49,895 nt of DNA, taken from positions 1 through 49,895 of the forward strand of contig JASEEV010000010.1 of the NCBI GenBank assembly GCA_030019435.1, read 5' to 3'. This document shows positions 1-49,895 of this stretch, one piece after another. Numbering within the stretch: position 1 is the first letter of the stretch; each line of letters starts with the position of its first letter. The translations under genes and the position numbers were made by a program. The notes beneath the pieces are model-generated. The model saw only the letters and a program-made list of their open reading frames with translations, made no database searches and was not told the origin of the DNA. Source of the DNA: Methanocellales archaeon (lineage in GTDB: Archaea; Halobacteriota; UBA148).

Positions 1-2
1 CG

Positions 3-665
3 TCAAAGGGAAAGTGTAGTTTTTGCAATGCTGCCTTTAGTAAGGCGGCAATGAGTAAACACCTGAAGTCATGTAAGCAAAGAAAAGCTATGTCGGAGAT
101 ATCATCAGCGAAGCAGAAGTTGCAGAAAACAAAGAGCTTCCATCTTGTGGTTGAGGGACGCGACTTACCTGGGTATTGGATGTATCTTTCCATACCAGTT
201 AATACAACGCTTGAAGACTTGGACGACTTCCTCAGAGATATCTGGTTGGAATGCTGTGGTCACCTAAGTGCGTTCACAATCGAAGGGACAAGATACTACA
301 TAAGCCCAATGAGAGAATATGACGAAAGAGGCATGAAGGTTGCGCTGGGTGATGTACTCGGCCCCGGAATGAAGTTTTATCATGAGTACGACTTTGGCAC
401 TACTACGGAGCTTACCCTGAGAGTTGTATCAGAACTGGAAGGTGAAGCTAAGAGTGAGTCCATTCAGCTTCTGGCTAGGAATGATCCTCCCTCGATAGCC
501 TGTGAGTCGTGTGGAAAAATTGCTACACAAGTGTGCACTGAATGTATCTTCTCGGGCAAAGGATGGCTTTGTGATGAGTGCGCTCTGGAGCATGAGTGTG
601 GCGAAGAGATGCTCTTGCCTGTGGTTAATTCTCCACGAGTCGGAATGTGTGGATATACAGGATAG
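3..665 (+). CDS. pRiA4b ORF-3-like protein with N- and C-terminal Cys-rich zinc-binding motifs; 5' end truncated by window edge
   Basis: The frame stays open upstream of the listed ATG (SKGKCSFCNAAFSKAAMSKHLKSC), matching the N-terminus of the paralog at 48944-49648; C-terminal CxxC clusters (CESCGKIATQVCTEC, CDEC). Confidence 0.7.
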   Translation, partial: SKGKCSFCNAAFSKAAMSKHLKSCKQRKAMSEISSAKQKLQKTKSFHLVVEGRDLPGYWMYLSIPVNTTLEDLDDFLRDIWLECCGHLSAFTIEGTRYYISPMREYDERGMKVALGDVLGPGMKFYHEYDFGTTTELTLRVVSELEGEAKSESIQLLARNDPPSIACESCGKIATQVCTECIFSGKGWLCDECALEHECGEEMLLPVVNSPRVGMCGYTG

Positions 666-689
666 GAACATGATGCATGCCAAACGTCA

Positions 690-764
690 GATAACACGGT
701 GTATGCGGTTCGCTATCGCTCACCCAAGTTGCTCCACAACTTCGCATACACCGATACCGTTACA
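690..764 (-). repeat. attC-like/MITE-like imperfect palindrome, copy A
   Basis: ATAACAC GGTGTATGCG ... CGCATACACC GATACCGTTAC: perfect 10-bp inverted arms inside ATAAC/GTTA ends; directly downstream of the pRiA4b-like stop codon. Confidence 0.55.
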
Positions 765-841
765 CCATCAATAAGTTAACAGAGTCGTTATCATTCAACG
801 GAGGCAAAACATTAAAACGATTGCCGACCTCTTTTACGTAG

Positions 842-1828
842 ATGCAAATGGACAAATTCTCGTTGGTAACCAGAAACGTGGAAGAGATCGTGACGTTGGA
901 TGAGCTGAGGGCGTTGCTCGCTTCCAAGAAACGTCCAACTGCATATGTGGGATATGAGCCCTCTGGGAAAATACATATGGGACATGTTCTCACGGTCAAC
1001 AAACTACTCGATCTGCAAAATGCTGGATTTGAAGTCATCGTTCTTCTGGCGGATATTCATGCGTACTTGAACGAGAAAGGGGAGTTGGAGGAGATCCGGG
1101 AAATGGCAAAGGGGAATAAAGAGGTATTCGAGGCGCTTGGGCTCGATCCAAATAAGACGACGTTTGTGCTTGGTGGCTCAGATAAATATGGTCTCTCTGA
1201 TAAAGACGGCTTTCAAATGACTCCTGAGCATCAGATGTTGAGCCATAGGCTGATGAGTCATATAACTGAAAAAAGAGCTATACGGAGCATGAAACTGATA
1301 GCCAGGGACCCTGAGAACATGAAAGCCTCTCATGTGATCTACCCCATCTTACAAGTGGCAGATATGATCGAGCTTGATATAGATGTTGCAGTGGGTGGCA
1401 TGGATCAGCGTAAGATTCATATGCTCGCTAGGGATGGACTGCCTAAGCTTGGACTCAGAGCACCGATATGCATACATACGCCGATTTTAATTGGACTGGA
1501 TGGAGCAAAGATGAGTTCCTCAAAGGAAAATTACATTTCAGTGGACGACTCACCTGAGCAAGTCAAACAAAAGATCAGCGATGCTTTTTGTCCAAAGCAA
1601 GTAAAGGACAACCCTGTAGTTCACTTGTTCAAATACCATATCTTTCCTCGATTCTCTGAGGTCATGGTCAAGCGTCCAGATAAGTTTGGAGGAGACCTGC
1701 ATTATGTATGCTATGAGGATCTGGAGAAGGATTTCATTTCCGGCATATTGCATCCATTGGACCTGAAGAATGCTGCAATAGGATACATAAACGAGATCTT
1801 AGATCCAGTACGAGAGGTGTTAATCTGA
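842..1828 (+). CDS. tyrS: Tyrosine--tRNA ligase (archaeal type)
   Basis: PSGKIHMGH (HIGH-like) and [14 protein letters not shown] (KMSKS-like) motifs; probable start [10 protein letters not shown] at 848. Confidence 0.93.
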
Positions 1829-2118
1829 ATCAAGAAGAGGAAATCACACGTGTGCGCATTCCTCAGGGTAGAGAAATACTAGGGATCGTGGAGGGCATGC
1901 TTGGTGCCAATCGGCTGAGCGTCAGGTGTATGGACGGAAAGACCAGGATGGGGAGAATACCAGGCAGGCTGAAAAAGCGGATCTGGATATGCAGGGGAGA
2001 TGTCGTAATCGTCGTGCCTTGGGAATTCCAAGACGATAAATCAGATGTGGTTTGGAGATACACCTCTCCACAAGTGGATTGGTTGGAGCGCAAAGGCTAC
2101 TTGCAAGGTAAAGCATGA
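1825..2118 (+). CDS. eif1A: Translation initiation factor aIF1A (apparent CTG start at 1825; GTG at 1852 is the alternative)
   Basis: [53 protein letters not shown] is aIF1A; the in-frame upstream codons read [16 protein letters not shown]. Confidence 0.9.
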
Positions 2119-2867
2119 AGAGGATTCAGCGAATCGACGAAGAGATGGGACGATTACGAGTAAGGGTAAAGGACACAGAGGATCTAAAGGTATGGGGCGA
2201 TGTATTCGACGTCCCCACACTGAAAGCCCTCTATCAGCTTGCCAACAAGGGCATCATCAAAGCCATGGGTGGAGTCGTTAGTACGGGAAAAGAGGCGAAC
2301 GTGTTTCATGCCATTGGCAAAGAGGGCGAGCTCGCCATCAAGATATACAAGATCGCCACTAGTGACTTCAAGGTGATGCAGGAATATTTGATAGGCGATC
2401 CCAGGTTCAAAAATATAAAACATAGCAAAAAAGACATTGTGCTCGCTTGGGCTCGAAAAGAATTGCGAAATCTGAGTAGGGCATATGACGCTGGAGTTAG
2501 GGTTCCGAAACCGATAGTAGTAGAGAGGAACATCTTGGTGATGGAGTTCATCGGGAAGGATGGAGTTCCAGCCCCTCTGCTAAAGGATATCGCATATGAA
2601 ATCGAGGATCCAGCTGAGCTGCTTGCCCAGATCGTGGATTATATGAAAGCTCTTTACAACAAAGCAAAGTTGGTCCATGCTGATCTGAGCGAGTTCAACA
2701 TCTTGTATGATGGTGTGCCGGTGTTCATCGATATGGGGCCGTCCGTCACGAGGGATCATCCTAATGCTGAGGCATTTCTTCTTAGGGACGTGAAGAACGT
2801 CGTTAGATTTTTCAGAAAGTTGGGCGTAGAATGTTCCGAGGAGGAGGTCATTGCGAGGATCAGGTGA
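2115..2867 (+). CDS. rio1: RIO1-type serine protein kinase
   Basis: [29 protein letters not shown]-loop; [26 protein letters not shown] catalytic motifs. Confidence 0.93.
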
Positions 2868-2872
2868 ACTCG

Positions 2873-3397
2873 ATGTATGTCAAAGTTCCACTAGATAGGG
2901 TCGGTGTGATAATCGGTGCTAACGGAAGCACCAAAAGGAAGATTGAACAGCTCGGCGTCGCTCTTAACATCGATGGTGAAAGTGGGAGCATCCAAATCAA
3001 CGCCTCCGATCCCCTGAGAGAGATGACCACAAGTGAGGTGATCCGAGCAATCGGAAGAGGTTTCAGCCCTGAAAAGGCACTTTTGTTATTCGAGGATGAA
3101 ATGCTCATGTTGGATATAATGGATTTATCCAAGATATTTACGACGAAAAAGGATGTCATACGGGTGAAGGGACGGATCATCGGGAGAGAAGGAAAAACTA
3201 GGGAGCTGATGGAGAGCTTAACGGGCGCAAAGATCTCGGTCTATGGGAAAACGGTTGGCATAATCGGCACTCCAGATCAAATTCAGACCGTACGCAAAGC
3301 AGTCGAAATGTTGATCAAGGGAGCGCCGCATGCATCCGTATATAGTTATCTGGAGAAGCAGAGACGAGAGATGAAGCTCAGAGGCGTTCTTGGTTAG
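2873..3397 (+). CDS. KH-domain RNA-binding/ribosome maturation protein (archaeal Dim2/Pno1-like)
   Basis: Two KH-like segments (VGVIIGANGSTKRKIEQ; KGRIIGREGKTRELMESLTGAKISVYG); directly follows RIO1. Confidence 0.85.
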   Translation: MYVKVPLDRVGVIIGANGSTKRKIEQLGVALNIDGESGSIQINASDPLREMTTSEVIRAIGRGFSPEKALLLFEDEMLMLDIMDLSKIFTTKKDVIRVKGRIIGREGKTRELMESLTGAKISVYGKTVGIIGTPDQIQTVRKAVEMLIKGAPHASVYSYLEKQRREMKLRGVLG

Positions 3398-3466
3398 ATG
3401 ATGAGAAGCGTGCCGTTCTACGGCATCTTTAAGTAGCCAACGAACAACTTGTTCTGTGGTGGTAGG

Positions 3467-4156
3467 ATGGCTAGGGGACTCATAAACAAGCCAGATCTGA
3501 GGATGCTTGCACTGTTTGGCTTTGTACTGCTCCCGATATTTTATCTGTGTTATGTGGGAAAATTGGGACATCCTCTTGGGCTTTGCTCCCATACGCTGTT
3601 CATCATAATCACTGCGATGCTCCTCCTTCAGATTTTCGAGATCCCCCTATATCATACAAGGACAAAGAAACCAGATTACACGAGTCGTGAGGCTTTTCTA
3701 CTAGGCGAAATCTATTCTGTATCATTGGAAGAGGAACTGAAGAGCGCAGGGCGCATCTATGACACGACTGTTACATTGAACATGGGTGGTTTTATCTTGC
3801 CATTGCTGTTTGCGTTGAGCCTTCTCCGCATAACACCCATGTTGGAGGCGATATTGATCATGTTGATCATGATCGTTGCCACACATTTCCTTTCTGAACC
3901 AAAAAGCGGAGTTGGCATAACAGTGCCCAACTATATTGGGTTGTTGACAGTCCCATTTGCATTAGCATTAGCACCACAAAGCATCGCATCTGTGATCCTC
4001 GTCTCGGGTGTTCTGGGAATACTGATCGGAATGATGACGTTGCTATATTCAATAAAGGAGTGTGGAAGCGCTTACGTCAATCTTGGTGGAACAGGCAGCT
4101 TCCAAGCCGTTTACATCACGGTCTTATTGTCGGTGTTGTTCTCGTTCTTCGCGTAA
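3467..4156 (+). CDS. DUF1614-like integral membrane protein
   Basis: Multiple hydrophobic segments, GVGITVPNYIGLL and NLGGTGSFQAVYITVLLSVL pattern. Confidence 0.7.
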   Translation: MARGLINKPDLRMLALFGFVLLPIFYLCYVGKLGHPLGLCSHTLFIIITAMLLLQIFEIPLYHTRTKKPDYTSREAFLLGEIYSVSLEEELKSAGRIYDTTVTLNMGGFILPLLFALSLLRITPMLEAILIMLIMIVATHFLSEPKSGVGITVPNYIGLLTVPFALALAPQSIASVILVSGVLGILIGMMTLLYSIKECGSAYVNLGGTGSFQAVYITVLLSVLFSFFA

Positions 4157-4192
4157 AACTATAGTTTTATATACCTATAAATCAATAGGTTT

Positions 4193-4396
4193 ATGATAGA
4201 CATGGCAACTACCATACAAGTTAGAGGCACGACCAAAGACGTGCTGGATGCCATAAAAAATGAAAAAAAACTTAGATCTTATGATGAGGTCATCCAAACT
4301 CTCATCAAAGAATCGAAGAAATTGCGCCAATCAGACTTTGGGAGCCTGCCAAAACTGAGGTCATTCGTGAGGGAAGAGATTGATCGTTTTGATTGA
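4193..4396 (+). CDS. VapB-like antitoxin
   Basis: Short protein TTIQVRGTTKDVLDAIKNEKKLRSYDEVIQTLI, overlaps the downstream PIN gene. Confidence 0.8.
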   Translation: MIDMATTIQVRGTTKDVLDAIKNEKKLRSYDEVIQTLIKESKKLRQSDFGSLPKLRSFVREEIDRFD

Positions 4397-4754
4397 CTCA
4401 TGGGCGTGGATCGAGTACTTCAAGGGCTCCCCAAAGGGTAGAACGGTCCAAGAATATGTAGAAGGAGACGCCTTCGTGGTCATCAGCTCGATAAATCTAG
4501 CAGAGGTCTACGGATGGATTCTCAGATTTTATGATGAAAAAATCGCTGATGAAAAAGCAGACGAGATGAAAAAGCGCTCGTTTGTCTGTCCAGTTGATGC
4601 GGAAATAGCCATAGTTTCCGCTAAGCTAAAACGCGAAAGGAAATGGAGCCTAGGCGACTCGATAATATATGCCACGGCTAAAAAAGAAGGTGCAAGGGTA
4701 TTGACTGGCGATCCACATTTCAAAGGATTAAAGGGGACTACATACATCGAATGA
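4380..4754 (+). CDS. PIN-domain toxin (VapC family)
   Basis: MIVLIDSWAWIEYFKGS..., conserved acidic residues and GDSIIYATAKKEGARVLTGDPHF. Confidence 0.88.
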   Translation: MIVLIDSWAWIEYFKGSPKGRTVQEYVEGDAFVVISSINLAEVYGWILRFYDEKIADEKADEMKKRSFVCPVDAEIAIVSAKLKRERKWSLGDSIIYATAKKEGARVLTGDPHFKGLKGTTYIE

Positions 4755-5407
4755 TTTTAGGTGACGCAGAGATGATCATCGGAGTAATCACCAAGGGGAA
4801 ACATGGGTTCCGTCTTATTGAGACCATCCGATCCAAGACGGGCATGTCCGTTGTATCAGCATCTCTACCATGTTTACCAGAGTTCATCGAGGATCCAAGT
4901 TCATTCTTAGAAGAGATTGATGAGGCTGTGTTTGATGTGGATCTGTTGATCACATACTCGCTCCATCCAGATTTGACGCCAGAGATCATCAGATTGGCTG
5001 AAAAGCATGGTGTTCAAGCGATCATCGTTCCTGGGGGCTATGCCAAAGCGGGTTCGAGAAGGAAACTGGAATCCAAGAAATACAATATCCGAGTCCGAGT
5101 AGAGGAAGTCTGCTGTGCAATAGAGCCTGGTGAGAGCAACGTCATCAACGAATTTGCCTCCAAGCTAGGACATCCTATGTATAGGATCACCACATCTGAT
5201 GGCATCATCACCAAGGTAGATGTGATCAGGGGGACGCCATGTGGCGGCAGTTGGTTTGTTGCAGAAGAACTGGTTGGCACACCAGTTAGTGAGGCACCGA
5301 CCAAGGCAGGTCTCTTGATCCAGTATTATCCATGTTGGGGAAAGATTCATGTGGCAGCAGAGATTCAGAAAAAGGCAGTCATCGATGCTTTGGAGACATC
5401 AAGTTAA
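4751..5407 (+). CDS. DUF166 family protein
   Basis: ITYSLHPDLTPEI...VIVPGGYAKAGSRRKLE...VEEVCCAIEPG...GTPCGGSWFVAEELVG, typical of the archaeal DUF166 family. Confidence 0.75.
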   Translation: MILGDAEMIIGVITKGKHGFRLIETIRSKTGMSVVSASLPCLPEFIEDPSSFLEEIDEAVFDVDLLITYSLHPDLTPEIIRLAEKHGVQAIIVPGGYAKAGSRRKLESKKYNIRVRVEEVCCAIEPGESNVINEFASKLGHPMYRITTSDGIITKVDVIRGTPCGGSWFVAEELVGTPVSEAPTKAGLLIQYYPCWGKIHVAAEIQKKAVIDALETSS

Positions 5408-6098
5408 CGATCTCCAACACCTCATTCATGTCCGTTATGGTAAACATGGGCTTGATTCCATCTCTAGGGGGACGGCACCTTCTGTTATACCATATCGAGC
5501 CAATTCCTGCTTTGTGCGCTCCTACTACATCGATGTGAAGATTATCACCTACGTGTAGAGAATCACATGCTTGGGCTCCCAATTCCTCCAGTGCGATCTG
5601 AAATATCCTGGGGTCTGGTTTGTACATCCCGACCTCCTCAGAGGTGATCACTGCGTCGAGAAGTCCAACCAGATCTCCTAGATGACACAGCAACTCCTCA
5701 TTATCGCCATTAGAAATCACACCGACCTTCGCACCATCTTTTTTCAGCATCTCTATTATTTTGCGTGCTGACGGTAATATCGAGCATCGTTGATCCAAGA
5801 ATTCCCTGCAAATCATGTTAAGTTCGTTCACCTGCTCATCGTCGATGTGAATCGAGTGCTTGAGAAAGGCGTTCTTAAGGCTGATCCCATAGATCGCCCG
5901 AATGGTTGTGAAGGGACTCCGCCCTTTGATTATATCAAAGATCATTTGCTCAAATTCATCATTCCATGCCGTGTGAAACGAATCCAAGTCCAAGCCACAT
6001 TTGGTCTCTTTTAACATCAGCGCAGAGAGATCCCGATGATAGTTTCCCAGTTCCAGCAACGTCCCATATGCGTCGAAGAATATCGTTTTTTCATTCAT
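5379..6098 (-). CDS. HAD-superfamily hydrolase
   Basis: FFDAYGTLLELGNYH; VISNGDNEE; MYKPDPRIFQIALEELG; LHVGDNLHIDVVGAHKAG. Confidence 0.9.
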   Translation of the reverse strand: MNEKTIFFDAYGTLLELGNYHRDLSALMLKETKCGLDLDSFHTAWNDEFEQMIFDIIKGRSPFTTIRAIYGISLKNAFLKHSIHIDDEQVNELNMICREFLDQRCSILPSARKIIEMLKKDGAKVGVISNGDNEELLCHLGDLVGLLDAVITSEEVGMYKPDPRIFQIALEELGAQACDSLHVGDNLHIDVVGAHKAGIGSIWYNRRCRPPRDGIKPMFTITDMNEVLEIVNLMSPKHR

Positions 6099-6174
6099 CC
6101 GAAGTGAGTATACTCAACGATAAATTAAGTTTTCCCATTGAAACCTTTTAGTACTTCATGTTCAATTAAAAACT

Positions 6175-6996
6175 GTGAGCAAAATAACTCGAAATCAGGT
6201 CATAGATGCAGTCGTGCAACTGCTCCGCCAAGCAGAAACGGTGCTGCCAGGTGATGTCCTTTCTGCGCTGAAAGCTGCAAGGGGAAAGGAGCGCAATCCT
6301 ATTGCGAGGGTGCAGCTAAGCGCGATCATGGAAAACGTCGAGCTTGCGAAGAAAAGCGGAATTCCCATGTGCCAGGATACTGGTGTTCCAATATTTTTTG
6401 TGGAAGTGGGTCATGATGCGGAGATCGATTTAGATCTTGAGGGGGCAATTCGAGAAGGCGTTGCTAGGGCAATGAAGGAGATACCACTCAGACCTAGTGC
6501 AGTGCACCCCATCACGAGAGAAAACACTGGAAATGAGCTCATGGATGTGAACTTCGCTCTTGTGAGAGGAAAGAACATCAAAATAACGGTCGCACCAAAA
6601 GGAGCGGGCTCAGAAAACATGTCTGCATTGCGAATGTTCAATCCATCTGAGATGAGAAATGTCGGGCGTTTTGTCTTGGAGACGGTGAAAAATGCAGGTG
6701 GTATGCCGTGCCCACCTATCATAGTGGGCGTTGGCATCGGTGGCACGTTTGATGGGGCAGCAAGGCTGGCGAAGAAGGCTGCATTGCGAAGCTTGGATCA
6801 GCCGGTGGACGAGTTTGAACGAGAATTGTTGGATGCGATCAACTCACTCGGCATAGGTCCAATGGGTCTTGGGGGTGACACCACTGCGCTGAGGGTGAAC
6901 GTCGAATATGCAAGTTGCCACACTGCATCCCTGCCGGTGGCAATCAACATACAGTGTTGGGCTGCTAGAAGAGCATCAATCACTCTGGGGGACTAA
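6175..6996 (+). CDS. fumA: Fumarate hydratase alpha subunit (class I, two-subunit)
   Basis: PMCQDTGVPIFFVEVG, HPITRENTGNELMD, APKGAGSENMSALRMF; GTG start. Confidence 0.93.
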   Translation: MSKITRNQVIDAVVQLLRQAETVLPGDVLSALKAARGKERNPIARVQLSAIMENVELAKKSGIPMCQDTGVPIFFVEVGHDAEIDLDLEGAIREGVARAMKEIPLRPSAVHPITRENTGNELMDVNFALVRGKNIKITVAPKGAGSENMSALRMFNPSEMRNVGRFVLETVKNAGGMPCPPIIVGVGIGGTFDGAARLAKKAALRSLDQPVDEFERELLDAINSLGIGPMGLGGDTTALRVNVEYASCHTASLPVAINIQCWAARRASITLGD

Positions 6997-6997
6997 A

Positions 6998-7579
6998 ATG
7001 GAGCATACGCTGAGGACGCCGCTGAGCACGGATGATGTGACCAGGCTGAGGGTAGGAGATATTGTGTACCTAGATGGGATCGTCATTACTGCTCGAGATA
7101 AGGCGCATGAGCGATTATTGCAGTGGAGCAGAGAGGGCAAAAAGACACCGTTTGACGTAGATGGGGCAATCATATATCACTGTGGACCGCTTATGCAAGA
7201 AAATGATGAGTGGATGGCACTATCAGCAGGACCGACTACTAGCGCAAGGATGAGCAAGACAACCATAGAGCTGCTAAAACGCTTTGATATTAGGGCGATC
7301 ATCGGGAAGGGGGGGATGGCTCCAGGGGCATTGCGCGATAAATGTGTTTATCTAACGTATACCGGCGGGTGTGGAGTGGTCGCTGCCAAGCAGATAAAGC
7401 GCGTCGTCGGTGCTCACTGGCTTGACCTTGGAATGGCGGAGGCAGTTTGGGTTTTCGATGTAAAGGAATTCGGACCTCTCATCGTCGCAACAGACTTGCA
7501 TGGTAACGATCTGTTTGATGAGGTTCGAAAAAAGGCAAATGAAAGAGCTCAGATAAAAGGAAGCGTGGAGTTACCATAG
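6998..7579 (+). CDS. fumB: Fumarate hydratase beta subunit
   Basis: GDIVYLDGIVITARDKAHERLL, CGPLM, AGPTTSARMSK, IGKGGMAPGALRDKCVYLTYTGGCGVVAA. Confidence 0.93.
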   Translation: MEHTLRTPLSTDDVTRLRVGDIVYLDGIVITARDKAHERLLQWSREGKKTPFDVDGAIIYHCGPLMQENDEWMALSAGPTTSARMSKTTIELLKRFDIRAIIGKGGMAPGALRDKCVYLTYTGGCGVVAAKQIKRVVGAHWLDLGMAEAVWVFDVKEFGPLIVATDLHGNDLFDEVRKKANERAQIKGSVELP

Positions 7580-8784
7580 GGCATTACCAAAATCTTGGCC
7601 TCTCCATGCTTTTTCATCACCTCTTCCAACGCCGCCCCCACATCTCTCACTGGTATGAAGAACGCCTTTTCCGCTAGATGGGCTGGCATCTCGGAGATGA
7701 TGTAAATGTCATGCTTTTCCGCTATCCGTGCGATCGCAGCAGCCATATGCCCTCCTAACTCGAAATTTCTCTCTAGCCGCTCGATCACATCTCTGGGCCT
7801 CTTCGCCTCGCTGATCCATTGCTCTAAAACATCATTGCCCAATCCCTCTGGGCATTCAGCCACTAAGATGATTGAGCCGCCCTCTGCACTGGCATGCTTT
7901 GCGTTGTCCAGGGCTTTGTATGCTTGATAGATATTGAGATCCTTGGGTGCACCACCAGCAGATGTTATCACTATATCCGCTCTCTCCTTTATGGGAATCT
8001 TATACATTTTGTCCACATAGGTGACTCCAGTTCTGTGCGCATGTATCGGGTGCCCTGCAACTACCCTGACGATCTCTCTTTTGGCATTCAGGACCACGTT
8101 CAGGATGAAATCCACGCCGAGCATCGTTCCAGCCTCTTCCATGTCTTCCCGAACTGGACTGTCCACGCATCCAGCTCTGGTGGTTGGCAAAAGCATCAGT
8201 TTGTGATTCATCTCTATCGTCTCCCTCGAGCTGACGCCTGGTAGAATGGACTTCGCGCCACCACTGTAACCTGCAAAGTAGTGAAGCTCGATGTTGCCAA
8301 CACAGACCACAATATCTGCATCGACGACATCTCTTAGGATGCTGACCTTCGTCCCCCTCCTAGTGGTGCCAAGATATACGCAATCGTCTACATCATGATT
8401 GATGCATTTAATTTGATCATAAACGTCTCCGACCAACAATCTTCTCTCTTCTTCGGTCAGTTTCCTGTGAAGCCCTGTTGCAAAAACGATCGTCACATCC
8501 TCGTTGGATATGCCGCCTTTGTTCAGCTCTTCCAATAAAGGAGGCAGCAACTTGGAGGAAGGCGTAGAACGCGTAATATCGCTGACTGCGATCGCCACCT
8601 TCTCGTGGGGATGCACCAACTCAGAAAGTTTTTTGCTGTTTATGGGATGCATCAGCGCTCTTTTGATCTCAGCCTCTTCATCTTGCCCGGGAAGCTCGTT
8701 TGGTTTGACGATTTGTGAATTGGCGGGTACGGTTACATCGATCTCTTTCTTCCCATATTTTAGCGCTAGACGCCTTGCGATCAT
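7549..8784 (-). CDS. larA: Nickel-dependent lactate racemase-like (LarA/DUF2088)
   Basis: AIAVSDITRSTPSSKLLPPLLEEL; FATGLHRKLTEEE; NIELHYFAGYSGGAKSILPGVSSRETIEMNHKLM. Confidence 0.88.
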   Translation of the reverse strand: MIARRLALKYGKKEIDVTVPANSQIVKPNELPGQDEEAEIKRALMHPINSKKLSELVHPHEKVAIAVSDITRSTPSSKLLPPLLEELNKGGISNEDVTIVFATGLHRKLTEEERRLLVGDVYDQIKCINHDVDDCVYLGTTRRGTKVSILRDVVDADIVVCVGNIELHYFAGYSGGAKSILPGVSSRETIEMNHKLMLLPTTRAGCVDSPVREDMEEAGTMLGVDFILNVVLNAKREIVRVVAGHPIHAHRTGVTYVDKMYKIPIKERADIVITSAGGAPKDLNIYQAYKALDNAKHASAEGGSIILVAECPEGLGNDVLEQWISEAKRPRDVIERLERNFELGGHMAAAIARIAEKHDIYIISEMPAHLAEKAFFIPVRDVGAALEEVMKKHGEAKILVMPYGNSTLPFI

Positions 8785-9302
8785 TGCTTTTCCTCAGCCA
8801 ACTCAAGTCTCTGACCCTTGATAGTCAATTTCTGAGACCGCTTTGCCACTCCCCTAATGAAGGAGGCACTCTGGTTTAGCGCTCTGCACAAGCCACTGGT
8901 CGATGTGTTCCCCATCTTTATCTCTCCCTCGATCTTGTTGACTATTTCACGAAATTCTTCATCATCGGAAAAGGCTATTCGGATCAAGTCGCTTAGCTCG
9001 TCCAGCCCACATTGAAAATTGGCTCTCACCTTGGAATAGGATGTATGAAACTCTTTGTCAGGAGTCTCCCCAGACTTGGGCATTCTCCACTGGCTCTCGA
9101 TCAACCCACCCTTTCGGAGTATCCTGAGACTCTCGCCCACATCAGCGCCTACTGCTTTCTCCAACTCCTCTTTGGTCATCCAGCTGGAGGAGAGCTCGTT
9201 GAACACCTTTTTATGGACATCTGATCCAAATGCTTGTATCAATGGAACCAGATCTGCAGGGTCGTTAACGATTCGAGTTCGCTTGGGCATTCTTTTCCCC
9301 AA
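8781..9302 (-). CDS. ArsR-like winged-helix transcriptional regulator
   Basis: LVPLIQAFGSDVHKKVFNELSSSWMTKEELEKAVGADVGESLRILRKGGLIESQWRMP. Confidence 0.7.
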   Translation of the reverse strand: MGKRMPKRTRIVNDPADLVPLIQAFGSDVHKKVFNELSSSWMTKEELEKAVGADVGESLRILRKGGLIESQWRMPKSGETPDKEFHTSYSKVRANFQCGLDELSDLIRIAFSDDEEFREIVNKIEGEIKMGNTSTSGLCRALNQSASFIRGVAKRSQKLTIKGQRLELAEEKQ

Positions 9303-9387
9303 ACATATTTCTCGTCAAATCCAATAAAGGTTTGGAAGCGTTATGATAAAGATCGAATTAGGGCATGCAATCAGACTGTTGGCTTGA

Positions 9388-9810
9388 TCATGATCTCCTC
9401 GAGACCACTTTCCCGCCTGCTTTGACTCGTTTGGTGTTCACCCTACCGATCATCTGGACATCGCCACCGGCCTGAATGTGATCCATCGTGACTCCGGGTC
9501 GGATCAACGCATTGCCCCCACAGAGCACATCTCCATCTATCCTCGCTCCATCCAACAGTTTCAACTCATCTTCGACTTGGACATTTCCCCTAATATGTGT
9601 GCTGGGCCCAAGTATGGCATACTTTGCGGTCACATTCCCCTTGACCTCTGAAGATTTTCCGAGCTCTAGTGTGCCAGAGACGGCTAAGTCGCCCCAGAAG
9701 TACACCCTTCCACCAACTATCAGGTTTCCATCCACGTTGAAGTCTCGGTCAACAAATGACCTACGCAAAATCACATACGTGTTCGTGTCAACGTGTTTCT
9801 TGATGACCAT
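9388..9810 (-). CDS. Bactofilin/polymer-forming cytoskeletal-like beta-helix protein
   Basis: Repetitive beta-helix pattern NVDGNLIVGGRVYFWGDLAVSGTLELGKSSEVKGNVTAKYAILGPSTHIRGNVQVEDELKLLDGARIDGDVLCGGNALI. Confidence 0.72.
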   Translation of the reverse strand: MVIKKHVDTNTYVILRRSFVDRDFNVDGNLIVGGRVYFWGDLAVSGTLELGKSSEVKGNVTAKYAILGPSTHIRGNVQVEDELKLLDGARIDGDVLCGGNALIRPGVTMDHIQAGGDVQMIGRVNTKRVKAGGKVVSRRS

Positions 9811-9818
9811 TTTTTCAC

Positions 9819-10637
9819 CTATATCATCGCTCCAATGACGAAAGCGAGCAATGCCACCATCATTCCACTTTTGAGAAACGACGACGATCTCGATGGCCTT
9901 TTGCTCATAATCGCGGCTAAGAAGCACACATCTGCTAAGCCTACGACTACTAAGTACGGCATCCCAAGAATCTTGAGCGGCAATGGGCTCAATACTATGG
10001 CCGCAATGATAAACATCGATGCTATGGCTGCAGACCTCTCTCTCCCAATTGCAATCGGCAATGTCATGATGCCCTCCTTTCTATCGCCTTCCATATCCTC
10101 TATGTCCTTTACGATCTCCCTGCCTATCGTGGCTAACATTGCAAGCATGAAGAGCACTGATGTGATCACGAGCGCACCTACGGCTGCTCCACCAAACAGA
10201 AACGTCGAGCCTACTAGATAGCCAATGCACATGTTGCCCCACAATATAGTTCTCTTCAACGCGCGTGCATAATAGATCAGAACTAGTGAGTTGACCAGTG
10301 CGATGAGGAGGCATATTGGGTTTATGAAACACGAGAGCACTATACCAATGACGAACAGACTTAGAGAGAAAAGGAGGGCATTTCTTGGGCTAATTCTTCC
10401 AGAGGGTATCGGTCTATCTGGACGGTTGACCGCATCTATCTTGGCATCGTAAAAATCGTTGATCGCATTGCCGCCAGCGGTGATCATGCATCCGACGATG
10501 AATGCAAGCGCTATAGGGTGTATGTGCCCGATGAACACGCTTCCTGCCCCTATCAAACCACCGATCACGATTGCGAGTCCAGCCATCACGCAATTCAGTG
10601 GTCTAGCCAGCTCAATATATCTAGTCACCTCTCCCAA
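9819..10637 (-). CDS. UbiA-family prenyltransferase, probable geranylgeranylglyceryl-phosphate geranylgeranyltransferase (DGGGP synthase)
   Basis: [32 protein letters not shown] and [23 protein letters not shown] motifs. Confidence 0.88.
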
Positions 10638-11535
10638 CCTCTAACATTCGATCCAATGCACGTTTCGCTCTAGCACGCACACCCTCTGGGACTCTGATCT
10701 GGTGCTCCATGCTCTCCAACGCCCTAGCCACTTTATCCAATGTGTTCAACTTCATATTTGGACATATAGCCCTATCATGTGCGGGATAAAATTTCTTATT
10801 TGGGTTCTCCTTTTGGAGGCGATAGAGTATTCCTACTTCAGTGCCGATGATGAATTCCTCTGCTGAGGATCTTTTAGCGTGCTGAATCATGCCATCGGTG
10901 CTAAACGCACAGTCCGCAAGTTCTATCACCTCGGGTCTGCATTCTGGGTGTACTATTACCTCAGCATCTGGGTGCTTAGCCTTAGCCGATAGAATATCGC
11001 CCCTCAAAATATAGTGATGGGTTGGGCAAATGCCATTCCAATGGATGACCTCCTTATCGGTGTTGGACGCTACATATAATGATAGGTTCTTGTCCGGAAC
11101 GAAAAGCACCTGCTCCCCCTCTAGTGAGTTCACGATATTGATCGCATTAGACGAGGTGCAGCATATGTCACTTTCTGCCTTAACTTCTGCGGAGGTGTTG
11201 ACATAGCAAACCACCACAGCGTCGGGATACTTCTCCTTTTCTGCTCTTAGCGCTTCAGCAGTGATCATCGCTGCCATCGGGCACGTTGCACTCATATCTG
11301 GCATTAGGACCGTTTTATCTGGGCTCAGTATACTTGCAGACTCTGCCATGAAGTCCACGCCACAAAAAACGATCACATCTGCATCGCTTGCTGCAGCTTT
11401 CTGACTTAATCCCAGCGAATCACCAACGTAATCTGCTATGTCTTGTATTTCCCCTAGTTGGTAGTTATGCGCAAGAATGATCGCATTTCTCTCTTCCTTT
11501 AGTTGACATATTCGCTCTGGCATATGAGGTACCAT
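10621..11535 (-). CDS. nadA: Quinolinate synthase A
   Basis: [72 protein letters not shown]. Confidence 0.95.
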
Positions 11536-11565
11536 GTTACTCTTATCCTTTTTAATATAGCCAAC

Positions 11566-11760
11566 TTACTTTTGAGTTGCTGCCTTAATTTCCTTTACGT
11601 CTCTCTCAATTCTCTCCAGCCTGTCGATTATCTCATACAAGAGCTTTATCAACTGGTTGGGGGTCTGGAAACTCATGTGCTCTGGTCTTAACTTCATTCT
11701 TCTCTCAAAGTCAACCAAATCTGCGATCTCGGGTATTCCTAGAGGGTATCCTTGCTCCAT
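11566..11760 (-). CDS. Small conserved-looking protein with C-terminal coiled coil
   Basis: Preceded by a strong SD (GGAGGTGAT); sits in the nadX-nadA gene string; LIKLLYEIIDRLERIERDVKEIKAA. Confidence 0.65.
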   Translation of the reverse strand: MEQGYPLGIPEIADLVDFERRMKLRPEHMSFQTPNQLIKLLYEIIDRLERIERDVKEIKAATQK

Positions 11761-11766
11761 ATATTA

Positions 11767-11892
11767 TCACCTCCTTTTCTTCAAAAATCTCACTCGACCA
11801 CATCTCTTGCACTTCTTGTATCTCATACCACGCTTCGTTTTGAACGTTCTCCAGCTCAGCTTTCCTCCACAGAGCTGGCATCTCACTTTCAT
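11767..11892 (-). CDS. 41-aa zinc-ribbon protein (absent from the ORF track)
   Basis: Reverse strand reads MKVRCQLCGGKLSWRTFKTKRGMRYKKCKRCGRVRFLKKRR*: two CxxC knuckles in a basic protein. Confidence 0.75.
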   Translation of the reverse strand: MKVRCQLCGGKLSWRTFKTKRGMRYKKCKRCGRVRFLKKRR

Positions 11893-11909
11893 CTGCTCAC
11901 CCCTGTGTT

Positions 11910-12134
11910 TCACTTTATCTTCTCGGTGAAAATCGTCCTAGTTTCTTGGATTCCACCTACTTTTCTGAGCTTTTCTGCTATCAAATCTATTACCGTCGAG
12001 GGATCTTTTGCATCGACCAGGATGTCATATTCTCCCGTGAGCAGGTAGACTTCGCTTACCTCATCTATCTTAGCGAGTTCCTTGGCAACGGCTTTCTCAT
12101 GACCCACAGCGGTTTTAACGATGACAAAAGCCAC
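11910..12134 (-). CDS. Stand-alone Lrp/AsnC ligand-binding (RAM) domain protein
   Basis: MAFVIVKTAVGHEKAVAKELAKIDEVSEVYLLTGEYDILVDAKDPSTVIDLIAEKLRKVGGIQETRTIFTEKIK, no HTH. Confidence 0.85.
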   Translation of the reverse strand: MAFVIVKTAVGHEKAVAKELAKIDEVSEVYLLTGEYDILVDAKDPSTVIDLIAEKLRKVGGIQETRTIFTEKIK

Positions 12135-12158
12135 AGTTCTTCACCTCCTTTTTTCTTG

Positions 12159-12974
12159 TCAAGTTCCGATCTGGATTGGATCTGCAATTCTCCGCAGCGT
12201 TGCTATGGCGGACAATGCAGCCAGATAACTGGTTCTTGGATTAGCCGGAGATGGAACGTTCTCCACCCTTGTTTCAAACTTACCGAACTCACCATCCACA
12301 CAAATTTCATGAACGTTTCTTTCCAGCGTTGGATCAGCTATGATCCGAATCTTGGTGTTTTGAGCACCTATGCCAGCAAGGCTTAGTGTTGCAGCCACAT
12401 TTACATTATCGGGAAATCCCTTGACGGCATCTTCTGCGCTTCCTTCGAATATGATGGTCGGTTTCTCTAACGTACTCAGATCCACTTTGTGTTGCTCGAT
12501 ATAAGGCGCTCTCTCCAGAGAGGATGGCGGCTTCCTAGTGGTAAGCATGATTGAGCGTATTTTTCCTATAGAGGCGGATTTCAGTCCGTCCAAGCCCACG
12601 ATTGCGCCAGATGGTAGATACACCTTGCAATCATGTTTCCTTGCTAAGATGGCAATCTCCTCTAGAAGCTCAAGGTTGATCAATGCCCCAACGCTCATGA
12701 TCATCACATCTTTGCCCTTCTTGAGCGCAGGAGGTGCTACCTCCCTCACTGCTGCTTGGGATGCGCACTCTATTACCAAGTCCACCGCATCTATTAACTC
12801 TGCGGCACTCATCACTTTGGGCGGCGATCTCAGGGAGGATGCAAATTTTAACGCTGATTCAGGTTTTCGGTCCACTAGCGCTACCAATTGGGCATCGATG
12901 ATTCCTTGGTCGACTGCCCTGCAGATCTCCTTCCCAATCGCGCCGCATCCTACTATTCCTATCTTGATCATCAA
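12159..12974 (-). CDS. nadX: L-aspartate dehydrogenase
   Basis: KIGIVGCGAIGKEICRAV Rossmann motif; LPSGAIVGLDGLKSASIG; NVNVAATLSLAGIG; adjacent nadA/nadC. Confidence 0.93.
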   Translation of the reverse strand: MMIKIGIVGCGAIGKEICRAVDQGIIDAQLVALVDRKPESALKFASSLRSPPKVMSAAELIDAVDLVIECASQAAVREVAPPALKKGKDVMIMSVGALINLELLEEIAILARKHDCKVYLPSGAIVGLDGLKSASIGKIRSIMLTTRKPPSSLERAPYIEQHKVDLSTLEKPTIIFEGSAEDAVKGFPDNVNVAATLSLAGIGAQNTKIRIIADPTLERNVHEICVDGEFGKFETRVENVPSPANPRTSYLAALSAIATLRRIADPIQIGT

Positions 12975-13018
12975 AGGAAACTAATATATCGGAGGCATGA
13001 AATTGTTTACGGTGAAAA

Positions 13019-13837
13019 ATGATGATTATTAACCTGGAGCGCTTCCTCAAAGAGGATATCGGGTCCGGAGATATTTCCGGGGCTGTGGTTCCTGACGTTC
13101 CTGTGAGAGCGCAGATTAAGGCTGATGAGTCCGGAGTCTTAGCAGGACTTGAGGAAGCCAAAGCGGTGTTTGAGCATTTTGCGCTCGATGTTGAGTCCAA
13201 GTTTAGCGATGGGGCAGAGATTAAAAAAGGAGACGTAATCCTCGAGGTGAGCGGCAGCTCCAGATCAATTCTCGCAGCAGAGCGCTTGGCATTAAACTTC
13301 TTAGGAAGGATGAGTGGTATCGCCTCTCTGACTAGGGAGTGTGTTAAGAGGAGCAAGGGCATCACGATTGCTGGTACAAGAAAGACCACACCTGGCTTCA
13401 GGAAATATGAGAAAAAGGCAATCGCAATTGGGGGAGGAGACCCCCATAGATCTAGCCTAGCTGACGCTGTATTGATCAAGGATAATCACATCAAGGTTGC
13501 AGGTCTGGAAAGCGCCATCAGGAATGCGAAAAAGGTCCATCCTACAAAGGAAATCGAAATCGAAGTGGATAATGCTAAGGATGCGATTAAAGCAGCACAG
13601 CTTGGCGTTGATATCATAATGTTCGACAATATGGCTCCAGAGGATATCAGGGGCGCTGTGGAGAAATTGAAGAAAGCGGGCCTGCGAACTAGGGTGAGGC
13701 TTGAGGCATCTGGTGGCATCAGCACGGAAAACATCGGCGAATTCGCAAGAACTGGCGTCGATATGATATCGTTGGGAGTGCTCACTCACTCCTCCCCATG
13801 GGTGGGTTTCAGTTTAGACGTCGTTAGTACACGCTAA
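13019..13837 (+). CDS. nadC: Nicotinate-nucleotide pyrophosphorylase (carboxylating)
   Basis: [64 protein letters not shown]. Confidence 0.95.
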
Positions 13838-15155
13838 TATACTGGTCGATCTCCCACCCATGGACTCGTGCCTGATAGAGACTCCATTCCGTTCGCTTTG
13901 CTTCGACAAAATGCTCGTAGATGTGCTTGCTCAAGGCGGACTTGATCACTTCATCTTTGGCTAATTCGTCTAGAGCCTCTTTGAGATCCTTTGGGAGAAT
14001 TCCGATTCCTAGCTTTTCTCTCTCTTTTTCACTCATCGCAAAAATGTTTCTGTTTATTGGCTCACCAGGGTCGATCTTGTTCTTGATGCCATCCAAGCCT
14101 GCCTTTAGCATCACCGATAAAGCCAAATATGGATTACAAGACGGATCTGGACTTCGTAACTCTACCCTTGTTCCGACGCCCCTGCGCGCTGGCACTCTGA
14201 CCAATGGGGACCTGTTCCGCTCAGACCATGCAATGTGTATTGGCGCCTCATAGCCCGGGACGAGACGCTTGTATGAGTTGATCAACGGGTTTGTGATTGC
14301 AGTCATCCCTCGTGCGTGTGCCAACAAACCTCCCATGTAATGCATCGCAGTCTCGCTTAGTTGGTATGGGGCATCCGGGTCATAGAATGCGTTCTTCTTG
14401 CCAGCAAACAGGCTCTGGTGAGTGTGCATACCAGACCCATACTCACCGAAGAGGGGTTTTGGCATGAACGTTGCATGCAAGTCGTGTCTCTGTGCGATGA
14501 TCCTGACTATGAACTTGAACGTGATGAGATTATCCGCCGCCGTCAGTGCGTCAGCATGTTTAAAATCGATCTCATGTTGACCTGGTGCCACCTCATGATG
14601 GGATGCCTCGATTTCAAATCCCATCTGCTCTAGGGTGAGAACCATGTCCCGTCTTGCATTCTCGCCCAAGTCCACTGGGGAAAGATCGAAATAACTTCCT
14701 TGGTCATGCGTTTTTGTTGTTACAGATCCATTTTGGTCTCTTAGAAAAAGGAAGAACTCTGCCTCTGGTCCTACATTCATCGTGAAACCCATCTTTTCAG
14801 CCTCTTTTATCACTCTTTTCAAGTTATTTCGTGGACATCCTTCGAAAGGCTCACCATCTGGGTTATATACATCGCACATCAATCGCGCAACCGTGACATC
14901 ATTTGGTTTCCATGGAAATACGGTAAAAGTGGAGGGATCAGGTCTGAGAAACATGTCCGACTCCTCGATCCGGACAAAGCCCTCTATTGAGGATCCGTCG
15001 AACATCAACTCGCCTTCCAGCGCCTTCTCCAATTGTGAAACGGGAATTGCGACGTTTTTTACGACCCCCATGATATCTGTGAACTGCAGTCTGACGAATC
15101 TTACATTGTGTCTCTCCACTGCCTCGAACACATCCTTCTTTTTTGTGCTCATCAT
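13824..15155 (-). CDS. glnA: Glutamine synthetase type I
   Basis: [69 protein letters not shown]. Confidence 0.96.
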
Positions 15156-15197
15156 TCATCCCTCTTATCTAAATAGATTGGATTCTCTCTATATGAA

Positions 15198-16016
15198 TTA
15201 TATCCTCATTGGAATGCCCTTTTTGCTTAGGTATTCTTTTACCTCACCGATCGTGCATTCACCATAGTGAAATATGCTTGCAGCTAGGCAAGCATCTGCT
15301 CCATTGATAAAGGCTTCATACATGTGCTCAATGTTACCACATCCACCAGATGCGATCACTGGAATATCTACTGCCTCTGCGATTGCATGGATGATGGGAA
15401 TGTCATACCCATCTTTGGTTCCATCTCTGTCCTTGGAGGTGAGCAAAATTTCACCAGCGCCAAGTCCCTCTGCTTCTGCTGCCCACTGAACTGCATCTCT
15501 CCCTGTTGCCTTGCGACCGCCATAGATCACAACATCATACCATGCAACAGAGCCATCCTCTAGCTTGATAAGGGTTTTATCTTTTGCCCTAGCCAAATTT
15601 CGCTTGCAATCAATTGCAACTACGACGCACGCAGAGCCAAACGTTTTTACAGCGTCTTTGATCAACCTAGGATTTTCAACTGCAGCTGTGTTAATCCCCA
15701 CTTTGTCTGCACAGGCATCAAGAACTTTTTTGAAATCGTCTAGGCTCCTTATTCCTCCCCCAACACATAGCGGAATGGAAACTTGCTCAGCCACTTTTTT
15801 TACGATATTAACCATTGTCTCCCTATTTTCAACAGAGGCGGTAATATCCAGGAAAACAAGTTCATCTGCCCCCTCCTCATCATACCTTTTCGCAAGCTCG
15901 ATCGGATCACCAGCATACCTGAGCTCCTCGAACTCTATGCCCTTGACCACTACCGCCCTCTTTTTTTCATCGAGGATCGTATCCAGACAAGGGATAATTC
16001 GTTTCATTTTCATCAC
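15198..16016 (-). CDS. hisF: Imidazole glycerol phosphate synthase cyclase subunit
   Basis: [11 protein letters not shown]...[60 protein letters not shown]. Confidence 0.95.
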
Positions 16017-16945
16017 TGAAATTCTATCGTTGCAGGAGGTTTATCCGTAAGAGAATAAAGTACATGGACGACCTCAGGAATCTCGGTCGTGAGCCTTCTC
16101 TCAATCTTTTTCAAGGTCTCCCAAGGGACATCCATTGCCTCAGCCGTCATGGCATCTTCGCTTCTAACCATTCGTACGACGATTATGTGTCCATAAGCTC
16201 TTTTGTCTTCACGAACGCCAGTAGCCCTATCGTTTAGCAGCACTGCCATAACTTGGAACGCTCCTATGTCTTCAGTTTCCTCTTCAACGACCTTTGTTGC
16301 CTTTCTCACTATTTCAACTCTCTCGCGTGTAACCTCGCCTAATACCCTAGTTGCCAAGCCAGGGCCAGGGAATGGTTTTCGCCCTGAGACTTCTTTTGGT
16401 AGAAGTAAACTTCTGGCTACTTCTCTCACTTGGTGCTTGTATATTTCCCTCAGAGGCTCGATTATTGTGAGTCCATAGCCTTCTGGATCAATACCTATTT
16501 GCTCGAGAACGTTGTGTTGGGTCTTGATCCCCCTGATGGTTTCAGCAACATCCGCGGCTATCGTGCCCTGCACTAAGCAAGTTGCGTTCTCTTCTCTCAC
16601 CGTTCTGCCAAGAACAGAATAGAAAGTATTTCGAAATGCCTTTCTCTTTTCTTCTGGGTCAGTAATTCCCTTTAGCGAAGCAAAGAATTCGTCTCTCGCA
16701 TCCACAAGCCTGGCTTTCATGTTCTGTTGTTTAAAGAAGCTTATAACTTGCTCTCCCTCGCCTTCCCGCATCAATCCATCATCGATGAAAACCGTCACCA
16801 ATCGTTCTCCTACGGCCTTATATGTTAGGATGGCGCAGACAGTACTATCGACTCCGCCTGAGACTGCTATGACTGCTATGCGGTCCCCGATCTTCTCCTT
16901 GATCAAGCGAGTTTGTTCTTCTATAAATTTTACAGGATCGAACAT
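16013..16945 (-). CDS. guaA: GMP synthase, ATP-PPase subunit
   Basis: [50 protein letters not shown]. Confidence 0.94.
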
Positions 16946-16950
16946 CTTTA

Positions 16951-18549
16951 TCAGCTAAGAATGCTCTCGATTACGTCATTTTCGACTTCCTCTATGGTGG
17001 GAATCCCTGTGACCTTGCTCGCCCTATCTGACAACGAGGCTATGTCTCCTCTGTCTAACAAGTCCAGTTTCCATTTCCTCGCACCAGCTAATAACTGTTT
17101 CAGACCGACACCAAGCCTGTCATAATAGTATGTGTAGACACCCATTGCACCTGTTGGGATGTCTCTGAATCTCTCTCCGAATTCATTTTTTAGCTCTGGT
17201 GTGGCTATAAAGAATTGTTCTGGAACGTCACCATAGTTCTTTGCGAATGCCTTTGGTAATTCTCCCTTCACAGCCAGCTCTGTGAAATAAGAGGCCTTCA
17301 AAGCAGCAGTGATGGGAGCTCTGGCCATCGCGATGGCTTTTACGCATGGACCGTCTCCGAGATTGCTCATTGCTATCGATTTGAATATCTGCGTCTCGTT
17401 GACAAATCCACCAGCCATTACGATGTCTGGTATATATCTTCCCTTATTCCTCAGCATCTCTATACATTTCAAAACCTGCGCCTCTAGATATACAGTGGGG
17501 GTGCTGCATTCATTCATCATTGGCACTGGGCTCATTGCCGTCCCCCCTCCGGCGCCATCGAACGTCACCGCATCGATTTTTGCCTCTGAGGCGACTTTCA
17601 TGGTAAATGCGACCACTGCTGGGCGATATGCACCCGTCTTCAAAAAGACGTGTTTGGCACCTTGTCCTCTTAACCATTCTACATCTTCGATGAAATCTTT
17701 TTGTTCTGGCATTCCTACCCTAGAGTGGCGCTCAAAGGATCTGAAGACACCATTGCGGAAAGCCTCTTGTACAGATTCATCCTCCGGATCAGGAATGACT
17801 ATGTATCCTCTCTGCTTAAGCATCTTCGCCTCCTCCAATTTATAGATTCTTACTTCTCCTCCTATTGCCTTTGCTCCCTGACCCCATTTTCTTTCTATTA
17901 TGTTGACCTCTAGCTTTGACAATGCATATATGTCCACACCTAGCCTCTGGTCTTCCACGTTTGTCTGCACCGCTATGTCACCATGTTTTCCATCCCAGAA
18001 CTCTCTGTACTTTTCAACTCGATATTTCAGATCCTCAGAATGGGCAACCTTTCCTCCTGTGATCCTCGATGCAGGGTCCATCCCACATACGTTCTCTCCG
18101 ACAACTTGTATTGTTCCAGCTAATGCTGCGCCTATTGCAAGGGAATCCCAATTTCTCTTGGCTACAGCCGTCGATCCCAGAGCGGCGGTGAACACTGGTA
18201 TTTTGAGTGGAATTTTTCCGACTTCGGTTGTTATGTCTACGGCTTCAAATATCGCTTTGTCTGAATTTGCTTTCATCCCCTTTGCTCCCAGGACATCTAC
18301 CAAAATCTGAAAATGGCTCCAATCAAGCGCATAATCCTTATTCGATGCGGCTGTACTTTCGCCAAATTCCTCTGGAGAAGGATATAGAACTTCTCTTCCT
18401 CTGAACGCAGACAACCCCACTTCACAGAGCGTTTGACAATTTCTTATGCAGATGGGACACATCCCGGAAGTAGGACTTATGTCCCTTACTCTTGTTCTTG
18501 TTCCCGTCGTGGATCTTGCATTTGCATACATGTCAGCCATATTCTTCAC
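16951..18549 (-). CDS. FMN-binding glutamate synthase domain protein (archaeal GltB-like)
   Basis: C-rich N-terminus CPICIRNCQTLCEVG; FDGAGGGTAMSPVPMMNE; DIVMAGGFVNETQI; probable start MADMYAN at 18540. Confidence 0.87.
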   Translation of the reverse strand: MKNMADMYANARSTTGTRTRVRDISPTSGMCPICIRNCQTLCEVGLSAFRGREVLYPSPEEFGESTAASNKDYALDWSHFQILVDVLGAKGMKANSDKAIFEAVDITTEVGKIPLKIPVFTAALGSTAVAKRNWDSLAIGAALAGTIQVVGENVCGMDPASRITGGKVAHSEDLKYRVEKYREFWDGKHGDIAVQTNVEDQRLGVDIYALSKLEVNIIERKWGQGAKAIGGEVRIYKLEEAKMLKQRGYIVIPDPEDESVQEAFRNGVFRSFERHSRVGMPEQKDFIEDVEWLRGQGAKHVFLKTGAYRPAVVAFTMKVASEAKIDAVTFDGAGGGTAMSPVPMMNECSTPTVYLEAQVLKCIEMLRNKGRYIPDIVMAGGFVNETQIFKSIAMSNLGDGPCVKAIAMARAPITAALKASYFTELAVKGELPKAFAKNYGDVPEQFFIATPELKNEFGERFRDIPTGAMGVYTYYYDRLGVGLKQLLAGARKWKLDLLDRGDIASLSDRASKVTGIPTIEEVENDVIESILS

Positions 18550-18551
18550 CA

Positions 18552-18588
18552 GGTATTTTATTTCCTTTCCACACGGTATTTTATTTCC
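18552..18588. promoter_or_regulatory. Two tandem NrpR-like operators (GGTA-N6-TTCC)
   Basis: GGTATTTTATTTCC at 18552-18565 repeated exactly at 18575-18588, between a TATA-like box (ATTTATATAG, minus strand) and the glutamate synthase start; nrpR is divergently adjacent. Confidence 0.6.
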
Positions 18589-18655
18589 TTCTATATAAAT
18601 TTAGCGGCACAAAATTTCCGATAGATATATAAACGTTGCCGTCATAACAACATTC

Positions 18656-19648
18656 GTGGCCAAAACAATCGATGAGCAGAGGCTGCTGGACATTTTGAGC
18701 ATCCTTAAAGATAGCGGGGAGCCTCTTGGTGCAACGATCATCGCGAGAAGACTTGAGGGTTTAGGGCACGATATCGGCGAGCGAATGGCAAGAAATTATT
18801 TACAGATACTTGATGAAAGGGGGTTCACAAAGAAGGTAAGGCAGCTTGGACGGGTAATCACAGAAGAGGGAATAGCAGAACTTAAGGCAGAAAAAATCCA
18901 TGAAAGAGTGGGCTTCATAAAGTCGGTGATCCAAGATTTGACCTACCAGGTGACCTATAACCATCTCACGCGCGATGGGGATATCATTGTAAATATCAGT
19001 TTGATAGAGGCTGGAAAGCTTGAGAAAGCTCTTAGCACGCTGAGGAGGATGTATGAGAGCGGTTGGATGATCAGTCCTCTGATAAAGGTCTTTTCAGAAG
19101 GGGAGGAAGTATATGGGGTCGTCATACCAAAGGGTAAAGCGGCTATATCCACCGTATGTAGCATCACCATTGACGGAATTTTGGTGAGCATGGGGATACC
19201 CACAGATCCGATCTATGGTGGAATAGTAGAAGTGAGAAATAACAAGCCCGAGAGATTCGTCGAAATAATCCGCTTTGATGGCTCATCGCTCGACCCATTG
19301 GAGTTGTTCATGGCGAAAGGAATGACGAGCGTTCTCAAAGTGGCTGAGGATGGTAGGGGCAGGATACTTGCAAATTATAGGGAAATACCTGCATCCTCAC
19401 GAAAAGATGCTATGGACGTTTTTGGCAGAATCAGCACTCTTTTTAAAGGCATCATGATGATCGGTGAACCTGGAGAGAAAGTTCTTGGACTTCTCCCTTC
19501 TGCGCGAAGGTGCGGCATTGCAGTCATTGGAGGCTTAACTCCTATTGCCGCCATAGAAGAAGCGGGGATAGCCACCGAAACAAAGGCAATACATGGGCTG
19601 ATGCCCATTAAGACGATGAAACACATAGAAGATTTTTCAGTTCCATGA
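18656..19648 (+). CDS. nrpR: Global nitrogen regulator NrpR (HTH + NrpR domain; NrpRI-like length)
   Basis: N-terminal winged helix (LLDILSILKDSGEPLGATIIARRLEGLGHDIGERMARNYLQILDERGFTKK) followed by an NrpR effector domain (GAIL-type glycine-rich segments, PSARRCGIAVIGGLTPIAAIEEAG). Confidence 0.9.
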   Translation: MAKTIDEQRLLDILSILKDSGEPLGATIIARRLEGLGHDIGERMARNYLQILDERGFTKKVRQLGRVITEEGIAELKAEKIHERVGFIKSVIQDLTYQVTYNHLTRDGDIIVNISLIEAGKLEKALSTLRRMYESGWMISPLIKVFSEGEEVYGVVIPKGKAAISTVCSITIDGILVSMGIPTDPIYGGIVEVRNNKPERFVEIIRFDGSSLDPLELFMAKGMTSVLKVAEDGRGRILANYREIPASSRKDAMDVFGRISTLFKGIMMIGEPGEKVLGLLPSARRCGIAVIGGLTPIAAIEEAGIATETKAIHGLMPIKTMKHIEDFSVP

Positions 19649-20324
19649 CCCTGTCTGATGAGATCGTACCCTTTCTGTCATAGTTATCACAAGCGGCTCC
19701 CCTGATCCCGATCACATCGGGCTTCATCTCTCTTAGCAGTACGATGTCCTCATCTCTAAGAGACCCAGCCAGAGCTACAAGCAAGCCAAACCCATGTCCA
19801 CGTTCGGTAAAATCCCTTATTTTTTCAAGGTTCATGAAGTCAAACAACTTCCTACCATCCTTGATGCCCGTGTCCACCAGTATTCCCTCACACCCGGATT
19901 CCATTGCCACTTCCGGCAACAGCATGGGATCCAAACTACCTACCATTCTAAAGTCGGCATAGCCAGAGGTTATTATCCTAATTTCGTCGTTTACATCCTC
20001 AACGCTTCTCACCACGGCTCTCATGACCTCCAACGCCTCTCCCTTGTTCTTTGCTCCATACAGCCCAACCTTTATGTAATCTGGGCTGAGTGAGGCGCAA
20101 CCCAAGGCAGCTAGGCTGATAGTGCCAGGCAAATAGGGAACATCTCCCAGCGTACAGCTCATCTCAACGCTCTTTGGTATGATCTGCTTGATCTCATTTA
20201 TTATCCATGGAAAATTTGCTCCTAGGGACCCTTCTCTTGGGTTCTTCACATCGATGATGTCTGCACCACCTTTTAGCGCAGCAATCGTCTCATCTACATC
20301 CACAACGCTGATCAGCAATTTCAT
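19608..20324 (-). CDS. mfnB: (5-formylfuran-3-yl)methyl phosphate synthase
   Basis: MKLLISVVDVDETIAALKGGADIIDVKNPREGSLGANFPWIINEI. Confidence 0.93.
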   Translation of the reverse strand: MKLLISVVDVDETIAALKGGADIIDVKNPREGSLGANFPWIINEIKQIIPKSVEMSCTLGDVPYLPGTISLAALGCASLSPDYIKVGLYGAKNKGEALEVMRAVVRSVEDVNDEIRIITSGYADFRMVGSLDPMLLPEVAMESGCEGILVDTGIKDGRKLFDFMNLEKIRDFTERGHGFGLLVALAGSLRDEDIVLLREMKPDVIGIRGAACDNYDRKGTISSDRVMELKNLLCVSSS

Positions 20325-21364
20325 TTTCTTATCCCTTCCATAGCTAGGATCAACGCTATGCTAAAAGCGGGAGCAGCTATCGAGATTTTTTCAGCAGAGA
20401 GACCGGTCTCCTCCTTAACAAACTCCTCAAAATATCGAATATCGCTGAAGCCCGACTGCATGGCTGCAGCATCACCTAAAAATCGCGCACCCGTTCCTGC
20501 AAGTATGACCGGCGCATCTCTCCTTATATTTTGTCGTTTGATCACATCAAGCAGACCCCTCTGGATCTGTTCGACCTGTTTTTTGTGTATGTAGTTTGCT
20601 ATGCACAGAACATCACCCTCGTCCAGCATGTTCATATCTGCACAGATCAACCTTGCTATCCTCCTTGATGCATCTTCCTTGGTTTTCCCCTTCCCATCTG
20701 GCGTATCACAAGAATATTCCTCTCCTCTGATGTGATCTAGGATCAGATGGACATCCGCAGTTATGCTGAAATATTCTGATGACACAGGTGTGATGTTATT
20801 TCTGAGGGGAACAGATTGCACTATGGTGGCAAGGTTCGTTCTGAGCGCACCCGTGTAGATCAATTCCCCATATACCAGTCTCTCAAGATCGTTTCTCCCC
20901 ATGGCGGAAAGGCTTCCATCTACTATGGGAACGATGTCCGTCGTCGTGCTCCCGACATCGATGAAGAGCGCATCGGGTATGTACCTTGATATGAGGAGCG
21001 GTGCAGCGACCCAGTTAGAGGCTGCGACTTCTAGTGGGGATTTGAGAGCCTCATCTACATCGATGAATTTTGTAGAGGAACCTAGGGCCAATGTTTTTGC
21101 TGTGGAGCGAACGGAGTTCAAAATGTGCTCAACGCCCTCCCTTTTTGAGGAGAAGCAGTCTGCTAGTTCAGCGGTCATGGTAACCCCTATCACTTTTTCT
21201 TCTGCCGGAAGACGTGCTCTGATGTACTGAGGGAACTGATCGCTGAGCTTCCAGAAGGGAAAATAATCTGAGCTTATCCCCAGTATTTCCATCTTTTTTC
21301 CTTTGACCCTTATGGTGGCGATCTTTGTGTAAGCCCCGCCTACGTCCAAGCCAACTATCAACAT
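20321..21364 (-). CDS. mfnF: Methanofuran biosynthesis/H4MPT-linked C1 transfer pathway protein (MfnF-like, ASKHA fold)
   Basis: MLIVGLDVGGAYTKIATI; FIDVGSTTTDIVPI; DLERLVYGELIYTGALRTNL; adjacent mfnB and mfnD. Confidence 0.85.
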   Translation of the reverse strand: MLIVGLDVGGAYTKIATIRVKGKKMEILGISSDYFPFWKLSDQFPQYIRARLPAEEKVIGVTMTAELADCFSSKREGVEHILNSVRSTAKTLALGSSTKFIDVDEALKSPLEVAASNWVAAPLLISRYIPDALFIDVGSTTTDIVPIVDGSLSAMGRNDLERLVYGELIYTGALRTNLATIVQSVPLRNNITPVSSEYFSITADVHLILDHIRGEEYSCDTPDGKGKTKEDASRRIARLICADMNMLDEGDVLCIANYIHKKQVEQIQRGLLDVIKRQNIRRDAPVILAGTGARFLGDAAAMQSGFSDIRYFEEFVKEETGLSAEKISIAAPAFSIALILAMEGIRK

Positions 21365-22512
21365 ATTAACCCCACTTCTCTCAACTTTTTTTGCACGACA
21401 TTGATCTCATCTGCAATACCAGATAAACTTGGACTCTGGACAGAGACGAGGACCTTACCTTCATCTGAAAACGGGGGAGATATGACCTCAGGAATCTGTA
21501 GTAATTTTTCATATTCGATAGCATATTTCGAGGGAAAAATGACGACCGATCCAAATCCATGTAGATTTATGGTGGAGGGAAGACGATCCTCGATGCAATC
21601 GATCAGCAATTCGCCCGTTCGTGTTACATTAGAGAGCGCTATGAAAGAGGTGGTAACTCTGGGGTTGATCTCCATAAAATATATCCTATCTCCCGATACC
21701 ACTAAATCTATTCCGACAAAACCAGATAATCCTAATCTTCGCACGATCCTCTTTGATTCCTCAAATATTTCCTCTTTATGCACGCAAGGATACGGGGAGA
21801 TGCCACCCAGATAGCTGATCCTACTAGAAATTCTGATTCGTTGAGAGTTCATGGAAATGGGGAGCACACGAGATTTTGAGCAAATGATGCTACAGCTCAT
21901 ATGCTCACCTTCACAAAACTTTTGGGCGATGAGCTTCTTCGCCATCGAAACATCGGACACCTTTTTTACGGCATCTGGTATCTCTTCCTTGGATTCAATC
22001 ACACTGATCCCCTCACATCCTGTGCCATCGACTGGTTTGATCACAACAGGGAATCCCATTTCATTACAATATTCCATGATAGGATTTGGCTCTAGCGGGA
22101 GACTCTCGTACTCTGGTACCTCAAAGTATTTCGACATCTTGGAGACGAACTTATAAGTCACATCCTTGTTTGAGCAGGATGAGACGCTCTTTGAGGGGCT
22201 TCCTATCAGCATGGTATCGGTTTCGATCATCCTAGTAAGGTCATACAACACATCATCAGGAGCGATTGGAATGCAAGCATCCACATGTGGCAAGATTTTT
22301 TCCATATCCCATGGAGAAGAACATGTTTCGATCTTGTCTGCAGGCGGTCTAATGCCAAGTTTACTTATCCTTGGACATAGCAACGTATGTACTTCATGCC
22401 CAGCAGCGGATAGACTACCGCAAACGCTTTTTAGCATTGCGTAGCCCTCGGTCAGTAAGCACGTATCCCCCCGCCCTCCCGCACTGACATACTCAAAAAC
22501 GAAAATTTTCAT
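21358..22512 (-). CDS. mfnD: Tyramine--L-glutamate ligase (ATP-grasp)
   Basis: MKIFVFEYVSAGG; FPVVIKPVDGTGCEGISVI; FVGIDLVVSGDRIYFMEINPRVTTSFIALS; adjacent mfnF. Confidence 0.88.
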   Translation of the reverse strand: MKIFVFEYVSAGGRGDTCLLTEGYAMLKSVCGSLSAAGHEVHTLLCPRISKLGIRPPADKIETCSSPWDMEKILPHVDACIPIAPDDVLYDLTRMIETDTMLIGSPSKSVSSCSNKDVTYKFVSKMSKYFEVPEYESLPLEPNPIMEYCNEMGFPVVIKPVDGTGCEGISVIESKEEIPDAVKKVSDVSMAKKLIAQKFCEGEHMSCSIICSKSRVLPISMNSQRIRISSRISYLGGISPYPCVHKEEIFEESKRIVRRLGLSGFVGIDLVVSGDRIYFMEINPRVTTSFIALSNVTRTGELLIDCIEDRLPSTINLHGFGSVVIFPSKYAIEYEKLLQIPEVISPPFSDEGKVLVSVQSPSLSGIADEINVVQKKLREVGLIC

Positions 22513-22548
22513 GGAATGTTATTTAAAAATACGTTATATATTACGTTG

Positions 22549-23262
22549 ATGAGGCAAATGAGGATCATCCCTGTGATGGATATCAAAAGTGGTATGGTGG
22601 TTCATGCTAAAGCTGGAGACAGGGAGAAGTACAAGCCAATTGAGAGTGTGCTAACCTCTTCCACAGATCCCATACGAGTTGCCAATGCGTTCAAAAAGCT
22701 CGGTGCGAGAGAACTGTATATAGCTGATCTGGATGCAATCGAGAAGCGTGGATCCAATCTAAGATCAGTGTTAGGGATAAAGAAATTGGGCTTTGATGTT
22801 CTGTTTGATGGAGGAATATCTGTCGCAAGAGATGTTGAGAATTTATCAGATGTAGGAAAGATCGTGGTTGGAACTGAGACGTTGTGCTCGCTGGAGGAGT
22901 TGGCAAAGATGACTGAGATGTGTGAAATTGTGTTAAGCCTGGATTTCAAAGGCGATGAGTTATTGACGAGGATTGAAAAGTTGAAGCGCCTTGGCGCAGA
23001 AGATCTGATCAAGATCGTTTCATCCTATGATATCGCCGAGCTAATCTATCTCGATCTGAAGAGAGTAGGGACCTCTTGCGGGGTGAGAGAGGAGATAATA
23101 GAGAGAATGGTCAGAGCAACGTCCATCCCCCTGCTAGTAGGAGGGGGAATAAATGACATATCAGATATCAGGCGGATGCAAACGATTGGGGTAAGCGGTG
23201 TTTTAGTTGCTACTGCTATCCATCATGGAAGAATAACCAAAGAGGACATTTATCATGGCTAA
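22549..23262 (+). CDS. HisA/HisF-related TIM-barrel protein
   Basis: MRQMRIIPVMDIKSGMVVHAKAGDREKYKPIES; LYIADLDAIEKRGSN; PLLVGGGINDISDIRRM; genuine hisA is elsewhere (42982). Confidence 0.82.
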   Translation: MRQMRIIPVMDIKSGMVVHAKAGDREKYKPIESVLTSSTDPIRVANAFKKLGARELYIADLDAIEKRGSNLRSVLGIKKLGFDVLFDGGISVARDVENLSDVGKIVVGTETLCSLEELAKMTEMCEIVLSLDFKGDELLTRIEKLKRLGAEDLIKIVSSYDIAELIYLDLKRVGTSCGVREEIIERMVRATSIPLLVGGGINDISDIRRMQTIGVSGVLVATAIHHGRITKEDIYHG

Positions 23263-23947
23263 GGTCAGAGGTCTGAGCGCTGAGCGCATCGCAGTTGGCA
23301 TCTTGGAAAAGCTTGGCTTCGTGGTCGTGCAGACTTCTCATAAAGTTAAGATCAGCGATGCTGAGGTTGTTGAGATAGACATCGTCGCGAAGAAATCTGG
23401 TGAGATGTTCGCCGTTGAAGTCAGGGCTGGCAAAGTCGATGTCTCTAGCATCAGACATGCTTACGCAAATGCCTCTCTTGTCGGCTACAAACCAATGGTG
23501 GTCTGCAAGGGTTTTTCCGACGACGCTGCAAAAATCGTTGCTGACGAGCTTGGCGTCGAGGTCATTGAGCTAAGCGAATTCTACGTTCTGCTAGGACCAG
23601 AGGAGCTGGAGACCGTTGTCAGAACTGCCATAATAAAAGTTATGGACGAATACGGTCTAAGACCAATTCCACCGTACGAGGCTCTCTCAGAGAGCGACCT
23701 GAAGTTTTTAGAGATGATCTGTAAGAGCACATCTCTTGAGGACATCTTGAGAACGATGTCCGAGAAGCAATGGGGTGAGAAAATCAGAGAACTGCGTGAG
23801 AGAGACATCTTTCCCAGAGGGATAAGCGTTAACTTCAAAGATATTAGGGATCAAGCAAAACGAATCCTCTCGCAATACGACATCGTCAGGAGACTTGAAA
23901 AAGTTGAGAAGAGACTAAAAGAGATAAGAAAGAGGCTAGGGGAATGA
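23255..23947 (+). CDS. Predicted RecB-family-like endonuclease (archaeal)
   Basis: GLSAERIAVGILEKLGFVVVQTSHKVKISDAEVVEIDIVAKKSGEMFAVEVRAGKVDVSSIRHAYANA (PD-(D/E)xK-like D...ExR pattern). Confidence 0.7.
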   Translation: MAKVRGLSAERIAVGILEKLGFVVVQTSHKVKISDAEVVEIDIVAKKSGEMFAVEVRAGKVDVSSIRHAYANASLVGYKPMVVCKGFSDDAAKIVADELGVEVIELSEFYVLLGPEELETVVRTAIIKVMDEYGLRPIPPYEALSESDLKFLEMICKSTSLEDILRTMSEKQWGEKIRELRERDIFPRGISVNFKDIRDQAKRILSQYDIVRRLEKVEKRLKEIRKRLGE

Positions 23948-24174
23948 TTGACATGCACCCCATCACCATGCTGGGCATAATCCTGATATCCATAGGGATC
24001 ATATTGGTTGCACTGCCTTTCTTGGTAAAATATGCCCCGTCCCTGGGTGAGATCCATCCATTCATAATCTACATTTACCATCGCAACAACTTCTATTTTA
24101 TCACATCGCCCATCTTGCTCCTAACTTTCATCATATCGGTCATGTTCTTCCTTTTAGCTAAGTATATCTTGTAG
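23944..24174 (+). CDS. Small membrane protein (DUF131-like)
   Basis: Two hydrophobic helices, short; overlaps the upstream gene. Confidence 0.5.
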   Translation: MIDMHPITMLGIILISIGIILVALPFLVKYAPSLGEIHPFIIYIYHRNNFYFITSPILLLTFIISVMFFLLAKYIL

Positions 24175-24337
24175 GCGTAAAATGAGGATTGAAAACCATT
24201 TAGTCTCTGATTAAATTTTTACTTTGCGATCTACTATCGTCGTTGGTAGAATTTGATCTTTGGAAGTACTGGAGAAGGGATGAAAACATATCTCATGTAT
24301 TGATAAGTAACTTACTGAATAATACACGAGATGAAAA

Positions 24338-24607
24338 ATGTTCGTAAACAGAGCAAACGAGTTAGAAGCGATTAACAAGATTATAGAAAGTGACATGGCA
24401 GAGTTCACCATAATCTACGGCAGACGAAGGGTTGGAAAAACTGAGCTACTAAAGCAGATCTTAGATCACGATGCAATTTATTTTCTAGGAAGACTTGAGT
24501 CACCCTCTGATCAACTCCGCAGACTATCTCAACTGGTAGCAGAAAAACTCAAAGATGAGAAGGTAGTGAAGTTCCCCTTCAGAAACTGGGAAGTTCACGA
24601 TGAATGA
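24338..24607 (+). pseudogene. N-terminal fragment of archaeal-type P-loop ATPase
   Basis: MFVNRANELEAINKIIES...FTIIYGRRRVGKTELLKQIL (Walker A) but terminates about 90 aa in, before Walker B. Confidence 0.6.
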
Positions 24608-24678
24608 AGATAGGAATTTTGAGGAATGGTTGGGAAATGAAGAAGTGAGGAGAGTAGGACAAGTTCTAAAGAAGGAGA

Positions 24679-25185
24679 ATGATGCTAATCAACATAATCG
24701 GTGCATCTGGAGCTGGCAAGACAACGCTTGCAAATTATCTGTCGAGAATTTGCAGATACCCGAGGAGCAGTATTGGTCATCACCGTGTCATGGCAGTTTA
24801 TGATGAAGATGCATGGGTTATGGAGGAGGAGGCATGGCAATCGTTTAATTATGATTGTGAAAATGTAAAAGACTTGATCATCACTCATTCTGGTCTTAAC
24901 GGTCGATGGCAAAAGCCAGATAGAAACGATATGTTTACGATCAAGCTCACGTGCACGTTAGAGGATGCCCCTAAACGGGCAACACCAGATAAGGGGCAAG
25001 AATCCATTTTTAGAGATTGTTATGGATTTCAAGAACTTGAGGACTTTGTTCAATATTCGCATTATGCATGTAAAAGGTTGGAATGCGACCTCGAAATCGA
25101 TACGAGCAAGCACGGTAAGTTTGTTACTCTTTTGATTGCTTTGTTCGGGATTTTAAAATGGAAAGTTTTGAGGCGAAATCCATGA
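24679..25185 (+). CDS. P-loop nucleotide kinase-like protein
   Basis: MMLINIIGASGAGKTTLANYLSR (Walker A). Confidence 0.65.
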   Translation: MMLINIIGASGAGKTTLANYLSRICRYPRSSIGHHRVMAVYDEDAWVMEEEAWQSFNYDCENVKDLIITHSGLNGRWQKPDRNDMFTIKLTCTLEDAPKRATPDKGQESIFRDCYGFQELEDFVQYSHYACKRLECDLEIDTSKHGKFVTLLIALFGILKWKVLRRNP

Positions 25186-25471
25186 AATTCCTAATACTTG
25201 GCGATGTGTACGTAGTCGTTCCCGAAAGGCAGGAGCTAATGTTAAAGATGATCGAGACGTAGATTTTGTTCTGCAAGTTGCTGATCTAACATTTTATGAG
25301 CCCATGCCCAAGCTGAGGCGTAAAAAGAAGGAGTGCACGTAAAATGGATAATAAAATAGTTTCACGAGGTTTCCACGTAGAAAGTGGGGGTTGGAAGCAT
25401 CCCTAAATTTTTACTTTCGAAGCCACTATTCTAATCAAAAAGCTTAAAAGTTCAGTTCTTAGAATGTTCAA

Positions 25472-26074
25472 ATGATGAACCAAATCCTAGAATCGCTTGC
25501 GATTCTCAGTTTAGTTGTATTGATTCTGTCTTCGGGATGCATAGAAAAGCCAGAGATGAATCTAGCAGGCAAATCGGTATTGATGGTGATCGCCCCCGAG
25601 AACTTTAGAGATGAGGAGCTAAGTTATCCTAAACGGATATTCGAGGATGCTGGAGCCAGGGTGGTGATTGCTAGCAAGATCACTGCCCCAGCGAAAGGAA
25701 TGCTCGGGATGGAGACAACTCCTGATATTTCGCTTGACCAAGTGGTCGTTGATGACTACGGTGCCATCATCTTCGTTGGGGGATCTGGGGCGAGAACGTA
25801 TTTCGATGATTCCAGGGTGCATTCCATCGCAAAAGAAGCCTATGAACAGGGAAAGATAGTTGCAGCCATTTGCATAGCGCCAGTAATCCTTGCCAACGCT
25901 GATATTCTCGATGGCAAGAATGCGACCGTCTTTAGCTCTGAGATAAGTTCCTTAGAGCTAAGAGGTGCACACTACACTGGAGAATCCGTCACGCAGGATG
26001 GAAACATAGTTACTGCTAACGGTCCAGCTGCATCCAAGCAATTTGCAGAAAAAATAGCTGAGATGTTGTCATGA
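25472..26074 (+). CDS. DJ-1/PfpI family lipoprotein
   Basis: Lipobox-like SGCIEKP after a hydrophobic leader; KSVLMVIAPENFRDEELSYPKRIFEDAGARVVIAS; AAICIAPVILANADILDGK. Confidence 0.85.
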   Translation: MMNQILESLAILSLVVLILSSGCIEKPEMNLAGKSVLMVIAPENFRDEELSYPKRIFEDAGARVVIASKITAPAKGMLGMETTPDISLDQVVVDDYGAIIFVGGSGARTYFDDSRVHSIAKEAYEQGKIVAAICIAPVILANADILDGKNATVFSSEISSLELRGAHYTGESVTQDGNIVTANGPAASKQFAEKIAEMLS

Positions 26075-26769
26075 TTCACGTCGGTTGCTGTGGCTTTTCA
26101 GTTGGGATGGAGAAGTATTTCCAGAGCTTTAAGCTGGTGGAGGTGCAAAAAACGTTCTATAAGCCTCCTTTGATCAAAACTGCACTTAGATGGAGGGAGA
26201 GTGCCCCAAAGGACTTTGAGTTCACGGTCAAGGCTTGGCAACTCATCACACACCTGCCGAAAAGTCCTACGTATCGTAGAGCGAACATAGAAGTTCCCTC
26301 TGAGGAGAAATACGGCTTCTTCAGACCCACCAAGGAGGTATTCAACGCTTGGGAGGGGACGAAGGAGATCTGTGAGGCGCTTGAGACGAAGATAGTGCTC
26401 TTCCAGACACCACATAGTTTCAGAGCGACAAAGGAGAACGTTGCCAACATGAAGGAGTTCTTCTCCTCCATATCAGGCTTCACGTTCGCTTGGGAGCCCA
26501 GGGGCTGGGATGATGTGCTCGTTAGGGAGGTATGCAAGGAGCTAGGGCTGGTGCATTGCGTGGATCCTTTTGTCGGCAAGCCAACACATGGAGACATCAT
26601 CTATCTACGCCTGCATGGCATTGGTGGCTATCGTTATCGATACAAAAAGGAGGATCTGCTAACGTTGAGGAGATTCTGCGAAGCAGATAAGGGCGTCTAT
26701 TGTCTTTTCAACAACGTCTACATGTATGAGAACGCGTTAGAGTTCAAGGAGATGATCTTGGGCATATAG
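26071..26769 (+). CDS. DUF72 domain protein
   Basis: VGCCGFSVGMEKYFQSFKLVEVQKTFYKPP...FEFTVKAWQLITH...YLRLHGIGGYRYRYKKEDL...YCLFNNVYMYENAL. Confidence 0.88.
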   Translation: MIHVGCCGFSVGMEKYFQSFKLVEVQKTFYKPPLIKTALRWRESAPKDFEFTVKAWQLITHLPKSPTYRRANIEVPSEEKYGFFRPTKEVFNAWEGTKEICEALETKIVLFQTPHSFRATKENVANMKEFFSSISGFTFAWEPRGWDDVLVREVCKELGLVHCVDPFVGKPTHGDIIYLRLHGIGGYRYRYKKEDLLTLRRFCEADKGVYCLFNNVYMYENALEFKEMILGI

Positions 26770-26869
26770 CCCCCCTAATCAGAGACTGTCAACTTAACTA
26801 TAGAAGGAGGTGAGGCAAGGAAACCGAAGGTTTCCGCAGAGTCATGGGTGAATACGGTGATGTTAATGA

Positions 26870-27256
26870 ACTAGGGCCGCCAGAATTCTAAATCTAAATG
26901 AATCCTTGAAAATCCTTTTTTATTTGCTAAATCTTTCGCATATTTCTGAAATTTTTCGTCATCTCCAGGTTTTAAATCCATAATTCCATTACCGTCCAAT
27001 GGTAATTCCAAAAAAAACATTTATTGCTTTTCTAGCAGCACCCCAGTTATTTTTAGCGCCCTCTAGAAATTGTTCCATAAGTTTATTTGTATATTTTTCC
27101 AACCTATTGCTAAATTGCCTTTCTGATATATCTTTGAATTTTTCGAGCATTTTCTACTATGCCTAAAGCTCCTTGCCCCCTTAAGGTTGAAGCTCCAATG
27201 GAAATGTTCGCTACTCGTTTCTGAATTAATTTGATGTTGGGCTTTTCCTTAGTCAT
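26870..27256 (-). pseudogene. Frameshifted small protein (two frameshifts)
   Basis: Reverse strand reads MTKEKPNIKLIQKRVANISIGASTLRGQGALGIVENAR /fs/ KFKDISERQFSNRLEKYTNKLMEQFLEGAKNNWGAARKAINVF /fs/ LELPLDGNGIMDLKPGDDEKFQKYAKDLANKKGFSRIHLDLEFWRP*. Confidence 0.7.
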
Positions 27257-27301
27257 GATTTCACCTATTTCTCGCTGTAATTTTATCCGCCCATGATTTC
27301 A

Positions 27302-27389
27302 TATAACGGCTGGGGGATATGCGAAGTTCGAGTGTAGCGAAGGGTTTGGACGGAGCGATAGCGTAGCCGCATATCCACCTGTTATACGC
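27302..27389 (-). repeat. attC-like/MITE-like imperfect palindrome, copy B
   Basis: TATAACGG...GGATATGCG ... CGCATATCC..CCTGTTATAC: perfect 9-bp arms and TATAAC/GTTATA ends. Confidence 0.6.
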
Positions 27390-27648
27390 CCCGAAGGGCG
27401 GGGGAGCGACAGCGACCGAAGTGTAATGGAGGAAGAGAGGCATATTGAAAGCCCTCGTTTGGTGGTTCAGTTTCATCACTATATTTTCTATTTTCTGCAC
27501 TTTAAAGATGCCTATCCATTAAAATGAAGCAATTACCTATTGAATTGTTCAATATTTTAGTAACAATGATTATATAGCCCAACATAAGCAAAATACTTAA
27601 ATATAAGCCCATATATTAGTATATAGCCATTACTTAGGTGGAATTGAC

Positions 27649-27882
27649 CTGTCTGATATCTCGTTAGCAGCAATAACTCGCATCGTTAAAAAAGTAGACC
27701 CACATATCCGTATAGGGAAGTCAACAAAGGTTGAACTCCTTAACACCGTTGAGGAATATGCTACAAAAATTTCAGAGATTGCTATCACAACAGCACGGAA
27801 CGCAAATAGAAGTACTGTATTAACGCAGGATATTGAAAATGCAAAAGAACAGTTGATAAAAGGAATAGTATTTGCCAAATAA
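27649..27882 (+). CDS. Archaeal histone-fold protein, apparent CTG start (absent from the ORF track)
   Basis: Reads (M)SDISLAAITRIVKKVDPHIRIGKSTKVELLNTVEEYATKISEIAITTARNANRSTVLTQDIENAKEQLIKGIVFAK*; aligns by eye to the archaeal histone core (PIAPIGRIIK...RKTIKAEDIELA) with the R-D pair; AGGTG SD 8 nt upstream; stop abuts the next ATG. Confidence 0.8.
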   Translation: MSDISLAAITRIVKKVDPHIRIGKSTKVELLNTVEEYATKISEIAITTARNANRSTVLTQDIENAKEQLIKGIVFAK

Positions 27883-29985
27883 ATGAGGAAAATTATTTTG
27901 AACCAAAAAAAAGATTGCGAACCCCATTCCGTCAAATATACCTCTATTGACGAGCATCTAATGAATTTTGGTGCAGATATTAAAGAGATTGAAAGAGTAA
28001 AAAGAAAGTACCCAATGAAAATTCCACATTACTTTTTAGGATTAATTAAAGAAAAGGAGGATCCTATTTGGAAACAATGTGTTCCGTCTATAGAAGAACT
28101 GAAAGATGTTTACAATATTGAAGATCCCCTGAGAGAGGAAAAACATACAAGGGTCTCCTGTCTCGTTCATAAATACCCGGACAGGGTCCTATTATTAGTC
28201 AGTAGTAAATGTGCAATGTATTGTAGATTTTGTACACGAAAAAGAAAAGTGGGCAGAACTCAACAGATTTCTATGGTGGAAATTTTCAGAGCAATAGATT
28301 ATATTAGAGAACACAAAGAAGTAAGGGACGTATTAGTATCAGGTGGTGACCCATTAACAAGGACGGATCGTGAACTCGAAATTATTCTTAAGGAGTTGCG
28401 ATCAATCCCCCATGTTGATATAATACGAATAGGCACTAGAATACCATGTGTGCAACCATCGCGAATTACTAAAAGACTAGCAAATATGCTAAGAAAATAT
28501 CACCCATTATATATAAATATCCATTTTAATCATCCTATGGAGATTACTGAGGAGTCTAAGAAGGCATGTGAGACATTAGCGGATGCGGGGATTCCACTAG
28601 GTAGCCAAACGGTTCTATTGAAAGGGGTAAACGATTCGGTAGAGGTCATGAAGGAATTGGTACAGAAACTCCTAAGTATCAGGGTTAAACCATATTATGT
28701 TTACCAATGTGACCCTGTTATGGGTGTAGAGCATTTTAGAACTTCTATAGATGTGGGAATAAACATAATGAAGCAACTACAAGGATTTACCTCAGGTCTA
28801 TGCATCCCACATTTTGTTATAGATGGACCTGGCGGTAAAATTCCTATCTCACCTCAATATGTTAAAGAAATTACTCCCGAAGAAATCATTGTTACAAATT
28901 ATTTAAATGATATGTATACTTATCCAAATTCACACAAGGTTTTTTCAAATGAATTGATAAATAAAGAAAGATTAAGAATTGGGCTTACATTTAATCTTAA
29001 AAGAGATCCTGCGAAAAATGAGAGATTTGATAAATATTCAGAATTTGATGATATATCCACTATTGATGCGATTAGAAAGGCAATAGAATCTGGTGGATAT
29101 GAAGTTGTTTTGTTGGAGGCAAATCTAGATTTCATTGAAAAATTGAAAAAAACTCGTGTTGATTTTGTATTTAATATAGCAGAAGGCATAAATGGAGATA
29201 GTAGAGAATCACAGGTGCCAGCAATATTAGATATGTTCAATATTCCCTATTCAGGATCTGGGGTTTTGACTCAAGCTATTACTTTGACCAAGAGCATGAC
29301 AAAGGATATACTGCTTTATCACAATATTCCAACTCCAAATTATCAATTATTTAAAAATACTCGTCAAAAACTTAAACCAGCTTTAAAATTCCCATTGATA
29401 GTAAAACCGAACTGCGAAGGATCAAGCAAAGGGATCAATAATAATTCATTAGTATTTGATGATGAATCATTAACAAAACAGATAAAATATGTGATAAATA
29501 ATTATTCCCAAGATGCTTTGGTTGAGGAATATTGCAACGGGCGGGAATTTACCGTATCTATTCTGGGAAATGTAAAACCTAAGGTTTTGCCTATTGTCGA
29601 AATAACATTCGACCATTTACCTGAGAATATAAACAAATTTGATTCTTACGAGGTTAAATGGATTTACGATAACCCGAAAAATCCTATTGACCCTATAAGT
29701 TGCCCAGCTAATCTCACACCAAAATTAAGAAAACAAGTAGAAAAGATTGCCCTTGATGCATATTCCGTTTTAGGATGTGTTGATTGTTGCAGAATAGACC
29801 TTAGACTTGATTCTAATGGCATACCTAATGTACTTGATGTTAATACTCTTCCTGGTTTAATACCTGACCCAAAACAAAATTCAAGGTTTCCAAGAGCCTG
29901 TTTTGCAGCAGGTATGACCTATAATCAAATGATTCTTGAGATTTTACATGCCGGGATGATTCGATGTGGACTGCGTAATAAATAG
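27883..29985 (+). CDS. Fusion protein: lysine 2,3-aminomutase (KamA-family radical SAM) + D-Ala-D-Ala ligase-type ATP-grasp
   Basis: N-half: YPDRVLLLVSSKCAMYCRFCTRKRKVG (CxxxCxxC), YYVYQCDPVMGVEHFRT, HFVIDGPGGKIPISPQY; C-half: FNIAEGINGDSRESQVPAILDMFNIPYSGSG, FPLIVKPNCEGSSKGI, RIDLRLDSNGIPNVLDVNTLPGL. Confidence 0.92.
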   Translation: MRKIILNQKKDCEPHSVKYTSIDEHLMNFGADIKEIERVKRKYPMKIPHYFLGLIKEKEDPIWKQCVPSIEELKDVYNIEDPLREEKHTRVSCLVHKYPDRVLLLVSSKCAMYCRFCTRKRKVGRTQQISMVEIFRAIDYIREHKEVRDVLVSGGDPLTRTDRELEIILKELRSIPHVDIIRIGTRIPCVQPSRITKRLANMLRKYHPLYINIHFNHPMEITEESKKACETLADAGIPLGSQTVLLKGVNDSVEVMKELVQKLLSIRVKPYYVYQCDPVMGVEHFRTSIDVGINIMKQLQGFTSGLCIPHFVIDGPGGKIPISPQYVKEITPEEIIVTNYLNDMYTYPNSHKVFSNELINKERLRIGLTFNLKRDPAKNERFDKYSEFDDISTIDAIRKAIESGGYEVVLLEANLDFIEKLKKTRVDFVFNIAEGINGDSRESQVPAILDMFNIPYSGSGVLTQAITLTKSMTKDILLYHNIPTPNYQLFKNTRQKLKPALKFPLIVKPNCEGSSKGINNNSLVFDDESLTKQIKYVINNYSQDALVEEYCNGREFTVSILGNVKPKVLPIVEITFDHLPENINKFDSYEVKWIYDNPKNPIDPISCPANLTPKLRKQVEKIALDAYSVLGCVDCCRIDLRLDSNGIPNVLDVNTLPGLIPDPKQNSRFPRACFAAGMTYNQMILEILHAGMIRCGLRNK

Positions 29986-29996
29986 GTGAATTTAAT

Positions 29997-30998
29997 ATGA
30001 ATATCGCAATGATTTATTCAAAAGGAGATATGTCAACAGCATTTCCTTACGATTTCAAAGGAAGGGAAGATAATGAAAGTGTTGAGGATGTAAAGAAGGC
30101 ATTAATATCACTTGGCCATGAGGTAGTTGTTGTTCCGGCAGACGATTGTATGTTTGAAACACTTAAAAAAATGATAGGAAAAAACAATCTGGATCTGGTT
30201 TTTAACTTGGCTGATGATGGATACAATTTGAATACGCAACTAGAACCTCAAATTCCCGCAATGCTCGACCTTCTGGGTATACCTTATACTGGTTCGGACC
30301 ATCTATGTCTTGGAAACTGTTTAAATAAGGTCAGAACAAAACATTTACTATTAGCAAATGGCCTTCCGACGCCGAAATTCAAGATATTTAATAGGAAAAC
30401 ATCTAATAAATTGGATATTTCTCAACTTAAATTTCCGCTTATTGTTAAGCCTTCAAGAGAGGATGGAAGCATAGGCATAAAAAGAGATGCTGTTGTAGAT
30501 GACCAAAAATCGTTAATTAAAAAGGTGAATGATACAATTGAAAAGTATAATCAACCGGCGCTCGTGGAAGAATTTATTGAAGGACGAGAGGTAGATGTAG
30601 GCATAATAGGGCGAGAGAAATTAATTGTACTTCCAATATCAGAAATAAATTTTACATTGCCCACCGGGGAAAGAAATTTTATATCTTACAATGGGAAATG
30701 GGAAGAAATGAGTATCTATTATCTTGGAACGACATGCCAATGCCCTACAAGATTGAATGTAGCACTCAAGAAGACCTTGAAAAAAATGGCAAAAAAGGCA
30801 TACAAATTAATGGGTGTAAAAGATTATGGACGAATCGATTTTAGAATAAGTAATGATGGTAATATCTACATACTCGAAGTAAATCCAAATCCAGATATTT
30901 CGAGAGATTCCGGGCTTGCAAGAATGGCAAGAGCATATAAAATGACCTATGAAAATTTAATCGATCGGATTGTAAAAACATCACTTGATAATGAATAA
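29997..30998 (+). CDS. D-Ala-D-Ala ligase-like ATP-grasp protein
   Basis: LDLVFNLADDGYNLNTQLEPQIPAMLDLLGIPYTGSDHLCL; FPLIVKPSREDGSIGI; YGRIDFRISNDGNIYILEVNPNPDIS. Confidence 0.9.
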   Translation: MNIAMIYSKGDMSTAFPYDFKGREDNESVEDVKKALISLGHEVVVVPADDCMFETLKKMIGKNNLDLVFNLADDGYNLNTQLEPQIPAMLDLLGIPYTGSDHLCLGNCLNKVRTKHLLLANGLPTPKFKIFNRKTSNKLDISQLKFPLIVKPSREDGSIGIKRDAVVDDQKSLIKKVNDTIEKYNQPALVEEFIEGREVDVGIIGREKLIVLPISEINFTLPTGERNFISYNGKWEEMSIYYLGTTCQCPTRLNVALKKTLKKMAKKAYKLMGVKDYGRIDFRISNDGNIYILEVNPNPDISRDSGLARMARAYKMTYENLIDRIVKTSLDNE

Positions 30999-31014
30999 TA
31001 GAGGGTTATAGATT

Positions 31015-31557
31015 ATGAAAAATGGGGTATATCTTCGTAAAGTAGAATTAAAAGATACAGAAATTTTATTTAAATGGTTTAATGATAAAGAAAATGTAAA
31101 ATATATGAGCACCATAATGAGATGTAACCCCCATTCAAAAGAGAGTATTGAGAATGAGATAAACAATTCTGATGATAATTACGAACGCCTTTTTATGGTA
31201 TGTGTTAACAGTGATGAAAAAACAATAGGATATGCGGGCATAGATGATATTGACTTTAATGACAAAAGAGCCGAGATATTTTTCCTGATCGGTGAAATAG
31301 AAGAAAAAAGAAAAGGTTATGGTAAGAAAATTGTAAAACTACTGTTAGATTATGCCTTCAATGAACTATGTTTAAACAGCCTTTTTGCAACCGCAACAAT
31401 AGAAAATAAACCAGCAATTAGTGTGCTTGAAAAAGCTGGCTTTAGCCGGATTGGAATAAGACGCCAATACAATTATATTAATAGGAAATATCTTGATGAA
31501 ATATTTTTTGATATAACACATGAAGATTATGAGATTTCAAAACGGAATAATATATAA
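31015..31557 (+). CDS. GNAT N-acetyltransferase (RimJ/RimL-like)
   Basis: VYLRKVELKDTEILFKWFND; FFLIGEIEEKRKGYGKKIVKLLLDYAF; ENKPAISVLEKAGFSRIGIRR. Confidence 0.9.
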   Translation: MKNGVYLRKVELKDTEILFKWFNDKENVKYMSTIMRCNPHSKESIENEINNSDDNYERLFMVCVNSDEKTIGYAGIDDIDFNDKRAEIFFLIGEIEEKRKGYGKKIVKLLLDYAFNELCLNSLFATATIENKPAISVLEKAGFSRIGIRRQYNYINRKYLDEIFFDITHEDYEISKRNNI

Positions 31558-31690
31558 TAAGTTGTAATTACAAAGTTGGATGTTTACACTTTTCTTTGGA
31601 AGCATTTTGCCATCCTATGAACCACCAAATTTACTTGTTGCTATTTGGTTGTGCCTAACATAGCATCAACCTTTCATTGAATTCTCCTAA

Positions 31691-32065
31691 TCATACCATA
31701 ATCGCATTTTTAACGTCTCTGAAATGCTGATCGCCCGTCAGAATCCTAGCGCCCAAAACAACAGAAGATGCAAGAACATGGGAATCCATCATTCCCCAGC
31801 CTTTAACGATCTTCTTTCTCTCATAGTTCGTCTCTCCGGCTTTGATCCCAATTTCTTCGTCTATTTCCACGATCCTTGATGTACCATATAGTAGAGGAAG
31901 AATCTCATCGAAGTCCCTGTTGTTTCTTAGAGCGTATTCTTTTAGCTCTGAGAGTGTTGTTGTTAATGTGATCAGCTCATCGCCCTCAATATATTTCTTG
32001 ACCCTTCTTCCTCTATCAGAGCCTATTATAAACTCCACCCATGCAAACGCATCGACGATGAGCAT
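31691..32065 (-). CDS. PIN-domain toxin (VapC family)
   Basis: MLIVDAFAWVEFIIGSDRGRRVKKYIEGDE; GMMDSHVLASSVVLGARILTGDQHFRDV. Confidence 0.88.
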   Translation of the reverse strand: MLIVDAFAWVEFIIGSDRGRRVKKYIEGDELITLTTTLSELKEYALRNNRDFDEILPLLYGTSRIVEIDEEIGIKAGETNYERKKIVKGWGMMDSHVLASSVVLGARILTGDQHFRDVKNAIMV

Positions 32066-32067
32066 GT

Positions 32068-32277
32068 TTAAAACTCATGATCTTCTGAGACATGCTTAAA
32101 GGGGGGCAATCCCTTCCATATCCCAAACATCTCTTCTACTTTTACTTTCTCAACACCTTTAACTATGATCTCGTCTCCCTCTCTAACGTTTGTTTCATCT
32201 AATACTTCTTTTGGCATTATCACCCCGAGCGAGTTCCCAATTCTTCTTACTTTTGCCTTGAACAATTCCAACACCAT
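32068..32277 (-). CDS. AbrB/SpoVT-type antitoxin
   Basis: AKVRRIGNSLGVIMPKEVLDETNVREGDEIIVK; paired with the adjacent PIN gene. Confidence 0.9.
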   Translation of the reverse strand: MVLELFKAKVRRIGNSLGVIMPKEVLDETNVREGDEIIVKGVEKVKVEEMFGIWKGLPPFKHVSEDHEF

Positions 32278-32291
32278 AGTATAACATGTAG

Positions 32292-33179
32292 TTATAACAT
32301 ATATAGGTGACGGTTATGAGGAGGGGAAGCTCTCTCATAAAGCTCCTTCCTCCTAGCCTCTAACATCTCTATACTGCGACCAACATACTCAGCAGCGGTG
32401 ATGACCTTCACCTTATCTTCAGCAGCCTCATATACTGGCATAATTCTCTCCTTATATCTTAGGTCGCGCATGAAATGATGCTCAGGGATGAGCGTCTCCA
32501 CAGGAGTTTCTCTGACCATTCTCACCATGTTCTCGACGGACAGCTCTAGGCTCTTCTTTGAGTATCTATAGCCCAGCATATACGTCATCGGCCCATCCAG
32601 TATCAGAATATTTGGCTTCTCATCCAAGACGAATCTCATCTGAGCTTCTACAGAAGGTCCCTCGACATCGCTAGTGTAAACCAGTTTTTCTCTTCCGCAA
32701 CTGATGCTCGTCTGCACGACATAGCCAAGCCTGGGGTTTGTGCCATGATAGACGGGTGGAGAGAACCTTATGAGGGTCTTTCCATGCTTATATTCATTTC
32801 CGTCTGCTATTTTTATGGATCTTGCTGCAAGCTTCTCCAAGAAGTAATTCGCTCTAGCATACTGGCTCCTGTTGATCTTTTCGGAGGGATGCTTGATGTA
32901 GACCATCTTACCTTCATATATCTCAGGCTGAGAGGGATCATGATGGTCATAATGATAGTGCGTGACCACTAGGACATCTGCTTTCATGGCATGCTCCTCG
33001 ATATCTCTCCATAGCTCCGCCTCTCTGCCTAGCTCGAGTGGGTGTGGAGGCAGACCATACCTGATTGGAGCCAATGAGACGCCGGGGTCTATCAGTATGC
33101 TCAGGTCAGAGGTCTCCACGTATGTGGCCATGGATCTGGCGCCAAAGCTGTCAAATGCCAGGGGCGTTACATTAAGCAA
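32292..33179 (-). CDS. Metallo-beta-lactamase-fold protein (UPF0282-like)
   Basis: SFGARSMATYVETSDLSILIDPGVSLAPIRYGLPPH; VLVVTHYHYDHHDP; PEHHFMRDLRYK. Confidence 0.88.
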   Translation of the reverse strand: MLNVTPLAFDSFGARSMATYVETSDLSILIDPGVSLAPIRYGLPPHPLELGREAELWRDIEEHAMKADVLVVTHYHYDHHDPSQPEIYEGKMVYIKHPSEKINRSQYARANYFLEKLAARSIKIADGNEYKHGKTLIRFSPPVYHGTNPRLGYVVQTSISCGREKLVYTSDVEGPSVEAQMRFVLDEKPNILILDGPMTYMLGYRYSKKSLELSVENMVRMVRETPVETLIPEHHFMRDLRYKERIMPVYEAAEDKVKVITAAEYVGRSIEMLEARRKELYERASPPHNRHLYML

Positions 33180-33183
33180 TGTC

Positions 33184-33459
33184 TCAACTCTCCTGCCTAG
33201 ACCTTTTTACCATCCTCCCACAGTTAGGGCAATATCTCTCCCATATGAATATCGGGCTCTTACAATTTTGGCAGACTGGGAAAACCTTTTTCCTTCGTAT
33301 TTTGACTGCCTTCGCGCCACACTCTGTGCAATATCTGCCCGTAGCTCGCTTTTCACACTTTGGACAATAGCTAATATAGAATGCCCTAGCTATCATCAGG
33401 TACAACAACAGACTGAGCGAGAGGGCGCCAAATGCCAATATAAATACGTCCTCTATCAT
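33184..33459 (-). CDS. Membrane-anchored zinc-ribbon protein
   Basis: N-terminal hydrophobic helix followed by CPKCEKRATGRYCTECG and CQNCKSPIFIWERYCPNCG. Confidence 0.75.
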   Translation of the reverse strand: MIEDVFILAFGALSLSLLLYLMIARAFYISYCPKCEKRATGRYCTECGAKAVKIRRKKVFPVCQNCKSPIFIWERYCPNCGRMVKRSRQES

Positions 33460-34424
33460 ATCTTGGAGCCCCTCCCCTCTACTTCAGCTTTTCTATAGAC
33501 GAGATATGCCGTCGAAACATCCTGAATGGCTAGTCCGGTGGAATCGAACACCGTTATCTCCTCGTCGTTCTCTCTGCCCGCTTTCTTTCCTGCAACGATC
33601 TCGCCAAGTTCACCATGAACGTCTTCCTTCGAGATGATCCCTTTCGAGAGCGGAACATTTATCTCGCCGCCATGGCTGGCTTGCTTCCAATCATCGACAA
33701 CTATCTTCGACCTAAGCAATATGTCTGCATCTAATTCCCGTTTTCCTGGAGCGTCTGCACCAATCGCATTGATGTGCATGCCATCTGAGATCCAATCGCT
33801 CATCACTATCGGTTTTCTGCTAGGGGTCGTCGTCACAACGATATCCGAATTTCGAACCGCTTCTTCATTAGAATCCGTTGGCACGATGTCTAAGTCCAAC
33901 GTCCTACCCATCTCCTCTGCGAATCTAATTGCATGACTCTTGGTTCTGTCAGATACCTTCACTTTGTCGATGGTAATGACTTCTGCCAAGGCTAATAGCT
34001 GGGTCTTTGCTTGCGCGCCCGATCCAATCATTCCTACAACTCGCGAATCCTTTCGCGCTAGATATTTGGCTGCAATTCCGCCTGCTGCACCTGTTCGCAT
34101 ATCAGTGATGTATTTGCCGTCCATTATTGCCATGGGTTCACCCGTCTTAGGATCGTTTAATATGATGAGTGCCATGACCGTTGGCAGACCCTTCTTAGGA
34201 TTGTTTGGGTGGGAGTTCACTATTTTTACCCCTGCTATGTCCTCAGGCGAGATATATGCCGGCATGACTCGCAGGTCGCCATTCGAGAAGAAAAGATACG
34301 ATTTTGGTGGCATCTGAGTCTTTCCTTTGCCATGGGCTTCAAAGGCTTTTTCGACCACATCAATGGTTTCAGCCATTGTGAGAAGCTCACATACCTCCGT
34401 CCCGCTGAGAAGCAGCGTGTGCAT
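33456..34424 (-). CDS. ala: Alanine dehydrogenase/ornithine cyclodeaminase family
   Basis: MPPKSYLFF; GVKIVNSHPNNPKKGLPTVMALIIL; TDMRTGAAGGIAAKYLARKDSRVVGMIGSGAQAKTQLLAL. Confidence 0.87.
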   Translation of the reverse strand: MHTLLLSGTEVCELLTMAETIDVVEKAFEAHGKGKTQMPPKSYLFFSNGDLRVMPAYISPEDIAGVKIVNSHPNNPKKGLPTVMALIILNDPKTGEPMAIMDGKYITDMRTGAAGGIAAKYLARKDSRVVGMIGSGAQAKTQLLALAEVITIDKVKVSDRTKSHAIRFAEEMGRTLDLDIVPTDSNEEAVRNSDIVVTTTPSRKPIVMSDWISDGMHINAIGADAPGKRELDADILLRSKIVVDDWKQASHGGEINVPLSKGIISKEDVHGELGEIVAGKKAGRENDEEITVFDSTGLAIQDVSTAYLVYRKAEVEGRGSKI

Positions 34425-34425
34425 T

Positions 34426-35298
34426 TTACTCGCCCCTCGTGCTAAGAACATAATCGATGATCTTTTCGGCAATGTTCGTTTTTGTCGTGGACTGGAGACC
34501 TTTCCACCCAGGAATGGTGTTCACTTCCACGACATAGTGTTCTCCGCTCTCTGATTCCAAGATATCAACACCAGCATACTCGCACCCTAACGCCTCTGCT
34601 GCTCTGAGGCTCATCTCCTCTAACTCATCGCTCAACTTATGGGCTTGCACTCTTGCCCCCCTTGAAAAATTGGTCTTCCATGTGCTCCCCAACCTCTTCA
34701 TCGATGCTATGACCTCATCTCCCAAGACAAAAGCCCTTATGTCTTGCTTATTGTGGGGGATATATTCCTGAACATAGCAGACATTTCTTCCGAATTCCAA
34801 GGCTCTGAAAACCCTGTATGCCAGATCCTTATCATCTACTCTCAGAATACCAACACCCAGGGACCCAAACAATGGCTTTATGACGACATCCTTTAACTCC
34901 AAGAAAGCGTTCATTGCATCCCCATAGTTTTCCGTTGCTATGGTCCTTGGAGTCGGAATCCCAATGTCCTCTAGCAGAGAGCATGTGTAGTATTTGTCCG
35001 CACTTCTCTCTATCGAAAGCGCTGGATTTATGATCCTTATCCCTAAATTCTCCAGCCTGTGAAGTACATCCATTCGAAATATGGTCTGTTCGGCTGATCC
35101 TCTGGGCACCCATCTTACCAGGAGTGCATCAAAATTTTTTAGATCATATCCCCCACACGTAACACGTGGCTCTTCAGAGACTCTTGCGACGAAATTCGTT
35201 ATTGGGAAGCATGCACATTGAATTTCCCTTTTCTCCATTTCTTCCTTCAATTGACGGACATTCCAATCATTTTCATTTGAAGTGAATATGCCTATCAT
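34426..35298 (-). CDS. mptN: Tetrahydromethanopterin:alpha-L-glutamate ligase (RimK-family ATP-grasp)
   Basis: RimK-like ATP-grasp: VVIKPLFGSLGVGILRV; CEYAGVDILESESGEHYVVEVNTIPGWKGLQ; located next to mch. Confidence 0.85.
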   Translation of the reverse strand: MIGIFTSNENDWNVRQLKEEMEKREIQCACFPITNFVARVSEEPRVTCGGYDLKNFDALLVRWVPRGSAEQTIFRMDVLHRLENLGIRIINPALSIERSADKYYTCSLLEDIGIPTPRTIATENYGDAMNAFLELKDVVIKPLFGSLGVGILRVDDKDLAYRVFRALEFGRNVCYVQEYIPHNKQDIRAFVLGDEVIASMKRLGSTWKTNFSRGARVQAHKLSDELEEMSLRAAEALGCEYAGVDILESESGEHYVVEVNTIPGWKGLQSTTKTNIAEKIIDYVLSTRGE

Positions 35299-36230
35299 AG
35301 AGACTTCTTCAGCACTTCCTCATTTACCTTTCCGGAATGGAAGTTGCTCCCAGTTCTTATGTTGTTTATGTATATTTCTGCGGGTGAAAAAAGGTTTGGA
35401 TCGATCTCGTAAAAGTCCCTATCATATTTCTCAAAGATCTCCAGAAATGGCATTCCATAGTCCTTTGAGGAGCAAGAAGGAACTTTTTCGATGATGTTCT
35501 CCACATCGACATCCTCGCAATCCACGAAGTATCTTGTGACTCCACCGTACAGGACGCAATCGTTCGTTTTCCCTATGGCTTCTAGATCATTTTCCGCGAC
35601 TGGCGCTATGGGTGCCGTTCCAAACCCAGAAATGATTTTGTCCAGATCAAAGCCCAGCTCATGCAGCTTGTGAACTCCCGTCTCGACTACTCTTGCTGAT
35701 ATCTGTATGCTGCCGACGATGCTCGCCGTAGGCGCAACTAAGACATATAGGTTTTCTGGGGCTATGCCACACTTTTCTGCTATGAAATCTGATACTTTCT
35801 CATCAGGGATCTTCCTAGTTTCTAGGGCTATGACTGCTTTGTCGAACTCGTCTTTGTAGCCAATATCGTCGTACAATTTCTTCTCAACCAGGGACAGTGC
35901 TCTGGCTGGTCCAGATCCCATCGCGAAATATTTTTCGACGCTTATGCTCCAACCAGCAAACTGGGACGCCATGCAAGCGATCTTTGGATGATCAACAAAG
36001 ACATATACGTTAAGTCTCCCATTCATCCCAAGTGAAATATCGCACAGCCCACCCAAGCATACCTTAGCAAAGTAAACTCCAGCTCTTATCCCTCCTTTGG
36101 CTCCAGCTCCGGCATCTATTACCGTAGCCCCATTCCCTAAGACCGAGACGTCAATTCCCAGCTCTTCCTTGTCATGGATCATTTTTTTGACGATACCTAC
36201 TGCGAGCTCATTTACGCTTATCCCTTCCAT
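35295..36230 (-). CDS. mch: Methenyltetrahydromethanopterin cyclohydrolase
   Basis: GNGATVIDAGAGAKGGIRAGVYFAKVCLGGLCDISLG; MGSGPARALSLVEK; APTASIVGSIQISARVVETGVHKLHELGFD. Confidence 0.95.
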   Translation of the reverse strand: MEGISVNELAVGIVKKMIHDKEELGIDVSVLGNGATVIDAGAGAKGGIRAGVYFAKVCLGGLCDISLGMNGRLNVYVFVDHPKIACMASQFAGWSISVEKYFAMGSGPARALSLVEKKLYDDIGYKDEFDKAVIALETRKIPDEKVSDFIAEKCGIAPENLYVLVAPTASIVGSIQISARVVETGVHKLHELGFDLDKIISGFGTAPIAPVAENDLEAIGKTNDCVLYGGVTRYFVDCEDVDVENIIEKVPSCSSKDYGMPFLEIFEKYDRDFYEIDPNLFSPAEIYINNIRTGSNFHSGKVNEEVLKKSL

Positions 36231-37012
36231 ACGAGAATCTCTCCTTTTCCCAGCTCTGTTAGATCTCCATTATACCTCTCATATCTTCCGGTGATGTGCT
36301 CATCTGCTATGGGCAAATCATATTTTCTGAGCTCTCTTAGACAAAACCTCAAAAACACCGGATTGTAGGTCGCATTATAGTGAAAAGTCGGCAGCAATTG
36401 CAGGGGGTTGAAAGCGATGATGGTTCCCCTGTCCATCTCTGCACCTGTCCTCTCGCCCATGTTTCCAAAGCATAGAATCGTCCCGCCCTTCATGTGCGCT
36501 CCGGCAAAGCTTGCCACGTCTCCCAAGATGGCTATTATGCCTCTTTTCATTCTCTCCCCGATTTCATGTCCTGCGTCGCCTTCAACTATGATCATGCCTT
36601 GCCTCATACCAACCTTTGAGCCTCGGTAGGCTGCACCAACTAGATTTCCTGCATTTCCTTTGATCCTTATCAAGCCACCTCTCATCTCTGCTCCAACCCA
36701 GTCGCCTGCATCTCCTTCGACGAAAATCTCTCCGCCCTCCATCTCACTCCCCAGATGCATTCCGGCATTGCCATCGATGATTATCTTGCCAGAACGCATT
36801 TTCGCGCCGATGTATTTTACGTTGCCCACGTCACCCTCGATCCGAACATCTTTGGTTTTTACATCCAGAATTTCAAACAGGTCGCTTAGCTTCCTCCTTT
36901 TGTTTCCGTGATAAACTTCCAAATTCTCAATCCTTTTCTCAGCAAGGATATCAGGTGAAATGCATTCTGCCTCTATGGGCATCTTTGCCTTGAATTTTGG
37001 TCTCAGTATCAT
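36218..37012 (-). CDS. fwdC: Formylmethanofuran dehydrogenase subunit C
   Basis: Repeating GXXGXXXG beta-helix: GEIFVEGDAGDWVGAEMRGGLIRIKGNAGNLVGAAYRGSKVGMRQGMIIVEGDAGHEIGERMKRGIIAILGD. Confidence 0.94.
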   Translation of the reverse strand: MILRPKFKAKMPIEAECISPDILAEKRIENLEVYHGNKRRKLSDLFEILDVKTKDVRIEGDVGNVKYIGAKMRSGKIIIDGNAGMHLGSEMEGGEIFVEGDAGDWVGAEMRGGLIRIKGNAGNLVGAAYRGSKVGMRQGMIIVEGDAGHEIGERMKRGIIAILGDVASFAGAHMKGGTILCFGNMGERTGAEMDRGTIIAFNPLQLLPTFHYNATYNPVFLRFCLRELRKYDLPIADEHITGRYERYNGDLTELGKGEILVWKG

Positions 37013-37903
37013 CTAATCACCAAAAAGTTCATGCAAGTGTATCAGGTACTTGCCTAACTTCCCGCCATAGTTACCAGCGGTTATCTTTATGATCCCATCG
37101 ACGGAACAGGCAGCCTCAATCCCCTTTCGCATTGCTTCATTTACGCTCTCAACGTCCAAGCCATCCAGGACGATCTCTAGCACGGAGTTGACATCTCTTG
37201 GCAGCTCGCTCTCAACCATTGCCTTCAGCGTGGGGCAATAAGCCGTGTTCGTCGATGCCTCTAGGAATTTATATCTGGAGCCGATCTTACTCCCACTTCT
37301 CACTATGCCACCAGGGAAGGGTGCAATGACGTTTCTCACCTTTTTTATCGCATCAACGGCTTTTTCAGAAGCCTCAAGAACGTGATCAATGTCCTTGCCA
37401 AGGATCAAGAAGTTGCCACCACCAACGGCTTTTTGAGCCTGAAATTTTTCCTCGATCACGAACTCTCCCTCCATTACTGGAATTCTCCAGAGCCTTCTTT
37501 TTCCAAGCAACTTTGAGATTTGGTATCCATCTCCAAAGAATCTAAGCTTTCCACCGATTGTAATCTTTATGTCCCCTTCTAGATTGTTAAAGCACGCTGA
37601 GGTGGGCGAAGTCATCACACACTGCCCAATCCTCCTCATCAATTGCGTCTCCAAGTCCTTTTCAGAAACTGCAAACACCAAGACATTCGTGCCAGGTCTG
37701 CCGTCTGGTGTTTCTTCTGGGGGAACTTCGCACTCTATCCCAGCTTCACATCCACACATGATTACCGATGTGCTGAACCCGGTCATTGAGGCTGCAGAGG
37801 CTAGGGCCCATTTTTCGTTTTTAGCGGTAATCAGAACCCTTGTGGCGTACATTTTGAAGGCTTCTGCAAACGTATCCTCAATCTCCACTCCATCTATTTG
37901 CAC
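37013..37903 (-). CDS. ftr: Formylmethanofuran--tetrahydromethanopterin formyltransferase
   Basis: MQIDGVEIEDTFAEAFKMYATRVLITAKNEKWALASAASMTGFSTSVIMCGCEAGIE...PDGRPG. Confidence 0.95.
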   Translation of the reverse strand: MQIDGVEIEDTFAEAFKMYATRVLITAKNEKWALASAASMTGFSTSVIMCGCEAGIECEVPPEETPDGRPGTNVLVFAVSEKDLETQLMRRIGQCVMTSPTSACFNNLEGDIKITIGGKLRFFGDGYQISKLLGKRRLWRIPVMEGEFVIEEKFQAQKAVGGGNFLILGKDIDHVLEASEKAVDAIKKVRNVIAPFPGGIVRSGSKIGSRYKFLEASTNTAYCPTLKAMVESELPRDVNSVLEIVLDGLDVESVNEAMRKGIEAACSVDGIIKITAGNYGGKLGKYLIHLHELFGD

Positions 37904-39501
37904 GATATCACCTCTTGCCTGGGCAAGTACTCCTCTTGGACGGGATAATTTTCGAAGTTAAGGGTATAGTACTCGGAAAAAATCTCTTTAATCTCATCTG
38001 TTGCCTCGCCTCCAGCATCCACCCAGAACGTCCTTCCAAGGTGACCCTTCGCTATTTTCCCATCCCTGACGACGATTTCCCCGTCCTTGATCACGTATTT
38101 TGCCCTGGAGAATGATCTCTCGAAATCATCCTCCAACTTGTAGATCGCGATGTCGGCATCAGCTCCAATGCCTAAGTGCCCCTTGTCTCTCAGTCCAAGA
38201 GCCTTTGCGGTAGCAGCCCTCGTTATGATCGCTATTTCATATAGCGAGTATTCTCTGTCGATGTCAGAAAGGGTTGTCATCTTGGAAACACCTTTGTGTG
38301 TTTTTGCTAAGAGCTCCCCCCTCTTCTCATTGCTCATGAGCCATGAAATGACCTTTGGGTAATGGTAAAATGGTCCAGCATTTGGATGATCTGTGGTCAG
38401 ATAGACCCTCCAAGGATCCTCTATGAGCAAGAACAATTCTAGGCCAATCGCCCATTGAATTGCATTTACTAGATTTCTCTCTCTAAAAACATAGGGAACG
38501 ATCCCAGCTCCAGTTTCCATTTCAACATCACTGTTAACCCATTTGTTGCCAGTTAGTTTGTATAAAGTGTGCTGCCATGGCCCATCAGCCGTCATCGTGG
38601 TGGCATCTCCAAAGACAACCTGCCCAACATCACATGTCACGTGCTCATTTTTGTTGATGTAATTTGCAACCTCTGGGGCGCCTGATGCAAAGCTAGCCCA
38701 ATCTTCTCCGGCATAAGAGTTGAATTGTATGTGTGTTATGTGGATCCTCTCTCTTAGAGCACTCATGGTCTCTATGGTTGTTTCAAAATTTCCAGGGGCT
38801 CCCAGGTTGTTGCAGTGCACGTGCACAGAGTGCGGTAAACCCAACTCTTCGTTGACCTTTGCTAGGTTCGTGATGACTTCTCTTGGCGTAACATCATAGT
38901 TTTCAACTTTGTCGTCCAAGCTCTCGACGTTTTTTCCCCATTTCCAACTCTCAACGCCACCAGGGTTCACCATTTTGATCGCGTAGCCCTTTGTGGCATT
39001 CAGCAAGAAGGCAACGAAGTTCTTTAATTTTTCAAATTCATCCTCCTCTATATATTTCAGCACAAAATAGTTGTTACCCATGAGCGGGAACATCATCTTG
39101 TCGATCATAGGGGTATCAGCAAATTCTTCATGCACATGTCTTGCACCTATCGGAGGAACTGCTGCCTCCGCAACTGTTGTATATCCAAGCTCTGCATATC
39201 TGTACCCAGTGACAAAAGTGGTCGGAACGGTATAACCAACACCGCTTCTCGTGATCTCCGTCCTAGGTACAACATCTTTCCTGTGATCTTCTGGTCGGAG
39301 CAACCTCCCGATGTTGATCTTTGATCCAGCTATGTGAGAGTGGATGTCCACACCGCCAGGCATCACCATTAGGCCAGAAGCATCAATGACTTCTTTTTCT
39401 TTAGACTCCTCAACGATCTTTCCATTCTCGACAAAGATGTCCATCCTCTCCCCGTCTATTCCATTCAAGGGATCATAGACCGTCCCATTCTTTATCATCA
39501 T
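37894..39501 (-). CDS. fwdA: Formylmethanofuran dehydrogenase subunit A (amidohydrolase)
   Basis: VMPGGVDIHSHIAGSKINIGRLLRPEDHRKD; HVHCNNLGAPGNFETTIETM; YLTTDHPNAGPFYHYPKVISWLM. Confidence 0.96.
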   Translation of the reverse strand: MMIKNGTVYDPLNGIDGERMDIFVENGKIVEESKEKEVIDASGLMVMPGGVDIHSHIAGSKINIGRLLRPEDHRKDVVPRTEITRSGVGYTVPTTFVTGYRYAELGYTTVAEAAVPPIGARHVHEEFADTPMIDKMMFPLMGNNYFVLKYIEEDEFEKLKNFVAFLLNATKGYAIKMVNPGGVESWKWGKNVESLDDKVENYDVTPREVITNLAKVNEELGLPHSVHVHCNNLGAPGNFETTIETMSALRERIHITHIQFNSYAGEDWASFASGAPEVANYINKNEHVTCDVGQVVFGDATTMTADGPWQHTLYKLTGNKWVNSDVEMETGAGIVPYVFRERNLVNAIQWAIGLELFLLIEDPWRVYLTTDHPNAGPFYHYPKVISWLMSNEKRGELLAKTHKGVSKMTTLSDIDREYSLYEIAIITRAATAKALGLRDKGHLGIGADADIAIYKLEDDFERSFSRAKYVIKDGEIVVRDGKIAKGHLGRTFWVDAGGEATDEIKEIFSEYYTLNFENYPVQEEYLPRQEVISCK

Positions 39502-40772
39502 CCTGCTTTCACCTTTTCAATTATTTCTTCCAAGACCTCTTTGTCGGAGGGAAATTCCGGCTCTACAACCTTTCTAAGCCGTATGGGGATACAATCCATC
39601 CTATATGCAGTTCCTTCGCACTCAACTCCTACCATAGCGGTAGGTATCACGACCTCTGCAACTAGTGATGTCATGCTGTTCTTGGGATCAATCACGATGG
39701 TGGGAATTTTAGCCAAGTGTTCAGAGGCTCTCAACGGGAAACTTGATAAAGGATCAGCGGCGATGATCAAAGCCGCATCACATTCCTTTCTAGATAAAAC
39801 GTCCACTGCAGAGAACTCACCTGGGTTATACCTGGGATATCCCCTTGAAAAATTGACTGAATATGGGTAACCTGTTTGCCATATAAGTACCTCATTGGCG
39901 CCAGCGACATTGAAATGTCCCCTCATCGAATTTATTGCGAATTTTGTGTAATCGTTTAGGTCCCTGACTAAGCTCAGAGCTGCATCGATGTTCATGTGTT
40001 TCCCCTTGCTCATCGTCAGACCCAGGCCAAAGAACAATACTCCGAACTTACAACTTTTCATTTTTTCTGCAACTTCTTTTATCGTTCCGTCCGCAACTCC
40101 TGCAACATCTCCAACCTCGTGACCTTTGATGGCTGCTCTCAATGCAGAAATGATCTCAAAATCACTGTTTGGTCTGATTTTTAGGAAGATGTCTGCTAAT
40201 TTAGTGGATGCGTTTTCCCTTACGTCTACAACTATCACAGTCCTATCTTTTCTGCCTTCTTGGGTGAACAAACCTTTTGAGAGTACGGAGTATCTCAAGA
40301 AATGCCTCAGGTGTGCTTCACCTGGGTTACACCCCCAAAAAATCACCAGATCTGCTCTGTTTTTTATTTCGCCCAGGGTACATTTTACAACGCCAACGGC
40401 TTGTACAGATACAAGGGTGGGTCCATGACAAACCGATGCGGTGTTGTCTATGGTTCCACCTACCAGTTCTGCAAGCTCGGTTGCAGCTCTCTGGGCATCA
40501 CACTCTGTGGAACTCAAGCCATATATCAATGGATGATCTGCGCTTCTGAGAATTTCCGCCGCTCTGTCCATTGCCTCCTCGATGCTTACCCCGATGAGTT
40601 CATCGTCCTTTCTTAACATGGGCTTTGCTCGGTCTCTATCATGGTTCATAAACTTACTTTTTGCGATGATGCATCCTCTCTTTGTGTTGACGACCTTTCC
40701 GTCCTCAACCGTAACTTCAAGATCATCGCAAAGACACCCACAAAATGGGCACACAACGTGTTCGTGAATCAT
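39498..40772 (-). CDS. fwdB: Formylmethanofuran dehydrogenase subunit B
   Basis: VCPFCGCLCDDLEV 4Fe-4S motif; NTASVCHGPTLVSVQAVG (Cys, not Sec); VIFWGCNPGEAHLRH. Confidence 0.95.
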   Translation of the reverse strand: MIHEHVVCPFCGCLCDDLEVTVEDGKVVNTKRGCIIAKSKFMNHDRDRAKPMLRKDDELIGVSIEEAMDRAAEILRSADHPLIYGLSSTECDAQRAATELAELVGGTIDNTASVCHGPTLVSVQAVGVVKCTLGEIKNRADLVIFWGCNPGEAHLRHFLRYSVLSKGLFTQEGRKDRTVIVVDVRENASTKLADIFLKIRPNSDFEIISALRAAIKGHEVGDVAGVADGTIKEVAEKMKSCKFGVLFFGLGLTMSKGKHMNIDAALSLVRDLNDYTKFAINSMRGHFNVAGANEVLIWQTGYPYSVNFSRGYPRYNPGEFSAVDVLSRKECDAALIIAADPLSSFPLRASEHLAKIPTIVIDPKNSMTSLVAEVVIPTAMVGVECEGTAYRMDCIPIRLRKVVEPEFPSDKEVLEEIIEKVKAG

Positions 40773-40773
40773 T

Positions 40774-41160
40774 TTAACCCCTTCTTATCAAGTCCACGAT
40801 CTCTCCGACCGTCAACACGTTCTCGTCCGTAGCTGAAATTTCTGCTTTAGCACCCTTATAACTCGGCATACCTGTTCCATGGGTGTCCATGCCGATCACC
40901 ATGTTCACCCAAGGTCCATACGGCATGAAAGCAATTCCACGGTTTACTTCCGATTTCTTGCACTTAACGACAGTCGAACCAAATTCAGTGCTTATTTTCA
41001 CAGGTTCTCCTTCCTGGACGCCGATCTCTTTCATGTCGTCTTCGTTCATCATGATCACTGCAACGTTCTCAAAATATTCCTCTGAAGTCTTGCCCACCTC
41101 TAAGCTTGCGCCTTGCTTGGCGGTCCTCCCGCTGATCAAAACGACTTCCATCCTAATCAT
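40774..41160 (-). CDS. fwdD: Formylmethanofuran dehydrogenase subunit D (molybdopterin dinucleotide-binding)
   Basis: LISGRTAKQGASLEVGKTSEEYFENVAVIMMNEDDMKEIGVQEGEPVKI; GIAFMPYGPWVNMVIGMDTHGTGMPSYKG. Confidence 0.93.
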   Translation of the reverse strand: MIRMEVVLISGRTAKQGASLEVGKTSEEYFENVAVIMMNEDDMKEIGVQEGEPVKISTEFGSTVVKCKKSEVNRGIAFMPYGPWVNMVIGMDTHGTGMPSYKGAKAEISATDENVLTVGEIVDLIRRG

Positions 41161-41213
41161 CTTTCTTCATTATTTTTCATTATATTTACCCTTTCTCATA
41201 CGGTGAAAAATTT

Positions 41214-42269
41214 TCATTTCTCCTTTTGGATGTAAAGGGTTCTTATGGGGAAAGGTATCTCTATGTTTTCCTCCTCGAACCTCTCCTTTATCCTAGAGTT
41301 TATGTAATCTACGACCATTATCTTCCTTTTTATGTCACTTATCCACACGATCAAGAGCAAATTCAGCGAAAAATCAGCAAACTCATTAAAAACAGCTATC
41401 GGGGGTGGATCATCTAAGACATCTGGCGCCTCTTTTGCGATCTCCAATAGAACTCTTTTTACCTTGTCGATATCGGAGCCGTATGCAACTCCTATTGGAA
41501 TGCGAAGCTTTAGCTTTATATCAGGCTCGGAAATGTTAGTTAGCTTCATCTTCGAGAGCTCCGCATTTGGTATGGTGATCAACGTGTGGTCGATGACGTT
41601 ATACAATCGCGTGCTTCTGAGCCCAACATCCCTGACCTCACAAAGTTCTCCTGTATCCAGCACAAGTCTATCTCCAAGCTTGAATGGGCGATCGATCATC
41701 AGATAAAATCCAGAAAACATGTTTGAGAGTGTGTCTTGCAATGCCAATGCGATTGCTATACCAGCAATACCCATTCCCGCAATCATGGGAGTTACATCCA
41801 TCCTCAGCAAATCCAGGACGATCAGAAGACCTATGATCACGAGAAATATTTTCGCTATTTTCTCCACGACGGGGACGATCACATCGTCAATCTTGCTCTC
41901 TGTTCTCTGTGCAAGAGAACGTCCATACTCCTCTATCAAGGCTGGAATAACACGATATGCGACCCAAGTGCCCAATATGGCACCTACTATCTTGAGTCCA
42001 AGCTTTATTTGCTCTAAGAAGGGAAATTTTACATGGACGAACGCAAGGTAAACACCGAGAAGAAGTATGATGAAATAGAGAGGTCTTTTTACCGTTTTGA
42101 TTATAAGATCGTCCACTTTCGTCTTCGTTCTAGCTGCAAATGCTTCCAAATATCTTTCGAAAAAGTGCATGAGTATCTTAGCCCCAGCAAGGGTTACGAT
42201 GATGATCGCTAATGCCATTATGTAATTGAAGTACCCCCACGTCACTACATCGATCATTTTATCAAGCAA
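41214..42269 (-). CDS. mscS: MscS-family small-conductance mechanosensitive channel
   Basis: AGMGIAGIAIALALQDTLSNMFSGFYLMIDRPFKLGDRLVLDTGELCEVRDVGLRSTRLYNVIDHTLITIPN. Confidence 0.93.
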   Translation of the reverse strand: MLDKMIDVVTWGYFNYIMALAIIIVTLAGAKILMHFFERYLEAFAARTKTKVDDLIIKTVKRPLYFIILLLGVYLAFVHVKFPFLEQIKLGLKIVGAILGTWVAYRVIPALIEEYGRSLAQRTESKIDDVIVPVVEKIAKIFLVIIGLLIVLDLLRMDVTPMIAGMGIAGIAIALALQDTLSNMFSGFYLMIDRPFKLGDRLVLDTGELCEVRDVGLRSTRLYNVIDHTLITIPNAELSKMKLTNISEPDIKLKLRIPIGVAYGSDIDKVKRVLLEIAKEAPDVLDDPPPIAVFNEFADFSLNLLLIVWISDIKRKIMVVDYINSRIKERFEEENIEIPFPIRTLYIQKEK

Positions 42270-42486
42270 AATCTCTCAGATGCCTTAAAAAGTTTCCCCT
42301 TAGCTCAGCAGTCCGAAAGTAACTAACGTTTGAATACATGTCATCGTGAGGTAAGCATATATGTCAGGGTACCTCTCTCCAAAATCTTTATATGGTCTTA
42401 TGATATCACAAGAAAGTAAAGCCGATGAGGTTTTGCTCAGATCATATAATGGCTGGGAGGCAAAATCTCAATGCGTTTGGCAAGTG

Positions 42487-42885
42487 ATGGATATATCTAA
42501 CAGCACAAAAGAGGAATACAGAGTGAGCACAGTTGCAGAGATGCTAAACAAAGTGCTGAGTGACCTGAAGAATGTTGGACACGTAGAAGCCTCTGCCATC
42601 GTGAGCAGAGACGGATTGCTCGTGGCATCTGACGTTCCTCCCGACATCCATGCTGAGGCATTCGCTGCTATGAGTGCAGCCATGTTGGGAGCAGCAGAAA
42701 AGGCCACTTCTGAGCTGAAGAGAGAAAATCCGAATCAGATCATCGTCAAGTTCAAAGGGGGAGAGATCATAGCAACAGGCGCAGGTCCTGAGGCTCTCCT
42801 AGTTGTCATGGCTAACCCTGGTGGGCTGGGATTGATCCTCGTAGAGGTGGAAAAAGCAGCTGAAAGGGTAAAAGAATTGTTGTGA
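42487..42885 (+). CDS. Roadblock/LC7 domain protein
   Basis: MLNKVLSDLKNVGHVEASAIVSRDGLLVASDVPPDIHAEAFAAMSAAMLGAAEKATSEL. Confidence 0.88.
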   Translation: MDISNSTKEEYRVSTVAEMLNKVLSDLKNVGHVEASAIVSRDGLLVASDVPPDIHAEAFAAMSAAMLGAAEKATSELKRENPNQIIVKFKGGEIIATGAGPEALLVVMANPGGLGLILVEVEKAAERVKELL

Positions 42886-42981
42886 ACGAGTTAGTTCCTA
42901 ATTTTGCGTTTTCGTCCATGAAAAACTCTCAGTGGAAAAGGTAATCTACCATAAAATGGTTACAGTAGAGAGGAGGATACG

Positions 42982-43704
42982 GTGAAATTCGAGGTGATTC
43001 CTTCTGTGGACATAAAAGACGGAAAGTGTGTCCAACTCATACAAGGCGTGCCAAGTAACGTTTCTTGGACGGGCAATGACCCAATCGGGATGGCCATGCG
43101 ATGGGTCAAGGAAGGTGCTAAGACCCTGCACCTAATAGACTTAGATGGCGCGTTCGGGGGGGAGAGGAGGAATACACCGTTGATTGAGCAGATCATAGGG
43201 CGATGCCCTGTGACAATACAGGTTGGTGGAGGCATCCGATCATATGAGTCTGCAAAAGCGCTCCTTGATGTTGGTGCAGATAGGATCATATTGGGAACTG
43301 CAGCTATAAGGGATGCAACGCTTGTCCAAAAATTGGCAGATGAATATGGGAGCGAACGCATCATGGTCTCCTTGGATGCAAAGAGTGGTGAGGTCATGAT
43401 TGAGGGTTGGAAAAAAAGCTCTGGTCTCAGAATCGTAGATACTGCTAAGAGTTTTGAGAGACTTGGTGCTGGGTTCATCTTCTTCACAAATATAGATGTC
43501 GAAGGGTTATTGCGAGGAATAGACCCCGAGCCCATAAAGAAATTAGTTGGGACGGTGGACATTCCCGTGATCGCATCTGGGGGCATCTCATCTCTGGAGG
43601 ATTTGATTGCGATTAAAAACACTGGTGCTATTGGCGCAGTGGTTGGAACAGCACTCTATAAGGGTAACTTCACGCTGAAAGAAGCAAGGAAGGTGATAAA
43701 ATGA
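42982..43704 (+). CDS. hisA: Phosphoribosylformimino-5-aminoimidazole carboxamide ribotide isomerase
   Basis: FEVIPSVDIKDGKCVQLIQG; LHLIDLDGAFGGERRN; IQVGGGIRSYESAKALLDVGADRIILGTAA. Confidence 0.95.
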   Translation: MKFEVIPSVDIKDGKCVQLIQGVPSNVSWTGNDPIGMAMRWVKEGAKTLHLIDLDGAFGGERRNTPLIEQIIGRCPVTIQVGGGIRSYESAKALLDVGADRIILGTAAIRDATLVQKLADEYGSERIMVSLDAKSGEVMIEGWKKSSGLRIVDTAKSFERLGAGFIFFTNIDVEGLLRGIDPEPIKKLVGTVDIPVIASGGISSLEDLIAIKNTGAIGAVVGTALYKGNFTLKEARKVIK

Positions 43705-44270
43705 GAAAGGCTAAGATGGAAAGAAAAACGAAGGAGACAGACATCAAAATCGATCTAAACATAGATGGAAAAGGAGATTACGACGTAAACACAGGCATAA
43801 AATTTTTCGATCACCTGCTTTCAAGTTTCGCCGTTCATGGAAAGTTTGACCTTAGAATCAAAGCGTCTGGGGATGATGAGCATCACATAGTAGAAGACGT
43901 TGGGATCGTATTAGGTCAAGCTCTAAAAAAATCCTTGAGCGAGAAAGAGGGCATCCGTAGGTTCGGACATGCAATCGTTCCAATGGACGACTCCTTGGCA
44001 ATGGTCGCAATTGACCTAAGCGGTAGAAGCTATCTCGTGTTCAACGCTAAATTTTCTGCCGCGAACATAGGGGACATGAGCACCGAGATGATGGAACACT
44101 TCTTAGAGTCGTTTGCCAGCAATGCAGGAATAAACATAAATGTGCGCGTGGAAGGAAGAAACGATCATCATAAGGGTGAGGCGCTGTTTAAGGCGCTAGC
44201 GTTAGCACTAAATGAAGCCACACAGCGAAGAAAAAGTGCTCCAAGCACGAAAGGAATGTTGTATGGGTAA
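43701..44270 (+). CDS. hisB: Imidazoleglycerol-phosphate dehydratase
   Basis: GIKFFDHLLSSFAVHGKFDLRIKASGDDEHHIVEDVGIVLGQAL; GRNDHHKGEALFKALALAL. Confidence 0.96.
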   Translation: MRKAKMERKTKETDIKIDLNIDGKGDYDVNTGIKFFDHLLSSFAVHGKFDLRIKASGDDEHHIVEDVGIVLGQALKKSLSEKEGIRRFGHAIVPMDDSLAMVAIDLSGRSYLVFNAKFSAANIGDMSTEMMEHFLESFASNAGININVRVEGRNDHHKGEALFKALALALNEATQRRKSAPSTKGMLYG

Positions 44271-45921
44271 GAAGGTACTGGTAACGACAGCATGGCCTTA
44301 TGCCAATGGACCTTTGCACTTGGGACACTTAGCAGGTTCATGTCTACCAGCTGACATCTTTGCCAGATATAACCGGATGGTTGGAAACGAAACATTGATG
44401 GTTTCTGGGACGGATGAGCATGGAACGCCAGTATCCATGCGGGCAGAAGTGGAAGGGCGTTCTCCAAAAGAGATCGTCGATAGATATCATGGGATAATCA
44501 AGCGCTCGCTACGTGACATCGGATGTTCATATGATCTGTTCACCAGGACCACAACTAAGAATCATCGTGAAACAGCACAGGAGTTCTTTCTCAGATTGCT
44601 CAACCACGACTACATCTATGAAAAGACTGTGAAGATGCCATACTGCCCTAAGTGCAACAAGTTCTTGCCAGACAGATATGTAGAGGGCAAGTGTCCCAGA
44701 TGTCATGCAGATGGCGCAAGAGGAGACCAGTGCGATGAGTGCGGTAGGACGCTCGATCCCATGGAATTGATCAATCCGTATTGTAAGCGTTGCGGGACCA
44801 CACCAGAGGTGCATGAGAGCAAGCATTACTTCTTTCGGCTAACTGCATTTCAAGATCGGTTGACAGAGTGGTTCAAGACCAAGAAAGACCTGTGGAGACC
44901 GAGTGTCTATAACTTCACGATCAATTGGTTAAAAGAAGGGCTAGAGGATAGGCCTATCACGCGGGACCTTGAATGGGGAGTTCCAGTGCCTGTTGAGGGG
45001 GCGGAGGGCAAAGTCATCTATGTCTGGTTTGAGGCTGTCATTGGGTATCTATCAGCGACAAAACAATACTTTGCTGAACAAGGCAAATCAGATGCATGGA
45101 GGGATTGGTGGGAGGATCCTGATACGGAAACTTATTATTTTATCGGAAAGGACAACATTCCTTTTCATACGATCATATGGCCTGCGATGTTGTTGGGTTA
45201 TGGTGGACTAAATGTACCCACAAGCGTCCCAGCGAACGAGTTTCTCAATCTGGAGGGGAGCAAGTTTTCGACGAGCAAGAACTACGCCGTCTGGTTGGAT
45301 GAGTATCTAGAGCATTTCGATCCAGATCCACTGCGGTACCATCTTTCCATCAACATGCCAGAATCCAAGGATGCGAATTTTACTTGGGATGAGTTTCAGC
45401 GCAGAAACAATGAGGAACTCGTGTCCACGTTTGGTAACTTTGCGCACAGAGTACTATCATTCATCGAAAGATTCCACGATGGAATCATTCCAGAGCCTGA
45501 TAGCATGGATGAAAAAGATCTTTCTGTGTTAAAAGAGATCGAGCTGGCAGTGGATGTTACTGGTGAGTTCCTTCAGAATTGCGAGTTCAAGAGAGCTATA
45601 GCAAGCGTCATGAAGCTCGCTTCATTTGGCAACCAGTATTTCAATGAAAAGGAGCCATGGAAAGATAAGGCGATGAGCAAAACAACGCTTTATGTGAGCG
45701 CTTGCATCGTAAGAGCCCTGGCGATCTTGATGGCGCCGTTCTTACCTTTCTCGGCGCAAAGACTTTGGAGCATGCTGGGCTATGATGACTCCGTGCATGA
45801 ACAGCGATGGCATTCTGCCAAGGAACACATCAAATCTCAGCCTGTAAGGGATGTGAAGCCGTTGTTCCGGATAATCAAGGGTGAGGACGTTGCAGGGCAA
45901 AAAGCCAAGTTGGGTAAATGA
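44263..45921 (+). CDS. metG: Methionine--tRNA ligase
   Basis: TTAWPYANGPLHLGHLAGSCLPADIFARY; zinc knuckle CPKCNKFLPDRYVEGKCPRC; LEGSKFSTSKNYAVW. Confidence 0.96.
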   Translation: MGKKVLVTTAWPYANGPLHLGHLAGSCLPADIFARYNRMVGNETLMVSGTDEHGTPVSMRAEVEGRSPKEIVDRYHGIIKRSLRDIGCSYDLFTRTTTKNHRETAQEFFLRLLNHDYIYEKTVKMPYCPKCNKFLPDRYVEGKCPRCHADGARGDQCDECGRTLDPMELINPYCKRCGTTPEVHESKHYFFRLTAFQDRLTEWFKTKKDLWRPSVYNFTINWLKEGLEDRPITRDLEWGVPVPVEGAEGKVIYVWFEAVIGYLSATKQYFAEQGKSDAWRDWWEDPDTETYYFIGKDNIPFHTIIWPAMLLGYGGLNVPTSVPANEFLNLEGSKFSTSKNYAVWLDEYLEHFDPDPLRYHLSINMPESKDANFTWDEFQRRNNEELVSTFGNFAHRVLSFIERFHDGIIPEPDSMDEKDLSVLKEIELAVDVTGEFLQNCEFKRAIASVMKLASFGNQYFNEKEPWKDKAMSKTTLYVSACIVRALAILMAPFLPFSAQRLWSMLGYDDSVHEQRWHSAKEHIKSQPVRDVKPLFRIIKGEDVAGQKAKLGK

Positions 45922-46411
45922 TAGCAAGATATCTAAATTGGACCTCGTCGAGATGGGTAGAGATGATGCCTCTATAGCCTGTACACAGGGAAAGATCTCG
46001 CTCTGGCTCGGTAAAAAGGCAACAGGAGATCTGATCAGACGCATTCTATCTGGCATAGCAAACGTCGACTCCTCAGTGGGATATGAAAGTGAAGTCATCT
46101 GTGACTTCGATGCCATCGAAAAATACGAGAGCAAGGGATATGTTATAGTTTCATATGCAAGGACAAAAGGGAAGTATCGAGCGATGTTCAACGTGCCATT
46201 TTCGAAAAAAGATGCGCTGAGGTGTTTTGCTGAATCCATTCTCGATGAGCTAAGGGATGGGGATGTTCAAAAGAATTTGCTCTGGAACGGCAGCGCTACT
46301 AAGATCATGCTGCTCTTCACAGAACTAAGCGATAATATAAAGGGTTGGCAGCTCAAGAGGGCGGAATTCAAAGATGATTCAGATAGGTATAGCCGGAATT
46401 CCGGCAGCTAA
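45881..46411 (+). CDS. Hypothetical protein (start uncertain, overlaps metG end)
   Basis: Long ORF filling the metG-endonuclease IV gap; no recognised family. Confidence 0.55.
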   Translation: MRTLQGKKPSWVNDSKISKLDLVEMGRDDASIACTQGKISLWLGKKATGDLIRRILSGIANVDSSVGYESEVICDFDAIEKYESKGYVIVSYARTKGKYRAMFNVPFSKKDALRCFAESILDELRDGDVQKNLLWNGSATKIMLLFTELSDNIKGWQLKRAEFKDDSDRYSRNSGS

Positions 46412-47153
46412 AAAGGGAAAAGGAACAGATGTTGGCATCAGATATCTTTCTGAGATCGGATTAGATGCCATGGAAGTCCAGTTCGTCCGAGGTGTGTTCA
46501 TGAGCAGCGACGTTGCCAAGAGGGTTGGTGAGACGGCAAAAGAGCTGGGGATCAAACTTTCAGTGCATGCTCCCTATTACATCAACCTTGCTGGGAGCAA
46601 AGAGACTATTGAGAAAAGCAAAAAATTCATCATCAATTCTGCCCTGAGGGCGAGCGAGATGGGTGGGAGCATAGTGGTGTTCCATCCTGCCTCTTATTCG
46701 GAAAACACGTTTGAATTGGTAAAGAGCGCTTGTGAGGAGATCAAAGCCAAGATAGATAAAAGCGTGCATCTCGGTCTTGAGACGACTGGGCGGCAAAGTC
46801 AGTTTGGCACCCTTGATGAGGTCATCAAGATCACAACTATGGTGGAGGGAACGGTACCAGTGCTCGATTTCGCCCATATCCATGCTAGGGGCAATGGCTC
46901 GCTGAAAAGCAAAAGTGCTTTCGGGAAGGTCTTTGATAGGTTTGATTGTGATGAGTTCCACATCCATTTTACTGGCGTCGAGTATAAAAACGGAAATGAG
47001 AAAAAACATATGCCGATAGACGACGAACCTAGTTTTGTGCATCTAGCAGAGGTTTTAGTGGAAAGGGGATACGATGCCACGGTGATCTGTGAATCACCTT
47101 TATTAGAGGTGGACGCATTGAAGATGAAGGGGATCATCAATGTCAAAAGATGA
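46374..47153 (+). CDS. nfo: Endonuclease IV-like TIM-barrel protein
   Basis: LSVHAPYYINLAGSKETIEKSKKFIINSALRASEMGGSIVVFHPASY; LGLETTGRQSQFGTLDEVI; VLDFAHIHARGNGSL; CESPLLEVDALKMK. Confidence 0.82.
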   Translation: MIQIGIAGIPAAKKGKGTDVGIRYLSEIGLDAMEVQFVRGVFMSSDVAKRVGETAKELGIKLSVHAPYYINLAGSKETIEKSKKFIINSALRASEMGGSIVVFHPASYSENTFELVKSACEEIKAKIDKSVHLGLETTGRQSQFGTLDEVIKITTMVEGTVPVLDFAHIHARGNGSLKSKSAFGKVFDRFDCDEFHIHFTGVEYKNGNEKKHMPIDDEPSFVHLAEVLVERGYDATVICESPLLEVDALKMKGIINVKR

Positions 47154-47742
47154 AACTCAGAGCACAGTCAAGTCAGCGATGAAGATGATGGGTGCCCATG
47201 TCATTAATGCAGTCGATGAGCTCAAAGATGACCAAGTAGGTGCGGTAATCGATCACATCTTAAGCGCGAGAAAGATCTTTGTGATAGGTGCTGGTCGTTC
47301 AGGATTGGTCGGCAGAGCGTTCGCCATGCGGCTGATGCATCTGGGGCTTAGGGTGTTCGTGGTTGGAGAGACCATCACCCCAGCTGTGGAAAAAGGTGAT
47401 CTCCTAGTAGTCATCTCTGGCTCAGGTGAAACGCAATCCGTCGTAGATCTGGCCAAAATCGGAAAGTATCTAGGGGCGAAGATGATCTCGATTACATCAA
47501 ATCCAAAGTCAAAAGCCGCAAGGCATGCTGATGTGCTGATCGTACTAGGGAAGAGGGTTAAGACAAATGAGATGGATTACCTAGAGCGTCAAGTAAGGGG
47601 GACGCATAGATCATTGGCACCACTGGGAACGCTATTCGAGATCACGTCCATGGTTTTTCTGGACGGGATCATCGCTGCGTTGATGGAAATCACCAAGAAG
47701 AGGGAGATGGATCTCAAACTAAGACATGCGACCTTGGAGTGA
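47140..47742 (+). CDS. hxlB: 6-phospho-3-hexuloisomerase
   Basis: SIS domain: FVIGAGRSGLVGRAFAMRLMHLGLRVFVVGETITPAVEKGDLLVVISGSGETQSVVDLAKI; LAPLGTLFEITSMVFLDGIIAALM. Confidence 0.92.
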   Translation: MSKDETQSTVKSAMKMMGAHVINAVDELKDDQVGAVIDHILSARKIFVIGAGRSGLVGRAFAMRLMHLGLRVFVVGETITPAVEKGDLLVVISGSGETQSVVDLAKIGKYLGAKMISITSNPKSKAARHADVLIVLGKRVKTNEMDYLERQVRGTHRSLAPLGTLFEITSMVFLDGIIAALMEITKKREMDLKLRHATLE

Positions 47743-47746
47743 TAAC

Positions 47747-48793
47747 ATGAAGGAAATAAAAAATTTATTAGAAAAACTGTCAAATGCGCATGGCATCTCT
47801 GGGCATGAGGGAAATATCCGGGCGATTGTCGAGGAGGAAATTCGTTCGTACGTCGATGAAGTCAGGATGGACAAACTTGGAAATCTCATTGCGACGAAGG
47901 AAGGAACTTCGCCGTCTATCATGCTTGCTGCCCACATGGATGAGATCGGCTTGATGGTCAAATATGTGGATGATGACGGTTTTATCAAATTTGTCAAGGT
48001 TGGCGGCTGGTTCGACCAGACATTGCTCAACCAACGCGTCATACTTCACACAGAGAAAGGAATGCTAACTGGCGTCATAGGATCAAAGCCACCCCATAGG
48101 ATGAAAGAAGAGGAAAAGAAGAAGGTGATTGAGGCAGATGACATGTTCATCGATGTTGGGGCGACAAGTAAAAAGGATGCCCTAAAATTGGGCATAAGAG
48201 CAGGTACGTCGATCACCATAGACAGGGAACTCCGCCCTTTGGCAAATGATATGGTCACTGGCAAGGCGTTCGACAATAGGGCTGGGTTGGTGATGTTGAT
48301 CGAAGCTCTAAAGCGAACGAACGCAGAGGTGACGGTGCATGCAGTTGGGACTGTCCAAGAGGAAGTTGGACTGAAAGGTGCAAAAACATCTGCCTTTGGA
48401 CTGAGCCCAGATGTTGCTATTGCAACGGAGATCACCATTACGGGTGACCATCCAGGTATCGAGAAAAAAGATTCCGCCATAGAAATCGGCAAAGGACCAT
48501 CGTTAACGGTCTTGGATGCATCTGGGCGTGGACTCATCACGTCCGAACCGGTGCTGAGATGGCTTAGAGAAACGGCTGAGAAAAACAAAATTCCTTACCA
48601 ATTAGATGTCTCCAGCGGAGGAACGACAGATGCGACTGCAATTCAGCTAACAAAGGCTGGCATCCCTTCTGGAACGGTAAGCCTACCAACGAGATATGTC
48701 CACTCGCCGGTCGAGGTGATCAGCCTAAGAGATCTCGATCGATGTGCGGAGTTGATCGCACGCTCCATCGAGACTGTGGATAGGTACTTTTAG
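47747..48793 (+). CDS. M42-family metallopeptidase
   Basis: LAAHMDEIGLMVKYVDDDGFIKFVKVGGW; AFDNRAGLVMLIEAL; GTVQEEVGLKGAKTSAFGLSPDVAIATEITITGDHPG; SGGTTDATAIQLTKAGIPSGTVSLPTRYVHSPVE. Confidence 0.95.
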   Translation: MKEIKNLLEKLSNAHGISGHEGNIRAIVEEEIRSYVDEVRMDKLGNLIATKEGTSPSIMLAAHMDEIGLMVKYVDDDGFIKFVKVGGWFDQTLLNQRVILHTEKGMLTGVIGSKPPHRMKEEEKKKVIEADDMFIDVGATSKKDALKLGIRAGTSITIDRELRPLANDMVTGKAFDNRAGLVMLIEALKRTNAEVTVHAVGTVQEEVGLKGAKTSAFGLSPDVAIATEITITGDHPGIEKKDSAIEIGKGPSLTVLDASGRGLITSEPVLRWLRETAEKNKIPYQLDVSSGGTTDATAIQLTKAGIPSGTVSLPTRYVHSPVEVISLRDLDRCAELIARSIETVDRYF

Positions 48794-48841
48794 GTTTTAT
48801 GATCCGGGCAGTGAAAATGTGCAAGCTCCAGAGGGTGGATT

Positions 48842-48922
48842 GCGTATAACGGCTCCAGCATATGCGACGTTGCGACCGAAGGGCAAGGGCGAAGCCCGAA
48901 GCGTATATGCTGTGTTATCTGA
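48842..48922 (-). repeat. attC-like/MITE-like imperfect palindrome, copy C
   Basis: GCGTATAACGGCTCCAGCATATGCG ... CGTATATGCTGTGTTATCTGAC; lies just after the stop codon of the minus-strand pRiA4b-like gene. Confidence 0.6.
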
Positions 48923-48943
48923 CGTTTGGCATGCATCATGTTC

Positions 48944-49648
48944 CTATCCCGTATATCCGCACATCCCAACACGTGGGGAGTTAACCACTGGCATAAGCAT
49001 ATCTTCACCGCAGGCGTGTTTGCGAGCGCACTTGTCACAAAACCATCCTTCATTATCCCAGATACATTGAGCACATACCTGCGTGGCGATCTTCCCACAC
49101 ACATCGCACGGTATCAAAGGGGGTTCATTCCTGGCCAGAAGCTGAATCGACTCGCCCTTAATTCCACCTTCTCGTTCTGCTACGACCTTCAATGCAAGCT
49201 CTGTTGTGGTTCCGAAATCGTACTCGTAACTGAACTTCGTCCCCAGAACCAACACCTTGCCGAGCGCAACATCCATGTCTCTCTCAGCGTCCAATCCGAA
49301 GAAATTTATCCACATAGCATCTATCCCCAACCCCGTGGTATATCTTGCACCTTGAATCGTGAACGCGCTCATGTGTCCACAGCATTCTACCCAGGTATCT
49401 CTGAGGAACTCATCCAAGTCTTCAAGTGTTGCAGTGGTTGGTGCATCAAGATGCATCCAGTATTTGGGCAGATAGCGTCCCTCCACTATGATATGGAAGA
49501 TTTTCGTTTTCCGTGCGCTTGACATCGCCAACGATGACCCTAACGCAGCTTTTCTTTTCTCGCATGACTTCAGGTGTTTGGTCATTTTCGCCTTACTAAG
49601 GACAGCATTGCAAAAACTACACTTTCCTTTTGACGTCTGTCTTGTCAT
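48944..49648 (-). CDS. pRiA4b ORF-3-like protein with N- and C-terminal zinc-binding motifs (paralog of 3-665)
   Basis: CSFCNAVLSKAKMTKHLKSC; SYEYDFGTTTELALKVV; CDVCGKIATQVCAQC; shared C-terminus PVVNSPRVGMCGYTG. Confidence 0.82.
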   Translation of the reverse strand: MTRQTSKGKCSFCNAVLSKAKMTKHLKSCEKRKAALGSSLAMSSARKTKIFHIIVEGRYLPKYWMHLDAPTTATLEDLDEFLRDTWVECCGHMSAFTIQGARYTTGLGIDAMWINFFGLDAERDMDVALGKVLVLGTKFSYEYDFGTTTELALKVVAEREGGIKGESIQLLARNEPPLIPCDVCGKIATQVCAQCIWDNEGWFCDKCARKHACGEDMLMPVVNSPRVGMCGYTG

Positions 49649-49708
49649 TTTCTCACACCTCCTGATAGCATTTTACCCGATAATCTGTTCAACACACCCC
49701 GAATGTCA

Positions 49709-49793
49709 TATAACGTTTTGAGCGTATCTGAAGTCCAGCCGTTTGGCTGGATTTGGGCAAAGCGTAGCGAAGCCAGATACGCTCTGTTGTGCG
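49709..49793 (-). repeat. attC-like/MITE-like imperfect palindrome, copy D
   Basis: TATAACG..GAGCGTATCTG ... CAGATACGCTC TGTTGTGC: perfect 11-bp inverted arms. Confidence 0.6.
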
Positions 49794-49895
49794 AAGTTGC
49801 TAAATATGATATTTCATCCACCATTCTTTCCTCTTTTCACATGCCAATACCAATTTACTCCTTCTCGCCAAGTAGCTAAAGGGATGTTGTTTTTA

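Follow-up and report, generated by a model that had tools for sequence, protein, structure and literature searches.

What does an archaeon make with a lysine aminomutase that is joined, in one polypeptide, to a ligase resembling D-alanine-D-alanine ligase? The window that we analysed, a stretch of 49,895 nucleotides from a Methanocellales archaeon (contig JASEEV010000010.1), contains a single uninterrupted frame at positions 27883–29985 on the forward strand, which encodes 700 amino acids from ATG to stop. The initial annotation had described it as a fusion of a lysine 2,3-aminomutase to a Ddl-type ATP-grasp domain and had named the motifs of both; the frame, the Pfam matches and an alignment to the solved lysine 2,3-aminomutase 2a5h bear this out, and NCBIfam, AlphaFold2 and PDB matches agree. 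The N-terminal half (amino acids 1–352, positions 27883–28938, forward strand) is a KamA-type radical SAM/PLP aminomutase domain (KAM), recognized by NCBIfam and by the Pfam families Radical_SAM (amino acids 106–256, 1.8e-16) and LAM_C (amino acids 297–356, 3.9e-10). Only the first half of LAM_C is present, and the ligase starts where the second half would be. The C-terminal half (amino acids ~353–700, positions 28939–29985, forward strand), termed Ddl1 here, is an ATP-grasp ligase domain that matches Dala_Dala_lig_C at amino acids 483–688 (3.5e-35). We rejected a sequencing slip as the origin of the fusion, as the same fused architecture is found in open frames of four other genomes, where it spans 702–813 amino acids (two soda-lake Thermoplasmatota MAGs, one Zodletone Thermoplasmatota MAG and one Spirochaetales MAG).

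The fusion is followed on the same strand by a second Ddl-type ATP-grasp ligase, Ddl2 (333 amino acids, 29997–30998, Pfam Dala_Dala_lig_C 2.2e-38), and by a GNAT acetyltransferase (180 amino acids, 31015–31557, Pfam Acetyltransf_3 3.4e-21). The gaps are 11 bases between fusion and Ddl2 and 16 bases between Ddl2 and GNAT. We refer to the four modules KAM, Ddl1, Ddl2 and GNAT as the cassette.

For the aminomutase half, the substrate can be assessed by comparison with the lysine 2,3-aminomutase of Clostridium subterminale (2a5h), to which it aligns over residues 41–348 with about 50% identity (E 4.5e-107). The two proteins share the three radical SAM cysteines, the PLP lysine and two aspartates. 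The cysteines that serve [4Fe-4S] and SAM lie in the motif CAMYCRFC (amino acids 110–117, positions 28210–28233), which is invariant in all KAMs aligned, and Lys319 (28837–28839) corresponds to the PLP lysine Lys337 of the clostridial enzyme. Asp277 (28711–28713) and Asp314 (28822–28824), all on the forward strand, align with clostridial Asp293 and Asp330, the pair that binds the side-chain amine of lysine in the clostridial enzyme. Both aspartates are found in every full-length cassette KAM that was scored; we set aside three partial ORFs that end before at least one of the sites (L013, L033 and L085) and one divergent, 28%-identical outlier (L073). KamA paralogs of the same phylum have other residues at these positions: Arg is paired with Met or Ile in six of them, and Glu with Ala in two. 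Furthermore, the curated lysine aminomutase model outscores the glutamate and arginine models on the fusion, with a score below its equivalog cut-off. The lysine specificity that had been proposed earlier is thus supported, and the KAM half very probably makes beta-lysine from L-lysine, as judged from these residues and model scores. It is not a standard AblA, the aminomutase encoded in ablAB operons: the fusion scores 425.8 bits against the AblA equivalog TIGR03820 (cut-off 525.4), and the cassette KAMs form a clade separate from AblA. In comparison to both 2a5h and AblA, the KAM of the fusion is shorter, as it lacks the second half of LAM_C, and it is joined to a ligase.

The ligase half aligns to Ddl structures (best 3r23, E 1.9e-31). 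To compare active sites, we aligned 63 Ddl1 and 55 Ddl2 sequences with E. coli DdlB, whose numbering is used here. Neither set shows any variation at Lys97, Lys144, Asp257 or Asn272, Lys215 and Arg255 each differ in at most one Ddl2 sequence, and Glu270 is either retained or replaced by Asp, with Asp in the window's Ddl1. A glutamate that corresponds to Glu15, the residue that holds the amine of the first substrate in DdlB, was matched by eye in a gapped alignment in 104 of 104 Ddl1-type rows. A degenerate active site, which would have spoken against the initial annotation, was seen in neither half of the fusion, and the key ATP and Mg residues of Ddl either do not vary or change conservatively across the 63 orthologues. 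The substrate pocket differs from that of a D-alanine ligase: in nearly all Ddl1 and Ddl2 sequences Tyr216 is replaced by Trp and His63 by Glu. Ser150, Gly276 and Ser281 are retained in Ddl1 and mostly changed in Ddl2. We read Ddl1 and Ddl2 as two probably active ligases that would have different substrates, neither of them making D-Ala-D-Ala.

The cassette ligases share the ATP-grasp fold and the ATP and Mg residues with D-alanine-D-alanine ligases (E. coli DdlB; 1iow, 4c5a, 8evy), whereas they stay below the curated Ddl cut-offs (for the fusion, 155.2 bits against TIGR01205 with a cut-off of 245.65), have a longer loop after the NxxPG motif and occur in archaea not known to have murein. With the archaeal pseudomurein Ddl model NF053643 (curated score 500), a Methanothrix Ddl2 scores 39.5, and this model is not among the best 25 of 53 families for the window protein. 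Another Ddl-like protein occurs outside the cassette in relatives of the window (L014–L017, four proteins of the same phylum). None of these has a KAM nearby, and two of them (L015 and L016) share their frame with an N-terminal part that resembles a methyltransferase.

It had also been proposed that beta-lysine is channelled directly from the aminomutase to the ligase. With an alignment of 57 proteins from the window and the loci as input, AlphaFold2 predicts two well-folded domains with a mean pLDDT of 90.2, and pLDDT falls below 50 only at residues 1–16 and in the linker between the domains (amino acids 352–361, positions 28936–28965, forward strand). The predicted folds are the expected ones in both halves: Foldseek retrieves 2a5h as the best fold match (E 2.3e-36) together with many Ddl structures (E about 1e-24). 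The pTM is 0.58; together with the low-confidence linker this means that the model predicts no fixed arrangement of the two domains relative to each other. Direct channelling is thus not supported: the linker is floppy, and most relatives have separate KAM and ligase genes.

To place the fusion among its relatives, we used the Ddl1 alignment to scan the genomes collected in GTDB. The scan resulted in 80 loci, nearly all from MAGs and named here as recorded; genes in high-GC loci were called as mechanical ORFs. They are spread over many archaeal and bacterial phyla and come from Thermoplasmatota, Methanotrichaceae, Methanoperedens, Woesearchaeota, Desulfuromonadales, Ignavibacteriales, Gemmatimonadetes, Aminicenantes, Omnitrophota, Calditrichaeota, Patescibacteria and others. 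Including the window and its relatives, KAM is present in 64 of 85 loci and at least two Ddl-type domains in 78 of 85, counts that are not frequencies in nature because the loci were chosen by their similarity to Ddl1. KAM and Ddl1 are usually encoded by two genes, which often share a few bases of overlap, and in all 63 loci measured they lie on the same strand within 1.7 kb of each other. Their pairwise distances are correlated (r = 0.79, 62 loci), with none of 2000 permutations reaching this value. This linkage and co-inheritance suggest that Ddl1 acts on beta-lysine.

The way in which the four modules are fused varies. Three genomes of the window's family (L009–L011) have separate KAM and Ddl1 genes with about 20 bases of overlap, and their Ddl2 is fused to the GNAT homologue, as it is in related archaea; in a further genome (G025, L012), all four are separate genes. 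The unfused homologues in this archaeal family keep the module order of the window. KAM-Ddl1-Ddl2-GNAT is the order in archaea, and the usual bacterial order is Ddl1-Ddl2-GNAT-KAM. In 25 loci, most of them bacterial, the GNAT that separates Ddl2 from KAM belongs to a different family, and in Omnitrophota loci we found two ligases and KAM and no GNAT. The fusion of the Spirochaetales genome has neither Ddl2 nor GNAT adjoining. The same genome (G044) contains a second, different KAM and Ddl cluster (L130, 2969–8329), in which two genes of no identified family lie between the ligases. In Myxococcota, two ligases are fused and no KAM is nearby, which indicates that the ligases can work without an adjacent aminomutase. 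In seven such loci of Myxococcales type (e.g. L097, 4903–8397), the two-Ddl fusion lies beside a gene for a peptidase of the S58 (DmpA-type) family, which includes beta-peptidyl aminopeptidases. In a Patescibacteria MAG, a PLP decarboxylase of the ornithine/DAP/arginine type follows KAM-Ddl1-Ddl2-GNAT (L028, 3960–5138). One locus appears to be decaying (L013, 8806–9918, G016:C2): its KAM frame enters the end of Ddl1 and the middle is missing.

We thus propose, with a probability of about 0.58, that the fusion is a bifunctional enzyme of the four-module cassette and that the cassette builds a small N-acetylated peptide containing beta-lysine. The KAM half, a radical-SAM/PLP enzyme, would convert L-lysine to beta-lysine, a step that is strongly supported by the sequence. 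The Ddl1 half would then spend ATP to activate a carboxylate as acyl phosphate and may couple beta-lysine either with another beta-lysine or with some partner amino acid. The next peptide bond would be formed by Ddl2, a paralogue whose pocket residues differ, and the GNAT would acetylate a free amine. Enzyme classes and gene linkage point to a small N-acetylated beta-lysine-containing peptide as the end product, perhaps a compatible solute. The fusion would keep the first two enzymes together; the pathway does not need it, because KAM and Ddl1 are separate neighbours in most lineages. Several observations speak against this proposal: the Spirochaetales fusion that adjoins neither Ddl2 nor GNAT, the Omnitrophota loci in which no GNAT was found, the Myxococcota ligases far from any KAM, and the score of the KAM half under the AblA cut-off. 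An N-acetylated dipeptide solute has a precedent in the N-acetylglutaminylglutamine amide (NAGGN) osmolyte pathway, where Ngg combines a GNAT with an ATP-grasp ligase. The cassette shares this pairing, whereas the NAGGN pathway has no aminomutase and Ngg-type models are not among the best matches listed for the Ddl2-GNAT proteins. An Rfam search of 26 cassette loci returned one tRNA only and no salt (DUF1646) or c-di-AMP riboswitch, so that an osmolyte role has no regulatory support. The union of a radical-SAM aminomutase and a peptide ligase suggests an enzyme that comes ready to build beta-amino-acid peptides independently of ribosomes and NRPS. That this is a widespread undescribed pathway of archaea and bacteria, which makes N-acetylated beta-lysine peptides via two Ddl-type ligases and in which KAM and Ddl1 were merged in one lineage, seems to us about an even bet. 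We found no description of the cassette in the open-access literature searched, an absence that does not prove it to be new. Common as the cassette is, family models place its ligases nearest to D-alanine-D-alanine ligase and its KAM is easily read as AblA.

Among the closest known systems is the route of AblA and AblB to N-epsilon-acetyl-beta-lysine in methanogens and some bacteria, which likewise involves a lysine aminomutase and a GNAT acetyltransferase. The cassette has two additional ligases, and its GNATs are not AblB. Could the cassette merely replace AblB? KAM and a GNAT are both present, and AblB (TIGR03827) has no match in the window's genome and is absent from its family. Of 41 related genomes, none has both the cassette and an AblB that exceeds the cut-off. 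Three Methanothrix-type genomes with the cassette likewise have no AblB match; in the genomes of this type that we tested, the lysine-type KAM with the highest score is of the cassette type. For Methanothrix_A MAGs, the osmolyte has been inferred from ablA and an unusually divergent ablB homologue (PMC9128505), which would also fit a replacement. However, the two ligases, with intact and distinct active sites, are the more constant part of the cassette, the GNAT family differs between archaea and bacteria, and Ddl1 is co-inherited with KAM. Furthermore, four genomes have both systems: two soda-lake Thermoplasmatota (G041 and G042) have the fused cassette and a canonical ablA-ablB pair side by side, and two Desulfuromonadales (G064 and G065) have the cassette and ablAB. 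This suggests that the cassette probably makes something else. Thus, N-epsilon-acetyl-beta-lysine is unlikely to be the only product, and we regard the replacement of AblB as a quite improbable sole function.

The product with beta-lysine might also be no solute and instead a specialized metabolite or a building block of the cell surface or of a cofactor. Beta-lysine and ATP-grasp ligases are known from antibiotics, and such ligases also from cofactor tails. In addition, four Desulfuromonadota-type loci (L035, 3954–5720; also L037, L039 and L042) encode a GNAT-histone-deacetylase-like fusion protein (Pfam 3.9e-73) close to the cassette, suggesting that the product is deacetylated again. We consider this explanation unlikely, as no transporters, NRPS or resistance genes were recognized among the recurring neighbours and as the cassette is spread over many phyla, small-genome archaea included, more widely than a typical antibiotic. 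An anti-phage defence function was rejected, as PADLOC gave no match for any of the three proteins of the window. Lastly, the two halves might act on unrelated substrates and have been fused by neutral chance inside an operon. The genes are adjacent and often overlap in relatives, so that a minor shift of frame could join them, and the flexible linker and the pTM of 0.58 would suit such an origin. This is very unlikely in our view, since the fused form persists in several lineages as one clade and the linkage of KAM and Ddl1 holds across 63 loci, those with another gene order included.

With regard to its origin, the cassette of the window probably was acquired horizontally, as it forms a low-GC island (GC 34% compared to 46.5% in the surroundings; GC3 26% compared to about 50%). 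The five fused proteins (window and L019–L022), which come from five lineages of three phyla, form one clade of the KAM tree (support 100/98), apart from the host's own family. A quick Ddl1 tree places the window with these fused proteins and with one unfused Ddl1 of Lokiarchaeota. A single fusion event followed by horizontal transfer fits best. As to carriage by a virus or plasmid, viral contigs yielded only three weak relatives, and none of the plasmid records covers 80% of the fusion. No McrA, the marker that we used for methanogen status, was found in the window's genome.

In the relatives, the unfused cassette is found a few genes beyond an M42-type peptidase gene. The window contains a peptidase of the same type (47726–48793) and no cassette between it and the contig end; the host may thus have lost the old version, although the assembly is 94% complete. 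Directly upstream of the fusion, and within the same low-GC island, lies a small ORF with an archaeal histone fold (27622–27882, forward strand, Pfam CBFD_NFYB_HMF 4.8e-07); its start codon is uncertain and its stop directly abuts the ATG of the fusion. Two related PRiA4_ORF3-like proteins are encoded near both contig ends (51–665 and 48944–49648).
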